A stretch of 64,000 bases of DNA. Source: Blastocatellia bacterium. Lineage in GTDB: Bacteria > Acidobacteriota > Blastocatellia > HR10. The notes beneath the pieces were generated by a model. The model searched no databases. It saw only the letters and a list, made by a program, of their open reading frames with translations, and was not told where the DNA came from. Both the position numbers and the translations under genes were made by a program. The stretch spans positions 62,001 through 126,000 of the forward strand of contig JANWYV010000020.1 in assembly GCA_025055075.1 (NCBI GenBank), read 5' to 3'. Numbering within the stretch: position 1 is the stretch's first letter; every line of letters starts with the position of its first letter. Positions 1 through 64,000 of this stretch are shown in pieces.

Positions 1-1387
1 AGAAGTTCGCTCGCCGCGGATCGGCGAAAAGGCGGAAGAGCGGATGATCGGTCTCGATCTCGGTCAAGAGAGAGAACGGCTCAGAGCGCTCACCTTCGAT
101 CCTCACGCCGAGCCAAGGGCCGAATGTTCGATTGAACGTGCTCGCGTTCGTTTGAGGGCCAAGCGCGAGGATCATTCCCCCGCCCGCTGCGACGAACTCG
201 CGCAGCGCCGTCTCCAAGGCTGAATCGAGCATCGAGGGAGCTGTGACTACGACAGCCTCCGCTCGCTTCACCTCCTCCGGCGTCGCGTCTGCGAGCGCTC
301 GCACGACGACGCGCCCGGGACCGAACGCTTCATCGGCTAGAAGCGCCTGCTGCACATAGAAACTCGCGCTCTCCGCCAATGCGCGCGATCGCGCGCCTTC
401 GAGCACGAGTACCGGTCGCGGCGGCTCGCGTCGAATGATCGCGAAGAAGCGATCGTCCTCGGGCAATCGATCGGGATCAAGCTCCACGCGCACGCGATTG
501 AATCCGGGGTCGAGGGGGAATCCAGCGAACTCGACGGTCGCGACGGTCTCCGGATCGAGCACCAGTCGTTTCTCCTGGACGAGCCGATCGTTGACGAAAA
601 GGCGAACGGACGATGACGTCGCCGAACGATGGAAATTCCCCACGCGCACGAGGAGTCGTTCCGCGTATTGCGGTGTCGTGACCCGCGCGAGCGCGCGCAC
701 ATCCAAGATGGCGCGGTTTTCGCCGCCTTCGGAAGCGATGTCCACAGGAACGAGTTTCACATCGGGAGGGAGACGGATCTGGGACTCCGCAGATCGCCAT
801 CCCGCGCGTTGAAAGTCGGAGATGAGATAGATGACCCTCTCCCCGCCTTCGGCCTCTTCCAGAAGAGAGAGGGCGGCTTGTACTCCTCGCGCATAATCGG
901 TCGCGCGGAATGTGGGACGAAGCGATCGCACGGCGGCGCGCGCGTTCGCGCGATCGGGTGAGAGGGGCGCGCGCACATCCACGCGCGTGGAGAAGCCGAT
1001 CACGCCGATGCGAGCCCCGAGGGGAGCGTTCGCTATGATCGCCTCCGCCTTCTCGCGCGCTCGTGCGAAGCGCGCATCATAGCGCATGCTGAGCGAACAA
1101 TCCACAAGCAGGACGAGCGCCGCTCCGAAACGCCCTTCCCCGCTGTGACCCCGCAGATACGGGCGCGCGAAGGCGAAGACGAGCAGCAACAGAGCCATCG
1201 CGCGCAACAGGAAGAGGAGCCAATGCCTCAAACGTCTCCGCTTGTGCACGGGTTCTGGCAGTCGTCGCAAGAATAGGACCGACGCGAAAGGGATGCGCTG
1301 CTTCGGCTCCCGCCGCATCAGATGAATGAGCACTGGGATGAGGAGCGAGAGCGCGCCGAGCAAAAACCATGGACTCAGAAACGACAT
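1..1387 (-). CDS. BatA-type vWA membrane protein, 3' end beyond window
   Basis: The reading frame opens with ATG at 1387 and stays open to the window edge, so about 462 residues are visible and the C-terminus is missing. Residues 5-24 and 58-77 are hydrophobic segments flanking a basic stretch, which is the layout of the BatA N-terminal double-transmembrane domain. A von Willebrand A domain follows, with a metal-ion-dependent adhesion site DCSLS at residues 96-100. Proteins of this kind sit in the inner membrane and are thought to work with MoxR ATPases in envelope-protein assembly or stress tolerance. The start lies 10 nt after the DUF58 stop, so it is the last visible gene of the operon beginning at 10136. 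Family assignment is firm; substrate is unknown. Confidence 0.85.
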   Translation of the reverse strand, partial: MSFLSPWFLLGALSLLIPVLIHLMRREPKQRIPFASVLFLRRLPEPVHKRRRLRHWLLFLLRAMALLLLVFAFARPYLRGHSGEGRFGAALVLLVDCSLSMRYDARFARAREKAEAIIANAPLGARIGVIGFSTRVDVRAPLSPDRANARAAVRSLRPTFRATDYARGVQAALSLLEEAEGGERVIYLISDFQRAGWRSAESQIRLPPDVKLVPVDIASEGGENRAILDVRALARVTTPQYAERLLVRVGNFHRSATSSSVRLFVNDRLVQEKRLVLDPETVATVEFAGFPLDPGFNRVRVELDPDRLPEDDRFFAIIRREPPRPVLVLEGARSRALAESASFYVQQALLADEAFGPGRVVVRALADATPEEVKRAEAVVVTAPSMLDSALETALREFVAAGGGMILALGPQTNASTFNRTFGPWLGVRIEGERSEPFSLLTEIETDHPLFRLFADPRRANF

Positions 1388-1397
1388 CGCATGCCCC

Positions 1398-2315
1398 TCA
1401 CTGAAGGCGCGCCCGCCGTCCGAGATAGGTGTAGAGCGCCCAATCGAGCGGTTGCGTCGTGAGCACCCGCTGATACGCGATCCCATGAGCGCGACAAAAG
1501 CGCTCCACCTCATCCAGATGTCGGCGAACGGCCTCGCGATAGTCAGCGCTGAGCGCATCGGGCGCGATGGGAATCTCCTCCCCCGTCTCCATGTCCACGA
1601 AGCGCGCAGCTTCCGTGAACGGGAACTCCACCTCCGAAGCATCCAGGAGGTGAAAGACGATGAGGTCCTGTCCTTGGGCTCGGAGAAGCCGCAAGGCGGA
1701 TCCCAACACATCCGGCGGCTCGTACAGGTCCGAGAGGAGGATGATGATGCCGCGCCGCCGCACGCGCTCGGCGATGCGCCGCAGTGCGTCCGCGATCGCT
1801 GACGTCCCCCCCGGCTTCAGCCGTTCCAACGTGCTCAATAGGAGATGGAGCTGCCCTGGTCGCAATCGCGCCGGAATGTACTCCACAATTCCGCGATCGA
1901 AAGTGATCAAGCCGACAGCGTCGTTCTGTCGCGTCGCCAGATAAGCGAGCGACGCGGCCAGATAACATGCATACTCACGCTTCTCGATGGCCGGCGGTTG
2001 CCGATAGGCCATCGAGGCACTCACATCCAGGAGGATATACACGCGCGTGTTCGTGTCGCCTCGAAACTTTTTGATGTAAGTCCGGTCGGTCCGCGCCAAG
2101 ACCTTCCAGTCGAGATACCGAAGATCGTCGCCGGGCATATATGGACGATACTCCGCGAAATCCACGCTGAAGCCGATGTAGGGTGAACGATGTAAGCCAG
2201 CGAGGAATCCCTCGACGACCGTGCGCGCCAGCAGTTCCAGCGACGAGATCTTCGCCAGCACTTCCGGACGCAAGAATCGAAATGTCGGACGCGATCCCTC
2301 AGCGGACCGATTCAT
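1398..2315 (-). CDS. DUF58 domain protein (MoxR partner)
   Basis: This 305-residue protein carries the DUF58 signature EYRPYMPGDDLRYLDW (residues 55-70) and a vWA-like metal site DVSAS at 97-101. DUF58 proteins are almost always encoded next to a MoxR AAA+ ATPase and are presumed to be its partner or substrate adaptor. The ATG at 2315 overlaps the MoxR stop as ATGA, which is why I chose it over an in-frame start 240 nt upstream inside MoxR. No signal peptide or membrane segment is evident, so it is probably cytoplasmic. Translational coupling to MoxR supports equimolar production. Confidence 0.9.
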   Translation of the reverse strand: MNRSAEGSRPTFRFLRPEVLAKISSLELLARTVVEGFLAGLHRSPYIGFSVDFAEYRPYMPGDDLRYLDWKVLARTDRTYIKKFRGDTNTRVYILLDVSASMAYRQPPAIEKREYACYLAASLAYLATRQNDAVGLITFDRGIVEYIPARLRPGQLHLLLSTLERLKPGGTSAIADALRRIAERVRRRGIIILLSDLYEPPDVLGSALRLLRAQGQDLIVFHLLDASEVEFPFTEAARFVDMETGEEIPIAPDALSADYREAVRRHLDEVERFCRAHGIAYQRVLTTQPLDWALYTYLGRRARLQ

Positions 2316-3340
2316 ACCGAGAGACCCGATGTCGGTTCCGGCACCGCCTCCAACAGGCGGCGGATGATCTCCTCCGAATTCACCCCTTCGGATTCGGCCT
2401 GGAAATTCACGAGGATGCGATGGCGCAGGACCGGATATGCGAGCGCGCGCACATCCTCGCACGAGACATGATAGCGACCGTTCAAGATCGCGCGGGCTTT
2501 CCCCCCGAGGATGAGGAACTGCGAGGCGCGCAGGCTCGCTCCCCAATTGACCCACTTGCGGACGAAGTCGAAGGCGCCGTTCCCCGGCCGGCTCGCCCCC
2601 ACCAAGCGCACGGCATAGCGGATGACCGAGTCGGCCGCCGGCACCTGGCGAATCAAGCGCTGGAATTCGATGATGTCCCGTCCTGTGATCTGCCGCTCGA
2701 AGACGACGTCTTGCGGCACCGTCGTCGCTCGCACGACTTCCACTTCTTCCTCTTCGCTCAAGTAGCCGATCTTGATGTTGAACATGAAGCGATCCAACTG
2801 CGCTTCCGGAAGCGGATATGTTCCCTCCAACTCGATCGGATTCTGCGTCGCGAGCACGAAGAAGGGCTTCGGCAGCTCGTAGGTCACGCCCTGCACCGTC
2901 ACCGCCCCCTCCTGCATCGCCTCCAGCAACGCCGCCTGCGTCTTCGGCGGCGTTCGATTGATCTCATCCGCCAAGACGATGTTGGCGAAGATGGGCCCGG
3001 GCACGAAATGGAAATGCCGCTTGCCCGTCGCTCGATCTTCTTCGATGACCTCCGTCCCCGTGATGTCGCTCGGCATGAGATCGGGAGTGAACTGAATGCG
3101 CTTGAACTTCAAATCGAGGGCATTGGCGATCGTCTTGATCAAGAGTGTCTTGGCTAATCCCGGCACTCCTGTGATGATCGAATGGCCGCCGACGAAGAGC
3201 GAGATGAGCACCTGTTCGATCACGTCGTCCTGTCCGATGATCACCTTCCGGATCTCCCGCAGGATCTGCTCCTTCGCTCGGACGAGCTTCTCCAGCAATT
3301 CCTCATCGCGAGTTTGATCCACGGCCTTATTGATGAGCAT
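2312..3340 (-). CDS. MoxR family AAA+ ATPase
   Basis: A 342-residue AAA+ ATPase of usual MoxR length. Walker A is GVPGLAKT (residues 58-65), Walker B is LADEIN (123-128), and the sensor-1 region reads ATQNPIELEGTYPLPEAQLDRF, typical of MoxR (residues split here only by description). MoxR proteins act as chaperone-like motors that remodel or insert cofactors into partner proteins, often together with vWA proteins such as the two encoded downstream. The start at 3340 was preferred because AAGGAGAG lies just upstream; an in-frame ATG 54 nt further up has no such site. A 69-nt gap separates it from the DUF4159 gene. Confidence 0.93.
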   Translation of the reverse strand: MLINKAVDQTRDEELLEKLVRAKEQILREIRKVIIGQDDVIEQVLISLFVGGHSIITGVPGLAKTLLIKTIANALDLKFKRIQFTPDLMPSDITGTEVIEEDRATGKRHFHFVPGPIFANIVLADEINRTPPKTQAALLEAMQEGAVTVQGVTYELPKPFFVLATQNPIELEGTYPLPEAQLDRFMFNIKIGYLSEEEEVEVVRATTVPQDVVFERQITGRDIIEFQRLIRQVPAADSVIRYAVRLVGASRPGNGAFDFVRKWVNWGASLRASQFLILGGKARAILNGRYHVSCEDVRALAYPVLRHRILVNFQAESEGVNSEEIIRRLLEAVPEPTSGLSV

Positions 3341-3409
3341 CGCGTTCTCTCCTTCCCTTCCGGAAATCCGGCGAGCCGATGAAGCTCGCCTCAAATGGCG
3401 AAATGCCGC

Positions 3410-4165
3410 TCAATGTGTCAAGGCATAGATGGCGTAATTCACGCCGAACTTAAACGCCTCGTTCGTATACTCGATAGGCGCGAAGGGATCGTCCGACCAC
3501 TCCCAGTATTCGCTCACATCGTTGTTGTAGTTGACGATCATCATCAAGCGCCCCTTCTTGTCCGAGAGTCCGAAGAACTTCGGCGCCCCCTCGCCATAAG
3601 GAGGGGGCACCTCCAGCGTCTTGATGCTGAAGAAGCAATTGAAGATGGGATGCGAGATGTCCAACTCCTGAAGCTCCAGATCGGGGAATGCACGGCGCAA
3701 ATGCGCGCGAAGATTCTCCAAGGCCCACTCCTCTCGGAAATCATCCACGATGAGGAAGCCTCCGCGCAGCAGATACTCGCGCAAGCCTTCGATCTCTCGA
3801 TCGCTCAAGCTCATGAATCCGACCTCGCAGAGGTAAGCGAAAGGATATTTGAAGAGTCGCGGATCGTCAAAACGGAGGATCACTTCATCGGGATTGGGGT
3901 CCACGAGGCTCACTTCGCTCAAGATCTTCATCAAGTGGCGCCCGCCGCGGGGATAATCGTGCGCCCAAGGCGGCACGCCGCCAAAGAACGCGCGCGAGGA
4001 GAATCGCCCGCCGTACTGAATGCGGGCGAAGGTGAACCGATTCGAATGCGCGTCCAGGTTCGCGCTCGGCTGCGCCTCTTTGCGCGGCGCTCCGCTCAGG
4101 AGCACCGCGAGCGCGCACCCGATGAGCCACACGCGCGGATGATGAGAACGGCTTCGATGTCTCAT
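3410..4165 (-). CDS. Exported DUF4159 domain protein
   Basis: The 251-residue product starts with a basic stretch and a hydrophobic segment ending in LLSGAP, a probable signal peptide or lipoprotein-like leader. The mature part matches DUF4159: FTFARIQYGGR, then a segment with FDDPRLFKYPFAYLCEVGFM, GGFLIVDDF and, near the end, NYNNDVSEYWEW. DUF4159 resembles a glutamine-amidotransferase-like fold and is commonly encoded in MoxR/DUF58/BatA clusters, but its function is not established. GGGAGGGAGAG precedes the chosen ATG. The stop of the upstream TPR gene lies 18 nt away, consistent with one operon. Confidence 0.85.
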   Translation of the reverse strand: MRHRSRSHHPRVWLIGCALAVLLSGAPRKEAQPSANLDAHSNRFTFARIQYGGRFSSRAFFGGVPPWAHDYPRGGRHLMKILSEVSLVDPNPDEVILRFDDPRLFKYPFAYLCEVGFMSLSDREIEGLREYLLRGGFLIVDDFREEWALENLRAHLRRAFPDLELQELDISHPIFNCFFSIKTLEVPPPYGEGAPKFFGLSDKKGRLMMIVNYNNDVSEYWEWSDDPFAPIEYTNEAFKFGVNYAIYALTH

Positions 4166-4183
4166 CCCTCTCCCTCCCACGCT

Positions 4184-6865
4184 TCAATGCTCGACGAGTT
4201 TCAAAAGGAGCGCTTGCGCTTTCTCGAATCCGGGCGCGATCTCCAGCGCCCGCAGGATTTCGCGTCGCGCCTCCGCGCGCGCGCCCTTCGCCAACAAAGC
4301 TCGCGCGAGCTGATAATGCGCTTCCGCGCGATCCGGCGGGTTCAGATGCAAGACAGCGGAGAACGCGCGCACGGCTCGCTCCGGTTGATTCTGCTCCAGA
4401 TAAAACTCTCCGGCCTGCGCCTGCACGTCTCGATCCAAGGGAGAAATCGCCAGGATGGCCTCCAATGCATTCTCAGCAATGTCCTTCTTCCCCAGCTTGA
4501 GCGCCAGTCGAAGGACGCGCCGCAACACCTCTTCATTCGCCTCCTCGCGAGTCGCCCACTGTTGGAGCACCGACAAAGCCTCGGCTTCGTCCCCACGCGC
4601 CTCGAAGATCGCCGCCAGCGCTTCGTAGGCATTCTCGGGTCCCGTGTAGAAGGGGAAGAGGCGAATCGCCTCGCGCAAATGGACGATGGCCGCTTCCAAA
4701 TCTCCACGCGCGCGGAGTATCCGCCCCAGGCGCAAATGCGCGGCGAAATTCTCCGGATGACGCGCGAGCGCCGCTCGAGCCTCTTCCTCCGAGACCTGCG
4801 GTCGCCTGAGCAGATGCAGATCGAGTCGCGAGAGATAAGGCCCAATCTCTCGCGCCACATGCTCACGAAAGAGCCGATCCAACTCCTCCACGCTCATGCC
4901 CAGCGCTTTCTGAAACACTCCTTCGGTGCGCTCCCCCTGGCGATAAAGCGCGAGCATATGGCGCAGTCGCTCAAACCCGAATCGCTCCACGATGAACTCG
5001 ACGACGAGCGAAGCCTGAAAATAGGCGAGGGAGAGCGCCTGCGGAGACGAAGGGCGAAGGAACGCCGCCTCCAAATGGCGCAAGGGGACGAACTGCCCTT
5101 CCGCGAAAGCGTGCGCGAATTCGAGCGTCCATTGATGCCCCCATCCGGGTCGCGCCCGCCGCTCTTCATAAACCGAGATGCCCTCGGAGAACCATCGCGG
5201 GATACGATAGGCCGTCGCCTGCAGCGTGATCACATGCACGAACTCGTGCCATGCCGTGCTCGCCCAGTTGAACGATCCCTGCGGGCGCGCCGAAGGGGAA
5301 TCCATCACGATCACCCGTCCGAAGCACGCGCCGAGCGCTCCGAGCCCCGGCAGCCCGACGGTCTTCACGGCGAAGTCCTCGTGATTGGGGAACAGCTCGA
5401 CGATGATCGGCCCATCGGGTCGAAACTGATACCGTTCGCTGAGCCGTCCATACGCGCGTTCGAGCAGATCTGCCACAAGCGGCGCGACGACGGGATGCTC
5501 CGAAGGCGCCATGCGAATGAGGAAATGCTCTGTGATCGTCTCCCGATAGGCGCGCATGCTGTCGAGCAGATCGAGCGTGTTCTTCACCCAGACATTGAAC
5601 GGATCTCCGGCGAAGGCGCGCTCCAAGACCTCGCGCCCCTCTGCATCGCGCCCGAGGCGCAAGAGGTTCAATCCTAATGTCGCCCATGCTCGCCACAGCC
5701 ACGGCGACAGCTCAACGGCGCGCCGCGCGAACTCGACGGCTTCAGGATATCGGCGGTTGAGCACAGCGAAATCGGCGAGCGTGGCGTACAGCTCGCCATA
5801 GCGCGGATTCGATCTCAGCACGCGCTGAATCTCCTCAGCCAGCTCGGCCGCGCGATCCTCCAGATAAAAGGCCACAGCGCGCAACGCGCGCGTCGAGAGC
5901 GAGTGCGGATTCACGCGAAGTGCCTCCCCGAGATGCCGCTCGGCCGTCTCGATATCGCCCACTTCCAGCAACAGCGCTGCCATGAGATCGTGAGCTTCGA
6001 CCAGCCGCGGATTCACTGCGAGCGCCCGTTGCACATGGGCGAATGCTTCGCTTCCACCGTTGATCCGCGTGCTCCGAGCAAGCCCCAGATGCGCCCGCGC
6101 GCAATGGGGATTGATCCGCAAGGCGTCGCGGAAGAAGCTCGCGGCCTCCGCGTAGTTGTACCTTTCGACGAAGAGATCGCCGGCTTGCAGATACGCTTCC
6201 CGAAATGCGGGATCGCGCTCGATGGCCTCGGCATACAACTCATTCGCCTCATGCGGACGGTCCAAATAGGCGAACGCGCGCGCCGCCCACGTCAGGTCTT
6301 CCGCCGATTGCAGCCCTTGCGCGAGAGCTTGTGCGGTGAGACGGCGCAGCCATTCGCGTGCTTCCTCAACGCGTCCCATCTGCCACAAGACCCACCCCTT
6401 TTGCACGCCCGCGCGGAGGCGGCCCGGCCATCCTTCGTGCGCGAGCGCGCGATCGAACGCTCGCTGCGCGTCCTCGTATCGGCCAGTCATCAGATGAATC
6501 TCCCCGAGCAGCATCTCCAAGCGCGCTATTTCGCCGGTGGTGAGAGCGCGGTCCGCACGCGCGAGGACCTCGCGGGCGGTCCGTTCGGCGTCCTCATATC
6601 GCCCCGTCTCCGCATAAGCCGTGATCAATCCTTCCGCCGCGCGGGCTGGTTGCTGATCGAGCGCCATTTGAAGTCGAGCGATCGCCTCCGCATATTCCCC
6701 GCGCCGCAGCTTCTCCCATCCCGCGTCGAGCGACGACTGCGCCGCCGCTCGTTCGCCTACTGCCAGCAAAACGAAGAGAACTAGGAGACGACCTCCCGTC
6801 CGCCACGCGCGGTTTCCGACGCTCGATCGCGTCCACAGCGACCACGTCATGCGCATTCGGGTCAC
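4184..6865 (-). CDS. TPR protein with gluzincin (peptidase MA-like) domain
   Basis: An 893-residue protein with an N-terminal hydrophobic export segment (about residues 26-42), a long array of tetratricopeptide repeats (about 45-430), a central protease domain and more TPRs (about 690-890). The protease domain carries HEFVH at 540-544 and a glutamate in WFSEG (E561), the HExxH...E arrangement of gluzincin zinc peptidases, so all three metal ligands and the catalytic Glu are present. GTG at 6865 overlaps the stop of the caspase-like gene (GTGA); ATG codons at 6856 and 6850 are alternatives. It is probably periplasmic. The pairing of two TPR blocks around a peptidase suggests recognition of protein partners, perhaps those handled by MoxR. 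Confidence 0.82.
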   Translation of the reverse strand: MTRMRMTWSLWTRSSVGNRAWRTGGRLLVLFVLLAVGERAAAQSSLDAGWEKLRRGEYAEAIARLQMALDQQPARAAEGLITAYAETGRYEDAERTAREVLARADRALTTGEIARLEMLLGEIHLMTGRYEDAQRAFDRALAHEGWPGRLRAGVQKGWVLWQMGRVEEAREWLRRLTAQALAQGLQSAEDLTWAARAFAYLDRPHEANELYAEAIERDPAFREAYLQAGDLFVERYNYAEAASFFRDALRINPHCARAHLGLARSTRINGGSEAFAHVQRALAVNPRLVEAHDLMAALLLEVGDIETAERHLGEALRVNPHSLSTRALRAVAFYLEDRAAELAEEIQRVLRSNPRYGELYATLADFAVLNRRYPEAVEFARRAVELSPWLWRAWATLGLNLLRLGRDAEGREVLERAFAGDPFNVWVKNTLDLLDSMRAYRETITEHFLIRMAPSEHPVVAPLVADLLERAYGRLSERYQFRPDGPIIVELFPNHEDFAVKTVGLPGLGALGACFGRVIVMDSPSARPQGSFNWASTAWHEFVHVITLQATAYRIPRWFSEGISVYEERRARPGWGHQWTLEFAHAFAEGQFVPLRHLEAAFLRPSSPQALSLAYFQASLVVEFIVERFGFERLRHMLALYRQGERTEGVFQKALGMSVEELDRLFREHVAREIGPYLSRLDLHLLRRPQVSEEEARAALARHPENFAAHLRLGRILRARGDLEAAIVHLREAIRLFPFYTGPENAYEALAAIFEARGDEAEALSVLQQWATREEANEEVLRRVLRLALKLGKKDIAENALEAILAISPLDRDVQAQAGEFYLEQNQPERAVRAFSAVLHLNPPDRAEAHYQLARALLAKGARAEARREILRALEIAPGFEKAQALLLKLVEH

Positions 6866-7872
6866 GGCTTCCCCCTCCGCGCGTTGATGCGTTCAGTGAG
6901 CCTGGCCAATTCCAAGAGCCATCGTTCCAACTCCCGCTCGTACTCGTCCGGCGACATCTCGGTTTTCCGCGCTTTCACCGCCTCGATCTTCTCAAGGAGC
7001 GCCTGCCGTTGGCGAAGCAGCGCGCGCAATTCCTCATCTTCCTCGCCGATCTCGACGGGCGCTTCCAGATACACGGTTCGAGCCAACCGTCCATCCCCCT
7101 CACCGATTTCCCCGTGTCCGATGCCATCGCCATTATCGTCGAGGAGCGGATGTTCGGTCGCCAGGACTCCTTGCCGCGCATAATGCTCCGCCGTCAACCT
7201 GGTGGCGAAGGCGAATGCTTCCGCGAGCGACGTGCGTCCGTCCTTGTCGGTGTCTGCCCGCGCATCGGCGAAAGCTTCGAGGAGATACTGCGCGAAGATC
7301 GTCGCTTGCTGCTCGCGCCCGCTGCGCGTGGCCGTGATGATGACCGTTCCCGGCCGACTCAGGATCGGGAGGAACGCGCCGCTGGAGCTAGCCGTATTCA
7401 CGAAGACGATGTGACGAGCCCTCACTTCCGACAAGAGCGCGCGGAAATCCTCCGCCGAGAGATCTGGCCCGACCAGATTGAAATATCCGCGCTCGCCATC
7501 AAAGCTCCCATGCCCGATCAGGAAGATGACGACGAGGCTCTCGGGTGTGCTCTCGCTGCGAACGCGCTCCAGCGCGCGGCGAACGGCATCGGCCGTCGCG
7601 CGCGCCGCGTTCGGCGAACACCCGCGGCCGTCAGGGGTGAGCACGAAGATATGCTCAGGGCGAAACCGCCAGCGTTCGGTGAGGAGTCCACAGAGGCGCT
7701 CCGTCCATTCGGCAAACCGACGCTCGAATGCTGGGTCGCCGCCAAGGCCACGCACGAGCACAGCGAACCGTTCATCGGGTGCGCGTCGCTCCTCCTGTGC
7801 GTGGGCCCCGCCGAGGAGAAGCAATCCCAACGCCACGCTGATTCCCACCTTTTCGAAGAAGGCTCGCATCAT
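6862..7872 (-). CDS. Caspase/legumain-like protein with Cys-to-Ser change
   Basis: The 336-residue protein begins with a signal peptide (about residues 1-26, ending GGAHAQ). The clan CD peptidase pattern is visible: hydrophobic strand followed by the histidine motif IGHGSF (H121) and a second strand followed by NTASSSGAF (159-167). Aligned on the conserved SG, the catalytic cysteine position (as in EACESG of legumains) is Ser162. A calcium-type loop DTDKDGRTS (208-216) and DDNGDG follow, then a charged C-terminal helix. The start ATG at 7872 overlaps the upstream stop (ATGA) and is preceded by GGGAGGG. It is either a non-catalytic binding protein or a serine variant; the fold assignment is good, activity is doubtful. 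Confidence 0.8.
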   Translation of the reverse strand: MMRAFFEKVGISVALGLLLLGGAHAQEERRAPDERFAVLVRGLGGDPAFERRFAEWTERLCGLLTERWRFRPEHIFVLTPDGRGCSPNAARATADAVRRALERVRSESTPESLVVIFLIGHGSFDGERGYFNLVGPDLSAEDFRALLSEVRARHIVFVNTASSSGAFLPILSRPGTVIITATRSGREQQATIFAQYLLEAFADARADTDKDGRTSLAEAFAFATRLTAEHYARQGVLATEHPLLDDNGDGIGHGEIGEGDGRLARTVYLEAPVEIGEEDEELRALLRQRQALLEKIEAVKARKTEMSPDEYERELERWLLELARLTERINARRGKP

Positions 7873-10136
7873 ATCCCTCCCCATCGCCGCCGCAGCGCCC
7901 ACTCCAGCGAGAGGAAGCTCACAAGGAGCAGGAAGAGGATCGGCATGTCCCACAATTCCTTAGTCACGCGGATCGAATGCGCGCCGGCCGAATACTCCAG
8001 CTCGGGCACTAGGGCTTTGGCGTCGGTGATCGGATGGTATTCCCCTCCGGTCTCGCGCGCGAGCCATTGCAGCAGTCCGACGTTTTGCTCGGCTCCTCGG
8101 TACTCTCGATCCGGCTCGCGCACGATCAACTGAATCTCCGCCTCTCCCAACTCGCGATCGGCGCGCCGCGCGCGCGCTCGAAGACGATAGACGCCGGGCT
8201 CCGGCGTGCGAAGCATACCGACATATTCGCCTTCGTTCTCCAAAGACGGCTCCACGCGCATGCGCTCGGTCGCGCCGCGTGGCGTAGTCACCTCGACATC
8301 AACAGTGGCGTTGAGAACGGGTCGGAACAGCTCGTCCCGCACCTCCACGCGAAGAGGAGCTTCGTCCCCTACTTCGTAAGCATCCGCATCAGTCCGCACA
8401 GTGACCGGATCTTCGGCGAAGCTGACCATATATCGCAGCATCTGCTTCCAGAACGTCTCGTGCGAGAGATCGCTCGAGTCCATCTCCATCTGCCATCGCC
8501 ACGAATCCGAAGGAGTGAAGGCCAGCCCGACCCCTCGACCGTATCGGTGTACGGCGAGTAGGACGGGTCGCCTCCCGGCGCGCGAAGCGTGTGTGCCCTC
8601 GAGCAAGACGAGGGCACCGGGCTTGACGCGCGCGAAGATCTCGGGCACGGTCACGCGCGGCATCGCTCGCCACGCGCGCTCGTTCGCCGCGCGATCCTCC
8701 TTCAAGCGAGTGATCGGATGGTCTCGTCCGGCTTCCGTCAGTGTCGGCGCATAGACGGCGACTTCGTCCTCGCGCGAGCTCTCCAATTGTTCTCGCCGAA
8801 CCTCCACGGGAAGGACATCGGCGAGCGGCGTCAGCGCATACCCTCCCGCCGAGAACGAACGCCGACCGCCGAGCATAAGCAATCCTCCGCCGCGTCGCGC
8901 GACGAACGCCTCCATCCACTCCAACTGTTCCCGGGTGAAGAACCCGGCCTCCACGCTCCCAAGGATCAGCCCTTTGAACCGAAAGAGTTCCTCCGGACGC
9001 TCCGGGAATCCCTTGACCAACTCTTCCCCGCTCTCGACGCCCTGCCGATAGAATTTCCCTCGGGCCGTGCGCACGACCGAGACCAGGTTGAGCTGCTCGT
9101 CATCAGCGACGGCCGCGCGCAGCTTCCCGTATTCCCATCGAGGTTCCCCCTCGATGTAGAGCACGCGCACGACTTCGTCGCGCACGTCCACGATGGCCTC
9201 CAACCGATTGTTCTCCAGGATCAATTCCCGCGATTGGGGATCAACGACGAAGGCGTACCGATGCACACCGGCCTCCGAGGGCGTGAACTCCAACGCGACG
9301 GCCGAGGTCCCCGCCTCGCCGTCGCACTCGATCGGCTTCACCTGAAGCGTGCGCTCGCCTTCCAGAACGCGCACTGTCACGCGACGTTCCAATCCACGTC
9401 CGCAGCGGAGGAGGAGATCAGCTTTCACCGACGACCCTTTGAGGACGCGCCGAGGGACGCTCACGCGCACCAACTCGACATCGCGCTCGATCCGCTCTTG
9501 TCCCACGCCGACGGTGTAGATGGGAACGCGCCGCGTCGTGAACATCGGCAGAAGAGCCGATAGATCTCGCTTCGCATTATGCGCGCCATCGCTGATGAGG
9601 ATGACAGCAGCCAGCGGCTCTCCCTGAAGACTCGCGAGCACACGTTCGAGTCCCATCGCGAGATCCGTTCGCGGGACGGTCGGCTGAGTCGTCAGCTCTT
9701 CACCGCTCAGCGTGAAGACGCGCACTGCAAATCTCGCCATGAGCCCGCGCCAGAATCCTCCCTCAGGATCGAGGAAGGCCCGAACGGCCTCCGCGCGAGA
9801 TCGGCCGTCCATATCCGGGATTCGCATGCTGAGGGAATCGTCCACCAGGATCGCGATCGTCGCCGTGTGGGGAATGATCGAAGGGACGCTCACTACCGGC
9901 TGCAGCAGGCAGAAGATCAGCAGCGCCAGGGCGCCGAGTCGAAGACCGATCGTGACGATCTTCATCCGTCGCGGAAGCGGCTGACGCGCGCGCCGAGTGA
10001 TCACATACGCGCCGCCCACTGTCGCCGCTACGAGCGCTACCCATGCGCCCGTCGAGGAGAACGCTGCGAATGAAAACTCGCCGCGCTCGAAAACGACCGG
10101 CGGATATTTGAAGAGCCATTCAAACACGCGATCCAT
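7869..10136 (-). CDS. Membrane vWA protein with GATase-like domain
   Basis: A 755-residue protein with two membrane segments (about 27-46 and 57-82), a vWA domain with metal site DDSLS (D99, S101, S103), an Ig-like stretch, then a class I glutamine-amidotransferase-like domain beginning VLYIEGEPRWEYGKL and containing the turn LILGSVEAGFF where an active enzyme would carry a cysteine. No Cys is present there, so amidotransferase activity is unlikely. A C-terminal membrane helix lies at MPILFLLLVSFLSLEWAL. Homologues of this architecture occur in MoxR/DUF58/BatA clusters. ATG at 10136 was chosen because the protein then begins directly with the conserved amphipathic and membrane region. It is the first gene of the minus-strand operon. 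Confidence 0.85.
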   Translation of the reverse strand: MDRVFEWLFKYPPVVFERGEFSFAAFSSTGAWVALVAATVGGAYVITRRARQPLPRRMKIVTIGLRLGALALLIFCLLQPVVSVPSIIPHTATIAILVDDSLSMRIPDMDGRSRAEAVRAFLDPEGGFWRGLMARFAVRVFTLSGEELTTQPTVPRTDLAMGLERVLASLQGEPLAAVILISDGAHNAKRDLSALLPMFTTRRVPIYTVGVGQERIERDVELVRVSVPRRVLKGSSVKADLLLRCGRGLERRVTVRVLEGERTLQVKPIECDGEAGTSAVALEFTPSEAGVHRYAFVVDPQSRELILENNRLEAIVDVRDEVVRVLYIEGEPRWEYGKLRAAVADDEQLNLVSVVRTARGKFYRQGVESGEELVKGFPERPEELFRFKGLILGSVEAGFFTREQLEWMEAFVARRGGGLLMLGGRRSFSAGGYALTPLADVLPVEVRREQLESSREDEVAVYAPTLTEAGRDHPITRLKEDRAANERAWRAMPRVTVPEIFARVKPGALVLLEGTHASRAGRRPVLLAVHRYGRGVGLAFTPSDSWRWQMEMDSSDLSHETFWKQMLRYMVSFAEDPVTVRTDADAYEVGDEAPLRVEVRDELFRPVLNATVDVEVTTPRGATERMRVEPSLENEGEYVGMLRTPEPGVYRLRARARRADRELGEAEIQLIVREPDREYRGAEQNVGLLQWLARETGGEYHPITDAKALVPELEYSAGAHSIRVTKELWDMPILFLLLVSFLSLEWALRRRWGGI

Positions 10137-10508
10137 ATGCGCCCCGATTCCACACACAAGGAACGTTCCGGCGCGCTCATCGGTTGCGCCTTTCCCGCGC
10201 TCTCGCACGAAGCGCGTCTGGGCTCCTGCGGCAGGAGTGGGGACTTCAGCGCTCAGTGCTGTTCACTGGAAGCTCTCGGCGAACGCCCACCTCTTCCTGC
10301 GCATCGTGGCGACAGCGAACCGTTTCAAACAACATCTGCCGATGTCCCAGCGATCCTCAGATCGCGCATGGACATTCGATCCCGGCGCTCTCGCATGCCT
10401 CGGCGATTATATCACAGCTCGTCCGCATCGCGATATGAAGCGAGGAGCGCTCGACAATGCTCCCCTGGACGAATTCGTCCACTCTCTGCTACCTTGCTCC
10501 TCCGGACG
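10137..10508 (+). other. Divergent intergenic region (no gene seen)
   Basis: This 372-nt stretch separates the minus-strand vWA operon from the plus-strand prephenate dehydrogenase gene, so it should hold both promoters. I see no convincing coding frame. A TATAAT on the minus strand lies at 10406-10411 without a clear -35 partner. A perfect 16-nt palindrome, TGGACGAATTCGTCCA, occupies 10466-10481, 27 nt before the dehydrogenase ATG, and may be an operator. Confidence 0.5.
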
Positions 10509-11318
10509 ATGGGCAGCGAGGCACTGACGTGCGCGATCGTCGGATTCGGCCGCTTCGGCCAGTTGCTCGCGCGCATTCTCCGCGAGGAGTTCTCCGTCCT
10601 CGCGTACGATCGGCAGCCCGATCACGCGACCGCTCGAGAGATCGGCGCGGAGGTGGTCTCGCTCGCGACCGCGTGCGCCGCCGATGCGCTCTTCTTTTGC
10701 GTTCCCATCTCTCAGCTCGAGTCCGCGATTCGGGAAGCGCGCCCTCACCTGCATCCCGGCACGGTCATCATGGACACTTGCTCGGTGAAGCTCTACCCGA
10801 TCGAAGTGATGCGGCGCGAGCTGCCCGGGGATGTGGAGGTCTTGGGAACCCATCCGCTCTTCGGTCCCGACAGCGCGAAGGACGGCATACGGGGATTGCG
10901 CATCGTCTTCTGTCCGCTGCGCGTGAGCGCCACCACGCTGAACTTCTGGCGCTCGTTTTGGGAACGACGCGGCGTCCGCGTGCTTGAAATGTCCCCGGAC
11001 GAACACGATCGCCAAGCGGCGTATTCACAAGGGATCACTCACTTCGTCGGTCGCGTGCTCGGGGAGCTCCGGCTCGAACCGGGAGAGATCACGACCAAAG
11101 GCTTCGAAGCCATCCGCGGCGTGATCGAGCAGACGACACACGATACCTGGCAACTCTTCCACGATTTGCAGCACTACAATCCCTACACGCCGCAGATGCG
11201 AGAGGATCTCATCCGCGCCTTCACGAACGTCATGCTGAAGCTCTACCCGGATGATCCGACGTTGAAGGCGCTCCGGCGAGCGCAACGCGCGCGACGGAGA
11301 TCGAAGCTGGAGCGATGA
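10509..11318 (+). CDS. Prephenate/arogenate dehydrogenase
   Basis: A 269-residue NAD(P)-dependent dehydrogenase of the TyrA family, which converts prephenate (or arogenate) to the tyrosine precursor. The dinucleotide-binding motif is GFGRFG (residues 12-17). The substrate-side motif THPLFGPDS and a histidine in the helix YSQGITHFVGR match TyrA enzymes. There is no ACT domain and no fused chorismate mutase, and it is close to the short arogenate-dehydrogenase type of plants and cyanobacteria, so substrate choice is open. The start at 10509 gives the usual few residues before the first strand. It converges on guaA with 24 nt between stops. Confidence 0.87.
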   Translation: MGSEALTCAIVGFGRFGQLLARILREEFSVLAYDRQPDHATAREIGAEVVSLATACAADALFFCVPISQLESAIREARPHLHPGTVIMDTCSVKLYPIEVMRRELPGDVEVLGTHPLFGPDSAKDGIRGLRIVFCPLRVSATTLNFWRSFWERRGVRVLEMSPDEHDRQAAYSQGITHFVGRVLGELRLEPGEITTKGFEAIRGVIEQTTHDTWQLFHDLQHYNPYTPQMREDLIRAFTNVMLKLYPDDPTLKALRRAQRARRRSKLER

Positions 11319-11342
11319 GGGCCCTTCAGGGAGGGATTGGCC

Positions 11343-12896
11343 TCACTCCCATTCGATCGTGCTCGGGGGCTTGGAGCTGATGTCGTAGACGACGCGATTG
11401 ACCCCGCGCACCTCAGAGACGATGCGATTCGCCATGCGCTCAAGCACCTCGTAGGGAACGCGGACCCAATCGGCCGTCATCCCATCCACGCTGCTGACGA
11501 TCCGAATGGCGATGGTTTGTTCGTACGTTCGCTCGTCGCCCATGACGCCGACGCTGCTCACCGGAAGCAAGACGGCGAAGGCTTGCCAGACCTGTTCGTA
11601 AAGCCCGGCGCGTCGGATCTCCTCCACGACGATGGCATCGGCCGCGCGCACGATCTCCAATCGCTCCGGAGTGACTTCGCCCAGCACGCGCACAGCCAGC
11701 CCTGGACCGGGGAATGGATGGCGTTCGATGATCTCGCGGGGAACGCCCAACTGCCGCCCGACCTCGCGGACTTCGTCTTTGAACAACTCGCGCAGCGGCT
11801 CGATCAGTCGAAAACCGAGCTGATCGGGCAACCCCCCGACATTGTGATGGCTCTTGATGACGGCCGAAGGCCCGCGCACCGACGTGGATTCGATGACGTC
11901 GGGATAGGTCGTCCCCTGCACGAGGAACTCGATGGGACCGAGCCGAGCGGCTTCTTCGCGAAAGACAGCGATGAATTCCGCGCCGATGATCTTTCGCTTC
12001 TGCTCGGGATCGGTGACGCCGCGCAATCGGCGTAGGAAGCGTTCGCCAGCGCGCACACCACGCACGCGTATTCCCATACGTTCGTAGGCGCACAAGACCT
12101 CCTCGAATTCGCCCCTTCGCAATAGCCCATTATCCACGAACAGACCGATCAAGCGCGACCCGATGGCGCGCGCGACCAACGCGGCAGCTACCGAGGAATC
12201 CACGCCACCAGAGAGCGCGCAAAGGGCGCGTCCCGATCCGACCTCCTCTCGAATTCGCGCGATGGCCGACTCGATGAACGCGCTCAATTGCCAATCGCCG
12301 CGACAGCCGGCGATGTCAAACAGGAACCGACGGAGGATCTCACGCCCATAGGGCGTGTGCGCGACTTCGGGATGAAATTGCACTCCATAGAGACCGCGTT
12401 CTGGGTGAGCGATCGCGCCGATGGATCGGTCCGTACGGGCGAGAATGCGGAACCCGTCTGGCGGACGACGCACCTCATCGCCGTGACTCATCCAAACGGT
12501 CATCTCCCGAGGGAGCCCAGCGAAGAGCGAGCCCTCCTCCATCACGGTGAGCTGCGCCGCGCCATATTCCCTTCGATCCGAAGGGACGACCTCTCCACCG
12601 AGCAGATGCGCCATCAACTGCACGCCGTAGCAAATGCCGAGGACGGGAAGCCTCATCTCCAGGATCGCCGGATCGCAGCGCGGCGCTCCCTCCTCGTACA
12701 CCGAGCGCGGTCCGCCCGAGAGGATGAGCGCACGCGGGCGTCGCGCGCGAATTTGGTCGAGGGGAATGGAAAAAGGCACGATCTCCGAATACACGCCCAA
12801 TTCCCGAATCCGTCGGCCGATGAGCTGCGTATACTGCGAGCCGAAGTCTAAGACGAGAACGACTTCGGGCTCGCCCGGAACTCCATGCTCCTTCAT
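11343..12896 (-). CDS. guaA: GMP synthase (glutamine-hydrolysing)
   Basis: The 517-residue protein makes GMP from XMP, ATP and glutamine. The amidotransferase half shows [13 protein letters not shown] near the start, nucleophile Cys in [10 protein letters not shown] and the His/Glu pair in QFHPEV. The ATP-pyrophosphatase half has the P-loop [17 protein letters not shown] and [10 protein letters not shown], and the dimerisation C-terminus ends in KPPSTIEWE. Length equals typical GuaA. ATG at 12896 overlaps the fur stop as ATGA, and an in-frame start further up would lie inside fur. It is the last gene of a mutS-fur-guaA series on the minus strand. Coupling of a Fur regulator to GMP synthesis is unusual but may be only operonic convenience. 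Confidence 0.97.
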
Positions 12897-13396
12897 GAGC
12901 GTCGGTGTGCGCGTCGTCGTTGACACTCTCGGCAAATCCCCCAGATGCGAAGACTGTGATCAACCATCTGAAAACCGTGTCGCCGCACGACTTCGGCTTG
13001 GATGGTCTCCAATTGCTGGCTGAAGAACTCCGTGATCCCGCCGCACTCCAGACAAATCAGATGATCGTGATGCTGCTCATTGAGTCCCAGCTCATAATGC
13101 GTGTAGCGATCTCCCAGTTGCATGGAGCGCGCGATCCCGCACTCGGTGAGCAGCTTGAGCGTGCGATAAACCGTCGTGAAGCCGATGCTGGGATCGCGTT
13201 CTCGGACCTTGCGATAGAGATCTTCGCTTGTGATGTGCTTCTCGCTCTCCAGGAACGTCTCCAGGATGAGGTCGCGCTGTGTCGTTCGCTTCAATCCTTT
13301 GCGCCGCAAGTATTCGTGGAAGAGCTGCTTCTCCGGGCGCTCTTGGGACGAAGGGGTCGTCGTCTTCGCACGCGACGTTTCCTTCTTCTCGACCAT
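12893..13396 (-). CDS. Fur family transcriptional regulator
   Basis: A 167-residue ferric-uptake-regulator family protein. The N-terminal winged helix includes [15 protein letters not shown] and a recognition helix in [12 protein letters not shown]. The metal-binding dimerisation part has [11 protein letters not shown] and a C-terminal CRECQ, so both CxxC zinc motifs are present. A basic, Thr/Ser-rich 25-residue N-terminal extension precedes the domain. It could sense iron, zinc or peroxide; the sequence alone does not separate these subfamilies. A possible -10 box sits 21 nt upstream of the ATG, and GAGGAG provides a ribosome-binding site. Its stop overlaps the guaA start. Confidence 0.92.
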
Positions 13397-13417
13397 CGGC
13401 GATCTCCTCGCTCCGCT

Positions 13418-13423
13418 ATTCTA
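13418..13423 (-). promoter_or_regulatory. Possible -10 box of fur
   Basis: TAGAAT on the minus strand, 21 nt before the fur ATG, preceded by GTGG. No good -35 match is found at 16-18 nt, so this is a weak call. It would let fur-guaA be transcribed separately from mutS. Confidence 0.35.
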
Positions 13424-13464
13424 CCACATCCATCGCCTCCGTCCTTCGCCTTTCGCGGAATTCG

Positions 13465-16134
13465 TCAAAGGAGTTTCCGCTTGGCTTCCTGCAACCAACG
13501 TTTCGCCTCTTCCGGAGAGAGTCGATCTACGTCGAGGGCGCGCAGTTCATCCAACAACGACCGTTGGATAGCCTCAAAGAGCGTCGGCTGTCGCTTCCAG
13601 CCCTGGTGCCCGGGCAGATGCTCGGCCAATCGCGGCCGTCCCATCGGATCTAACTCGTTCGCCTCCAGGTTCTCCAAGATCTCTCTCGCGCGCGCGACGA
13701 CTGAGCGCGGCAACCCCGCCAGGCGCGCGACCTCGATCCCATAGGATTTGTTCGCGCTCCCCTCGACGACCTTGTGCAAGAAGAGGATCTCCCCCTTGGA
13801 TTCCTTGACCAAGACCTGATAGTTCCGCACGCCCGGTAAGACGCGCGCCAGTTCCGTCAGCTCATGATAGTGCGTCGCGAACAACGTCTTGGCCGCATGA
13901 TTGGCGTTGTTGTGGAGATACTCGGCCACGGCCCAAGCGATCGAGAGACCGTCGAAAGTAGCCGTGCCACGCCCCACTTCGTCCAGCAACACGAGACTGC
14001 GCGGCGTAGCCGTGTTCAAGATCTTCGCCGTCTCGATCATTTCTGTCATGAACGTGGAGCGTCCTCGGGCCACGCTATCGGAGGACCCCACCCGCGTGAA
14101 GATGCGATCCACGATGCCCAAGCGGGCTTCTTCGGCAGGGACGAACGATCCCATCTGTGCCATGAGGCAAATGAGGGCTGTCTGCCGCAGGTAAACGCTC
14201 TTGCCGCCCATGTTCGGCCCAGTGATGATGAGGAGCCGATCGGTGGTGTTGTTCATGTAGAGATCGTTCGGCACGAAGCGCCCGAGCTGCACCTCGACGA
14301 CCGGATGGCGCCCGGCGCGGATGTATAACTCGTCCCCTTCGGTGAGAACGGGGCGCCGATAGTTGCGGCGGACGGCGGTCTCGGCCAAGGCGGCCAATAC
14401 ATCCAGATGGGCGAGCGCGCGGGCCGTGGCTTGAATGCGTCGCGTGGCGCGCGCCACTTCCTGGCGCAGTTCGTGAAACAACTCGCGCTCCAATTCGAGG
14501 ATACGTTCTTCGGCTCCGAGGATCTTCGCCTCGTATTCCTTCAGCTCCGGCGTCGTGAAGCGCTCGACTCCGACGAGCGTCTGCTTCCGCTCGTAATCGG
14601 GAGGGACCAAATGGAGGTTCGCCTTGCTCACCTCAATGAAGTAGCCGAAGACCTGATTGAACTTCACCTTGAGCGAGGGGATGCCCGTGCGGACGCGCTC
14701 ACGTTGCTCGAGGCGAGCGATGTAGCTCTTGCCGTCGGTCGCCAGCGCGCGCAGCTCATCTAATTCCGCATGAAAGCCATTGCGAATCGTCGGGCCATCG
14801 CCAAGCGCCGCCGGAGGATTCTCAACGAGCGCGGCATCGAGAAGCGCGCGCACATCTTGAAGCTCATCGAGACTCTCGCGCAAAGTCTCGAGGAGCGAAG
14901 CCGTGGCTTCACCGAGCAGCCCCTTGATCTCCGGCACGACGGCCAAACTATTGCGCAGAGCGGCGAGGTCACGGGGCGTGGCCGTTCCCACGTTCACACG
15001 CGCGAGTACGCGCTCCAAATCCTGGATCCGCTTCAACTGCGCGCGCATTTGATCGCGCCACATCGTCTGGCGCACCAACTCCTCGACGGCATCCAGCCGC
15101 GCCATGATCTCGGCGAGCCGACAGCACGGGCGCAAAATCCACTGTCGCAGCAGCCGCGCCCCCATCGCCGTCTCCGTCGCATTCAAAACGGCAAAGAGCG
15201 TGTGTTCGCGCGAACCATCCAATGCTTCGACGAGTTCCAGGTTTCGAACCGTCGTCGGGTCCAGGATCATGAACTCCGAAGGCCGGAAGAAGGAGATCTC
15301 CGTAATGTGCGCAGCCTGCGCCCGTTGCGTCTCTCGCGCGTAATGCAACGCTGCTCCGGCAGCTTGCACAGCCAGATCATGCCCCACCAGATCGAAGCCT
15401 TCGAGCGTCGAGACACCGAAATGCTGGCACAAGAGCGCATGGGTGTAGGCGAAGTCGAAGATCCAATCCTCCAGCGGCGTCCGCGCCGCTCGATCGAAGA
15501 CCGTACTCCCAAGGGGAAGGTCTCGATCCACGGCGTCCTCGGAGGAAGTCCGCTCGCTCCCCGCATAAGCTTTCAGGATCGGCTCGAGCCCCCTCGGATA
15601 GAGCACTTCACGCGGCGCGAATGCCTCCATCTGTTCCAAGAGTCGCTCCCACGCGCGTTCCCCGATGAACTCGGCGACGACGAACTCGCCCGTCGAGACA
15701 TCGAGGAAGCTGACGGCAGCCGCTTCGGCCGTCCCGAACACGGCGGCCAGGTAATTGTTCTCGCTCGCTTCCAACAATGGCCCTTCCAGAACTGTGCCCG
15801 GGGTGATGATTCGTACGACCTCCCGCCGCACGAGCTTCGTGGAACTTTTCGGCTCTTCGACCTGGTCACAGATGGCGACTCGATACCCCTTGCGAATGAG
15901 CTTCGCGATATAGCCCATCACAGCGTGATGCGGCACCCCGCACATCGGAACGGGCGTCCCACGCTCCTTGTGTCGCGCCGTGAGCGTGATCTCTAATTCG
16001 CGCGCGCCGATGATCGCGTCTTCGTAGAACAGCTCGTAAAAATCGCCCAATCGGAAAAAGAGCAACGTGCCCGGATAGCGTCGCTTGATCTCATGATACT
16101 GCTTCAGCATGGGCGTGAATTGATTGGGATTCAT
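13465..16134 (-). CDS. mutS: DNA mismatch repair protein MutS
   Basis: An 889-residue MutS of normal length. The mismatch-reading motif GDFYELF contains the Phe-x-Glu pair (F32, E34). The connector, lever and clamp regions are followed by the ATPase domain with Walker A TGPNMGGKS, Walker B LVLLDEVGRGTATFDG and the ATHYHEL switch. The C-terminus has the helix-turn-helix dimer segment and ends in a basic tail. MutS recognises base mismatches and small loops. The ATG at 16134 starts MNPNQFTPMLKQY, the usual N-terminus, and GGAGCAGGTGGG precedes it. No mutL is visible nearby. fur starts 68 nt downstream. Confidence 0.97.
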   Translation of the reverse strand: MNPNQFTPMLKQYHEIKRRYPGTLLFFRLGDFYELFYEDAIIGARELEITLTARHKERGTPVPMCGVPHHAVMGYIAKLIRKGYRVAICDQVEEPKSSTKLVRREVVRIITPGTVLEGPLLEASENNYLAAVFGTAEAAAVSFLDVSTGEFVVAEFIGERAWERLLEQMEAFAPREVLYPRGLEPILKAYAGSERTSSEDAVDRDLPLGSTVFDRAARTPLEDWIFDFAYTHALLCQHFGVSTLEGFDLVGHDLAVQAAGAALHYARETQRAQAAHITEISFFRPSEFMILDPTTVRNLELVEALDGSREHTLFAVLNATETAMGARLLRQWILRPCCRLAEIMARLDAVEELVRQTMWRDQMRAQLKRIQDLERVLARVNVGTATPRDLAALRNSLAVVPEIKGLLGEATASLLETLRESLDELQDVRALLDAALVENPPAALGDGPTIRNGFHAELDELRALATDGKSYIARLEQRERVRTGIPSLKVKFNQVFGYFIEVSKANLHLVPPDYERKQTLVGVERFTTPELKEYEAKILGAEERILELERELFHELRQEVARATRRIQATARALAHLDVLAALAETAVRRNYRRPVLTEGDELYIRAGRHPVVEVQLGRFVPNDLYMNNTTDRLLIITGPNMGGKSVYLRQTALICLMAQMGSFVPAEEARLGIVDRIFTRVGSSDSVARGRSTFMTEMIETAKILNTATPRSLVLLDEVGRGTATFDGLSIAWAVAEYLHNNANHAAKTLFATHYHELTELARVLPGVRNYQVLVKESKGEILFLHKVVEGSANKSYGIEVARLAGLPRSVVARAREILENLEANELDPMGRPRLAEHLPGHQGWKRQPTLFEAIQRSLLDELRALDVDRLSPEEAKRWLQEAKRKLL

Positions 16135-16210
16135 CCCACCTGCTCCTTCTCGACGAGGATCGAACGCGTCTTGGAGATGCCCGATGCTCCTAGCACGACG
16201 CGCGCGCGGA

Positions 16211-16240
16211 TTGTCCCCATAGGGAAGCAGAATATATAAT
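16211..16240 (+). promoter_or_regulatory. Probable tsaB promoter, near-leaderless
   Basis: TTGTCC at 16211-16216 and a perfect TATAAT at 16235-16240 are separated by 18 nt. Only 13 nt lie between the -10 box and the GTG start of tsaB, so the mRNA leader would be a few nucleotides and carry no ribosome-binding site. Confidence 0.6.
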
Positions 16241-16253
16241 TTGCCCGTCGAAC

Positions 16254-17054
16254 GTGTCAAACGAGGGATTCGCACAGGGAGTGAATCTGTCCGCCAGGGA
16301 GGCGCCATTGATTCTCGCCATAGATACGACCTCGGAGCGAGGGAGCATAGCGCTTCAGCGCGGGAAGGAGCTTCTGGCCGTCTTGGGAAGCTGGCGCCCG
16401 GGCACGCATTCGCAGATGCTCCACGAGGATATAGATTTTTTGCTGCGCCGCGCGGGTGTGACTCTCGAACGCGTCTCGCTTTTGGCTGTCACGATCGGCC
16501 CAGGCTCCTTCACCGGCGTGCGCGTGGGGATCGCCTCGATCCAAGGGCTTGCGCACGCGCTGGCCAAGCCGGTCATGGGAATTGGCGCTCTCGAAGCGTT
16601 GGCCTACGGCGTGGGCGTGAGCGGGACGATCTGCGCCTGTCGCGATGCGCTGCGTGGGGAGGTGTACGCGCAGCTCTTTCACCTCATGGCCGACGGCGAG
16701 CTGCGAGCACTCAGTGAGCCTCAACTCATGCGGCCCGAGGCTTTGGTCGCCGCGCTCGAAGAGAGGACGCTCATCTTCGTCTGCGAAGCAACGGCTTCGC
16801 TGAGAGCGGAGCTCGAGGAAGCCGCGAGACGTAAGGGGCATCCCCTCGTCCCACTTGTGCGCGTGCCGCACGACGAGTACGGATGGGTGTTCGTTGAACC
16901 TTCGCCCTTTTTGGCTCCGGCCGTCGCTGCACTGGCCGCGCGTCGGTTCCCGCAGGGGATTATTTCCGAAGGGGCGACCCTCGATGCGCTTTATGTGAGG
17001 CCTGCCGATGCCGAAGTCCGATGGCGATTGCGCGCGGGTCCCCTTCCGGATTGA
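16254..17054 (+). CDS. tsaB: tRNA t6A modification protein TsaB
   Basis: A 266-residue ASKHA-fold protein of the TsaB (YeaZ) family, the scaffold partner of TsaD in making N6-threonylcarbamoyladenosine at position 37 of ANN-decoding tRNAs. Family motifs are ILAIDTTSERGSIAL near the start, GTHSQMLHEDIDFLL, and TIGPGSFTGVRVGIASIQGLA. The GTG at 16254 is used; a second in-frame GTG at 16281 is possible. The next gene, rimI, begins inside it, a common bacterial pairing. No tsaD is in the window. Confidence 0.93.
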   Translation: MSNEGFAQGVNLSAREAPLILAIDTTSERGSIALQRGKELLAVLGSWRPGTHSQMLHEDIDFLLRRAGVTLERVSLLAVTIGPGSFTGVRVGIASIQGLAHALAKPVMGIGALEALAYGVGVSGTICACRDALRGEVYAQLFHLMADGELRALSEPQLMRPEALVAALEERTLIFVCEATASLRAELEEAARRKGHPLVPLVRVPHDEYGWVFVEPSPFLAPAVAALAARRFPQGIISEGATLDALYVRPADAEVRWRLRAGPLPD

Positions 17055-17529
17055 TCGTATGAACACGGACGATCTTCCGGAAGTGGTCGAGATCGAAGAG
17101 CTGTCCCATCTGAGTCGGTGGGGCGCCCAAGGATATGCGCGCGAACTCGCCTTGCCGGAGCGTTCGATCCTTCTCGTCGCACGGCCGATGGAGGCGCACG
17201 TTCCGCGCCGCGTCCTCGGTTTCCTCTGTTCTACCCTCGTGCTCGACGAATGGCACATCCACAACCTGGCGACGCATCCGAACTTCCGCCGCCAGGGCAT
17301 CGCGCGCGCTTTGCTCCTTCACGGACGCGCAATGGCCCGAGAGCGCGGGGCGCGGTACGCCCTACTGGAAGTGCGCGCCTCCAATCTCCCAGCCCAACGA
17401 CTGTATCAACAGCTCGGATTCTACGTGTTCCACCGCCGAAAGGGCTATTACGCGGATCCCCCTGAAGATGCCCTCCTGATGCGCTGCAACCTCTCTGAGA
17501 CTTCGACATTGGAAGAAATTGCCCCTTGA
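17008..17529 (+). CDS. rimI: Ribosomal protein S18-alanine N-acetyltransferase RimI
   Basis: A 173-residue GNAT acetyltransferase. The order of motifs fits RimI: FRIDRMNTDDLPEVVEIE at the N-terminus, LDEWHIHNLATHPNFRRQGIARALL with the acetyl-CoA loop RRQGIA, and LEVRASNLPAQRLYQQLGF. RimI acetylates the N-terminal alanine of ribosomal protein S18. The start at 17008 overlaps tsaB by 47 nt; it keeps the conserved first strand and has TGAGG 7 nt upstream, while ATG at 17059 would cut that strand. Its last residues are acidic and variable. Confidence 0.9.
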   Translation: MPKSDGDCARVPFRIDRMNTDDLPEVVEIEELSHLSRWGAQGYARELALPERSILLVARPMEAHVPRRVLGFLCSTLVLDEWHIHNLATHPNFRRQGIARALLLHGRAMARERGARYALLEVRASNLPAQRLYQQLGFYVFHRRKGYYADPPEDALLMRCNLSETSTLEEIAP

Positions 17530-17570
17530 GCGCTCAGGCCAGGCGCGCCCATAAATGCGGGGGCTTCTTC

Positions 17571-17599
17571 TTGCGCCCACGTGGGTTTCATATTATGAT
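17571..17599 (+). promoter_or_regulatory. Possible promoter of DUF465 gene
   Basis: TTGCGC at 17571-17576 and TATGAT at 17594-17599 are 17 nt apart, upstream of the small DUF465 gene and after rimI. The match is moderate. Confidence 0.35.
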
Positions 17600-17661
17600 T
17601 CGCTCGGCACATGGGGACGAGCACGACAGCAATCCGCGATCACTTCACGAGGAGGGAGGAG

Positions 17662-17898
17662 ATGGACGCCAACTCCGTGTCGCTCAAAGAACACCTGATG
17701 TCTATTGATCCGGAGTTCCGTGCCCTCGTCTTAGAGCATCAGCAGTATGAAGCCCGCTTGAGCGAACTGACGGCGCTGCCCTACCCCACGCCGGAGGAGT
17801 TGATGGAAGAAACGATCTTGAAGAAGAAGAAGCTGCTCGTGAAGGACAAGATGGAGGCTATGCTCAACCGCTACAAGCGACAGATGGGGTTGAAGTAA
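17662..17898 (+). CDS. DUF465 (YdcH-like) small protein
   Basis: A 78-residue helical protein whose sequence runs SLKEHLMSIDPEFRALVLEHQQYEARL and then ETILKKKKLLVKDKMEAMLNRY (shown here as motif text, not a full sequence). This two-helix pattern, with a basic centre in the second helix, is DUF465/YdcH. Function is unknown; members are small cytoplasmic proteins. ATG at 17662 follows GGAGGGAGGAG, so it was chosen over an in-frame ATG 51 nt upstream. Psd starts 78 nt downstream. Confidence 0.85.
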   Translation: MDANSVSLKEHLMSIDPEFRALVLEHQQYEARLSELTALPYPTPEELMEETILKKKKLLVKDKMEAMLNRYKRQMGLK

Positions 17899-17976
17899 CT
17901 CCGATCCAGCGGTTGGCTGAACGCCGACATCGAGAGCCACGGAGGAAGTCTCCGGCCTCCTCAGGAGAAGAACATC

Positions 17977-18597
17977 GTGATCGTTCGAGAAGGATGGCCA
18001 TACATCGCGGGCGCTTCGCTTCCGGCGCTCATCGGCGCTTGGCTCCACATCTGGCCCCTGGTCCTGGGCGGTCTGGGCCTTGCCCTTTTCTTCGCCTATT
18101 TCTTCCGCGATCCGGATCGAACGCCTCCCGAAGACGAGCGCGCCATCGTCTCACCGGCTGATGGACGTGTGGTCGCGCTCACGAAGCTCGATCCGAATGA
18201 TCCGCGCTCGCCGACGCGCCTCTCGATCTTCCTCTCCCCGCTGGACGTTCACGTGAATCGTGCACCGATGACCGGACGCATCGTCGAGCTGCGACATCGC
18301 CCGGGTCGCTTCCTTCCTGCCATGCGCGCCGAGGCTTCTATTGAGAACGAACAAACGGAGATTCGGATCCTCGGAGCGCACACGGAGGTGGTCCTCAAGC
18401 AGATCGCCGGCATTTTCGCTCGACGGATCGTGTGTTGGAAGCGCTCAGGCGATCTCGTGCACCGAGGGGAACGGATTGGCTTGATTAAATTCGGCTCTCG
18501 CACGGATCTCCTTCTTCCCTCGGACGTCGAGGTGCTCGTGCGCGTGGGCGATCGCGTCCGAGGCGGAAGCACGATTGTGGCGAGGATACGCGAATGA
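17977..18597 (+). CDS. psd: Phosphatidylserine decarboxylase, short form
   Basis: A 206-residue proenzyme that converts phosphatidylserine to phosphatidylethanolamine at the inner membrane. Two hydrophobic segments lie in residues 10-43. The decarboxylase core has SPADGRVV (59-66), SPLDVHVNRAP (87-97) and the self-cleavage site FGSR with the Gly173-Ser174 bond, whose serine becomes the pyruvoyl group. The length is that of the short PSD-A class. It starts with GTG, preceded by AGGAGAAG. Its TGA overlaps the pssA ATG, so decarboxylation is coupled to synthesis of the substrate. Confidence 0.94.
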   Translation: MIVREGWPYIAGASLPALIGAWLHIWPLVLGGLGLALFFAYFFRDPDRTPPEDERAIVSPADGRVVALTKLDPNDPRSPTRLSIFLSPLDVHVNRAPMTGRIVELRHRPGRFLPAMRAEASIENEQTEIRILGAHTEVVLKQIAGIFARRIVCWKRSGDLVHRGERIGLIKFGSRTDLLLPSDVEVLVRVGDRVRGGSTIVARIRE

Positions 18598-19517
18598 GCG
18601 AGAATCCAATTCCCGGTTATCTCCCGGCGGAGGAAGGGCGGCGACGGCGCGGCGCTTATGCCATCCCCAGTCTCTTCACGACGGCGAACATCTTCTGCGG
18701 GTTCTACGCGGTGATCGCGGCGCTGAAGGGGTATCAGGCGCTCGGAACGGATCTTGGGGAAGCCACGCGTCTCTTCGACAACGCGGCCAAAGCCATTGGC
18801 TTCGCCGTGCTCTTCGATGCACTGGATGGACGCATTGCGCGCATGACGAAGACGACGAGCGACTTCGGAGTGGAGCTGGACAGCCTGGCTGATGTGCTCT
18901 CATTCGGCCTGGCTCCGGCTCTGCTCGCCTACGCGTGGGGCTATGGGGTGACGCCGGATATCTACGGGTTGGAGATGGGGAAAGCAGCGTGGGTCATCTC
19001 CTTTCTCTATCTCGTCTGCGGGGCTTTCCGCCTGGCGCGATTCAATGTGCATGCCCGGCGCACGGTCACCGCAAAAGACCGACGTCAGTTCGTTGGTCTG
19101 CCGATCCCCGCGGCGGCTGGCTTGATCGCCGCCATCGTGCATTTCTCTCCAACGCCACTTCTGGCGCAATCGGCCCGCTCGTTCGAAGTCTGGGGCAATC
19201 ATGTTCTAGTGGACAGCGCAGTTCTCGGTTTCCTCATGCTCCTATTGGTCGCTGCGCTGAGCGGTCTGATGATCAGCACGATCCGATACCGGAGCTTCAA
19301 AGATCTCGGCGTTGGTGCTCTCAGTCCGCGCTGGACGTTGCTGCTGCTCTCTTTGCTTGTGGCTGGCATTTACTTCTACTCCCAGTGGGTGTTGATCTTC
19401 TTGGCCAGTGCGTACGTTGTGCACGGGCTCGCCATGAAAGGCCTGGCGCTTCTGCGCCTGGGGCGGAAAGAGCCGGCTTCGGCGGAAGTCTCCACTCCAA
19501 TCAAATCCGAACCATGA
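18594..19517 (+). CDS. pssA: CDP-diacylglycerol-serine O-phosphatidyltransferase
   Basis: A 307-residue integral membrane enzyme joining CDP-diacylglycerol and serine to give phosphatidylserine. The CDP-alcohol phosphatidyltransferase motif DGx2ARx8Gx3Dx3D is complete (D78, G79, A82, R83, G92, D96, D100). Several hydrophobic helices follow, and there is a longer C-terminal region than in the shortest family members. It overlaps psd by 4 nt and its own TGA lies inside the ATGATG start of the subtilase gene, giving a three-gene coupled unit. Confidence 0.94.
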   Translation: MSENPIPGYLPAEEGRRRRGAYAIPSLFTTANIFCGFYAVIAALKGYQALGTDLGEATRLFDNAAKAIGFAVLFDALDGRIARMTKTTSDFGVELDSLADVLSFGLAPALLAYAWGYGVTPDIYGLEMGKAAWVISFLYLVCGAFRLARFNVHARRTVTAKDRRQFVGLPIPAAAGLIAAIVHFSPTPLLAQSARSFEVWGNHVLVDSAVLGFLMLLLVAALSGLMISTIRYRSFKDLGVGALSPRWTLLLLSLLVAGIYFYSQWVLIFLASAYVVHGLAMKGLALLRLGRKEPASAEVSTPIKSEP

Positions 19518-21937
19518 TGGGTGGAATGAGTGTCTTCGATCTCATTGGCTTGCTCTTGCGAATCACCCTGCCGCTCTCGGCAGGGCTCACGTCGGCGAAT
19601 CCGCCGCTTCCTGTGAAGTTCCTTCAAGCCTGGCAGGCCGCCGAGCAAACGACGGGTCTCGGCGAGCGAAAAGCCTTCATTATTCAGCTTCGCGATGAGC
19701 CGCTGGCCACATATGCGGGAGAGGTGCCGGGCTTTGAGGCGACGAGCCTTCGCGCCGCTCCACATAATCAGCGCGAAGGGAAACTGGACGTGCGCTCGCT
19801 GGCGAGCCAACGATACTTGGAGTATCTGGAACAACGACATGCGGCGTTCCTCCGCGATCTGCAGCAACGCCTGCCGCGCGTACAGGTCTTTCGCCACTAT
19901 CACATCGTGCTCAACGGCTTGGTCGCCCTCGTTCCCCCCGCGGACGTCCCGGCCTTGATCAGTCACCCGGACGTGAAAGCTTTGCTCCCGATTGTCGAGT
20001 ACGAACTGACGGCTGAACCCGCCCCGCCGCCCATGCTCGATGTGAGCAACGATTTGATGGGGGTTCCTCTCGTCTGGGAGATGCTCGGCGGCCGAGAGAA
20101 CGCGGGCCGCGGAGTGAAGATCGGCGTCCTCGATACGGGCATAGACTTCAGCAATCCAATGTTTCACGATCCCACGCTCCTTCCCCCACCGGGATTTCCG
20201 CGCGGTGATCTCGCGCTCGCCACGAGCAAGGTTATTGTGGCTAAGGTCATCCGTTCGATTTTCGACGAGACCGATCCACGGCTGGATCCAGGACACCGAA
20301 CGGCGCAAGATTTGGTCGGACATGGATCGCACGTCGCCAGTTGCGCGGCTGGAGCGACGGTGAACCTTCATGACATCCCCGGTGCACGTCCGGTCACTAT
20401 GAGCGGCGTCGCGCCGAAAGCTTACATCGGCAGCTACCGCATCTTCGCTCCCCGGGCTTTCACTGATAACGTTGTGGCGGCGATCGAAGAGGCCGTGCAA
20501 GACGGCATGGATATTCTCAACATGAGCTTCGGTCCACGCACGCCGCCGACGGGCGACCCTTCCCTCAATGCGCAAGTGATCGCCGTGAATAATGCCGCGC
20601 GAGCTGGCGTCCTCTCAGTCATCGCGGCTGGGAACAGAGGGATCTCGCCCCCTTTCAATTCCGCCGGAGGAACCGTCGGTGGGGCGGCAGAATCAAGCGA
20701 AGCGTTGACGGTCGGGGCCTCGACCAATCTCCACGTGAGCGATGGAATTCAGCGCGCCGCGCTTCGTCTGGAAGAGCACGGCCTCGAGATCTCTGGCATT
20801 CGCGGAGCAAATGGCGCGGCTCCGTTTCCCGCACAGCTCGTCGGACCGCTCGTGGATGTGGACCTCATAGATGGCGAGGCGCCTGGGCTCCTTTGCGATC
20901 CGCTTCCGGCCGGATCGCTCCAAGATGCACTCGCTCTTATCCAGAGGGGAGTATGTACCTTCCAGACGAAGGTCACTAATGCTGCTCGAGCGGGAGCTAT
21001 CGCCGCCGTGATTTACAACTCTCCAGAGGGCGGTGACCTATTTTTCCGCATGGACCTACAGGGCGCTCCACTTCCTGCCATCTCCATCATACGCTCTGAC
21101 GGGTTGTGGCTAAAGGCTGTGCTCGCCCGAAGCCTCGGTCGTGAGCGCTGGCCTACGGTCCGTTTGTTCATCCAAGAGCCTCGGACCTTTCCGGACACAC
21201 CGAACCTTCTAGCGAGTTTTAGCTCGCGCGGGCCGAGCAACGATTATCAAATCAAGCCGGATTTAGTGACCGTCGGGACAGGGAGCTACGCTGCTGTCCA
21301 AGATGACGATCCCCGGGGCGAAAATCGCTTCCCCACCTCTCCTCCAGACATTGGGCAGAGCGCCATGTATGACCCCTCGGGATTCGCCTTCTCGCAAGGG
21401 ACGAGCTTCGCCGCTCCGCGAGCGGCGGGAGCGGCGGCGCTCCTGCGTCAACTTCATCCGGATTGGACGCCGGCCGAAATCAAGGCTGCTCTTGTGACGA
21501 CTGCGGTGCGTCCTCCGGAAATCGCGACGCTGGGCGTAATGGATCGCGGAGCGGGTCTATTGAATCTCCCGGCTGCCGCGCGCTTACAAACCATCGCTCT
21601 CCCGGCCAGCCTCAGCTTCGGCCGACAGCTTGTGACGGCGCCGACCGCGTTCGAGCGAGCCTTCCGCCTGACGAACAAATCCGCCACGGCAACGGAGTAT
21701 CGTTTGCGCATTGCCCTCGCTTCTGGCGTTCAACTTGTGCGCGCTGCGCTCAGCACGACCGAATTTCGTCTGCTGCCCGGTGAGAGCACGACGGTGACCG
21801 TGAGGCTCACCGTGGACTCCTTGCCTCCCCTTGGGACCTCCGATGCCGAAGGCTACATTTTGGTCTCCGATGGCGATCGGACGATCCCTGGGGAAATCGC
21901 CATCCCATTCTGGATCCGCCTCCTGCGGTTCCAGTGA
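19514..21937 (+). CDS. Secreted subtilisin-like serine protease (S8) with PA domain
   Basis: An 807-residue protein with an N-terminal hydrophobic leader (about residues 6-28), an inhibitor-I9-like propeptide region (about 50-165) and an S8 catalytic domain. The triad is complete: D207 in VLDTGID, H270 in GHGSH and S631 in GTSFAAP. A protease-associated insert lies between His and Ser (about 440-545, with RGVCTFQTKV). The C-terminal 130 residues form a beta-rich Ig-like segment. ATG at 19514 overlaps the pssA stop. It should be exported and may digest external protein; tight coupling to phospholipid genes is unexplained. Confidence 0.9.
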   Translation: MMGGMSVFDLIGLLLRITLPLSAGLTSANPPLPVKFLQAWQAAEQTTGLGERKAFIIQLRDEPLATYAGEVPGFEATSLRAAPHNQREGKLDVRSLASQRYLEYLEQRHAAFLRDLQQRLPRVQVFRHYHIVLNGLVALVPPADVPALISHPDVKALLPIVEYELTAEPAPPPMLDVSNDLMGVPLVWEMLGGRENAGRGVKIGVLDTGIDFSNPMFHDPTLLPPPGFPRGDLALATSKVIVAKVIRSIFDETDPRLDPGHRTAQDLVGHGSHVASCAAGATVNLHDIPGARPVTMSGVAPKAYIGSYRIFAPRAFTDNVVAAIEEAVQDGMDILNMSFGPRTPPTGDPSLNAQVIAVNNAARAGVLSVIAAGNRGISPPFNSAGGTVGGAAESSEALTVGASTNLHVSDGIQRAALRLEEHGLEISGIRGANGAAPFPAQLVGPLVDVDLIDGEAPGLLCDPLPAGSLQDALALIQRGVCTFQTKVTNAARAGAIAAVIYNSPEGGDLFFRMDLQGAPLPAISIIRSDGLWLKAVLARSLGRERWPTVRLFIQEPRTFPDTPNLLASFSSRGPSNDYQIKPDLVTVGTGSYAAVQDDDPRGENRFPTSPPDIGQSAMYDPSGFAFSQGTSFAAPRAAGAAALLRQLHPDWTPAEIKAALVTTAVRPPEIATLGVMDRGAGLLNLPAAARLQTIALPASLSFGRQLVTAPTAFERAFRLTNKSATATEYRLRIALASGVQLVRAALSTTEFRLLPGESTTVTVRLTVDSLPPLGTSDAEGYILVSDGDRTIPGEIAIPFWIRLLRFQ

Positions 21938-21955
21938 ACCATGTGAGGAACGCCT

Positions 21956-22498
21956 ATGCGAGCTTGGAGAACGCTTCCCGTGATGTTCACCGCGAGCGTG
22001 CTCGCGTACATACCTCTGGCCTTTCCGATGCAAGAATCCGGCGAGTACCTTACGAGCAAAGAGATCGAACAGATGAAGGAGGCACAGCGCATTGACCTGC
22101 GCGTGAAGGTGCTCATGAAGATCGCCGAGCGTCGCCTTCAGGCTCTCGAACAAACGGCGACATCCCCTTCGAAGAAAAAAGAAGAAGAGGCCTGGGGACC
22201 GCTCCCGAAAGGAACGCCCGAGGAACTGCTGCAGCATTACATCAAGGCCATTGATGAGACCATCCTCAATATCGAGGACGCCCATAGCCAGGATCCGGAG
22301 AACGAATTCTTGCACTCGGCGCTGAAGGCGTTCCGAGAGGCGACCGATCGGTATCTGCTCCGCCTGAAGGCGCTTAAAGATGGGCTCAAAAGCCCCGAGG
22401 CTCAAGAGACCCTCGATCGCGCGATCGAAGCGACGGAGCTGGCGAATGCTGACGCTCGCGAGGGGGAAGCGCGCTTCGCCAAGCCGAAGAAGAAATAG
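21956..22498 (+). CDS. Exported helical protein of unknown function
   Basis: A 180-residue protein I do not recognise. It begins with a signal peptide (about 1-26, LPVMFTASVLAYIPLAFPMQ) and the rest is highly charged and helical, with a Lys/Glu-rich linker near residues 70-80 and a Lys tail. A GAGGAA site precedes the ATG. It lies 18 nt after the subtilase and may be cotranscribed with it. No catalytic motif or repeat is visible. Confidence 0.7.
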   Translation: MRAWRTLPVMFTASVLAYIPLAFPMQESGEYLTSKEIEQMKEAQRIDLRVKVLMKIAERRLQALEQTATSPSKKKEEEAWGPLPKGTPEELLQHYIKAIDETILNIEDAHSQDPENEFLHSALKAFREATDRYLLRLKALKDGLKSPEAQETLDRAIEATELANADAREGEARFAKPKKK

Positions 22499-22562
22499 CC
22501 GCGCGCCGTGCTGTTTTGCCGGAGAGCTCACTAGCGATGAGCGCGCATCACGCTCGAGATCC

Positions 22563-22591
22563 TTGACAGAGGGGAACTTGCCCCCTATAAT
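22563..22591 (+). promoter_or_regulatory. Consensus sigma-70 promoter of HU gene
   Basis: TTGACA at 22563-22568 and TATAAT at 22586-22591 are both perfect, with the ideal 17-nt spacer. It sits between the exported helical protein and the HU-type gene and predicts a leader of about 50 nt containing AAGGAGG. Confidence 0.88.
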
Positions 22592-22647
22592 GACCCTTTA
22601 GTCAAATGGCCCATGTTCAACGAGTTGAGTCAAGGAGGCAGCCAAGC

Positions 22648-22908
22648 GTGATCAAACAAGACATCGTCAACCGCGTGGCCGAGAGAACGGGCTTACCCAA
22701 GAGTCGGGTCGAGATGGCGGTGGATGCCTTTTTCGAGGCGATGAAGCAAGCGTTGAAAAACGGATACCGCATTGAGCTGCGAGGATTCGGGGTCTTCCTG
22801 GTTCGACCACGCAAGCGCGGCATTGGACGAAATCCGAAGACGGGGGACGTGGTCCCCATCCCCGAAGGGAAGACGATTCGGTTCAAACCCAGCAAGGAAT
22901 TGCGTTGA
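22648..22908 (+). CDS. HU/IHF family DNA-binding protein
   Basis: An 86-residue nucleoid protein with the family pattern IKQDIVNRVAERTGLPKSRVEMAVDAF and the DNA-arm region GFGVFLVRPRKRGIGRNPKTG, in which the intercalating-tip Pro follows RNPKTG. It bends DNA and is expected to be abundant. I chose GTG at 22648 because AAGGAGG lies 9 nt upstream; an ATG 42 nt earlier has no such site. A perfect promoter drives it. A second HU gene lies at 49069, so at least two paralogues exist. Confidence 0.92.
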   Translation: MIKQDIVNRVAERTGLPKSRVEMAVDAFFEAMKQALKNGYRIELRGFGVFLVRPRKRGIGRNPKTGDVVPIPEGKTIRFKPSKELR

Positions 22909-22917
22909 ACAGACGCC

Positions 22918-23868
22918 GTGAATGGACGCGCATGGCATTCCACGGAACCTTTATTTCCCGTGCAGATTCTCCCGGCGCGGGAGTCACGTATTCCGCTTCG
23001 ACGCTTGCTGCTTCATGTCGCCCTTCTGTTGAGTACACTGGTGACGACCTTTTTGGCTGGAGCGTTCTTCGCATTGAGCAACGTAGACTGGGAGGAACTG
23101 AGCACGGCGTTCACCCACCCGGCGGTCGTCTCCAGTGGTCTCGCCTATTCCTTCACCCTTCTGGCGATCCTACTGGCCCATGAGCTGGGCCACTATCTCA
23201 TGTGCCAACGCTATGGGATTCGAGCGAGTCTGCCATATTTCATCCCAGCTCCACCGATCATTGGCATTGGGACGTTCGGCGCTTTCATTCGCATTCAAGA
23301 ACCGATTCGTTCGCGTCGTGCTCTCTTCGACGTTGGGATCGCTGGCCCACTCGCCGGTTTCGTGGTCGCCTTGCCTGCAACGATCGTCGGTCTTTGGTTT
23401 GCCGATCCGGCTCCCCCAATCCCTCGTTCCGAAGGAGTGATCACTTTCAATGACCCAGCTCTCTTCATCCTCCTGCAGCGAGTTTTTGACCTTCCGGTCA
23501 TGATCCAGTGGAATCCCGTACACTTCGCCGCCTGGGTGGGAATGCTGGCGACGAGCTTGAACCTGCTGCCACTGGGGCAACTTGATGGTGGCCACATTGC
23601 CTATGCGCTCTTAGGCCCCCGGGGCCACCGGTGGATGGCGCGAGGGATCTTCTTCCTGATGATCGGTCTGGCGTTCTACGCCTATGATCGCCACCGATGG
23701 ATCGGATGGTTCGTTTACGTCGGTCTCATCGGGCTATTGATCGGCTTGAAGCATCCTCCGCTTGAAGATGAACAGGAATCCCTCGACCGAAGACGGAAAG
23801 TCCTTGGGATCATCGCCCTGATTGTCTTCGCCCTCAGCTTCATGCCCTTCCCCATCACGATCACCTGA
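22918..23868 (+). CDS. Site-2-protease-like membrane metallopeptidase (M50)
   Basis: A 316-residue polytopic protein. The zinc motif HELGH is at 88-92 within a membrane helix, and the third ligand is Asp223 in NLLPLGQLDGGH, so the M50/site-2 active site is complete. Five to six hydrophobic segments are visible. Such proteases cut transmembrane substrates, often anti-sigma factors; none is encoded nearby. The gene starts with GTG 10 nt after the HU stop; an in-frame GTG at 22960 is an alternative. No PDZ domain is present. Confidence 0.88.
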   Translation: MNGRAWHSTEPLFPVQILPARESRIPLRRLLLHVALLLSTLVTTFLAGAFFALSNVDWEELSTAFTHPAVVSSGLAYSFTLLAILLAHELGHYLMCQRYGIRASLPYFIPAPPIIGIGTFGAFIRIQEPIRSRRALFDVGIAGPLAGFVVALPATIVGLWFADPAPPIPRSEGVITFNDPALFILLQRVFDLPVMIQWNPVHFAAWVGMLATSLNLLPLGQLDGGHIAYALLGPRGHRWMARGIFFLMIGLAFYAYDRHRWIGWFVYVGLIGLLIGLKHPPLEDEQESLDRRRKVLGIIALIVFALSFMPFPITIT

Positions 23869-23898
23869 GGGTGAGAGTTCCCTGATGAGTTTCAGACG

Positions 23899-24855
23899 AT
23901 GCGACGCTTCCTCCAAAACCTCCACTCCTTGGAAGCATATGGATTGAGCCTTCTGCTGGTCCTCGAAGGCTCGGCGCAAATCACCTTACGTTCGGACCTA
24001 GTCCTCGTGCCGGTGACCGTGAGAGATCGACAAGGCCGCCTCGTCCGTGATCTCACGCAGGAGGATTTCGAAGTCTTCGACAACGGTCGCAAGCAGCCCA
24101 TCGCGTTCTTCTCCAGGGAACCCGCATCGGGCATGCTCTCTCGCCCATTGGTGATGAGCGTTTTGCTAGACGCGAGTGGAAGCGCCGCTGCGACCTGGCA
24201 CGCCCAAGCATCGGCCCTTCGAAGTCTCCTTCGCTGGCTTGGACCTGAGATTCGGGCACACCTCCTCCGCTTCCACGAACGCCCTGAGTCTCTCACAGAG
24301 GGGTTCACAACGGACAAGGCCCTCCTTGAACGCGTTCTGGAACGCCATCATCCCGTGTGGCGCCAGACGGCTATCTTCGACGCGCTTTTTTTCGCCTTTC
24401 AGCAACTGGCCATGGTTCCTGAAGGCCACGTCCGAAAGGTCGCCCTACTGATCACAGACGGCCTGGACACGGCGAGCACGGTGAGCCCCGACCAATGCCT
24501 GCGGGTAGCAGAGGCTACCGGCATCACCCTCTATGTCATCATCATCCCCATCTATGTTCCCGTCGAAGGACGACTTCGCCCTCGCCCGATCGCTCCTGGC
24601 CTGGCCGAGATCGCCCGTCGGACCGGAGGACGGCTCATCTTCGCTGGTGATGTCCGTCAAATCCTTGATCCTCGAGCGACCCTCGACCTCACCCCTGTCC
24701 TCCAAGATATTGTGGAGGAGTTGTGGAACCAGTACTACATCGGGTATTACGCCCCAACGTCCCCCGGCGGCACGCGCCACCGCATCCAGGTGCGGGTGAG
24801 ACGACGAGGGCTACGGGTCGAGGTGGCTCGTCAAACCTACATCTCCAGAGAATGA
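23899..24855 (+). CDS. Secreted VWFA-related protein of the acidobacterial family
   Basis: A 318-residue protein with a hydrophobic leader and the strong pattern VLVPVTVRDRQGRLVRDLTQEDF followed by VFDNGRKQPIAFF, then a vWA domain with a DASGS metal site and LITDGLDTAS. This matches the VWFA-related domain known mainly from Acidobacteria. Members are thought to be exported and to mediate protein contacts; none has a firm function. The C-terminal part ends in a strand-rich YYIGYYAP segment. No clear ribosome-binding site precedes the ATG. Confidence 0.85.
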   Translation: MRRFLQNLHSLEAYGLSLLLVLEGSAQITLRSDLVLVPVTVRDRQGRLVRDLTQEDFEVFDNGRKQPIAFFSREPASGMLSRPLVMSVLLDASGSAAATWHAQASALRSLLRWLGPEIRAHLLRFHERPESLTEGFTTDKALLERVLERHHPVWRQTAIFDALFFAFQQLAMVPEGHVRKVALLITDGLDTASTVSPDQCLRVAEATGITLYVIIIPIYVPVEGRLRPRPIAPGLAEIARRTGGRLIFAGDVRQILDPRATLDLTPVLQDIVEELWNQYYIGYYAPTSPGGTRHRIQVRVRRRGLRVEVARQTYISRE

Positions 24856-24983
24856 GTCTCACCGACTATTTCACGTATCGTGAACGCGCCTTCGGATCCT
24901 GAAATCTCCTTCTCGAGCTTTCTGGGTGCGCAATTTTGCATTTTTGAAGCTGAGGGGGGATTCCCAAATCGCATGAATCGCAC

Positions 24984-24989
24984 TATAAT
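24984..24989 (+). promoter_or_regulatory. Possible -10 box of purH
   Basis: TATAAT 87 nt before the purH ATG, in the AT-richer part of the 221-nt gap after the vWA gene. The -35 region (TTCCCA, 17 nt upstream) is poor. No purine riboswitch core was recognised in the leader. Confidence 0.4.
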
Positions 24990-25076
24990 TGTGTCGCACT
25001 GTGCGAGCAGATGAAGGAGGGGGGAACAGAAGATCGGGATGCGTGATCGCGGGGGATCACGAGGCAAGGGTCGCGA

Positions 25077-26669
25077 ATGACGTTGACGATCAAACGCGCA
25101 TTGCTGAGCGTCTCGGACAAGAGTGGGCTCCTCGAACTCGCCCAAGGCCTTCATGCTCAAGGAGTTGAGTTGATCTCCACAGGAGGGACGGCTGCCCTTT
25201 TGCGCGCCGCCGGTCTCCCGGTTCGGGATGTCTCTACAGTGACCGGATTCCCGGAGATCCTGGGTGGAAGAGTCAAGACCCTTCATCCGATGATCCATGG
25301 AGGTCTGCTCGCTGTGCGCCAGGATCCGGACCATCAACGCCAAGTCGAGACCTATGGTCTTCCACTGATTGATTTGGTCGTCGTGAACCTATACCCCTTT
25401 GCTCAAACGGTAGCCCGGAATGAAGTGACATTGACCGAGGCGCTTGAGGAGATTGACATCGGTGGTCCCACACTGATCCGTGCTGCCGCGAAGAACTTCC
25501 ATGATGTCGCTGTCCTGGTGGATCCGGCGGACTACGCCCCCTTTCTTGAAGAGTTGCACGCCCAGGGAAGCGTGAGTTTAGCCACGCGGCTGCGTTTAGC
25601 TCAAAAAGCTTTCGCTCATGTCGCCGAATACGATGCCGCGATCGCTGATTTCTTCGCCAACCGGCTCTCTGCTGGAGAGGATGGTGTGCGCATTGAGCCA
25701 GAGACGGAAACTCCTCTTCGATTGGCTGTCACCCTATATCGGCAGCAGGGGCTACGGTATGGGGAGAATCCTCACCAGAAGGCCGCGCTCTATCGCTTGC
25801 CTGAGGATGAGCCGGGAGTGGCCACGGCTCGACAGCTACAAGGAAAGGACCTGTCATTCAACAACTATCTGGATCTAGACGCCGCATGGGCGCTCGTGAC
25901 GGAGTTCTCAGAACCCGCGTGCGCGATCATCAAGCACACGAACCCATGTGGGGTCGCAACGGGTGAGACTCCAGCCGCCGCCTATAGAAAAGCTCTGGCG
26001 ACGGATCCGGTCTCGGCATTTGGCGGGATCGTTGGCTTTAACCGTCCGGTCACGGTCGAGGCTGCCCAAGCTCTCGTGGAGCTGTTCTTGGAAGCAGTCA
26101 TCGCTCCCGGGTATGAACCAGAAGCCCTGGCGATTCTCGCTCAAAAGAAGAACTTGCGAGTGATGCTCATGGAACTGCCTCTCCATGGCGCCTCGCCTGA
26201 GCGGAGATGGAGCCCCTATGACCTGAAGCGAATCAGCGGAGGACTTCTCCTGCAGACGCGCGATCGGCTCTCCTGGGATCCCTCGACGCTCCGGGTCGTC
26301 ACCCGACGGGAGCCGACGACTGAGGAAATGGAAGCCCTGCGCTTCGCCTGGATCGTGTGTAAGCACGTGAAGTCGAACGCGATTGTCCTCGCCCGCCCGG
26401 ATCAGCTCATTGGCGTCGGAGCTGGACAGATGAGCCGCGTGGACTCTGTCAAGCTCGCCGCGATGAAAGCCATCCTTCCTACGGAAGGATCGGTCCTCGC
26501 TTCGGACGCCTTCTTCCCTTTCCGGGATGGGATAGACGAGGCTGCTCGACATGGCGTGCGTGCGATCATCCAGCCAGGTGGCTCAATTCGCGACTCGGAA
26601 GTGATCAGAGCTGCGGATGAGCATGGCCTGGCCATGGTGTTCACTGGGATCAGGCATTTTAAGCACTGA
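25077..26669 (+). CDS. purH: Bifunctional AICAR formyltransferase/IMP cyclohydrolase
   Basis: A 530-residue enzyme for the last two steps of IMP synthesis. The N-terminal IMP cyclohydrolase part shows [18 protein letters not shown] and GGRVKTLHP. The C-terminal transferase part has [22 protein letters not shown] and DPVSAFGGI. Length and both domains are normal. GGAGGGGGG lies in the leader. No other pur gene is adjacent, so it appears to be a single-gene transcript. Confidence 0.97.
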
Positions 26670-26756
26670 TGTCCGCTTGTTGTCATCGGACGATCGGGGG
26701 TGCGCTCCCGACGACGATTCGACAAGCGAAAATCCCGTTGAGGAGGAGAAGAGCCT

Positions 26757-27053
26757 ATGCAACTAGAACCCGAGGCCTTGACCACGACACCTTCGCCCGA
26801 AATGCCATCTGAAACAGGACCTGCTCCAGCAGCGCCGCCTGTGACCAAGCCCGCCAAGAAAGCAGCGGCAAAGAAGGCGGCGGCCAAGAAGCCGGCCGCG
26901 AAGAAACCGGCGGCGAAGAAGGCCGCGGCTAAGAAGCCGGCGGCGAAGAAACCAGCAAAGAAGGCCGCGGCCAAGAAGCCGGCGGCGAAGAAAGCGGCCG
27001 CGAAGAAGACTGCCAAAGGGACGAAGAAGGCGAGCGCGAAGAAGAAGAAGTAA
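26757..27053 (+). CDS. Histone H1-like Lys/Ala/Pro-rich protein
   Basis: A 98-residue protein with a short acidic/Pro-rich head (about residues 1-33) and a tail made almost wholly of KKPAAKK and KKAAAKK units ending in KKKK. Such tails bind DNA non-specifically and resemble eukaryotic H1 C-termini and bacterial histone-like proteins. GAGGAGGAGAAG precedes the ATG. A strong hairpin terminator follows at 27086. Repeat copy number probably varies between strains. Confidence 0.85.
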
Positions 27054-27085
27054 GCTCTTGCGCGCGGACATCGCTGATGTACTTT

Positions 27086-27129
27086 CGCCTCTCATCAGAA
27101 TGGGAGTTACTGGTGAGAGGCGCCTTTTT
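27086..27129 (+). terminator. Intrinsic terminator after histone-like gene
   Basis: A 13-bp stem (27086-27098 with 27110-27122, one G-U pair) with an 11-nt loop is followed by CCTTTTT. Confidence 0.85.
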
Positions 27130-27279
27130 CCGAATCGGCGAAGAAGGGCCGAAAAAAGCCGAAAATTCGGTGATCCCCAGTGGGGATGATCTCGTCCCGG
27201 AAGGACGACCGAGAGATACCACGATGACGTTTCCTGGACAGCGGGATTGGGTGCCGCAATTGCGGCCCCATTCGGGGAC

Positions 27280-27308
27280 TGGTCAAACGATCTGAAGTTT
27301 TGTAAAAT
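27280..27308 (+). promoter_or_regulatory. Probable tRNA-His promoter
   Basis: TGGTCA at 27280-27285 and TAAAAT at 27303-27308 are 17 nt apart. The -10 box ends 17 nt before the tRNA. Confidence 0.55.
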
Positions 27309-27325
27309 TTCCTATCGCAAGCGGT

Positions 27326-27404
27326 GGCGAGCATAGCTCAACCTGGTCAGAGCACTTGACTGTGGATCAAGGGGTTGCGGGTTCAAATCCCGCTGCTCGC
27401 CCCA
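27326..27404 (+). tRNA. tRNA-His (anticodon GTG)
   Basis: The cloverleaf folds fully: acceptor GCGAGCA with TGCTCGC, D arm GCTC/GAGC, anticodon arm CTTGA-CTGTGGA-TCAAG, T arm GCGGG-TTCAAAT-CCCGC. The anticodon is GTG. A G at position -1 (27326) pairs with discriminator C73 (27401), the identity mark of tRNA-His, and the CCA end is encoded at 27402-27404. Confidence 0.96.
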
Positions 27405-27759
27405 CTGAAGACTGCCAAACTCTTTTCCCCTGAGTTCTCCTCCGCGCTGGGGAAACGGCTTTTTATTCTCCAAAACGTCTGAACGACTTCTGATGGCGCT
27501 CCGGTGGTACAAAACGAGGAGGAATTACGTCGGCCCAAACGAGGGGCTAGGACCACGTGGCCTCGAGCGCGCTTCAGAGGCCGGTGGCTCTCGGAGCCGA
27601 CGTGTCCTCGATCACGCGAGGCGGCTATCAAAGAAGAGCGTGCTGTCTAGCTGGGCTCCGCGGTATTACGGGGATGCGAAACTCCTCAAGGCAACGCGAC
27701 GACACGTCATTTCGCTCGGCGTTCTCCCTCCCCCGCCCTTTTCCCCGGGCACCAGCGTC
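27405..27759 (+). other. Gap between tRNA-His and MBL hydrolase gene (no gene seen)
   Basis: I see no supported gene here. A short CTTTTTATT run at about 27459 may end the tRNA transcript, but its stem is weak. Open frames across it lack family patterns and ribosome-binding sites. Confidence 0.4.
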
Positions 27760-28494
27760 CTAATACCACTTTCGCAGGCGGACTTCGATTCCCGGTTCCT
27801 CCTTGAGCGCGTTCAAGAAGACGTTCAAATCGGAATTGCGGTAGTGATAGGGGTAGACGATCTTGGGCCGAAATGCCTTCACGCACTCAGCGGCCTCTTC
27901 CGGCGGCATCGTGAAGGGCAAGTTCATGCAAATGAAGGCGATGTCTATCCCCTTCAAGGCCTTGATCTCTGGAACGCACTCGGTGTCGCCGGAGATATAG
28001 ACGCGCTTCCCGCCGAGCGTGAGCACGTACCCGTTGCCACGCCCCTTCGTGTGATAAAGCTGTCCGGGACCCGGACCACGGACGAGATTATACATTGGGA
28101 CTGCTTCGATAGCGATCCCATCCACGGTCCTCCGCTCGCCATTGCGGATGACCTGCGCTTCGCGAATGGTCTCGGCGACAGCAACCGGTGCCAGAATCAC
28201 CGTCGTCTCTTTCTTCAGCTGATCTACCATCGCCCGATCCATGTGGTCCGAATGAACGTCGGTGATGAGGATGAGATCAGCTTTCGGCAAGCCCGCGTAG
28301 TTCCCTCGGCTCCAAGGGTCCACGTGGATCACCTTCCCCCGGAATTCGAGCATCAGGCTCCCATGTATAATGGGTCGGATCCGTAGCTCCCCCTCATCGG
28401 TGCGCACGACGTCCACGCTCTCTTCTTGAGGCCAGACGACCCCAACTCCTCCTAACGCGATCGCCAGCATGAGGATCGAGATCATGCTCTTCAT
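27760..28494 (-). CDS. Exported MBL-fold metallohydrolase (UlaG-like)
   Basis: A 244-residue protein with a signal peptide (about 1-22) and a metallo-beta-lactamase fold. The metal motif reads TDVHSDHMD, so the first His of the usual HxHxDH is Asp, as in a known subgroup of these hydrolases. Later motifs are YISGDTE and YPYHYRN. Members cut esters, phosphodiesters or lactones; the substrate cannot be told. GGAGGAAAGGGAG precedes the chosen ATG at 28494; an earlier in-frame start has none. It is divergent from the D-threonine-aldolase-like gene. Confidence 0.82.
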   Translation of the reverse strand: MKSMISILMLAIALGGVGVVWPQEESVDVVRTDEGELRIRPIIHGSLMLEFRGKVIHVDPWSRGNYAGLPKADLILITDVHSDHMDRAMVDQLKKETTVILAPVAVAETIREAQVIRNGERRTVDGIAIEAVPMYNLVRGPGPGQLYHTKGRGNGYVLTLGGKRVYISGDTECVPEIKALKGIDIAFICMNLPFTMPPEEAAECVKAFRPKIVYPYHYRNSDLNVFLNALKEEPGIEVRLRKWY

Positions 28495-28606
28495 AGCTCC
28501 CTTTCCTCCGTTTTCCAAAGGCTCACACGGACTCAATACTAGGGGGAGCGCTTTCGTCGGGCAAGCCGAATCCATCCGACGAGCAGAGCGCGCGGGTTCC
28601 CCGCGA

Positions 28607-28635
28607 TTGACAAGTGCGTGTCCCCCCTCTAGAAT
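28607..28635 (+). promoter_or_regulatory. Promoter of D-threonine-aldolase-like gene
   Basis: TTGACA (28607-28612), 17-nt spacer, TAGAAT (28630-28635). GGGGAGGGGGG precedes the ATG at 28671. Confidence 0.8.
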
Positions 28636-28670
28636 TCCGCCGAAAGATATCGCCGGGCTGGGGAGGGGGG

Positions 28671-29765
28671 ATGCGCATTCAGGATCTGGAGACGCCAGCG
28701 GTTCTCATTGATCTCGATGTGATGGAACGCAATCTCACCCGCATGGCCGAATACTGCCGACGGCACGGGCTCGCATTGCGCCCGCATACGAAGACGCACA
28801 AAATCCCGGAGCTGGCCCACCGGCAGATCGAAAGCGGCGCTTCAGGTATCACCGTCGCCAAGGTGGGGGAAGCGGAGGTGATGAGCCAGGCAGGGCTCAC
28901 CGACATCTTGATCGCCTATCCGATCGTGGGGCGAGAGAAGGCGACACGCGTGGCGGCGTTGGCCGAGCGAACCTCGCTCATGGTCTCGCTCGACTCCGAA
29001 GAAGCTGCTCGCGATATCTCCACAAGCGCCCGGGAGCGTGGTGTGCGCGTCGGTTTGCTCGTCGAGCTGGACGTCGGTTTCCGACGATGCGGCGTCTCGC
29101 GCCCGGAGGACGCCATCGCTCTGGCTCGCGTGATCCAGGATTTGCCGAACGTAGAATTTCGTGGCTTGATGTTCTACCCAGGCCATTTTATGGTCCCTGA
29201 ACCCGAACGGCGACGACTCCTGGAAGACGTCAATGCCCGTCTCCTCCGCTTTTACGAAGCCTTCGATCGAGTGGACCTTCCGATTGCCATCGTGAGTGGA
29301 GGATCTACCCCAACCGCCTATCTCTCCCATGAGTTCGTCGGGGTGACAGAGATTCGCCCCGGGATGTACATCTTCAATGACCGCACGATGGTCGGCCTAG
29401 GCGTCGCTCGTCTTGAGGATTGCGCTCTCTCGGTTTTGGTGACTGTTGTCAGCACGTCTGTCTCCGGACGCGCCATCGTGGACGGGGGATCAAAGACCTT
29501 CTCCAATGATCGGTATCGCGCCGGCGATGGCCGTGGTTTTGGCCTCGTGCGAGAGGATCCGGAAGCCGAGGTGGAGGCGCTCTCTGAAGAACACGGGCAT
29601 TTGGACATCTCGCGCTCTTCTCGTCGCTATCGCGTGGGGGAGCGTTTGACGATCATCCCGAATCACGTCTGCACCGTCATGAACCTGCATGATGAGGTCT
29701 ACGGTGTTCGAGGCGATCGGGTGGAGGTCGTGTGGCGCGTCGCCGCCCGAGGCCGCGTGCGATAG
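28671..29765 (+). CDS. D-threonine aldolase/D-serine dehydratase-like PLP enzyme
   Basis: A 364-residue fold-type III PLP protein. The pyridoxal lysine is in RPHTKTHK, and the metal pair is His/Cys in NHVCTVMN, both hallmarks of the D-threonine aldolase and eukaryotic-type D-serine dehydratase group. VSGGSTPT and EIRPGMYIFND also fit. It would cleave D-3-hydroxy-amino acids or deaminate D-serine, consistent with a peptide/amino-acid scavenging neighbourhood. ATG at 28671 starts MRIQDLETPAVLID, the normal N-terminus. A good promoter precedes it. Confidence 0.88.
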   Translation: MRIQDLETPAVLIDLDVMERNLTRMAEYCRRHGLALRPHTKTHKIPELAHRQIESGASGITVAKVGEAEVMSQAGLTDILIAYPIVGREKATRVAALAERTSLMVSLDSEEAARDISTSARERGVRVGLLVELDVGFRRCGVSRPEDAIALARVIQDLPNVEFRGLMFYPGHFMVPEPERRRLLEDVNARLLRFYEAFDRVDLPIAIVSGGSTPTAYLSHEFVGVTEIRPGMYIFNDRTMVGLGVARLEDCALSVLVTVVSTSVSGRAIVDGGSKTFSNDRYRAGDGRGFGLVREDPEAEVEALSEEHGHLDISRSSRRYRVGERLTIIPNHVCTVMNLHDEVYGVRGDRVEVVWRVAARGRVR

Positions 29766-29843
29766 CGCGAAACCGAAAATAGCGCTTCCGTCGTAGTCAT
29801 CGATGCGCATGTGCTTTCAAGCCCAACTTTGAAGGAGGGGCCT

Positions 29844-31928
29844 ATGACCAACGTCGTTCGACGAATCCTTGCTCTCACGCTCGCCCTGGGGCTCATCGGT
29901 GCGATCGCCCCAGTCTTCAGCCAACAGAAGGTTAAACTCCTGGACAAGGAGACCTTCATGGAAATGGAATCCGTCGGGAACCCGAACATCTCGCCCGACG
30001 GCCAGCATATCATCTTCACTCGAACCTGGGTGAACAAGATGCGGGACGAGTATAACAGCAACCTCTGGATCGTGGACGTTGCCGGCACGCGCGTGCGCGA
30101 GTTGACGTCCGGGAACTGGCGCGACAGCTCACCGGTTTGGTCTCCAGACGGGAAGCGGATCGCCTTCCTCTCGAATCGCGATGGCACGACGCAGATTCAC
30201 GTGATGTGGGTAGACACGCGCGAGGTCGCCCAATTGACGCATTTGGAGCGCGCGCCGAGCAACCTCCGATGGTCGCCCGACGGGAAATATCTCGCCTTCA
30301 CGATGCTCGTCCCGGATAACGATCCTATCCTGCCGATCAAGATGCCCGAGCGACCGGCCGGGGCACAATGGGCGCGACCGGCTATCGTCGTGGATCGGCT
30401 CACGTGGGCGCGTGATGGCCAAGGCTTACTGCCGCGCGGCTACACCCACGTGTTCGTGATTGATGCGACGCTCGGGGGCACGCCCCGTCAGATCACCAGC
30501 GGCAAGTACAACCACACCGATCCCGAATGGTCGGCCGATGGGAAGACGATCTATGTCTCGGCCATCCGCAAGCCCGATTGGGAGTACTTGCGTGGCGACA
30601 CGGAGATCTACGCCGTTGACCTCCAGACGCTCGACATCAAACCGCTCACGGATCGCCGAGGCCCGGACGCGAATCCGACGGTCTCTCCTGATGGCCGATG
30701 GATCGCCTACACGGGCTATGATGAGAAGGGCTACACGTTCCACATCTCCAACCTCTACCTCATGGACAAGGATGGCGGGAATAAGCGCGTCCTCGCCGAC
30801 AATCTGCCCAGCTCGCCGATGGCCGTGACGTGGGCGCCCGATGGATCGGGCGTATACTTTCTCGTTGGGGAAAAGGGGACAACGAGCATCTACTTCGCCT
30901 CGCTTGACGGCAAAATCCGAAAGGTCCTGGAAGGAACGCACGTTCTCTCCGGCTTCTCGCTCGCCAGGAACGGGCAAGTCGCCACCGTCCGCTCAACGTT
31001 CAAGGAACCGGGTGTGCTCGTCACCTTCAACCTGCGCGATCCGGCGACGATGAAGAAACTCGTAGACGTCAACGAGGACGTGCTCGCTGGCGTGAAGCTT
31101 GGCGATGTCGAAGAGCTGTGGTTCACTTCGACGGATGGATGGAAGATCCAAGGCTGGTTGATCAAACCCGCCGAGTTCGACCCGACGAAGAAATATCCAA
31201 TGGTGCTCTGGATTCATGGCGGTCCCTGGGCGATGTACAGCGTGGCGTTCAACTGGGCCTTCCAGAATTTCGCGGCCAACGGTTACGCCGTCCTCTACAC
31301 GAACCCGCGTGGGAGCACGGGATACGGGCAAGAGTTCGTCAACGGCATTCAGTACGCCTATCCGGGCAAGGATTACGACGACCTGATGGCGGGGGTAGAT
31401 GCCGCGCTCGCCAAGGGCTGGATTGACGAACGCAACCTCTTCGTCTGTGGCGGCAGTGGAGGAGGCGTTCTCACGGCGTGGATCGTCGGGCATACGGATC
31501 GGTTCGCCGCGGCCGTCTCCATGCGTCCGGTCACTAACTGGCATTCGTTCGTGGGGACGACCGACGGCCCCAGTTGGTACTATCAGTTCCGAAAATTCCC
31601 ATGGGAAGACCCGATGGAATACGCGCTCCGCTCTCCGTTGCACTACGTCGCTAATGTGAAGACGCCGACGATGATCATGACGGGCGAAGCCGATCTTCGC
31701 ACGCCGATCGGTCAAAGCGAGGAGTTCTATCGCGCCCTGAAGATGCTCAAGAAGGAGACGCTCCTCATCCGCATGCCCGAGGAGTATCACAGTTGGCGCC
31801 GACCGTCTCACCAACTGGCTCAGCAACTTTATCTGCTTGCCTGGTTCGAGAAGTACAAGCGAAAGGATAAAGAGGAGCCTGTTGAGAGCGCCGAACCGCA
31901 GAGCGGGCGCGCACGACGGGAACCCTGA
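29844..31928 (+). CDS. Exported S9 family peptidase (acylaminoacyl/DPP type)
   Basis: A 694-residue protein with a signal peptide (about 1-27), a WD40-like beta-propeller made of repeated SPDGR/WSPDGK units (about 45-400) and a C-terminal alpha/beta hydrolase. The nucleophile is Ser in GGSGGG, the acid Asp in GEADLRTP and the base His in EEYHSW. It should remove dipeptides or acylated residues from peptides in the periplasm. GAAGGAGGGG precedes the ATG at 29844. It is clearly paralogous to the protein at 44464. Confidence 0.92.
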   Translation: MTNVVRRILALTLALGLIGAIAPVFSQQKVKLLDKETFMEMESVGNPNISPDGQHIIFTRTWVNKMRDEYNSNLWIVDVAGTRVRELTSGNWRDSSPVWSPDGKRIAFLSNRDGTTQIHVMWVDTREVAQLTHLERAPSNLRWSPDGKYLAFTMLVPDNDPILPIKMPERPAGAQWARPAIVVDRLTWARDGQGLLPRGYTHVFVIDATLGGTPRQITSGKYNHTDPEWSADGKTIYVSAIRKPDWEYLRGDTEIYAVDLQTLDIKPLTDRRGPDANPTVSPDGRWIAYTGYDEKGYTFHISNLYLMDKDGGNKRVLADNLPSSPMAVTWAPDGSGVYFLVGEKGTTSIYFASLDGKIRKVLEGTHVLSGFSLARNGQVATVRSTFKEPGVLVTFNLRDPATMKKLVDVNEDVLAGVKLGDVEELWFTSTDGWKIQGWLIKPAEFDPTKKYPMVLWIHGGPWAMYSVAFNWAFQNFAANGYAVLYTNPRGSTGYGQEFVNGIQYAYPGKDYDDLMAGVDAALAKGWIDERNLFVCGGSGGGVLTAWIVGHTDRFAAAVSMRPVTNWHSFVGTTDGPSWYYQFRKFPWEDPMEYALRSPLHYVANVKTPTMIMTGEADLRTPIGQSEEFYRALKMLKKETLLIRMPEEYHSWRRPSHQLAQQLYLLAWFEKYKRKDKEEPVESAEPQSGRARREP

Positions 31929-32031
31929 ATCGTTAACGATCGGCCCACGCGGGCTCGCCTCGGACGTCGACGACGCGCCGGTGTGAGAACCGCGTGGGAT
32001 TCTTCGAGATTTTCTCCGGGGAGGGGTCATT

Positions 32032-34152
32032 ATGAGTGGATTGAGAGTTCGATGTTCGGTTTTCGGGCTTTTCCTCCTTCTTTTTGTTCTCCTCCCAACA
32101 TGGGGAGGAGCGAGGACACAACTTCCTCGAAAGCCGCCGACGACTTCGGCGGACAATGTCAAAGAAGTCCTGCACGGCGTTGAGATCGTCGATCCCTATC
32201 GGTGGCTCGAAGATCAATGGAGTCCGAAGACGCGGGCTTGGATCGAAGAACAAAACGCGTACACCCGCGCGTTGCTCGATACGGTCGCCGGGCGCGAGAG
32301 GATCCGAAGGCGCCTCACCGAGCTGATGAGAGTGGAAGCCATCGGACTTCCCATCGAACGCGGCGGTCGATATTTCTTCTCCAAGCGACGCGCCGATCAG
32401 GAGCAATTCGTCCTCTACATGCGGAAGGGACGCCAGGGGCCGGATGAGGTGTTGATTGATCCGCATCCGTGGAGTCCCGATCACACGACGAGTGTAACGC
32501 TGCTGGATGTCTCTGACGATGGGACCCTGCTCGCCTATGGCGTGCGTCAAGGGGGTGAGGATGAGATCACCATTCGGATCTTCGATGTCGAAGCGCGTCG
32601 CGATCTCCCCGATGTCCTTCCCAAAGGCCGATATTTTGGCCTCTCACTGACGCCGGACAAAAGCGGTTTCTACTACACGCGTCACACCCCTGAAGGCCCA
32701 CGCGTCTACTTTCACCGGTTGGGCGAGGATCCGGCACGCGATCGCGAGATCTTCGGTCGCGGCTACGGTGTAGATAAGATCATCAATGCCGAGCTCTCGG
32801 AAGATGGTCGGTACTTGCTCTTTACGGTCTCGCATGGTGCTGGGGCCCGTCGAACGGAGCTTTATCTCCAGGATGTGGCGCGCGGCGGTCCTGCCATCGT
32901 AGTCGTCAATGATCTCCAGGCGCGATTCAGTGGGGAGATCGTCGGCGACACGCTCTACCTCTTGACGAACTGGAATGCTCCGCGCGGCCGTCTTTTGGCT
33001 GTGGACGTGCGAGAGGCTGCAGCGCGCGAGCGATGGCGCGAGGTCATCCCTCAATCGCCCGCGGTGATCAACGGCTTCGCCTTGGTCGGAGGGCGACTCG
33101 TAGTGAACTACCTGGAGAACGTGCAAGCGCGCGTGCGGATGTTTGATCCCAATGGAAGATTCCTCGCCGAAATCCCCCTGCCGACGATCGGCTCCGTCAG
33201 TAGCGTGAGGGGCCGTTGGACGAACCCCGAGGTCTTCTACGCCTTCTCCTCCTTCCACATCCCGACGACGATCTATCGCTACGACATGAACACGGGGACA
33301 TCAGAAGTGTGGGCGGCGTTGAAGGTGCCGATCCGCAGCGAACAGTTCGAAGTCAAACAGATCTGGTATGAATCGCGCGATGGGACGCGCGTCCCAATGT
33401 TCATCGCTCATGCCCGTCATCTGAGACTCGATGGCGCGCGTCCGACATTGCTCACCGGCTACGGCGGATTCAACGTCAGTTTGCTGCCAGGCTTCTCCGC
33501 GCGCGCCGTCCTGTGGATGGAGATGGGCGGCGTCTACGCGTTGCCGAATCTCCGAGGTGGTGGAGAGTTCGGCGAAGAATGGCACCGCGCGGGGATGTTG
33601 GAGAAGAAGCAAAACGTCTTCGACGATTTCCTAGCGGCCGCCGAATGGCTCATCAGAAACGGCTACACCAATCCCTCGCGTCTGGCCATCTCCGGTGGAA
33701 GCAACGGAGGACTCCTTGTCGGAGCAGCCCTCACGCAGCGTCCGGAGCTGTTCGCTGCCGTCGTTTGCTCCTACCCGTTGCTCGATATGATCCGATACCA
33801 TCGGTTTCTGGTCGCTCGCTTCTGGATCCCGGAGTATGGATCGTCGGACGATCCGGAGCAGTTCAAATACCTGCTCGCGTATTCGCCGTATCATCAGGTC
33901 AAACCCGGTACCCGGTACCCGGCCGTACTCTTCATCACTGGGGATGCTGATACGCGAGTAGATCCGCTTCACGCGCGGAAGATGACGGCACGACTTCAAG
34001 CGGCGACCGCTTCAGATCGGCCGATCCTCCTCCGCTACGATACGAAAGCCGGGCATTCGGGAGGCTTGCCACTCAGCAAGCAGATCGAAGATTTGACGGA
34101 TGAGTTGAGCTTCCTCTTCTGGCAGCTCGGCGTTCCAATGTCGGAGAACTGA
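32032..34152 (+). CDS. Exported prolyl oligopeptidase (S9A)
   Basis: A 706-residue protein with a hydrophobic leader (about 7-27). The propeller domain begins VDPYRWLEDQWSPKTRAW, a prolyl-oligopeptidase signature, and the catalytic domain has GGSNGG (Ser), DADTRVDP (Asp) and KAGHSGG (His). It cleaves short proline-containing peptides. GGGGAGGGG precedes the ATG. It follows the previous S9 gene by 103 nt and ends before a strong terminator at 34188, so the two may share a transcript. Confidence 0.94.
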   Translation: MSGLRVRCSVFGLFLLLFVLLPTWGGARTQLPRKPPTTSADNVKEVLHGVEIVDPYRWLEDQWSPKTRAWIEEQNAYTRALLDTVAGRERIRRRLTELMRVEAIGLPIERGGRYFFSKRRADQEQFVLYMRKGRQGPDEVLIDPHPWSPDHTTSVTLLDVSDDGTLLAYGVRQGGEDEITIRIFDVEARRDLPDVLPKGRYFGLSLTPDKSGFYYTRHTPEGPRVYFHRLGEDPARDREIFGRGYGVDKIINAELSEDGRYLLFTVSHGAGARRTELYLQDVARGGPAIVVVNDLQARFSGEIVGDTLYLLTNWNAPRGRLLAVDVREAAARERWREVIPQSPAVINGFALVGGRLVVNYLENVQARVRMFDPNGRFLAEIPLPTIGSVSSVRGRWTNPEVFYAFSSFHIPTTIYRYDMNTGTSEVWAALKVPIRSEQFEVKQIWYESRDGTRVPMFIAHARHLRLDGARPTLLTGYGGFNVSLLPGFSARAVLWMEMGGVYALPNLRGGGEFGEEWHRAGMLEKKQNVFDDFLAAAEWLIRNGYTNPSRLAISGGSNGGLLVGAALTQRPELFAAVVCSYPLLDMIRYHRFLVARFWIPEYGSSDDPEQFKYLLAYSPYHQVKPGTRYPAVLFITGDADTRVDPLHARKMTARLQAATASDRPILLRYDTKAGHSGGLPLSKQIEDLTDELSFLFWQLGVPMSEN

Positions 34153-34187
34153 TCCGCGCTATCACTGGCGGAGGGAGCATCTCGTCC

Positions 34188-34241
34188 AGCGACGGCGCGC
34201 CCGCCGGGGATGAAAAAACGGTCGCGCGCCGTCGCTCTTTT
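34188..34241 (+). terminator. Intrinsic terminator after prolyl oligopeptidase
   Basis: A perfect 13-bp stem, AGCGACGGCGCGC (34188-34200) with its complement at 34224-34236, a 23-nt loop, then CTTTT. Confidence 0.82.
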
Positions 34242-34313
34242 CGAAGCTTGGCTTTCGGGGAGCTGACCGCTCGCCTCATGGCTCTCTCACGGCTCGCAGA
34301 TGATCGCCTCGTC

Positions 34314-34322
34314 TGATACAAT
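34314..34322 (+). promoter_or_regulatory. Extended -10 promoter of nadA
   Basis: TGATACAAT forms an extended -10 element 26 nt before the nadA ATG. No clear -35 is present, which is usual for this type. Confidence 0.5.
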
Positions 34323-34348
34323 TTTCTCCTTCCGAAGGAGTGGGCGAG

Positions 34349-35389
34349 ATGAGACCGAAACGTTTCGACGGCCGCACGTTTCACGAACGGTTCACCCGCT
34401 ATGCGGCAGATCTGTACCCCGGGCGATATGAGAGCTTGAGTTTTTGCGAAGAACTGGCGGAATTGGCGAATGAGATCCTGGAGTGGAAAGAGAAGCGCAA
34501 CGCCGTGCTTCTTGCTCACAATTACCAGTTCCCCGAGGTCCAAGAGATCGCTGACTTCATTGGCGACTCTCTGGGGCTCAGTCAGCAGGCTGCTCAGACC
34601 TCGGCTCAGGTGATCGTCTTCTGCGGCGTTCACTTCATGGCCGAGACGGCCGCGATCCTTTGTCCCGATAAGCTTGTGCTCTTGCCCGATCTAGAAGCGG
34701 GGTGCTCCCTGGCAGCATGCGTGACAGCCCCGCAATTGGCCGCGTGGCGCGAGCGAAACCCCAATGCGGTCGTGGTCACGTATGTGAACTCGACGGCCGA
34801 CGTCAAAGCCCTCTCGGACTACTGCTGCACGTCGCGCAACGCGCAGAAAGTCATCGAGGCGATTCCCGACGATCGAGAGATCCTCTTCCTTCCAGACCAA
34901 TACCTGGGGGCGGTCATCAGCGGACTCACTCGACGCCCGCTCACGCTTTGGCCTGGCCAGTGCCACGTCCACGCGAAGATCGCTGAGACGGCGATCGAGC
35001 GCGCTTTGGAGGAGCATCCGGAAGCGGAGATCCTCATCCACCCCGAATGCGGATGCGCGACGACGTGCCTGGCTCGAGCTGTCTCCGGACAGCTCCCGCG
35101 CAATGCCTATTTCCTCTCGACCGAAGGCATGGTGCGCCACATCGAGACTTCCAACGCGAAGACCTTCCTTGTTGCGACCGAGAAAGGGATGGTCTATCGC
35201 CTGCGCGTGCTCTATCCCGACCGCACATTCTATCCCGTCTCGCATGATGCGCTCTGCGAGTACATGAAATGTATCACGCTGCCGAAGGTCTTGCGCTCGC
35301 TCAAAGAGTTGATTCACCCGATCCGCGTCCCGGAGGAGATCGCCGCGCGCGCCCGAGGCGCTATCGCGCGCATGCTCGCTATCACGTGA
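34349..35389 (+). CDS. nadA: Quinolinate synthase A
   Basis: A 346-residue NadA, which condenses iminoaspartate with dihydroxyacetone phosphate to quinolinate for NAD synthesis. The three iron-sulfur cysteines are in VFCGVHFMAE, HPECGC and YMKCITL. LLAHNYQFPEVQEIADFIGDS and MVRHIETS also match the family. ATG at 34349 has GGAG 8 nt upstream; GTG at 34340 is a weaker option. nadB and nadC are not in the window. Confidence 0.95.
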   Translation: MRPKRFDGRTFHERFTRYAADLYPGRYESLSFCEELAELANEILEWKEKRNAVLLAHNYQFPEVQEIADFIGDSLGLSQQAAQTSAQVIVFCGVHFMAETAAILCPDKLVLLPDLEAGCSLAACVTAPQLAAWRERNPNAVVVTYVNSTADVKALSDYCCTSRNAQKVIEAIPDDREILFLPDQYLGAVISGLTRRPLTLWPGQCHVHAKIAETAIERALEEHPEAEILIHPECGCATTCLARAVSGQLPRNAYFLSTEGMVRHIETSNAKTFLVATEKGMVYRLRVLYPDRTFYPVSHDALCEYMKCITLPKVLRSLKELIHPIRVPEEIAARARGAIARMLAIT

Positions 35390-35485
35390 CGCTCGACGCG
35401 CTCCCACTCAGGATCGCCTTGATCCTTACGGACTTCTCCCACGGCGAGCCATCGACGAATCGTTGCGCCACTTCGGCAACCTCGA

Positions 35486-36577
35486 TTAATACGTGTCTTC
35501 CCGCAAGAGATGAAGATTCCCAACACTGACGCGCTCCAAACCCGCCTCGCGGGCTGCTCGATAGCAACGCGCGGCATGTTCCCGCGAGGTATGAGGAAGA
35601 TCGGCGAGATAAAAGGTGGGGTGGAAGGCCAAAAGCCGATAGGGGATCGTGCGGTCCAATGCGGCGATGAATCGAGCGAGAGCGCGAACCTCTTCCTCGT
35701 CCACGTATCCGGGCACGAGCAGTGTGCTCGCGACAAGGGGCGGAGGATCAGGACGCTCCGAGATGCGCCGCGCCAACTGGGCGAAGTTCTCCAATGTGCG
35801 TGCGTTCGTCACGCCCGTCAGCGCGATGTGGATAGATTCGTTCCACGCCTTCAAGTCGAACTTCACGCATCCTCCGGAGGTCAACGAGAGATCCATCATC
35901 CGTGCGGCGAGCCGCGGATGCATCGTCCCGTTCGTCTCAAAGCAAATGCGCAAAATTCGCCCTGCTCTTTGCGCTCGTTCCATGGCTTCGCGCGCGACTT
36001 CCAATGCGTGAGGCAATTGAGGAGTCGGATCGCCTCCAAAAAAGCAGATACATGACGTCCGGGCATCGACGGCTTGAGCTAAGTCGCTCGCGCTCGACTT
36101 CATCCCCCGCATGCGATCCCAGCGATAATGCCAGTTTTGACAAAACAGACAGTCGAACGTGCACGCTCCGTAAAAGACGGCCAAGTTCTTGTATCCCAGC
36201 TCGGGGCCGTTGCGATAGGCAAATCGAGGGTATCCGGCCCCCGTCCCTCCAGCGCACACCCAATCGGCCACGCAATTGGTGGGAAGCGGATCATAATACC
36301 ATCGAACGACAGCCATCTTGCGCCCGGCGAAGGGAAGCCCACAATACCCGAGACGATCGTCGACCAACCGACATTCATTCACGCAGATCGAACAAAGCCG
36401 TCCGCGTGGATCCCGAGGCGGCGATTCTGGAAGTCCGAACGCGCGCCGCGTAAGGCTATGAATGCGCGTCGTTCGCTCTAGCGCTTCGACACTCCCGCGT
36501 CGAAGGCACGTCCCGCATACTCCGAGGTGCTCGGCCACTAAACGAGAGCGAATGCCGCAGTTCTCACATCGTCCCAT
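35486..36577 (-). CDS. Radical SAM protein (PflA-like) with N-terminal Cys clusters
   Basis: A 363-residue protein. The radical SAM iron-sulfur motif is CTFDCLFC (C139, C143, C146). Before it lie two additional Cys groups: CENC...CGTC (C4, C7, C21, C24), a likely zinc ribbon, and CSICVNEC...C (C62, C65, C69, C79). FFGGDPTPQ, FETNGTM and FDLKAWNE match the COG1180/pyruvate-formate-lyase-activase-like group that includes the AmmeMemoRadiSam radical SAM partner. No MEMO or AMMECR1 gene is nearby, so its target is unknown. The -10 box lies only 8 nt upstream of the ATG, implying a leaderless mRNA. Confidence 0.85.
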   Translation of the reverse strand: MGRCENCGIRSRLVAEHLGVCGTCLRRGSVEALERTTRIHSLTRRAFGLPESPPRDPRGRLCSICVNECRLVDDRLGYCGLPFAGRKMAVVRWYYDPLPTNCVADWVCAGGTGAGYPRFAYRNGPELGYKNLAVFYGACTFDCLFCQNWHYRWDRMRGMKSSASDLAQAVDARTSCICFFGGDPTPQLPHALEVAREAMERAQRAGRILRICFETNGTMHPRLAARMMDLSLTSGGCVKFDLKAWNESIHIALTGVTNARTLENFAQLARRISERPDPPPLVASTLLVPGYVDEEEVRALARFIAALDRTIPYRLLAFHPTFYLADLPHTSREHAARCYRAAREAGLERVSVGNLHLLREDTY

Positions 36578-36585
36578 CTCGACGA

Positions 36586-36591
36586 ATTATA
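36586..36591 (-). promoter_or_regulatory. -10 box of radical SAM gene, leaderless
   Basis: Perfect TATAAT on the minus strand with 8 nt to the ATG. The -35 region is weak. Confidence 0.5.
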
Positions 36592-36739
36592 CCCTGCCAT
36601 GCGACGGACATGAGAGCGAATGCCCTCCCCGCCCTCAGCATGCCCCCTCGGCAAGTGGTCTCCCTCCTCCGGTTCACAAAGCCCACAGCCACCTTCGAAT
36701 CGAGGATCAGGGGAATTCATTCGAGACGATACTAGCATC

Positions 36740-36775
36740 GGGAGACTCGATCCCGAAGAGGAATCGGAGTCTCCC
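36740..36775 (-). terminator. Hairpin downstream of glnA
   Basis: A 9-bp perfect stem (36740-36748 with 36767-36775) and an 18-nt loop, 25 nt after the glnA stop. No T-run follows on the minus strand, so it may stabilise the mRNA end rather than terminate. Confidence 0.35.
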
Positions 36776-36799
36776 CCTTCCACGCAGGTCTCAAACGCC

Positions 36800-38185
36800 T
36801 CACACGTCCAGATACAGATAGAACTCCATCGGATGCGGGCGCAAGCGCACGGCGTCTACTTCGCGCTCCCGCTTGTATCGGATCCACCGCTCAATCAACG
36901 CCGGTGTGAAGACGTCCCCTTTGAGCAGGAACTCATGGTCCTGTTCCAGAGCCGCCAGCGCCTCTTCGAGCGAACCCGGCAGTTTCGGTACGTCCTTCAA
37001 CTCCTCCGGGCTCATATCGTAGATATCGCGATCGAGCGGCTCTCCCGGTTCGATCCGCTGCTGGATCCCGTCCAATCCGGCCATCAGCATCGCCGCGAAG
37101 GCCAGATAGGGATTGCAACTCGGATCTGGAGGCCGAAATTCTAGCCGCTTCGCTGCGGGATTGGCCGAATACATGGGGATGCGAACAGCCGCGCTGCGAT
37201 TCCGACGCGAATATGCAAGGTTCACCGGCGCCTCGAACCCAGGCACCAATCGGCGATAGCTATTGGTCGTCGGCGCGACGAAGGCGGCCAAGGCCGGTCC
37301 ATGACGCAATAATCCGCCAATGTACCAGAGCGCTTCCTGCGAGAGTCCCGCATATCCCTCGCCCGCGAAGAGTGGGCGCCCTCCCTTCCAAAGCGACTGA
37401 TGGCAATGCATGCCGCTGCCATTATCCCCGAAGATAGGCTTCGGCATGAACGTCGCGACTTTCCCACGCCGCCAGGCCACTTGCCGGACGATGTACTTGA
37501 ACGCCATCACATGATCGGCCGTCTCCACCAATCCCCCATAGCGAAAATCCACCTCGCCTTGCCCGCCACTCGCCACCTCGTGATGATGGCACTCCACCTC
37601 AATGCCGATCTGTCGGAGGCGCTCGGCGATCTCCGTTCGCACGTCCTGAAGCTGATCCACAGGCGGAATCGGCACATACCCTTCCTTCCCCCGCATGCGG
37701 TAGCCTCGGTCTCCCCACTCCTGGCTTCGCACTTCGTATCCGCTCCGCACGCCATTCACCTCGTAGCGCACTTCATCGAAGATGAAGAATTCGACCTCCG
37801 GACCGAAATAGGCCTCGTCGGCGATTCCTGTGAATCGCATGTATGCCTCGGCCCGCTTGGCAGCTCCTCGGGGATCGTACTCGTACCCCTGCCGCGTAAT
37901 TGGATCCACAATGTCCCCAATCAGACAGAGCGTGGGCTCCTCATAGAACGGATCCATCCAATACCATCGCGCATCCGGGATGAGCAACATGTCGCTCTCA
38001 TGGATCGCTGCCCACCCTCGGATACTCGATCCATCGAATCCGAAGCCCTCTTCGAAGCTCTCTTCCTTCAACTGCTCGATGGGAAACGTCATGTGCTGCC
38101 ACTGCCCCACCAAGTCCGTGAATCGAATATCCACGTACTTGGCTCCGTGCGCGCGCGCGTATTCGAAGACTTTCTGTGGTGTCAT
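36800..38185 (-). CDS. glnA: Glutamine synthetase type I
   Basis: A 461-residue enzyme that makes glutamine from glutamate, ammonia and ATP. Visible motifs are FDGSSIRGW, the metal/glutamate segment [11 protein letters not shown], the ATP loop [15 protein letters not shown] and [11 protein letters not shown] tyrosine in the segment [10 protein letters not shown] corresponds to the adenylylation site of the GSI-beta type, so covalent control by GlnE is possible. The N-terminus [22 protein letters not shown] is typical. A small unknown gene lies 87 nt upstream on the same strand. Confidence 0.96.
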
Positions 38186-38272
38186 AATCTCCCTCCTCAT
38201 GGGACGAAAAGATCACGAGTGCGCCCGAAAGCCCTCAGGACGCCATCCCGAAGCCCCTCCCCGAAGGATGCT

Positions 38273-38479
38273 TCAGAAGCGATGACGTCCTTCCCCAACG
38301 AACGCTGATCTCGGCGTGAGGCACTCGGGTAAAATCGAGATCACGATGCCATACGCCCTGGCATCTTTGACGAACCGTCGCACTTCCTCGACCAGGAATA
38401 CGCGAAACTCCTCCTCCGAGGAGAAACGCTCCCGAAAGTGAAGCAGAAATTGCATGATCTCCCCGTGCTCGCTTCTCAT
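38273..38479 (-). CDS. Small hypothetical protein upstream of glnA
   Basis: A 68-residue open frame starting MRSEHGEIMQFLLHF with GAGAGGAG at good spacing. It is mostly helical, with no motif I recognise. The ribosome-binding site and its position ahead of glnA on the same strand are the only support. Confidence 0.45.
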   Translation of the reverse strand: MRSEHGEIMQFLLHFRERFSSEEEFRVFLVEEVRRFVKDARAYGIVISILPECLTPRSAFVGEGRHRF

Positions 38480-38932
38480 CGGTCGCTCCTCTCTCAAACA
38501 GAGCTTAACTGGAGGGATTTCAGCAAACGGCGTGCCAGAGAGGAGTGAGCGAGCGCCGCGATCACCATAATCCATTGGAATCGCGATGCTTGTTTCACTT
38601 CTCGGCCGAGTCGTGCACTAGCCATAGATTGGCACAATGATGTCTCATCGAGAAGATCAAGAGACAATTTTGCCCCACGATATTCATCCACAAGCCGCCC
38701 CGCCTCGCGCATCCTCACGGGAATCTCGCAAGGCTCCCCTCGAATCCGAAAGATCTGGCCATTCAAATGGCCTCGACATAGGGCTAATATTGTCACGAAT
38801 TCCGCCAATTTTTACAAGTTCGTCCACATCCGAACAGTTTTCCATAAGCGCCCGGATCAAGTCCCATGCGGGAATCCAGAACCCATATCTCAAGTGGGGC
38901 GGAGGAGCCTTCTCCTCCGCCCCGCCCTTCCA
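38480..38932 (-). other. AT-richer intergenic stretch with 3' hairpin
   Basis: This 453-nt stretch between the TonB receptor stop and the small glnA-proximal gene is visibly richer in A/T than its surroundings (about 38770-38860). A 104-codon open frame on the minus strand has no family pattern and no ribosome-binding site, so I do not call it. The TonB receptor hairpin lies at its right end. Confidence 0.4.
38896..38923 (-). terminator. GC-rich hairpin after TonB receptor
   Basis: A perfect 12-bp stem with a 4-nt loop lies 9 nt after the receptor stop. There is no T-run, so it may be a Rho-type or stabilising hairpin. Confidence 0.5.
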
Positions 38933-41900
38933 TCACCACTCGAATCGGAACCCGAGTTGAATGAAGCGAGGCGTATTGAACTGTGTGGTCAAGACGCCGA
39001 ATGAAGCCGGATCGAGCATGCTGAGTGTGGGATCGGCCAGCTCCAATCGGTTGAACGCGTTCAGCAAGTCGCACGTGAAGACCAAGCGCATACTCTCAGT
39101 GATCGCCGTCTTCTTCCCGATGGAGAGATCGAAGTTCCAGCGCGGAAATCCGCGGAGCACCCCTCGCCCCTGCCGTCCGTCTTCGCTGATGCGAATCTTT
39201 CGGAAGCTGTTGAAGACCGCCTCCGGATTAGCGAAGAGGTTCAGTCCAGTCCCTCCGCGCTTGGGATCACCGACCGTTCCGATGCCGCCCGATCCGGCGA
39301 CATTCCGATGCACCTTATTCGGGAAGTCGGGCTTCCGGAGCGGGATCGCCCCAGCGCCCACGGAGAAGTTGAGCGGATCTCCTCCCCAAACTTGGTTGCT
39401 CTGCACGAAGGTGAGCGGCAATCCACTATTGGCTGTGAAGATCCCGGAGAAGTACCATCCCCCGACGACCTTATCGAACCACGTCCCTGTGCTCCAACGC
39501 TGCCCTCGTCCGAAGGGAAGCTCATAGAATCCCAGCGCGTTCATCACGTGACGGCGATCGAAGAAAGCTGGGCCGTAGTCGATATCGGGATCGTAGGAGG
39601 AGGAGAACGTGCCGATGAAATTCTGGATGAGTCCGGCCTGATCGAGGGCTTTCGACAACGTGTAGTTGATGTCGAAGGTGAGGTTCCGCGAGAAGGCCTT
39701 TCGCACGGTCACGAAGAACGAGTGATAGTTCGACCGCCCACCGTCGGTCCTCATCCAGAGGTCGAGCACCTGCATGTTGGTGATTGTTGGTTGCCCCGCT
39801 GCTAGTAAGGATGTCTGGATGAACGTCCAGAGATCGTTCAACAATCCGTCTCGAAAGGCTGCCGTGCGAGCCGTGGCCACACGAACCGTTCCTCCTGGTC
39901 CCAGGAGATTTTCGAACCATGGCTGCGGCGTCACGCGATCCGGGGCCACGCCCGCCCGCAATTGCTCAGCTACCGCATCGAACGCTTGCGCGAAGGTTTG
40001 GAGCGTCGCCCGATCGCGCATGAAGAATGGCACGGCGCTCAATTGCACGTTCTGATTCAGATTCCGCCCCAATCGCCCAGCATAGCCGAATTCGATGAGG
40101 AAGCTCCCCGGCAACTCGCGTTGAATAGTCAGATCGAAGCTGTGCGAGCGTCCGACCTTGATGTCCGGGTCGACCTGAAACGAGAGGATCTCCCCGAAGG
40201 GAACGCTGGGGACAACGGGAGGGGTCACGGCCGGAATTGTGGGGATCGGCGCTGGTCCATCCACGCCGATGCGGAATGCATTCGAGGGATCATTGTTTCC
40301 CGCGCAGACGCCGCCAATGCGCGGTCCGCGGCAGTTGATCGTTTGTGCGAATCCGACTCCAAGAAGTGGGATGACGATCGTCTGAACGGTATTCAACCGA
40401 TCGTAGACGATCCCATATCCAGCCCGGATGACGCCCTTGCGGTTCCCGAACAACGCTCCCCCCACGCCGCGCTCGAATGCTGGATTCCAGGCCACGGCCA
40501 CGCGCGGACCGAAGTTCGTCCGATCCACGTCGAAGATGCGATCGCGACTGGAATTCCGAATTGGCTGGAAGGCAAGGGCGGGATTATAAATCTCCCCGCG
40601 CAAGGCCGCTTGCCGCCGCGCGGCGAAGTATTGGCTCGAAGTCAGGATCTTTCCCGTCGCCTGCTCGATCAAGAACGTCTGTCGTCCATCTTTCTCCACC
40701 GGAGGTGTCTGCCACTGGTAGCTCGCGCCGAGCGTGAGCGTCAGGGAAGGACGAATCCTCCAAATGTCGTTGAAATAGAACTCGTAGGCGTTGATTCGTG
40801 CGTCCACCTCAAGCGGCGCGCCGATGGGACGCGGATTCAACTTCCCATCGCGCACGATCATGACCCCCACGTTATCAATGATCCCGAGCGCTCCAGCGTA
40901 GAGCCGATTCCATCGAGTCACATCACCGGGCTGCAGGCAATTCGTCCGCACGGTCTCCGAACAGCTCGGCGGCCGATTTGATGGCAGGATCGTCACAGCC
41001 CCCGCCACATCCAGTTCGGCGACCAGCGCTGTCAGCGATCCTACGACCTTGTCATCGCGCAGATGGTAGAGCTTCAGCCGACGAATGGACGTCCCGAACT
41101 GCATCGTATGCCGTCCCTTGATCCACGTCACATTATCCACGAACTGCGTCACATGATCGTTGACGCCCTGTGTGCGCGCCACTTGCGCGTGCACGTCGAT
41201 CGGTTCGGAGACCAATCCCCCGAACGAGGGATGGCCCGCTACCTGAAGGGCCACATTCGTCCCCGCCACTTGGGGGAACGGAGAGACCCGCTGCAACCAC
41301 CAGAAGTTCCGCTGGAACGAAAATCGAAATTCGTTGGTCAGATGCGGCGTGATCTGCCCGATCACTCCGGCAGTCACCAGACGCGGCTGCACCGGCACTT
41401 TGGCCAACGAAGCTGGAACGCCCTTGGTGTTCCCCTTCAAGAGTCCTCCGATGTCCAACTGCGTCGGTGAGGCTGAGATCTGCCGGAAGTACCGATAGCT
41501 CCCCTCGAAACGCCAGCGGTCGCTCAGATGGTGATCCAAGCGAACGACCGCGAAATCGTTCGTGATCGAGGCATCGGCCACGCTTCGAAATCCAATCGTA
41601 TTCAGCCCATCGCCCGCCGAAGGATCGTTGCCCGGAGGTAGCAAGTCCCACAGGGCTCTGACCACCGGATTCAACCCGATCCCTCGCGGATCGCACGGAT
41701 CGGAATTCGTCGGGCCACAGAGTCGCGAGGTCCTCAGATCATAGCTGACGATCTGACCCGTGGCATCGCGGAAGCGCAGAATCCCAGCGCGCAGCGTCTC
41801 AGTCGGCACAATGCGAACGATGTCCTGCGATTGCGGGAATCGCCGTCCCTCGTAGTTGGCGAAGATGAACGTGCGATTCCTGAAGATCGGCCCCCCGGCC

Positions 41901-42793
41901 GAGAATCCGAATCGATTATCCTTCAATTCCGGATCCGGCTGCCGCGTTCGGTTCCGCGTCCACGTGTTCGCGTTCAGGTTATCGTTCTGATGGTACCAGT
42001 AGGCCGAACCGTGAAACTCGTTAGTCCCGCGCTTGGTGATGAAGGCGATCTGTCCGCCCGAGCTGCGACCGAAGGTCGCATTGGGATTCGTCGTCCCCAC
42101 GCGGAATTCTTCGATGCTCTCGACCGGAACGGGAATGATGGGTTCAGGTCCGCTGGAGAGCGGCTTCACCGGATGCGTCCCAACGGTGTTGTCTGTGATG
42201 TCCACTCCGTCCAGGATGAACGTATTCTGATCGCTTCGCGCACCGGCGACTTGTCCCCCAATGTTATCGTTGACGCCGACACCGCGATAGGGCATCGTCA
42301 GCGGCTGCAGCAAGTAGATCGAGACCGCACTCCGATTGATGTTGGGCAGGCGCAAAAGCGTCTCCCCTTTGAGGACGTTCCCAACCGTCGCGTCCACGGT
42401 CTGCAATTCCACACCGGCTCCGGCCGTGACTTCGACCGTCTCGGCGATCTCTCCGACTTCGAGCGTGAAGTTCACCGTGTACCCTTTCGCGACATCGATC
42501 TTCAACGCGGAGACAACCGCCTGACGGAATCCCGGAGCCGTCGCCGCAACCTTGTACACCCCAGGAGGAAGATTCGTCACCACGTACTGCCCATTTTCGT
42601 TGGTCTTGACCGTCCGGCTGATATTCGTCGCCGTCTCGGTCACCGTGACCTCGGCGCCTGCGATGACAGCTCCGGCCGGATCAGTGACCGTCCCGCTCAC
42701 GATGGCCGTCGCCGCCGTCTGTCCCAAAGCCGCGCTCCAAAGAGCGCACAAGGAGAGTACGATCACCCCGACGACATAGCCTCGCCTTGCCAT
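38933..42793 (-). CDS. TonB-dependent receptor, Oar-like, with carboxypeptidase regulatory domain
   Basis: A 1,286-residue outer-membrane protein. A signal peptide (about 1-25, ending AALGQ) is followed by a carboxypeptidase-regulatory-like Ig domain (TVTDPAGAVIAGAEVTVTETAT), a plug-type region with GARSDQNTFILDGVDITDN, and a long beta-barrel ending in aromatic F-R-F-E-W. This is the expanded family of Acidobacteria and Myxococcus Oar. It probably imports large peptides or carbohydrates with TonB energy. GGGAGGGAAAG precedes ATG 42793, and a good promoter lies just upstream. Confidence 0.92.
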   Translation of the reverse strand: MARRGYVVGVIVLSLCALWSAALGQTAATAIVSGTVTDPAGAVIAGAEVTVTETATNISRTVKTNENGQYVVTNLPPGVYKVAATAPGFRQAVVSALKIDVAKGYTVNFTLEVGEIAETVEVTAGAGVELQTVDATVGNVLKGETLLRLPNINRSAVSIYLLQPLTMPYRGVGVNDNIGGQVAGARSDQNTFILDGVDITDNTVGTHPVKPLSSGPEPIIPVPVESIEEFRVGTTNPNATFGRSSGGQIAFITKRGTNEFHGSAYWYHQNDNLNANTWTRNRTRQPDPELKDNRFGFSAGGPIFRNRTFIFANYEGRRFPQSQDIVRIVPTETLRAGILRFRDATGQIVSYDLRTSRLCGPTNSDPCDPRGIGLNPVVRALWDLLPPGNDPSAGDGLNTIGFRSVADASITNDFAVVRLDHHLSDRWRFEGSYRYFRQISASPTQLDIGGLLKGNTKGVPASLAKVPVQPRLVTAGVIGQITPHLTNEFRFSFQRNFWWLQRVSPFPQVAGTNVALQVAGHPSFGGLVSEPIDVHAQVARTQGVNDHVTQFVDNVTWIKGRHTMQFGTSIRRLKLYHLRDDKVVGSLTALVAELDVAGAVTILPSNRPPSCSETVRTNCLQPGDVTRWNRLYAGALGIIDNVGVMIVRDGKLNPRPIGAPLEVDARINAYEFYFNDIWRIRPSLTLTLGASYQWQTPPVEKDGRQTFLIEQATGKILTSSQYFAARRQAALRGEIYNPALAFQPIRNSSRDRIFDVDRTNFGPRVAVAWNPAFERGVGGALFGNRKGVIRAGYGIVYDRLNTVQTIVIPLLGVGFAQTINCRGPRIGGVCAGNNDPSNAFRIGVDGPAPIPTIPAVTPPVVPSVPFGEILSFQVDPDIKVGRSHSFDLTIQRELPGSFLIEFGYAGRLGRNLNQNVQLSAVPFFMRDRATLQTFAQAFDAVAEQLRAGVAPDRVTPQPWFENLLGPGGTVRVATARTAAFRDGLLNDLWTFIQTSLLAAGQPTITNMQVLDLWMRTDGGRSNYHSFFVTVRKAFSRNLTFDINYTLSKALDQAGLIQNFIGTFSSSYDPDIDYGPAFFDRRHVMNALGFYELPFGRGQRWSTGTWFDKVVGGWYFSGIFTANSGLPLTFVQSNQVWGGDPLNFSVGAGAIPLRKPDFPNKVHRNVAGSGGIGTVGDPKRGGTGLNLFANPEAVFNSFRKIRISEDGRQGRGVLRGFPRWNFDLSIGKKTAITESMRLVFTCDLLNAFNRLELADPTLSMLDPASFGVLTTQFNTPRFIQLGFRFEW

Positions 42794-42831
42794 AGCTTTC
42801 CCTCCCCCGTTTGGATGTTCGACGCCCTGCA

Positions 42832-42860
42832 GATATAGCACATGGCTTATCCGAAGACAA
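42832..42860 (-). promoter_or_regulatory. Promoter of TonB receptor gene
   Basis: On the minus strand TTGTCT (42860-42855), 17-nt spacer, TATATC (42837-42832) with an extended TG one base before it. The promoter begins 12 nt after the preceding gene's stop. Confidence 0.65.
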
Positions 42861-42871
42861 GCCCTTCAGCG

Positions 42872-44425
42872 CTAGCGCTCCCCTTCTCTCGGCGAAATCC
42901 GTTTGAACGCGAGGTCCTCGAAGAGTCCAGAGATCCTCATCCGCAGCTCGCTGATTTTCCCCTCGACATCCGGCACGAAGATAGCGAAGGCCCGAGGTAA
43001 GAGAGGATCACGCCAGCGTACCCGAAACGTCTCGTAATGCCAATGCTCCAGGTCGCCCACGCGAGTCGGACCGAATCGTAGGACGAGCTTTCCCGCCTCC
43101 TCTTCAACGCTCACCTGGCCATACACATCGTTCTCATACGTCCCGATGTACTGCGCTCGCGGCAAAGCCGGTTGCGTCCCCGTGACGCGCGCCTCTTCGA
43201 TCCGCTTCACGGCGGCCTGCTGCTGTTCTTGTAAGGCCTTCGCCCGCTGGAGGAACTCTGCGCTCCAATCTCGCGGTGAGGCCCCAAAGAAGACGTCCAG
43301 GATTCGGTACTTGAGCGCATGCACAAGCAGCGTTCCATTCATGTTCGTCAAAATGACGAAGCCGAACTTCTCCTCCGGGACGAGGACCACGAGCGCGCTC
43401 ATCCCGTCAATGTTGCCTCCGTGTTCGACGATCTTGCGGCCTCGATAATCGTGGAGGAACCAGCCCAACCCGTAGGTCAGAAATCGCGCTTCTGGAAAGA
43501 GCACGGAATATGGCGGCTCGGGACGAACGATCGTTTGCGGTGTTTGCATCTCGCGCTCCATGGCCGCACTCCAAAACCGCCGCCCACGATACGTCCCCTC
43601 GTTCAAATGCAACCGAATCCACTCGGTCATCTCCAGGACATTGGAGTTGATAGACCCCGCTGGAGCGATGTTATCAATGTCCCGCCAGGGGATTGGTCGG
43701 ACGACGTCTTCGACTCTGGCGTGCGGCGTGGCGACATCCGTGGCCGCGCGCAGCGCCTTCACGCTGGTCGTGCTCGCCGTCATGCCCAAAGGCTGGAAGA
43801 TGCGTTCGCGGATGACCTCATCCCATGTCTTTCCGGTAACGGCACGAATGACCTGACCAGCCACCAAATAGAGGATGTTCTGATAGCCGAAGCGGCTGCG
43901 AAAGCTCCAGCGCGGTTTCAAGAATCGAATCCGCCGCACGATCTCTTCCCGCTCATACATCGAGCCATACCAGAGCAGGTCCGCGCGCTCGAGCCCGCTG
44001 CGATGGGTGACTAGATCGCGGATCGTCAACTCGCGGGTGACGTAGGGATCGAACAACTGGAAGTCGGGGAGATACTTCACGACCGGATCATCCCATTGAA
44101 GCTTCCCCTCCTCCACGAGCATAGCCAGCGCGGCCGTCGTGAACGCTTTCGAGGCCGAGCCGATGGCGAAGATCGTGCGCTCGGTCACCGGAGCGCTCTC
44201 CCCGAGCTGCTTGACGCCATAGCCCTTCGCGAGCACGACGGCGTCATTCTTGACGATGGCCAGCGCCAGCCCTGGGACTTCCCATTCGCGCATCGCGCGA
44301 ACGATATAGGCCTCCAGATCCTGGAGGTCCTCCCGCGGCGATCTCGGATAAGCGAGACCGACGCGGAAGGAGCTCATGAGGACGAGCAAAAGGATGGGGA
44401 CGATGATCCTTCGCACGGTTTTCAT
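42872..44425 (-). CDS. Exported class C beta-lactamase-like serine hydrolase
   Basis: A 517-residue protein with a signal peptide (about 1-25). The serine-hydrolase motifs are SASK (nucleophile Ser and Lys), YQN as the Tyr motif and HGG as the third motif. A C-terminal beta-sheet domain of the DUF3471 type follows a Gln-rich helix. This group includes D-amino-acid peptidases, esterases and penicillin-binding-like proteins; true beta-lactamase activity is not implied. AAGGAGGAG precedes the ATG. It lies between a third S9 peptidase and the TonB receptor, all on the minus strand. Confidence 0.87.
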   Translation of the reverse strand: MKTVRRIIVPILLLVLMSSFRVGLAYPRSPREDLQDLEAYIVRAMREWEVPGLALAIVKNDAVVLAKGYGVKQLGESAPVTERTIFAIGSASKAFTTAALAMLVEEGKLQWDDPVVKYLPDFQLFDPYVTRELTIRDLVTHRSGLERADLLWYGSMYEREEIVRRIRFLKPRWSFRSRFGYQNILYLVAGQVIRAVTGKTWDEVIRERIFQPLGMTASTTSVKALRAATDVATPHARVEDVVRPIPWRDIDNIAPAGSINSNVLEMTEWIRLHLNEGTYRGRRFWSAAMEREMQTPQTIVRPEPPYSVLFPEARFLTYGLGWFLHDYRGRKIVEHGGNIDGMSALVVLVPEEKFGFVILTNMNGTLLVHALKYRILDVFFGASPRDWSAEFLQRAKALQEQQQAAVKRIEEARVTGTQPALPRAQYIGTYENDVYGQVSVEEEAGKLVLRFGPTRVGDLEHWHYETFRVRWRDPLLPRAFAIFVPDVEGKISELRMRISGLFEDLAFKRISPREGER

Positions 44426-44448
44426 CTCACACTCCTCCTTGTGTCTTC

Positions 44449-44464
44449 AGCGAGCGCGCTCGCT
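44449..44464 (-). repeat. Perfect 16-nt palindrome between two genes
   Basis: AGCGAGCGCGCTCGCT starts at the stop of the S9 peptidase gene, 24 nt before the serine hydrolase gene. It could form a hairpin that limits read-through or protects the upstream mRNA. Confidence 0.5.
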
Positions 44465-46542
44465 CACTCACGCTTTCGGTGTTCATCGAACCAATTCGCG
44501 ATGTACAAGATCTTGGCCATATGGTGGCTCGGCCGCCTCATAATCCCGTGCGGTTCTCCGGGAACGCGGACGAGCACCGCTTCGACGCCCAGCAGTTTCA
44601 ACGCCGTGAAATACTGCTCGGATTCGGACATTGGCGTGCGATAATCCTCTTCTCCTGTGATGATGAGCGTCGGGGTGCGCACGTTCTTGACCACCGAGAG
44701 AAGCGATCGCTTCTCATAGTGCTCAACGTGATCCCACGGAAAGCCCGGGAACCAATACTTGATGGCGAATGCGGCGATGTCGGCCGTCAGCACGAAACTG
44801 TACCAGTTGATCACGGGATAGGCGGCCGCCGCCGCTCGAAACCGATTCGTCCGTCCGATCACCCAACAGGTCAAGACGCCACCCCCACTGCCGCCTGTGA
44901 CGAAGAGATTCTCCGGATCCACATAGCCGCGCGCGAGGACAGCGTCCACGCCGGACATCAAGTCGTAGAAATCGTCCCCGGGATACGCATGGTGGATCAG
45001 ATTCCCGAATTCCTGACCGTAGCTCGTGCTCCCACGCGGATTCACATAGAGGACGACGTATCCGCGCGCCGCCCACATCTGTTTCTCCACATCGAATCGG
45101 TCGCCGTAATTGGCGAACGGCCCGCCATGGATCTCCAAGATCAGGGGATACTTCTTCGACGGATCGAAATCGGGAGGCGTGAGGATCCATCCCTGAATCT
45201 TTCGTCCATCGAGCGAAGACGTGTACCAGATTTCTTCGACACGTCCGAGCTTCTTTCGCGCGAAGAGATCCGCGTTCAAGGCCGTGATCACCCGAAGTGC
45301 GGGATTGGCGAGCGTTCCCACGGCGATGTCTCCCGGCACATCCGGGCGCGTATAGGTCACCGCGAAAGCCCCATTGCTCGCTACGCTGAAAGCGCCGCCC
45401 ATGCTGTAGGCCAAGTCTCCGCTCCCAATATGAGCGGCGAGCGTTCGGAAAGCACCGTCGAGCGTATAGAGGCCGAGCTTCGTCGTGCCTTGATCGTCGT
45501 AGAGGAAGAGGATCGCGCGCCCATCCGGAGTCCAGCGCGGCCGCACGACGTCTCGATCGAGCGCGGCGGAGAGAACGCGCGAGCCGCTTCCATCCCGATT
45601 CATCACATAGAGGCGCGTCACTTGATACCCCTGATAGGCGTCGTCAAAGCCGACGTATGCGATATAACGCCCATCGGGAGAGATCGCCGGAGCGTTATCC
45701 GGTCCTCTTCGATTGGTCAAAGCTCGAACCGAGCCGTCGGCGATGGAGAACTCGTAGATCTCCGTGTCGAGCGGCTCCAGCTCGAAATCCGGCCGACGGT
45801 TGGCCGAGATGAGCAGAGCTTTCCCATCGGGCGTCCACACAGCTTCGCTCGCGCGGAAGCCGACGCCGCCGTGATGGAACTTCCCGCTGGAGATTTGCCG
45901 AGGCGTTCCCCCTTCCGCGGGCACGATGAACACATGCGTGTACCCGGGTTTCAAATACCCCGCCCCATCGAAGCGATAGACGAGCCGATCAATCACCATC
46001 GCAGGCTCCGCCCATTTGGCTCCGGGAGGAGGTGAGGGGAAACGGCCGATCTGTCGCGGCGGCTCTGGGACGAACATCGCGAACGAGATGTAGCGTCCAT
46101 CCGGAGACCAGGCGATTCCCTCCGGTGGAAACGGTACGTTCGTGATCCGCGCCGTCTGCCCTGTATCCATCCACCGCACGTAGATCTGCGGCGAGCCCTC
46201 TCGATCTGAAACGTATGCGATTCGTGTGCCATCGGGCGACCAGCGTGGCGAAACGTCCCGAGAGAGGCCTGTCGTCAACGGCCGATGCTCCTTCCCATCG
46301 AAGGAGACGATCCAGAGATTGGAATAGCGCTGATCTGTCAGGACGTCGCTCGCTCGTCGCACGTAGACGACGAAGCGCCCATCGGGCGAGATCTGCGGAT
46401 CACTGGCATACTCCAATTCGAAGAGATCCATCGGGGTGAGCCGATCCTCTCGATCTTGTGCGATCACCGGAAGTCCAACCATGAGGACGACCAGAAGGCT
46501 CACCCCGACGAAAACGCGACGCACCCACGAACGCTCGTTCAT
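44464..46542 (-). CDS. Exported S9 family peptidase
   Basis: A 692-residue protein with a signal peptide (about 1-29), a propeller of repeated SPDGR units and a hydrolase domain with GGSGGG (Ser), GEEDYRTP (Asp) and GEPHGI (His). Throughout, including the PPGAKWAEPAMVIDRL insert and GGTPRQISSGKF, it parallels the protein at 29844, so the two are paralogues. CGAGGAGGAGG precedes the ATG at 46542. It is the first gene in the line S9 peptidase, serine hydrolase, TonB receptor. Confidence 0.92.
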   Translation of the reverse strand: MNERSWVRRVFVGVSLLVVLMVGLPVIAQDREDRLTPMDLFELEYASDPQISPDGRFVVYVRRASDVLTDQRYSNLWIVSFDGKEHRPLTTGLSRDVSPRWSPDGTRIAYVSDREGSPQIYVRWMDTGQTARITNVPFPPEGIAWSPDGRYISFAMFVPEPPRQIGRFPSPPPGAKWAEPAMVIDRLVYRFDGAGYLKPGYTHVFIVPAEGGTPRQISSGKFHHGGVGFRASEAVWTPDGKALLISANRRPDFELEPLDTEIYEFSIADGSVRALTNRRGPDNAPAISPDGRYIAYVGFDDAYQGYQVTRLYVMNRDGSGSRVLSAALDRDVVRPRWTPDGRAILFLYDDQGTTKLGLYTLDGAFRTLAAHIGSGDLAYSMGGAFSVASNGAFAVTYTRPDVPGDIAVGTLANPALRVITALNADLFARKKLGRVEEIWYTSSLDGRKIQGWILTPPDFDPSKKYPLILEIHGGPFANYGDRFDVEKQMWAARGYVVLYVNPRGSTSYGQEFGNLIHHAYPGDDFYDLMSGVDAVLARGYVDPENLFVTGGSGGGVLTCWVIGRTNRFRAAAAAYPVINWYSFVLTADIAAFAIKYWFPGFPWDHVEHYEKRSLLSVVKNVRTPTLIITGEEDYRTPMSESEQYFTALKLLGVEAVLVRVPGEPHGIMRRPSHHMAKILYIANWFDEHRKRE

Positions 46543-46717
46543 ACGACCTCCTCCTCGATGATCGCTCACAGGAGGCGACACGTATACCAAAGCCCATCTC
46601 CCTCTGTCAACAAGCTCGCGTGCACAACTCTCCTTTTCGCTTCAAAAGCGCTCACGAGAGCATCCGCGGCTCGCTCCCACAAGGGGCTCTATTTCACGAG
46701 GGGTAAGGGAAATCGAG

Positions 46718-48289
46718 CTATTCTTTGAAGCGGCGGGGATTGATCCCGTACTTTTTGACCTTGTAGCCGAGGATGCGCTTAGTGGTATTGAGCAAACGTG
46801 CCGCCCGCGAGATGTTTCCTCGCGCTGTCTTCAAGGCATCCAGGATCAGATCCTTCTCATACGCGGCCACAGCTTCGCTCAGGGAGAGGCGCGGGACCGT
46901 TCCCGAAGCCTCGGCCGTTTGAAGCGTGGGCGGCAGATGATGGCTATGGATCACGTTCCCCTCGCAAACGAGGACCGCGCGCTCGATGCAATTCTCCAGC
47001 TCGCGGACATTCCCCGGCCAGTGGTAGCTCATGAGCATATCAATGGCTGGCGTCGAGATGCGTCGAATGTCCTTGCCGTGCAGGCGCGCGTACTTCTCGA
47101 GAAAATGATCGGCCAGAAGTGGAATATCCGATTTTCGCTCCCGCAGCGGCGGCAGGTAGATCGCGAAGACGTTCAGGCGATAATAGAGGTCCTCGCGGAA
47201 TGCCCCCTCGCGCATCGCTTGCTCCAGATCGCGATTCGTAGCCGCGATCAGCCGCACGTCCACCTTGATCGTCTCCGTCCCGCCGAGCCGCTCGAATTCT
47301 CGCTCCTGCAACACGCGCAGGAGCTTGACCTGTACTGAGAGGGGGAGGTCGCCGACCTCGTCCAAAAAGAGCGTCCCGCGATCGGCCAGCTCGAATCGTC
47401 CTTTCTTTCGTGCATACGCTCCCGTGAAGGCCCCTTTCTCATACCCGAACAGCTCGGCCTCAATGAGGCTCTCCGGCAAAGCGGCGCAACTGACTTTGAT
47501 GAACGGCTGATCGGCCCGCAGCGAATTGTAATGGATCGCCCGCGCGATCAACTCCTTTCCCGTTCCTGACTCTCCACGAATGAGGACCGTCGTATTCGTC
47601 CGAGCGACCTGCGCGACCTGAGCGTAAACCTCCTGCATCGGCCGACTCGTGCCGATGATGTTGCTGAAGTCATAGCGCTCCTTGAGTTCTCGGCGCAAGG
47701 CGAGGTTCTCGTCCAACAGGCGGCGCTTCTCCGCTTCGATGAGCTGGTTCACCTTCACAGCCTGCGCCACCATGGAGCCGACGATACTGAAGAACTTCGT
47801 GGCTTGATCGTAATCCCGATCCGGACGATAGGGCAGCACGATGCCCATGGCGCCGATGGTGTGCTGATCCACGGAGACGGGCACGCAGATGAAGGTCAAT
47901 TCTTCGCGAGATGCCTTGAGCACACCCGTGCGATTCAGGAAGAGGGGTTCTTGGCTCGCCTTTGGGACGACAATGGGCTTGCCGCTTTCGACCACGCGTC
48001 CGATGATCCCCTCACCCACTCGATAGCGCCCGCGCTGCTGCGCCTCGCGCGTCAACCCCACCGAGACCTCGATCGCCACCTCATCGCCCCCTTCCTCAAA
48101 GAGGGCGATCACGCCGGAGACGACGCCGTGATTCTCCTCCAAGATCTCCAGCACCCGCAGTAACGCCTGCCGCAAGTTGAGCGTCGTCCCCAATGTCTGA
48201 CTGATGTTGAGCAGCGTCGCCAGCTTCTGTACCTCTTGATTCACGTCGCCTCTCATGGTCACTTCGTTATGTTGTGAGTGATAGTCCAT
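46718..48289 (-). CDS. NifA-like sigma-54 activator with GAF domain
   Basis: A 523-residue enhancer-binding protein: N-terminal GAF sensor (about 20-180), AAA+ domain and C-terminal Fis-type helix-turn-helix (about 475-523). Walker A is GESGTGKE (239-246), the sigma-54 contact loop GAFTGA (286-291) is intact and Walker B is LFLDE (307-311). The domain order is that of NifA, but no nitrogenase gene is in the window; glnA is 8 kb away. MDYHS at 48289 has GAGAGGA close upstream; MRGDV at 48256 is an alternative. Its ligand is unknown. Confidence 0.9.
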
Positions 48290-48337
48290 TTCCTCTCAAA
48301 AAGCAAGGCACCACGCCTCAGAAACGCACGACAGTGA

Positions 48338-48365
48338 TTGCCAGGACGAAAATTCATGCTAAAAT
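48338..48365 (+). promoter_or_regulatory. Promoter of ClpP-like gene
   Basis: TTGCCA (48338-48343), 16-nt spacer and an extended -10, TGCTAAAAT (TAAAAT at 48360-48365). GGAGGTGA follows before the ATG. Confidence 0.68.
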
Positions 48366-48386
48366 TGCAGAGCGGGAGGTGAGACT

Positions 48387-49010
48387 ATGCACTTCGTGCC
48401 GATTGTTGTGGAGACGACGAGTCGCGGGGAACGCGCTTACGATATCTACTCTCGCCTCTTGAAAGAGCGCATCGTCTTTCTCGGAACACCGATTGACGAT
48501 CAGGTGGCCAACCTGATCATCGCCCAATTGCTTTATTTGGAGGCGGAGGATCCGGATCGGGATATCAATCTCTACATCAATAGTCCTGGCGGCTCCCTCA
48601 CCGCAGGTCTTGCCATCTACGATACGATGCAATTCATTCGCCCTGACGTAGCCACGATCTGCACGGGAGAGGCAGAGGCCATTGCCGCTTTGCTCTTGGC
48701 GGCCGGGACGCCAGGAAAGCGGTATGCGCTCCCCAGCTCTCGGATCGTGATCTATCAACCGTACATCTATGGCGTTTCGGGCCAGGCCACCGATATCCGC
48801 ATTCATGCTGAGGAGCTGATGCGCTTGCGCCGCTTGATCAGTTCGCTCCTGGCCAAACACACGGGGCGCTCGATCGAGCAGATCGAGCGGGATGTGGAGC
48901 GCGATTTCATCCTCACGGCCGATCAAGCCGTTGCCTACGGCTTGATCGACAAGGTCCTGCACCGGCGCGAAGTCCCCGAGGAGGAAACAATTTCGATGAC
49001 GCGCTCGTGA
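48387..49010 (+). CDS. ClpP-like protein lacking catalytic Ser and His
   Basis: A 207-residue protein of full ClpP length and fold: [33 protein letters not shown] and [13 protein letters not shown] match ClpP closely. At the nucleophile position (GQAASMG in Escherichia coli) it reads GEAEAIA, giving Ala98, and at the catalytic His (MIHQP) it reads VIYQP, giving Tyr123. The Asp (ERD, D173) remains. It therefore cannot cut peptides by the known mechanism and resembles ClpR subunits of cyanobacteria and plastids, which join mixed rings with active ClpP. No clpX or active clpP is in the window. It has its own promoter. Confidence 0.9.
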
Positions 49011-49024
49011 TTTCGTGCTAAGAT
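48996..49024 (+). promoter_or_regulatory. Promoter of second HU gene
   Basis: ATGACG (48996-49001), 17-nt spacer, TAAGAT (49019-49024) with extended TG one base before. It overlaps the end of the ClpP-like gene. Confidence 0.55.
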
Positions 49025-49068
49025 AAGGGCGTCCGTGTAGTGAGCATCTCACGCGTGAGGAGGAAGAT

Positions 49069-49368
49069 ATGGCGAAAAAGGGACTGACGAAAGCTGAATT
49101 GGTGGGACATCTGGCTGAGAAGCTTGGAGTGAATCGAGCGACGGCGCGAGGTTTCCTCGACGAGCTCTCGACGCTCGTGGCCAAAGAGGTGAAAAAGGCG
49201 GGCGTCTTTGCCTTGCCGGGACTTGGGAAATTCGTTCTCTCCAAACGGAAAGCCCGAATGGGTCGCAACCCTCGAACTGGCGAACCCATCAAGATCCCGG
49301 CCAAGACGGTCCTGAAATTCCGGATCGCAAGGGCGCTGAAGAACTCCGTTCTCCCGGCGAAGAAGTGA
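49069..49368 (+). CDS. HU family DNA-binding protein
   Basis: A 99-residue HU protein: GLTKAELVGHLAEKLGV, the GLGKFVLSKRKARMGRNPRTG arm and a basic C-terminus. It carries a short Lys-rich start and tail. It differs clearly from the 22648 paralogue, so the two may form homodimers or a heterodimer. GAGGAGGAAG precedes the ATG and a terminator follows. Confidence 0.93.
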   Translation: MAKKGLTKAELVGHLAEKLGVNRATARGFLDELSTLVAKEVKKAGVFALPGLGKFVLSKRKARMGRNPRTGEPIKIPAKTVLKFRIARALKNSVLPAKK

Positions 49369-49390
49369 CGTTGCCTGACGCCTTGCAATG

Positions 49391-49426
49391 AAGGCGCGTG
49401 GGAGATCTCTACTCCACGCGCCTTTT
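49391..49426 (+). terminator. Intrinsic terminator after HU gene
   Basis: An 11-bp stem (49391-49401 with 49414-49424) with a 12-nt loop, ending in TTTT. It lies between the convergent HU and copper ATPase genes. Confidence 0.8.
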
Positions 49427-49467
49427 GGTTTTCGATAGCCTTCCCGGCCCACGAGGGGATCTCGGCT

Positions 49468-51930
49468 TCAGAGAACGAGCCGACGCAAGCGCAGGGCATT
49501 CGCAATGACTGAGACCGAGCTGAATGTCATCGCGGCCGCCGCGATCATCGGGCTCAAGAGCAGACCGAAGACCGGATAGAAGACGCCAGCGGCGATCGGC
49601 ACGCCGAGGAGATTGTACACAAAGGCGAAGAAGAGATTTTGCCGGATATTGCGCATCGTCGCGCGGCTCAATCGTCGGGCCCGCACAATTCCGCGCAGGT
49701 CGCCCTTCACCAAGACTATGGCAGCGCTCTCGATGGCGACGTCTGTGCCCGTCCCCATCGCGATCCCCACATCCGCTTCGGCCAACGCCGGAGCGTCATT
49801 GATGCCATCCCCGGCCATGGCTACTCGGCGTCCCTCCGCTTTCAAGCGCCTCACCACTTCGGCTTTCTCGTCCGGCAAGACCTCAGCAATCACCTCATCG
49901 AGACCGAGCTCGCGAGCTACTGCTTCGGCCGTCTGGCGATGATCGCCGGTGACCATCACAATCCGCAACTTCTCCCGATGCAAGGCCGTGATGGCCTCGC
50001 GCGCTGAAGCCTTGAGGGGGTCGGTGATCCCTAAGAGTCCGACGAGCGTTCCATCCACAATGACGAACAGGACCGTTTGTCCAATGCGCCGCATCGCCTC
50101 CACTTGCGGGCGCACCATATCAACTTCGGTCTCCAAACCGAGGTCCACGGCTCCCTTCTCGCTGCCGACCATGACCGTGTGTCCCTCGACATTTCCCATC
50201 GCCCCCTTCCCGGGAGATGAACGAAAATCTCTCACGTGAGCCAGGGAGATCCCACGTTGCTCGGCGGCTTCCAAGAGCGCGCGCGCCAGAGGATGCTCGC
50301 TCCCTCGCTCAAGACTCGCGGCGAAGCGCAATATCTCAGCCTCAGTCAACTCCGCCAACGCGACGATGGAGACCAGGCGCGGTCTCCCTTCCGTGAGCGT
50401 CCCCGTCTTATCAATGACGAGCGTGTCCACACGTTCTAGCAGTTCCAGCGCTTCGGCATTCCGCATGAGCACGCCCGCCATCGCCCCTCGCCCCGTTCCT
50501 ACCATGATTGCCATTGGCGTAGCCAATCCCAAGGCGCACGGACAAGCGATGATCAGCACAGCGACGGCGTTCACCAACGCGTGGACCATGCGCGGTTCCG
50601 GCCCAATGAGGCCCCAGATCACAAAGGTGACTGCGGCGATGAACACGACGGCTGGGACGAAGTATGCCGACACGCGATCGGCCAACCGTTGAATCGGCGC
50701 GCGGCTCCGCTGCGCCTCGCTCACTAACTGCACGATCTGCTGCAGCAGCGTCTCGCGACCGACGCGTTCGGCGCGCATGATGAAGCTGCCCGTCCCATTC
50801 ACTGTCCCCCCGATGACCCAATGGCCCGGTCCCTTCTCGACCGGCATCGGCTCGCCCGTCACCATGGATTCGTCCACGAAGCTGGAACCTTCGAGCACGA
50901 GGCCATCCACGGGGATGCGTTCTCCCGGACGAACCCGAAGGCGATCGCCCACGCGCACGCGTTCGAGCGGGACGTCCTCTTCCTCTCCGCTTTCGTGGAT
51001 CACGCGCGCCGTCTTAGGCACTAACCCCAACAACATCCGGATCGCACTGCCCGTACGCTGACGAGCGCGCAGCTCCAACACTTGCCCAAGGAGAACGAGC
51101 GTCGTGATCACAGCCGCCGCTTCGAAATATACGGCGACTTCACCGTGCGGACCGCGGAATGAGGGGGGAAAGATCCCCGGAAGGAGCGCAGCGATCACGC
51201 TGTAGAGATACGCCGTTCCCGTGCCCAAAGCGATGAGCGTGAACATGTTCCAGCGCCGATTCCGCACTGAGGCCCACGCGCGTTGAAAGAAGGGCCATCC
51301 TCCCCAGAGCACAACGGGCGTCGCTAGAACGAGTTGAACCGCGATCGCCCGACGGACCGAGAGGCCGGGAATTCCACCGATCATCTCCGACATCGCCAGC
51401 AAGAGGATCGGCGCTGTCAGCATGGCGCTGAACCAAAATCGGCGGCTCATGTCTTTGAGTTCCGGGCTGGGAGCTTCCTCACCGATCGCCATCTTCGGCT
51501 CCAGCGCCATCCCGCAGATCGGACACGCTTCGGGCTCGCGGCGCATGACCTCCGGATGCATCGGGCAGGTGTACTCCCAAGTCGCTGCGATGCTGGAGAA
51601 TGCTTCCAGAGTCATCCCACACTCCGGACAGGCTCCGGGCTGCGCTTGTCGCACGTCCGCATGCATGGGACAGGTGTATGCATTTCCTCCCACGCGAAGC
51701 GGCTCTGGCCGTCTTCGAATGACTTTGAGGGCGATGGGAGGGCCAGCCGACGCCACATAGCGCTCCGGCTCCGCGCGAAACCGCTCCCAGCAATGCTGGC
51801 AGCAGAAGAAGTACGTCCGCCCCGCATACTCCTGAGAACCCGCCGCCTGCTCCGGATTCACCCGCATGCCGCAGACCGGGTCTCTCGCAACGGCTTCAGA
51901 TCCGCGACCCGAACCCATCACTTCGTGCAT
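49468..51930 (-). CDS. copA: Copper-type P1B ATPase with YHS and two CPMH domains
   Basis: An 820-residue heavy-metal pump. The N-terminus has a YHS domain (DPVCGM, 17-22, with later FFCCQHC), then two heavy-metal-binding domains of the YTCPMH...CPxCGM type (85-107 and 120-143), instead of the usual HMA domain. The ion channel motif is CPC (463-465), the phosphorylated Asp is D507 in DKTGT, and TGE and GDGINDAP are present. CPC fits Cu(I)/Ag(I) export. GAAAGGAGGGAG precedes ATG 51930. It is the last gene of the metal cluster. Confidence 0.93.
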
Positions 51931-52082
51931 GCTCCCTCCTTTCGCTCCCACCTCATCGGGCGAAGGCTATAATTTTCCCCGCCCCTCCGACGAGGAGCAA
52001 CCGAAAAGCGCGATCTCGGAGCGATCCCCCTACCGCTCGGCGCGATCGCTCAGCCGAGATCTTCCCGAAAGCCGTCGAACGT

Positions 52083-52472
52083 CTATGATCCGACGCGCTC
52101 GACGCGCTTCACGTGGATGCCCGTGAGGCCTCCCTTGCTATAGATCACTCCAGTTACCTTCACCCTCTCAGCGATGAAGTCGCGCAACTTCGCGTTGGGA
52201 TTGGAGTGGTCCACGGGGAGCGAGAGGTACACCCGCCCCGTCTTCTCCTCCAAGATGGCGAGGGGGATCCCCTGCCGCACGCAATACTCGGCGCATCGGC
52301 GATGCGCCTTCCCCGTCGAGCCGTGGCTGAGATAGCACACGGGATCAATCACCTCGCCGACGATCGTCGTCTCGCGGCTTGTCCCCTGTCTCGAATGCGC
52401 GTGCTGTCCCCACGCATTCACGCCGACGATCATCGCGGTGCTGAAAAGTAGCAACGCCAGTGTCGTCTTCAT
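52083..52472 (-). CDS. Exported Cys-containing protein of metal cluster
   Basis: A 129-residue protein with a signal peptide (about 1-22). The mature part starts His-rich (QHAHS), then has DPVCYLSHG and CAEYCVRQG, three cysteines that could bind metal, and a strand-rich end. I do not recognise a named family; small proteins of this look occur near copper genes. GGGAGGGAGGAG precedes the ATG. It lies between the duplicated-domain protein and CopA. Confidence 0.75.
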   Translation of the reverse strand: MKTTLALLLFSTAMIVGVNAWGQHAHSRQGTSRETTIVGEVIDPVCYLSHGSTGKAHRRCAEYCVRQGIPLAILEEKTGRVYLSLPVDHSNPNAKLRDFIAERVKVTGVIYSKGGLTGIHVKRVERVGS

Positions 52473-52535
52473 CTCCTCCCTCCCATCCAGAAGAAATACC
52501 GACGCGCGCTCGCGAAGGCGAACAACGGCTCTCCA

Positions 52536-53342
52536 TCACCGGCCCTCCTCGCCGACGCGAGGAACTATTCGATAGACCTTCCCCCACACGAAGTCATACA
52601 CTTCGTCCGGCAAGCTCGCCTTCAGGTCGAACACATACGCGCGCGTCGGCCCACCGAACTCGGGTTCGTACGTCACAATCTCCAAGAGATACGGACCGAA
52701 GCGTCCCACGCGCTGAATATCCGACCACCGCCAGGAGCGCGAATCCCGAGGACGATCGCGCGAATCGTAGACGATTCGATCGGCGTAGACGCGAATCGTC
52801 CCTTGGCATCCGCCCAAACGATGGCGATGGCGCGCTGGGAATTCGTGAAGTGACTTCTCTTCAACAACGACGAAGCTCGTCGCCAGAGGTCGCGAGATGT
52901 GCGCTAACAAGAACGCGCTCACTTCCTCTGGGATCTCCGAAAGCGTCGTGAATCGAAAGACTCGATCTCGTCCTAACGTCCACCAGTGAGCCTCATACGT
53001 ATGGAGGGTGATCTCTCGGCGAGAGGCGAGCACGATCAGGCGAACGTCCTCGAATGCCCAACGTCGCGCATGCTCAGAATGGGCAGTCCGATATTCGATG
53101 CCCTCGGAGGTGAGGATCAACTCTCCCTGACATGAACGCATCGCGTGATCATGCCGGGCGGGAAGGCGGAATTCCTGACTGCTTCCTGCTGCCGCGCGTC
53201 CCATCAGTAAGAGCGCGACGACAGCGATCATTCGCCACCGAGAACATAAGGCTCCCACCTCTCCGAAGACATAGAAGGGACGAACGAAGGATCGCCTTCT
53301 CTTCATCGCGAACGAGAGATGACCACTCCGCATCATGCTCAT
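52536..53342 (-). CDS. Exported protein with two tandem PH-like repeats
   Basis: A 268-residue protein with a membrane/signal segment at about 37-52. The rest is a tandem duplication: residues 58-150 and 167-258 align over PARHxHxxxxCQGxI, a Y-x-S-rich strand, RxWxxxDI and a TYE strand. The PH-like fold is inferred from the strand/final-helix pattern. The ATG at 53342 overlaps the CusA-like stop (ATGA), so it is translated with the pump. No catalytic motif is seen; each repeat has one Cys and two His that could hold metal. Confidence 0.78.
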   Translation of the reverse strand: MSMMRSGHLSFAMKRRRSFVRPFYVFGEVGALCSRWRMIAVVALLLMGRAAAGSSQEFRLPARHDHAMRSCQGELILTSEGIEYRTAHSEHARRWAFEDVRLIVLASRREITLHTYEAHWWTLGRDRVFRFTTLSEIPEEVSAFLLAHISRPLATSFVVVEEKSLHEFPARHRHRLGGCQGTIRVYADRIVYDSRDRPRDSRSWRWSDIQRVGRFGPYLLEIVTYEPEFGGPTRAYVFDLKASLPDEVYDFVWGKVYRIVPRVGEEGR

Positions 53343-56300
53343 CCCTCCTTCTTCACATGGAAATGCCATCGCCAGAGGAAATAGATCGCCGGATACACGA
53401 CCAACTCCATGACGAACGAGGTCAGGATCCCCCCGATCATGGGGGCAGCGATGCGCTTCATCACGTCGGCTCCCGTCCCCGTAGACCACATGATGGGGAG
53501 CAAGGCGATGAATGTCGTCGCCACGGTCATGAACTTCGGCCGCAACCGCTTCACCGCGCCATAGTGAATCGCCTCGCGCAAATGCTCTCGCGTTCGCATG
53601 AGCCCTCGGCGCCGCATCTCCTCATACGCGAGATCGAGATAGAGCAGCATGAAAACTCCCGTCTCCGCATCCACGCCGAGGAGGGCGATCAATCCCACCC
53701 AGACGGCGACGCTCATGTTGTAGTCCAAGAGATGGAGGAACCAGATGGCGCCGACGGCCGAGAATGGAACGGCGAGCATGACGATCATCGTCTTCGCCGT
53801 CGAGCGAGTGTTGAGATAGAGCAACAGGAAGATGAGGAAGAGCGTGACCGGCACGACGAGCTTCAGTCGTTCTTCGACGCGCTGCATGTATTCGTACTGA
53901 CCACTCCAGATGAGCGTATAGCCGGGAGGCAGTGGGACCTTCTCCCGAACGATCCGCTTGGCCTCTTCCACATAGCCACCGATGTCGCGCCCGGAGACAT
54001 CTACATAGACGTAACCACTCAAGCGGCCATTCTCATCGCGAATCATGCCGGGCCCAGACAGGAGCTTGATCTCGGCGATTTGGGCGAGCGGAATTTGCGC
54101 ACCATGAGGAGTGGGCACGAGCACCCGAGCGAGCCGATCGAGCGTGCTGCGATAATCGCGCAAGTAGCGCACGTTGATCGGATATCGTTCCCGTCCCTCG
54201 ACCGTCGTCGTGATATTCTCGCCGCCGATGGCGGACATGATGACCGTTTGCGCGTCCTCGACCGTCAACCCGTAGCGAGCCAACTCCTCGCGCTTCAGCG
54301 CGAAGTCGAGGAAGTACCCTCCGACCGTCCGTTCGGCGAAGACGCTCGTCGTGCCGGGGACATCCCGGAGCACCCTCTCGATGCGCTGACCGATCTCCTG
54401 AATGACGTTCAGATCGGGGCCGAGGATTTTGATCCCCACTGGCGTGCGCACCCCCGTCGTGAGCATGTCAATGCGCGCTTTGATCGGCATCGTCCAAGCA
54501 TTGACGACGCCCGGAAGCTGCAGCGCTTCGTTCAACCCACCGGGGCCGTAGATCAGCTCCTCAGTGGTCTTCCGATCGGGCCAGATCCGTCGTAAAACGG
54601 CCTGTAGCCACTCGGGCGCCCAGCTCGAATACCACCGAGGCACTTTCGGCCATTGCTCGGGGGGCTTGAGCACGATGACCGTTTCGATCATCGAGAAAGG
54701 AGCTGGATCGGTCGCCGTCTCGGCGCGTCCTGCCTTGCCGAAGACTCGCTCGACTTCGGGGAACGATTTCAAGATCTTGTCCTGTACCTGCAGCAGCTTC
54801 TGCGCCTCCGTCACTGAGATGCCCGGCATCGTCGTCGGCATGTAGAGCAACACGCCTTCATCGAGCGGCGGCATGAACTCCGATCCGAGGCGGAAGAAGA
54901 CGGGGATCGTCAGGAGGACGACGAGGGTCGCGCCGGCGATCGTCGCCCATGGATGTCGCAAGACCCATTCCACGACCGGATGATAAGCGCGCATCAGGAA
55001 TCGGCTGATCGGATGCTTCTCCTCGCGGTGAATTTTTCCGACAAGAAGCGCATTGACGAGCCGACACAGCAAGTGCGGGCGAAAGGCGAATTCCCGCATA
55101 TGCGTGAAGAGCAGCCGAATCGCCGGATCGAGCGTGATCGCGAGCACGGCAGCGATCGCCATGGCGAAGTTCTTCGTGAAGGCGAGCGGTCGGAAGAGCC
55201 GTCCCTCTTGCGCCTCCAGAGCGAAGACCGGCATGAACGAGACAGCGATCACCAAGAGCGTGAAGAAGCTCGGTCGGCCCACTTCCTTCACCGCGCGAAG
55301 GACGACCTCGCGGAAATCACCCGGGCGTCCAGCGGCGTCCCACTGCTCGAGTCGCTTGTGCGTCTGCTCGACGACGACGATTGCAGCATCCACCATCGCG
55401 CCGATGGCGATGGCGATTCCCCCAAGCGACATGATGTTGGCCGTGATCTTCATCCCATACATCGGGATGAATGACAGGATCACGGCGATGGGAATCGTGA
55501 TGATGGGGATGATGGCGCTCGGGATATGCCAGAGGAAGAGGAGGATCACGACGCTCACGATCACCAGCTCTTCGATGAGCGTTCGCTTCAACGTCGCGAT
55601 GGACCGGAGAATCAATTCCGACCGATCGTAGGTCGTGATGATCTTCACCCCTTCCGGGAGACTGCGTTCGATTTCAGCCAGCCGCGCCTTCACGCGCTCG
55701 ATGACCTTCAGCGCGTTCTCGCCATACCGCATGATCACAATGCCGCCGACCGTCTCCCCTTCTCCATCCAGCTCGGCGACGCCGCGACGAATGTCCGGGC
55801 CCAAGGTGACCGTGCCGAGGTGCTTCACAAGGATGGGCGTCCCCGTCTCCGGATTGATCCCTACGACGAGATTCTCGACATCGCGAAGGGAACGGATATA
55901 GCCGCGACCGCGCACCATGTATTCGCGTCCCGAGAACTCGATGAGCCGCCCGCCCACATCGTTGTTCCCCTGACGAATGGCGCGCACGACAGCGTCTAGC
56001 GGGACGCGGTAAGCCAAGAGGGCATTAGGGTCGAGATTCACCTGGTACTGCCGAACGAAGCCGCCAACGGGAGCGACCTCAGCGACACCAGGAACTGCTT
56101 GGAGTTCATAGCGGAGATACCAATCCTGAAGAGCGCGGAGCTCGGCCAAATTCCGTTTTCCCGTCGTATCCACCAAAGCGTACTGGAAAACCCAACCAAT
56201 GGCGGTGGCATCTTTGGCCAATTCCACCTGCACCCCATCGGGCAACTTCGGCAAAATGCTGCTCAGATATTCGAGCGTTCGCGACCGCACCCAATAGATG

Positions 56301-56602
56301 TCCGTCCCGTCCTCGAAGATCACGTACACGTAGGAGTAACCGAAGTCCGAGAATCCTCGAATATCTTTCACTCGCGGCAACCCGAGCAGTGAGCTGATGA
56401 TCGGATAGGTGACCTGATCCTCGATGATGTCCGGACTGCGATCCCACCGGGAATAGATGATCACCTGCGTGTCCGAGAGATCGGGGATAGCATCCAGCGT
56501 GATGTTGCGCATCGCGTGGAAGCCAATGAGCAAAGCGATCCCGATGAGGAAAAGAATGAGAAACCTATTGCGCGCGCAGAATTCGATGACTCTCTCGATC
56601 AT
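53339..56602 (-). CDS. cusA: CusA/CzcA-type RND metal efflux pump
   Basis: A 1,087-residue inner-membrane transporter with two sets of six helices and two periplasmic domains. SRWDRSPDIIEDQVTYP at the start, GAMVDAAIVVVEQTHKRL in TM4 and ARIDMLTTGVRTPVGIKI are CusA features; the Met in RIDMLTTG matches a CusA Cu(I) ligand. MPPLDEGVLLYMPTT and LLGVDAETGVFML are also present. Proton-driven export of Cu(I)/Ag(I) is most likely, but other divalent metals are possible. ATG at 56602 gives the usual MIERVIEFC start, 16 nt after the CusB-like stop. Confidence 0.94.
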   Translation of the reverse strand: MIERVIEFCARNRFLILFLIGIALLIGFHAMRNITLDAIPDLSDTQVIIYSRWDRSPDIIEDQVTYPIISSLLGLPRVKDIRGFSDFGYSYVYVIFEDGTDIYWVRSRTLEYLSSILPKLPDGVQVELAKDATAIGWVFQYALVDTTGKRNLAELRALQDWYLRYELQAVPGVAEVAPVGGFVRQYQVNLDPNALLAYRVPLDAVVRAIRQGNNDVGGRLIEFSGREYMVRGRGYIRSLRDVENLVVGINPETGTPILVKHLGTVTLGPDIRRGVAELDGEGETVGGIVIMRYGENALKVIERVKARLAEIERSLPEGVKIITTYDRSELILRSIATLKRTLIEELVIVSVVILLFLWHIPSAIIPIITIPIAVILSFIPMYGMKITANIMSLGGIAIAIGAMVDAAIVVVEQTHKRLEQWDAAGRPGDFREVVLRAVKEVGRPSFFTLLVIAVSFMPVFALEAQEGRLFRPLAFTKNFAMAIAAVLAITLDPAIRLLFTHMREFAFRPHLLCRLVNALLVGKIHREEKHPISRFLMRAYHPVVEWVLRHPWATIAGATLVVLLTIPVFFRLGSEFMPPLDEGVLLYMPTTMPGISVTEAQKLLQVQDKILKSFPEVERVFGKAGRAETATDPAPFSMIETVIVLKPPEQWPKVPRWYSSWAPEWLQAVLRRIWPDRKTTEELIYGPGGLNEALQLPGVVNAWTMPIKARIDMLTTGVRTPVGIKILGPDLNVIQEIGQRIERVLRDVPGTTSVFAERTVGGYFLDFALKREELARYGLTVEDAQTVIMSAIGGENITTTVEGRERYPINVRYLRDYRSTLDRLARVLVPTPHGAQIPLAQIAEIKLLSGPGMIRDENGRLSGYVYVDVSGRDIGGYVEEAKRIVREKVPLPPGYTLIWSGQYEYMQRVEERLKLVVPVTLFLIFLLLYLNTRSTAKTMIVMLAVPFSAVGAIWFLHLLDYNMSVAVWVGLIALLGVDAETGVFMLLYLDLAYEEMRRRGLMRTREHLREAIHYGAVKRLRPKFMTVATTFIALLPIMWSTGTGADVMKRIAAPMIGGILTSFVMELVVYPAIYFLWRWHFHVKKEG

Positions 56603-56618
56603 CGTCGCGTCTCCGAGT

Positions 56619-58163
56619 TCATGGCTTGTGCCCCGAAGGCTCGGGCGATGGCTTCGTGGACGTTGCGGGCGCGCGACCGTGCCCGGCATGACCGAGCCCT
56701 TGAAGAGCCGATTTGAGGCGGCTCTCGGAATCGATCAGGAAAGTCCCGGAGGTGACGATCCGCTCCCCAGCCCTGACCCCCTCCAAGATGACGTACCGAT
56801 CTCCCACTCTCGGTCCCACGCGCACGCGACGCGGTTCAAAATATCCCCCCTCGTGAGCGACGAACAGGATTTGCTCATCGCCGGAATCGAGGACGGCGCT
56901 CTCGGGGACCCAGAGATGTCGCCCATAATTGACATGGATCTCGACGTTCGCGTACATGTCCGGTTTCAACACGAAGCCCGGATTCGGGAATTCCAAGCGA
57001 ACCTTCACTGTGCGCGTCACATTGTCCACTTGTGGGGAGATGTAGCTGATCCGACCTCGAAAGACCTTGCCGGGGAAAGCGGAGGTCGTCATCGTCGCCG
57101 CTTGACCGACTCGAACCATTGGCACCTCGGACTCGTAGATGTCCGCCAGGACCCACACCGTCGAGAGATCAGCGATCACGTAGAGCTCCGTCTCCGGCGT
57201 CGCGCGCTGCCGCTCGAAAGCATTGCGCGCGAGGATGAACCCGCTCACCGGCGCGTAGAGCGTGAGCGCCCGCAACGGTTGACCGCGTTGGCGGATCCGC
57301 TGGATGTCGGCTTCCGGAATATCCCACAATTCCAATCGCCGCTTGCTCGCTTCATACAGCGAATCGGCGGCGGCAGCGATCTCCCGATACGCGCTTCGAC
57401 CGAGCGTCTCTTTCGCTCGCAGCGCCAGCAAATATTCCTGCTGCGTGGCTACGAGCTCCGGGCTATACACTTCGACGAGAGGTTGTCCTTTCTGAACAAA
57501 CTTCCCCACGTAATCCGCATGGACTCTCTCGATCCAACCTTCGATCTTAGGATGCACGCGGGCGATTTTTGTCTCGTCGTAGGTGATCTTCCCAACGGTC
57601 CGGATGGTATGAACGATGGGGCCGAACATCACCTCGCCGTAAGTGACACCGATGAGCTGTTGCTTGAGGGGGCTGATGTGCACGGTTCCCGGAGGAAGGG
57701 TCTCCTCCGCCGTTTCCCGGACACGTTCCTGAGATGCGTCCTTCGATGCGGATTCCAACGGCACGAGCGTCATCCCACAGACTGGACATTCGCCCAGTCG
57801 CTCGGACTTGTACTCGGGATGCATCGGGCAGTAGTAGATCGCCTCCGCAGTTGAGCGCGGAGTGATCTCATCGCGCGCCAACCATATCCCCAGCGGCGTT
57901 CGCCGCCACTCCTCGCGATACTGGTATGCGATCCCTCCTACAAGAAGCGCAAGAAGAAGGACACCGGCTCCCCAAAAGCGCCGTGAGCCGAAGCGCTTCT
58001 TCTGCTTCCCCCGCTCTCCTTGTGCTTCCTCGCCCTCGGAAGGTGTCCTCGGCGAAGGCCGATCCGTCTTTTCGCGTGTGGCCGAAGAGGCGTGAGCCGC
58101 CCACAGAACGTCCAAGGGGTCTTCCCCCGATGATTTCCAGGGCACGTGCGATTCTCTCTCCAT
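56619..58163 (-). CDS. cusB: CusB-like periplasmic adaptor with CPMH domain
   Basis: A 514-residue membrane-fusion protein. A charged cytoplasmic head precedes one helix (about 63-81), then a heavy-metal-binding motif YYCPMHPEY...CPVCGM (about 108-132), and barrel-sandwich, alpha-hairpin and membrane-proximal domains (KIEGWIERVHADYVGKFVQKG and WVLADIYESEVPMVRVGQ). The C-terminal end is His/Pro-rich. It links CusA to the TolC-like channel. GAGGAGGAAAA precedes the ATG. Confidence 0.92.
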   Translation of the reverse strand: MERESHVPWKSSGEDPLDVLWAAHASSATREKTDRPSPRTPSEGEEAQGERGKQKKRFGSRRFWGAGVLLLALLVGGIAYQYREEWRRTPLGIWLARDEITPRSTAEAIYYCPMHPEYKSERLGECPVCGMTLVPLESASKDASQERVRETAEETLPPGTVHISPLKQQLIGVTYGEVMFGPIVHTIRTVGKITYDETKIARVHPKIEGWIERVHADYVGKFVQKGQPLVEVYSPELVATQQEYLLALRAKETLGRSAYREIAAAADSLYEASKRRLELWDIPEADIQRIRQRGQPLRALTLYAPVSGFILARNAFERQRATPETELYVIADLSTVWVLADIYESEVPMVRVGQAATMTTSAFPGKVFRGRISYISPQVDNVTRTVKVRLEFPNPGFVLKPDMYANVEIHVNYGRHLWVPESAVLDSGDEQILFVAHEGGYFEPRRVRVGPRVGDRYVILEGVRAGERIVTSGTFLIDSESRLKSALQGLGHAGHGRAPATSTKPSPEPSGHKP

Positions 58164-58217
58164 CGTTTTCCTCCTCAGCGCTTAAGAGCCACTCATTCGG
58201 GAGGTTGGCTCGCGCCT

Positions 58218-59660
58218 TCATCTCACCAACTCTCTCCCGATGATGGGCTCGAGTTGAGCCAGCGACTTCTGAAAAGTGACGAGCTGTTCGTAATAGCTCG
58301 TCTCATAGTCGAGCACGGTGATGAGGCTCGTGATGAGCGTCAGGAAATCCACCGTCCCGACCTGATACGCCGCGATCGAAGACTCCAGTGCTAAGGTCGC
58401 TTGAGGGATGATTCCCTCCTCATAGAGTCGAAGAAGCCGATCGGCCGCCATCGCCATCAGATACAAATCCTTCACGCGGAAGAAGAGTTGCGCGCGGATC
58501 CCTTCGTGTCGCTGTCGGGCCTCGGCCCATTCAGCGCCAGCTTCTTCGAGCGCTGGCCGCTGCTTCCGCCAGAAATACAGAGGGAGTTTCACGCTCACGC
58601 TGAAGCCCCACATCTCCGGCATCGCCGGGCGCTGCATGTATTGGAAGCTCACGGCGAAATCCGGGTAGAACTCCTTCTGCGCGAGCGCGATCTGATAGTG
58701 GCGGCTGTCCATCACTCGCTCCTGTTGCTTCAGCTCAGGAGAAGCAGCCGCCATCCTGTATAGCTCCTCGAGCGAAAAAGTGAGCGATCCTCTTTTCACC
58801 TCGGTCGTCCGCCCAAGAGGCGCCTCCGGCGAGCGATTCAACAGAGCGTTGATGAGCGCGACAGTACTTGCTCGTCGCCGCTCCAGAACTGTCAGCCGCT
58901 CCAACAGGATCGAAATCTCCGTTTGCGCCTTGAGGACATCCGCTTGCGCAGCCTTCCCCACCTGATAGCGCGCCTCAGCGATCTTGAGGAATTGTTCAAG
59001 CAGACCCTTGACCCGTTGGACGATCTCCAGGGACTTGTCCACGAGGTACAACTCGTAATAGGCCACCTTCAGCTCGGAAATCACGCGGCGCCAGATTTGC
59101 TCGTAGTTCCACCGCTCGGCTTCCGCCTCCAAAGCAGCGATCTTCCCCCGGAGGGCGAGCTTTCCAGGGAATGGGATCTCCTGCATGATGCTCACTGTGC
59201 GCGCACTGGATGGATCTCCGACCTGAACGGAGAACGGCAGCAAATTCCCCACCGAGGCGATCGAAAGCGTGGGTTCCGGTGGTGTCGACATCTGCGGGAT
59301 GCGCGCCAGGCGGGCCTCATATCGCCGCCGCGCTTCGAGGATCTCCGGATTAGCGCGCAATGCCTCGGCGATCAACTCGTCGAGCGTGACGAGGGGTTGT
59401 TCCACGGACGAAGCGTCCACCCTCCTCCCCTCGTGCGTTTGCGACGCGAAGTTCATCGAGAGATTCGGCCTCGCCCTTTCCCTCTTAACGCTCATCAACG
59501 ATTCGATCGATTGTCCGTAGCGAAGCGGCGCGCAAACGCCGATGAGGAGGATGCTGATCACTCCCTTTACTTTCCAACGGTTGGAGCGGTGGGGAGGGCA
59601 CCGATTGTCATCGGTTCGTCTGGCCTCGCCGAAAGTCTCTGCGCTCGTGCGTCTTTTCAT
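58218..59660 (-). CDS. cusC: TolC-like outer-membrane efflux protein
   Basis: A 480-residue outer-membrane factor. After an export segment (about 33-50), two copies of the OEP pattern are visible: LDELIAEALRANPEILEARRRYEARLA and, in the second half, LEELYRMAAASPELKQQERVMDSRHY (each is a motif excerpt). It forms the outer-membrane exit for the CusBA pump. GGAGGCGAGA precedes ATG 59660. The CusB gene starts 54 nt downstream. Confidence 0.88.
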   Translation of the reverse strand: MKRRTSAETFGEARRTDDNRCPPHRSNRWKVKGVISILLIGVCAPLRYGQSIESLMSVKRERARPNLSMNFASQTHEGRRVDASSVEQPLVTLDELIAEALRANPEILEARRRYEARLARIPQMSTPPEPTLSIASVGNLLPFSVQVGDPSSARTVSIMQEIPFPGKLALRGKIAALEAEAERWNYEQIWRRVISELKVAYYELYLVDKSLEIVQRVKGLLEQFLKIAEARYQVGKAAQADVLKAQTEISILLERLTVLERRRASTVALINALLNRSPEAPLGRTTEVKRGSLTFSLEELYRMAAASPELKQQERVMDSRHYQIALAQKEFYPDFAVSFQYMQRPAMPEMWGFSVSVKLPLYFWRKQRPALEEAGAEWAEARQRHEGIRAQLFFRVKDLYLMAMAADRLLRLYEEGIIPQATLALESSIAAYQVGTVDFLTLITSLITVLDYETSYYEQLVTFQKSLAQLEPIIGRELVR

Positions 59661-59791
59661 TCTCTCGCCTCCGAACTCAAGGAATCCACTGCGCGCTCTC
59701 CGCACGCGCGATGGGAGAAGAGCTTCAAAAAAAGAGGGAAGCGGGGATCGCCGCGCGAAGACGGCCGATCACCTGGAGCGTGGTGAAGACG

Positions 59792-60220
59792 CTAAATGCG
59801 CAGGACGGCGAAGCGCAAATAAATCGGAGGAGCGATCGAAGAGAAGTCGTCTGAAGAGATGCGCCATCTCACGGGAGGAGGGATCCCGTCAGGAACGATA
59901 TCGGTCGAACGTCCTCCCTCCCTCTCCTGAAGGGAGGTGGCTGAAGATGGTGGGATCATCTCGCCCGACGTTCCTGTCGGCGCTGAATTGAGGAAACAAC
60001 ATGGACGAGCCCCCATCTCCTGCCAGGCAGGAACGGGCATCCCTTGAGGGATCTCACACGCCATCGGGCGCACAAGGCGCCGCGATTCGGACTGGGCAGG
60101 ACGATCACAACAGCAGCGGATCAGAGGGATGGCGCACAACGATCGCGCACACAAGACCATCTCTTGTCCCGCGCCCCCGCTGGCGAGGAGTAATAGAACG
60201 ATGGTGAAGGCTCGTTTCAT
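59792..60220 (-). CDS. Small exported Cys-rich protein heading metal cluster
   Basis: A 142-residue protein with a signal peptide (about 1-19). The first half is Cys-rich (ARSLCAIPLIRCCCDRP and ARPCCFLN, plus others), the rest Pro/Ser-rich. I do not recognise the family. Its position as first gene before the TolC-like gene, and its cysteines, suggest metal binding in the periplasm. A TTGACG/TACAAT promoter lies so close that the mRNA would be almost leaderless. Confidence 0.68.
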   Translation of the reverse strand: MKRAFTIVLLLLASGGAGQEMVLCARSLCAIPLIRCCCDRPAQSESRRLVRPMACEIPQGMPVPAWQEMGARPCCFLNSAPTGTSGEMIPPSSATSLQEREGGRSTDIVPDGIPPPVRWRISSDDFSSIAPPIYLRFAVLRI

Positions 60221-60231
60221 CGCGAGGCGAA

Positions 60232-60261
60232 ATTGTATCCCCTCGCTGCTTCTTCCGTCAA
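60232..60261 (-). promoter_or_regulatory. Promoter of metal efflux cluster
   Basis: On the minus strand TTGACG (60261-60256), 18-nt spacer, TACAAT (60237-60232), then 11 nt to the ATG at 60220. Confidence 0.7.
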
Positions 60262-60309
60262 GTTTCGATGCGCAGGGGGTGGTAACTCGCGAGGTTCCTG
60301 CAGGGGAGA

Positions 60310-60339
60310 TTGCCGCCGCCGTAACCTCGCAGTTATAAT
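60310..60339 (+). promoter_or_regulatory. Promoter of cobalamin adenosyltransferase, near-leaderless
   Basis: TTGCCG (60310-60315), 18-nt spacer, TATAAT (60334-60339), then 12 nt to the ATG at 60352. It is divergent from the metal cluster promoter in the same intergenic region. Confidence 0.6.
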
Positions 60340-60351
60340 GTGAGCGCGTTT

Positions 60352-60927
60352 ATGCGCATCACGAAGGTGTACACGCGAACAGGTGATCGAGGAGAGACTT
60401 CGCTCGTCGGCGGCCGACGTGTGCGAAAGGATTCTGCACGCGTGGAGGCCTATGGAGATGTAGATGAGTTGAATTCGCTCCTTGGCGTCGTGCGAGCCCA
60501 CATGGGGGATTCTCCGGTGAATCGGCTCCTGGCCGAGGTTCAGAATGAGCTGTTCACAGTGGGCGCGGATCTGGCCAGCCCATTGGAGATCAAAGCTCCG
60601 CGGATTGAGCCGGATCATATCGCGCGCCTAGAGCAGGCCATAGATGAATGGAACAGCACGCTTCCTCCCCTGCGGGAATTCATTCTTCCGGGGGGCGCCG
60701 TGCCGGGCGCTTTGCTTCATCTGGCGCGCACCGTCGCCCGTCGCGCCGAACGGCGCGTCGTGCGGCTGGCGGCCGAGGAACCGATCAACGAACACGTCCT
60801 CGTCTATTTGAACCGCCTCTCCGATCTCCTCTTTGTCCTGGCGCGCGTGGTCAATCGCGAGCTTCGGGCGATGGAAGAGGAAGCGAGCTTTGGATCCCCA
60901 CGGTCCTCTACACCCCCTTCCTCTTGA
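60352..60927 (+). CDS. Cob(I)alamin adenosyltransferase, PduO type
   Basis: A 191-residue helical enzyme that transfers the adenosyl group of ATP to cob(I)alamin. Motifs are YTRTGDRGETSLVGG, GDVDELNSLLG, FILPGG and ARTVARRAERRV, including the ATP-site and cobalamin-pocket residues. ATG at 60352 gives the standard MRITKVYTRTGD start; the GTG at 60340 overlaps the probable transcription start. No B12-dependent enzyme is in the window and no cobalamin riboswitch precedes it. Confidence 0.93.
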   Translation: MRITKVYTRTGDRGETSLVGGRRVRKDSARVEAYGDVDELNSLLGVVRAHMGDSPVNRLLAEVQNELFTVGADLASPLEIKAPRIEPDHIARLEQAIDEWNSTLPPLREFILPGGAVPGALLHLARTVARRAERRVVRLAAEEPINEHVLVYLNRLSDLLFVLARVVNRELRAMEEEASFGSPRSSTPPSS

Positions 60928-61014
60928 GCTCGTCGCGGGAAGCTCGCTTCTCTCGGGGTGATCGGGAGATTGCGACGAAGGCGGCCGGCATTGACGACGC
61001 ACGGCTGATGAGCG

Positions 61015-63147
61015 ATGACGAACGAGCGACGGTGGGTTCGCATCGGAGTCACCGTGGACGAGGATGGCGCGTGCGCCGTAGCGCTCGATCATGAGACGTT
61101 GGAGGTGATCGCCGCTCATCACGCGCGCTCGCAAGACCCCGCAGGGTCATCTGCGACATGGGCGCTTCGCGCCGAAGTGATTCGGCAAGTTCTTCATGCC
61201 CTCCTCTCGAAAGGCGATTTTTCTCCAGAACGCGTGCTCTGCCTCTCGTTGGGGACGACTTTCGGCGTGGACGCGGCCTTACAAGCCCGCCCAACGCGCA
61301 TTGGACTTTTGGATCTTGATCCGCCGATGATGCCCCAACGGAGTGAAGAAGAAACAACGTCGCTGCTATCTGGATGTTCGGCGTCCGTCGTGCGCTTGAC
61401 TGCGCGTTCGCACAATCTGGAGGAGGACGGACTCGACGCACTCTACGTCCTCCGCGCGCGCGAAGCAACAGGGATCGTCCTCAACCCAAGTGAGCGCTCC
61501 AACGTCCATGCGGTAGAGGCGCTTCTTGAATTCCGCTCGCGCTTTGGTCTGCCGATGTGCAGCGTCTCGGAGTTCTCCGCGGATGCGGATCCGACGCTTC
61601 GGCTTCACGCGGCGATCGGCTTGGTGACGGCTCTGGGCGAGGTCTTCCAGATAGGAGAACTTCTCACCCGAAGCGCGCGACGCATAGGGCTTCGCGCGCC
61701 GCTCTTCCTCGTTCGCAATGACGGGGGACTGGCTTCGTGGAAGGCGCTCCTTCGCCGTCCCACCCTTGGCTTTCTCTCTGGGCCCGTCGCCAACATCCTC
61801 GGTGCGCTTCGTCGAGCGAAAGCTCGAGATGGGGTTCTCATCCAAATGGGGCGAAGCTCCACACATATCGCGATGATCCACCAGGGACGTCCGCTGGGGG
61901 GAAATGCCGAACTGGCGCACAAGCGAGTACCTCTGCGGGCGTTCGAACTCCTTTCGCTTCCGATAGGAAGCGGGAGCGTGGTGAGATTTCAACGGGGGAC
62001 GATCGCGGGCGTCGGCCCATGGAGCGCCGCGGGACTAGGGATTGCCCCGGCTCGGGAAGCGCCGCAAGAATTGCTAGGAAGCGCGCGCGTGACGGTATTC
62101 GCCCCGGCGCCCGGGCACGCGGAGGAGCTTTTGCTGCTGATCACCTCCGATGGACGCCGATACGCGCTCACTGTGGGAGACGCTGCGCTTTGCTTGGGAC
62201 TCTTGGAATCCAATGCGATGGACGAGCGACGAGCGACTGCTCGAAAGGCCTTCGAGAGCCTCGCGGCGCGACTTGCGCTCGCTCCCGAAGATGTGGCCGA
62301 GTTAGTTCTCGAACGCGCGACACAAGCGCTCGCGAATGCGGTTCGACAAGTCTTGCATCGGCGCCCGCTATTCCCTCCTCCGTCACTCATCGGGATAGGG
62401 GCATCGGCTCCACTCTTCCTCCCCCTTCTTGCGCAGCGGCTCGGGCTCTCCTCCGTTCTCCTTGAGCACAGCGAGCTAATGGGCGCATTCGGCGCGGCAT
62501 GTGCTGACCTTCAAGAGACGATCGAACGATCGCTCGCGCGACCGGAGGAAATGGAACGCTTGCGCCGAGAAGCCGAACACGCCCTTCTCGCATCTGGCGC
62601 CGAACGCTCATCGCTTGTGGCAGACGCTCATTGGGATCCGCAAACCTCGCGGGCGCGCCTTATAGTGATAGGGCGAGTGAGCCCATATCCTGAGCTTCCC
62701 ACTCCCCGCGTGACGCCGGATCAGCGATGGACTCTTGCCGCCCGCTTGATGGGCGTCCCGGAAGATCGCGTGGAGTTGGTGGCGGAAACCGAGGAATTCG
62801 AAATCTACCGAGGGCGCGCGACCGTTGGTCGCTTCTTCAAATGGCGAGGGACTGCGACGACGAAAGCCTGTATTTGCGACAAGGAAGGGAACGTGACGCT
62901 TGCGCTGGAAGAAGCGACGATCCTCACAACGACCGTCGCGGAGATAGCGAGCGTTCTCGCGCACTTGTTCGAGGACGAGCAAACGGCCGCCCGCACGATG
63001 CAGCTGTACCTATTGGCTGCAATGCAACTGCTTGATCTCTCGCGCGCAGCCTCTCGAGATCAAGCCCAACGATGGGCTGAACGCGCCTTGTGCGGCCTTT
63101 CGCCCACAGAGCCGGTCTTTCTGGTCAGAGGATACCGCCGAGCATGA
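61015..63147 (+). CDS. Degenerate hydantoinase/oxoprolinase (HyuA)-like protein
   Basis: A 710-residue protein with the ASKHA-fold layout of HyuA, acetone carboxylase beta and oxoprolinase. LGTTFGVDAALQARPTRIGLL replaces the usual HGTTVATNA segment, FLSGPVANILGALR matches SGPxxGxxGA, and IGIGASAPLFLPLLAQRLGL matches the late GGxGPxH region. The N-terminal phosphate loop (normally GIDVGGTFTD) reads GVTVDEDGA, and the DMGGTSTD motif reads QMGRSSTH, so ATP use is doubtful. No HyuB partner follows. It may be a structural or regulatory relative. Confidence 0.7.
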   Translation: MTNERRWVRIGVTVDEDGACAVALDHETLEVIAAHHARSQDPAGSSATWALRAEVIRQVLHALLSKGDFSPERVLCLSLGTTFGVDAALQARPTRIGLLDLDPPMMPQRSEEETTSLLSGCSASVVRLTARSHNLEEDGLDALYVLRAREATGIVLNPSERSNVHAVEALLEFRSRFGLPMCSVSEFSADADPTLRLHAAIGLVTALGEVFQIGELLTRSARRIGLRAPLFLVRNDGGLASWKALLRRPTLGFLSGPVANILGALRRAKARDGVLIQMGRSSTHIAMIHQGRPLGGNAELAHKRVPLRAFELLSLPIGSGSVVRFQRGTIAGVGPWSAAGLGIAPAREAPQELLGSARVTVFAPAPGHAEELLLLITSDGRRYALTVGDAALCLGLLESNAMDERRATARKAFESLAARLALAPEDVAELVLERATQALANAVRQVLHRRPLFPPPSLIGIGASAPLFLPLLAQRLGLSSVLLEHSELMGAFGAACADLQETIERSLARPEEMERLRREAEHALLASGAERSSLVADAHWDPQTSRARLIVIGRVSPYPELPTPRVTPDQRWTLAARLMGVPEDRVELVAETEEFEIYRGRATVGRFFKWRGTATTKACICDKEGNVTLALEEATILTTTVAEIASVLAHLFEDEQTAARTMQLYLLAAMQLLDLSRAASRDQAQRWAERALCGLSPTEPVFLVRGYRRA

Positions 63148-63213
63148 ATCTTTCTCATCCGCGCCCGGGCTGATGGCGAAGGCCTCTCGCGTCGTGTGCG
63201 CGCTGATCTTCCG

Positions 63214-63243
63214 TTGACAAATTCCCGGCATGCCGCGTACCAT
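63214..63243 (+). promoter_or_regulatory. Promoter of ROK kinase gene
   Basis: TTGACA (63214-63219), 18-nt spacer, TACCAT (63238-63243), followed by AAAGGAGGAGG and the ATG at 63288. Confidence 0.7.
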
Positions 63244-63287
63244 GCGCGTCCTTGCCCGAACCCGCTTTGGAAAGGAGGAGGTTCGAG

Positions 63288-64000
63288 ATGAGCGATGAGC
63301 GAGCCATCATCGGCGTCGACATCGGGGGAACGAAGATCGCCACCGGAATCGTTTGCGGCACGCGCGTTCTGGAACGCGTCTTCCTTCCCACACTGGCGGA
63401 TCGGTCGAAGGAAGAGGTGTTGCATCAAGTCTTCGCCTCTGTGGACCTCGTCCTCGAACGCGCGAGCCATCGCATCGAACAGATTGATGGCATCGGCGTC
63501 GTCGCTCCTGGCCCTCTCGATCCTCGAACGGGCACATTGCTTTATTCCCCGAACATCCCGGCCTTGAAGGATGTCCCCATCGTTCGCCTCATGCGCGAGC
63601 GCTACGGCCGTCCCGTGCGCATTGAAAACGACGCGAACGCCGCTGGACTGGCCGAGGCCCTCTTTGGAGCGGGCGCCGGATACGAGCACGTCTTCTACGT
63701 CACCGTGAGCACTGGGATCGGAACGGGCGTCATCCTCGGCGGCAAGATCTATGGGGGACGAACCGGCATGGCTGTCGAGGCCGGACATGTCACCATTGAC
63801 TACGATGGACCGCTCTGCAACTGTGGCCATCGGGGATGCATCGAAGCCTTCGCTTCGGGCACGGCCATCACCCGACGGACGAAGGAGAAGCTGCGTCAAG
63901 CGATGGTCCCCTCGCTCCTCCATGATCTCGTCGCTGGGGATCTGGAGGCCATCACGCCCATCGTCGTGGGTGAAGCCGCCCGACGAGGAGACCCGCTCGC
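63288..64000 (+). CDS. ROK family sugar kinase (glucokinase-like), 3' end beyond window
   Basis: About 237 residues are visible and the frame is open at the edge. The phosphate loop is GVDIGGTKIATG, the sugar-binding acid lies in IENDANAAGLAE, and the zinc motif is CNCGHRGCIE. These fit ROK glucokinases or N-acetylsugar kinases rather than ROK repressors, since no helix-turn-helix precedes the domain. A strong ribosome-binding site, AAAGGAGGAGG, and its own promoter are present. Confidence 0.92.
   Translation, partial: MSDERAIIGVDIGGTKIATGIVCGTRVLERVFLPTLADRSKEEVLHQVFASVDLVLERASHRIEQIDGIGVVAPGPLDPRTGTLLYSPNIPALKDVPIVRLMRERYGRPVRIENDANAAGLAEALFGAGAGYEHVFYVTVSTGIGTGVILGGKIYGGRTGMAVEAGHVTIDYDGPLCNCGHRGCIEAFASGTAITRRTKEKLRQAMVPSLLHDLVAGDLEAITPIVVGEAARRGDPL

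Follow-up and report, generated by a model that had tools for sequence, protein, structure and literature searches.

The window, a stretch of 64,000 nucleotides from a Blastocatellia bacterium, carries a run of genes on its minus strand, to which all coordinates below refer, in the order VWA/GATase1-like, C13-like, TPR with Peptidase_MA, DUF4159, MoxR and DUF58. The C13-like gene (6862..7872) encodes, as judged from its frame, its Pfam match and its predicted fold, a C13 (legumain)-like protein of 336 amino acids; it lacks the catalytic Cys. The gene upstream (7869..10208) encodes a membrane protein with VWA and GATase1-like regions and a DDSLS MIDAS-like motif recognized by eye. Its VWA and GATase1_like matches both fall below the Pfam cut-offs; an orthologous gene in L038 is above the cut-off for GATase1_like. 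Downstream lies the gene for a TPR protein with a Peptidase_MA_2 domain (4184..6865), in which the zincin motif HEFVH...E is retained, as read by eye, so that a functional metallopeptidase may be part of the operon. The DUF4159 gene (3410..4180, assigned by Pfam) is followed by those for a MoxR-type AAA+ ATPase (2312..3394; AAA_3, E 2e-63) and a DUF58 protein (1398..2555; DUF58, E 3e-49), the latter with a true start probably near 2315. Thus, MoxR, DUF58 and VWA-type genes stand together in one cluster of the window.

The original prediction described a caspase-like protein with an intact His motif, GHGSF, and a Cys block reading NTASSSGAF, and both motifs were found in a single open frame (6862-7953): GHGSF, containing His121, at 7501..7515 and the NTASSSG block at 7378..7398. 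Translation likely begins at the ATG at 7872. This codon shares bases with the stop of the gene before it (ATGA) and is preceded by GGAGGG; numbering from it gives His121 and Ser162, as in the prediction. The stop of the gene in turn overlaps the GTG start of the downstream gene. The first 25 or so residues (MMRAFFEKVGISVALGLLLLGGAHAQ; 7798..7872) read by eye as a putative signal peptide, and residues 1-31 are unstructured in the predicted model. This hydrophobic leader suggests that the protein is exported. The NTASSSG block contains, according to the alignments described below, the nucleophile slot, Ser162 (codon 7387-7389), and a near-invariant Ser164 (codon 7381-7383). The only cysteines of the protein are C61 and C85, neither of which is conserved.

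Three further features were located. An EF-hand-type loop, D207-x-D-x-D/N-G-x-x-S-x-x-E218 (7219..7254), was recognized by its pattern as a predicted Ca2+ site, and its invariant ends suggest Ca2+ binding. Across the family the loop follows D-x-[DN]-x-[DNS]-G-x-[VI]-S-x-x-E, its first and last residues being the same in all 174 relatives, and it is shared with Cys-bearing bacterial clan CD proteins (L109, L110, L111, L113). The family alignment marks a DDNGDG motif at residues 245-250 (7123..7140), of which D246 is invariant. Finally, a C-terminal helical pair (residues 280-333; 6874..7035) lies outside the legumain-like core in the model and is present family-wide.

Homology of the protein to clan CD is beyond chance, as established by the C13 profile and the legumain fold. 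The protein matches Pfam Peptidase_C13 (PF01650) with E 6e-7 and 29.6 bits, against a curated cut-off of 22.8, and the same profile matches 31 of 65 members of the wider family. A structure model built from 24 orthologues (pLDDT 84, pTM 0.74) had legumain as its best fold match (4nol_A; Z 22.5, rmsd 2.4 over 203 residues), followed by metacaspase-4 (Z 21.2) and the GPI transamidase PIG-K (Z 19.5). The predicted fold was unchanged in L039, a member with Glu in the nucleophile slot (metacaspase-4, Z 21.5; legumain, Z 21.1). When the solved structures were searched by sequence with the single protein, only chance matches were returned, while family profiles found metacaspases. The C14 p20 profile PF00656 matched neither the protein (E <= 1) nor anything in its own genome, and it was weakly matched by 3 of 65 relatives. 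The family belongs with C13 (legumain) and not with the C14 caspases. Since it lacks the Cys that characterizes C13, it should not be classed among the active C13 peptidases. A role as an anti-phage defence caspase was also considered and rejected, as the protein had no PADLOC match; the generic caspase model of PADLOC was weakly matched by 21 of 65 relatives. Nor did the protein match NF047832, the profile of EACC1-associated caspases, to which 18 of 65 relatives showed weak matches (best, 1.3e-6).

A protein with this fold might serve to decoy or regulate a caspase or legumain paralogue that is active, a role known for pseudo-caspases (discussed in PMC3501461). However, a Pfam search of its own genome found no other C13 protein and no C14 protein. 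The adjacent peptidase, which it might still regulate, is of the metallopeptidase type. We regard such a role as highly improbable.

Two alignments, both independent of the alignment by eye on "SG" behind the original prediction, were used to set the register of the active site. In the profile alignment of the wider family, Ser162 falls on the position of Cys139 of metacaspase-4 (C139A entry) and Ser164 on the Ser of CHSG. The HMM alignment to L109, a Cys-bearing homologue (EPCFSGG) encoded in a different genome within the same class, gave the same register. Because the two agree, Ser162 occupies the nucleophile slot, as had been proposed, and Ser164 is the residue at +2. Active clan CD enzymes often carry Ser or another small residue two positions after the Cys (CHSG, CESG). 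In one Blastocatellia family (L010, L011, L012, L013), a Cys is found two residues before the slot (DCSSSSG or NCASSSG), outside the nucleophile position.

If the Ser in place of Cys were a private mutation, a sequencing error or a sign of gene decay, then orthologues with Cys at this site or broken frames would be expected. Twenty-four Blastocatellia orthologues were found, in 24 of the 58 genomes searched, and H121, S162, S164 and G165 are invariant in all 24; L025, a low-scoring match due to chance, was left out of the set. With Ser in every orthologue, stop-free frames and strong conservation, this explanation is refuted and its probability is next to nil. The wider set comprised 174 aligned sequences from collections that overlap in rows, of which 136 rows were left at <90% identity. 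It covers Acidobacteriota as well as records labelled Gemmatimonadetes/Gemmatimonadota, Latescibacterota, KSB1, Rhodothermales, Gammaproteobacteria and others. Of 297 Acidobacteriota genomes, 86 have a member of the family. Slot 162 holds S in 132 of the 174 sequences, A in 13, E in 13, G in 7, P in 4, T in 3 and N in 2. The Cys-bearing orthologues that the original prediction had named as a sign of a private mutation did not appear: Cys occupies the slot in 0/174 relatives, where the collection search contributed the best 80 of 521 relatives and rarer Cys-bearing members could lie outside these. A relocated Cys nucleophile was likewise rejected on conservation, as the 174-row alignment contains no column of conserved Cys, the maximum being 15/174 in the leader region.

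His121 was found in 174/174 relatives, including the 42 that have A, E, G, P, T or N instead of Ser162, and Ser164 in 171/174, the remaining three having Ala. Hence Ser164, two residues on, and not Ser162, is the near-universal and more constrained serine of the family. Five acidic residues, D137, D207, E218, E240 and D246, are also invariant. Neither the stronger constraint on Ser164 nor the operon figured in the original prediction.

One explanation for this pattern is that the nucleophile shifted two residues to Ser164 and forms a new, family-wide dyad with His121. The near-universal presence of both residues is what such a dyad would require, and the codons of Ser164 include both AGY and TCN, so that the serine is maintained irrespective of codon type. 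However, given the +2 Ser of active clan CD enzymes, an inherited structural residue is the simpler account; moreover, Ser164 begins the helix after the strand in the predicted model, and the three members with Ala lack the proposed nucleophile. We consider this shift very unlikely.

The tree, which was computed without the motif columns, revealed two regimes at the slot. Blastocatellia contribute 26 rows, which group in one supported clade and all have Ser at the slot. A separate clade of 46 rows (SH-aLRT 99%) has mostly Phe at +3, and its slot varies (S/A/E/G/P). The tree requires no fewer than 18 switches between Ser and non-Ser at slot 162. Ranked by rate among 303 positions, from the slowest, the slot stands at 1 in Blastocatellia, at 33 in the rows outside the 46-row clade and at 155, a median rate, within that clade; the respective ranks are 6, 3 and 6 for H121 and 1, 2 and 1 for S164. 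Because the slot is free in the 46-row clade while His121 is fixed, the role of His121 needs no nucleophile at 162, at least in this clade. Ser162, on the other hand, is strongly held in the clade of the window, whether for catalysis or for binding.

This strong hold speaks for a live nucleophile. If Ser162 acted with His121 as a Ser-His hydrolase in Blastocatellia and the other "SG" clades, and the "SF" clade became inactive later, then the invariance of Ser162 in Blastocatellia, its slow rate in SG rows (rank 33/303) and the presence of His121 in every member would all be expected. The codons of Ser162 also fit, being AGY in 71/74, a single base from the TGY of Cys. However, His121 is just as fixed where the slot holds A, E, G or P, and even among the SG rows about ten have P, T, N or A at this position. 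Cys-to-Ser clan CD proteins, both natural and engineered, are moreover regarded as inactive (PMC6426788). A live Ser162 is thus unlikely in our view. It is also rather improbable that the Ser162 clades are periplasmic serine hydrolases or transpeptidases, with a clan CD fold and a Ser-His dyad, acting on an envelope substrate; Ser162, if truly catalytic, would make a serine peptidase on a caspase fold. A varying slot beside fixed His121 and Ser164 in the sister clade speaks for a pseudo-peptidase rather than a serine protease. Between the pseudoenzyme and the serine variant offered by the original prediction, the former is therefore favoured, the latter being the less likely possibility.

The gene neighbourhood points to a partner. 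The VWA/GATase gene is immediately upstream of the C13-like gene in 64 of the 72 loci with enough upstream sequence, and at 32 loci the two genes overlap by exactly 4 nt between start and stop, a count biased upward because the start nearest the stop was chosen. Among 58 related genomes, 24 have both the C13-like gene and a strong match to the VWA/GATase protein and 34 have neither, where three further genomes have weak VWA matches and kinship means that these are not 58 independent events. In seven loci of a Ser-Phe subgroup (L052, L063, L075, L077, L081, L082, L095), the TPR-MA gene takes the upstream place of the VWA/GATase gene. The clusters of the family also contain MoxR, DUF58, DUF4159 and TPR-MA genes or, for the 46-row clade, BatA and DUF4175.

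Taken together, we think it probable that the protein is a secreted pseudo-peptidase of the C13 fold, which does not cleave and serves as a binding or scaffold part of a MoxR/VWA envelope complex. The clan CD cysteine would have disappeared in an ancestor of the whole family, with the domain retained for binding rather than cutting. The membrane-anchored VWA/GATase1-like protein of the same operon is probably its working partner. The cytoplasmic MoxR/DUF58 chaperone pair would control this cell-envelope complex, and the C13-like protein itself is most likely periplasmic, to judge from its leader. In such a complex, His121, Ser164, D137, D207, E218, E240 and D246, including the EF-hand-type loop, may shape an empty cleft and a Ca2+-stabilized surface, which would receive a peptide or a partner protein. 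Binding by a clan CD protein without its nucleophile has a precedent, since the active-site mutant C189S of human legumain still formed a complex with cystatin E (PMC5378956). In Borrelia, VWA domains of the BatA type are on the periplasmic side (PMC5700661). The function of the operon is carried over by analogy from distant relatives: the Rhizobium MoxR protein RL3499 is required to maintain membrane integrity and cell shape (PMC3893208), while Leptospira biflexa showed no phenotype when its bat genes were deleted (PMC3557215), which counts against over-reading the role of the operon. The rates at Ser162, first of 303 in its own clade and 33rd outside the 46-row clade, also count against a pseudo-peptidase, being excessive for an idle slot.

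The family shares its core fold, Pfam C13 match, His-Gly motif and slot order with the C13 peptidases (legumain, an asparaginyl endopeptidase, and PIG-K). It differs from them in that no member found has the catalytic Cys, in its C-terminal helical pair beyond the aligned core, in its EF-hand-type loop and in its bacterial MoxR operon. Like the pseudo-orthocaspases and other prokaryotic caspase homologues (PMC6426788, PMC3501461), it is a bacterial clan CD group with Ser for Cys and presumed inactivity. Pseudo-orthocaspases, however, mostly lose the His too (YS, YN, FS) and come chiefly from Cyanobacteria or Alphaproteobacteria, whereas the window family keeps its His throughout and is mostly found in Acidobacteriota. 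The single Gemmatimonadetes homologue without a dyad in PMC3501461 could be a member of this family. TbMC1 and TbMC4 of Trypanosoma brucei carry HS and YS substitutions (PMC6426788), so that one of them has His-Ser as here, but they are single eukaryotic paralogues among active metacaspases, while the window family is entirely without Cys.

Two kinds of gene cluster are comparable. Bat (aerotolerance) operons and Rhizobium RL3499-RL3502, the latter tied to envelope integrity, also combine MoxR, DUF58, VWA/BatA-type and TPR genes in one cluster; a C13-like subunit is unreported for them in the papers examined. MoxR-vWA ternary and EACC1-caspase conflict systems (PMC7159879) bring together MoxR, VWA and caspase-like proteins as well, but the caspases there are effector peptidases of intracellular systems, whereas the window protein has no NF047832 match and is probably secreted. 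Literature searches for a bacterial Ser-legumain, for a link between C13 and MoxR and for papers on DUF4159 returned none.

Cys-to-Ser pseudo-caspases are already known in bacteria, and pseudo-caspases in general mostly as scattered variants of active families. The family described here keeps its His, is nearer to C13, has no Cys-bearing member among those found and belongs to one operon. This multi-phylum family appears to have lost the Cys at its root while retaining His121, Ser164 and the fold, and it represents a natural experiment in the use of a clan CD active site without a nucleophile. Its tie to a partner, by gene order and co-occurrence, offers a handle on the function of Bat- and RL3499-like operons. 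In some genomes a Ser-Gly member and a Ser-Phe member occur together, each on its own contig (L054/L056, L038/L087, L060/L073).
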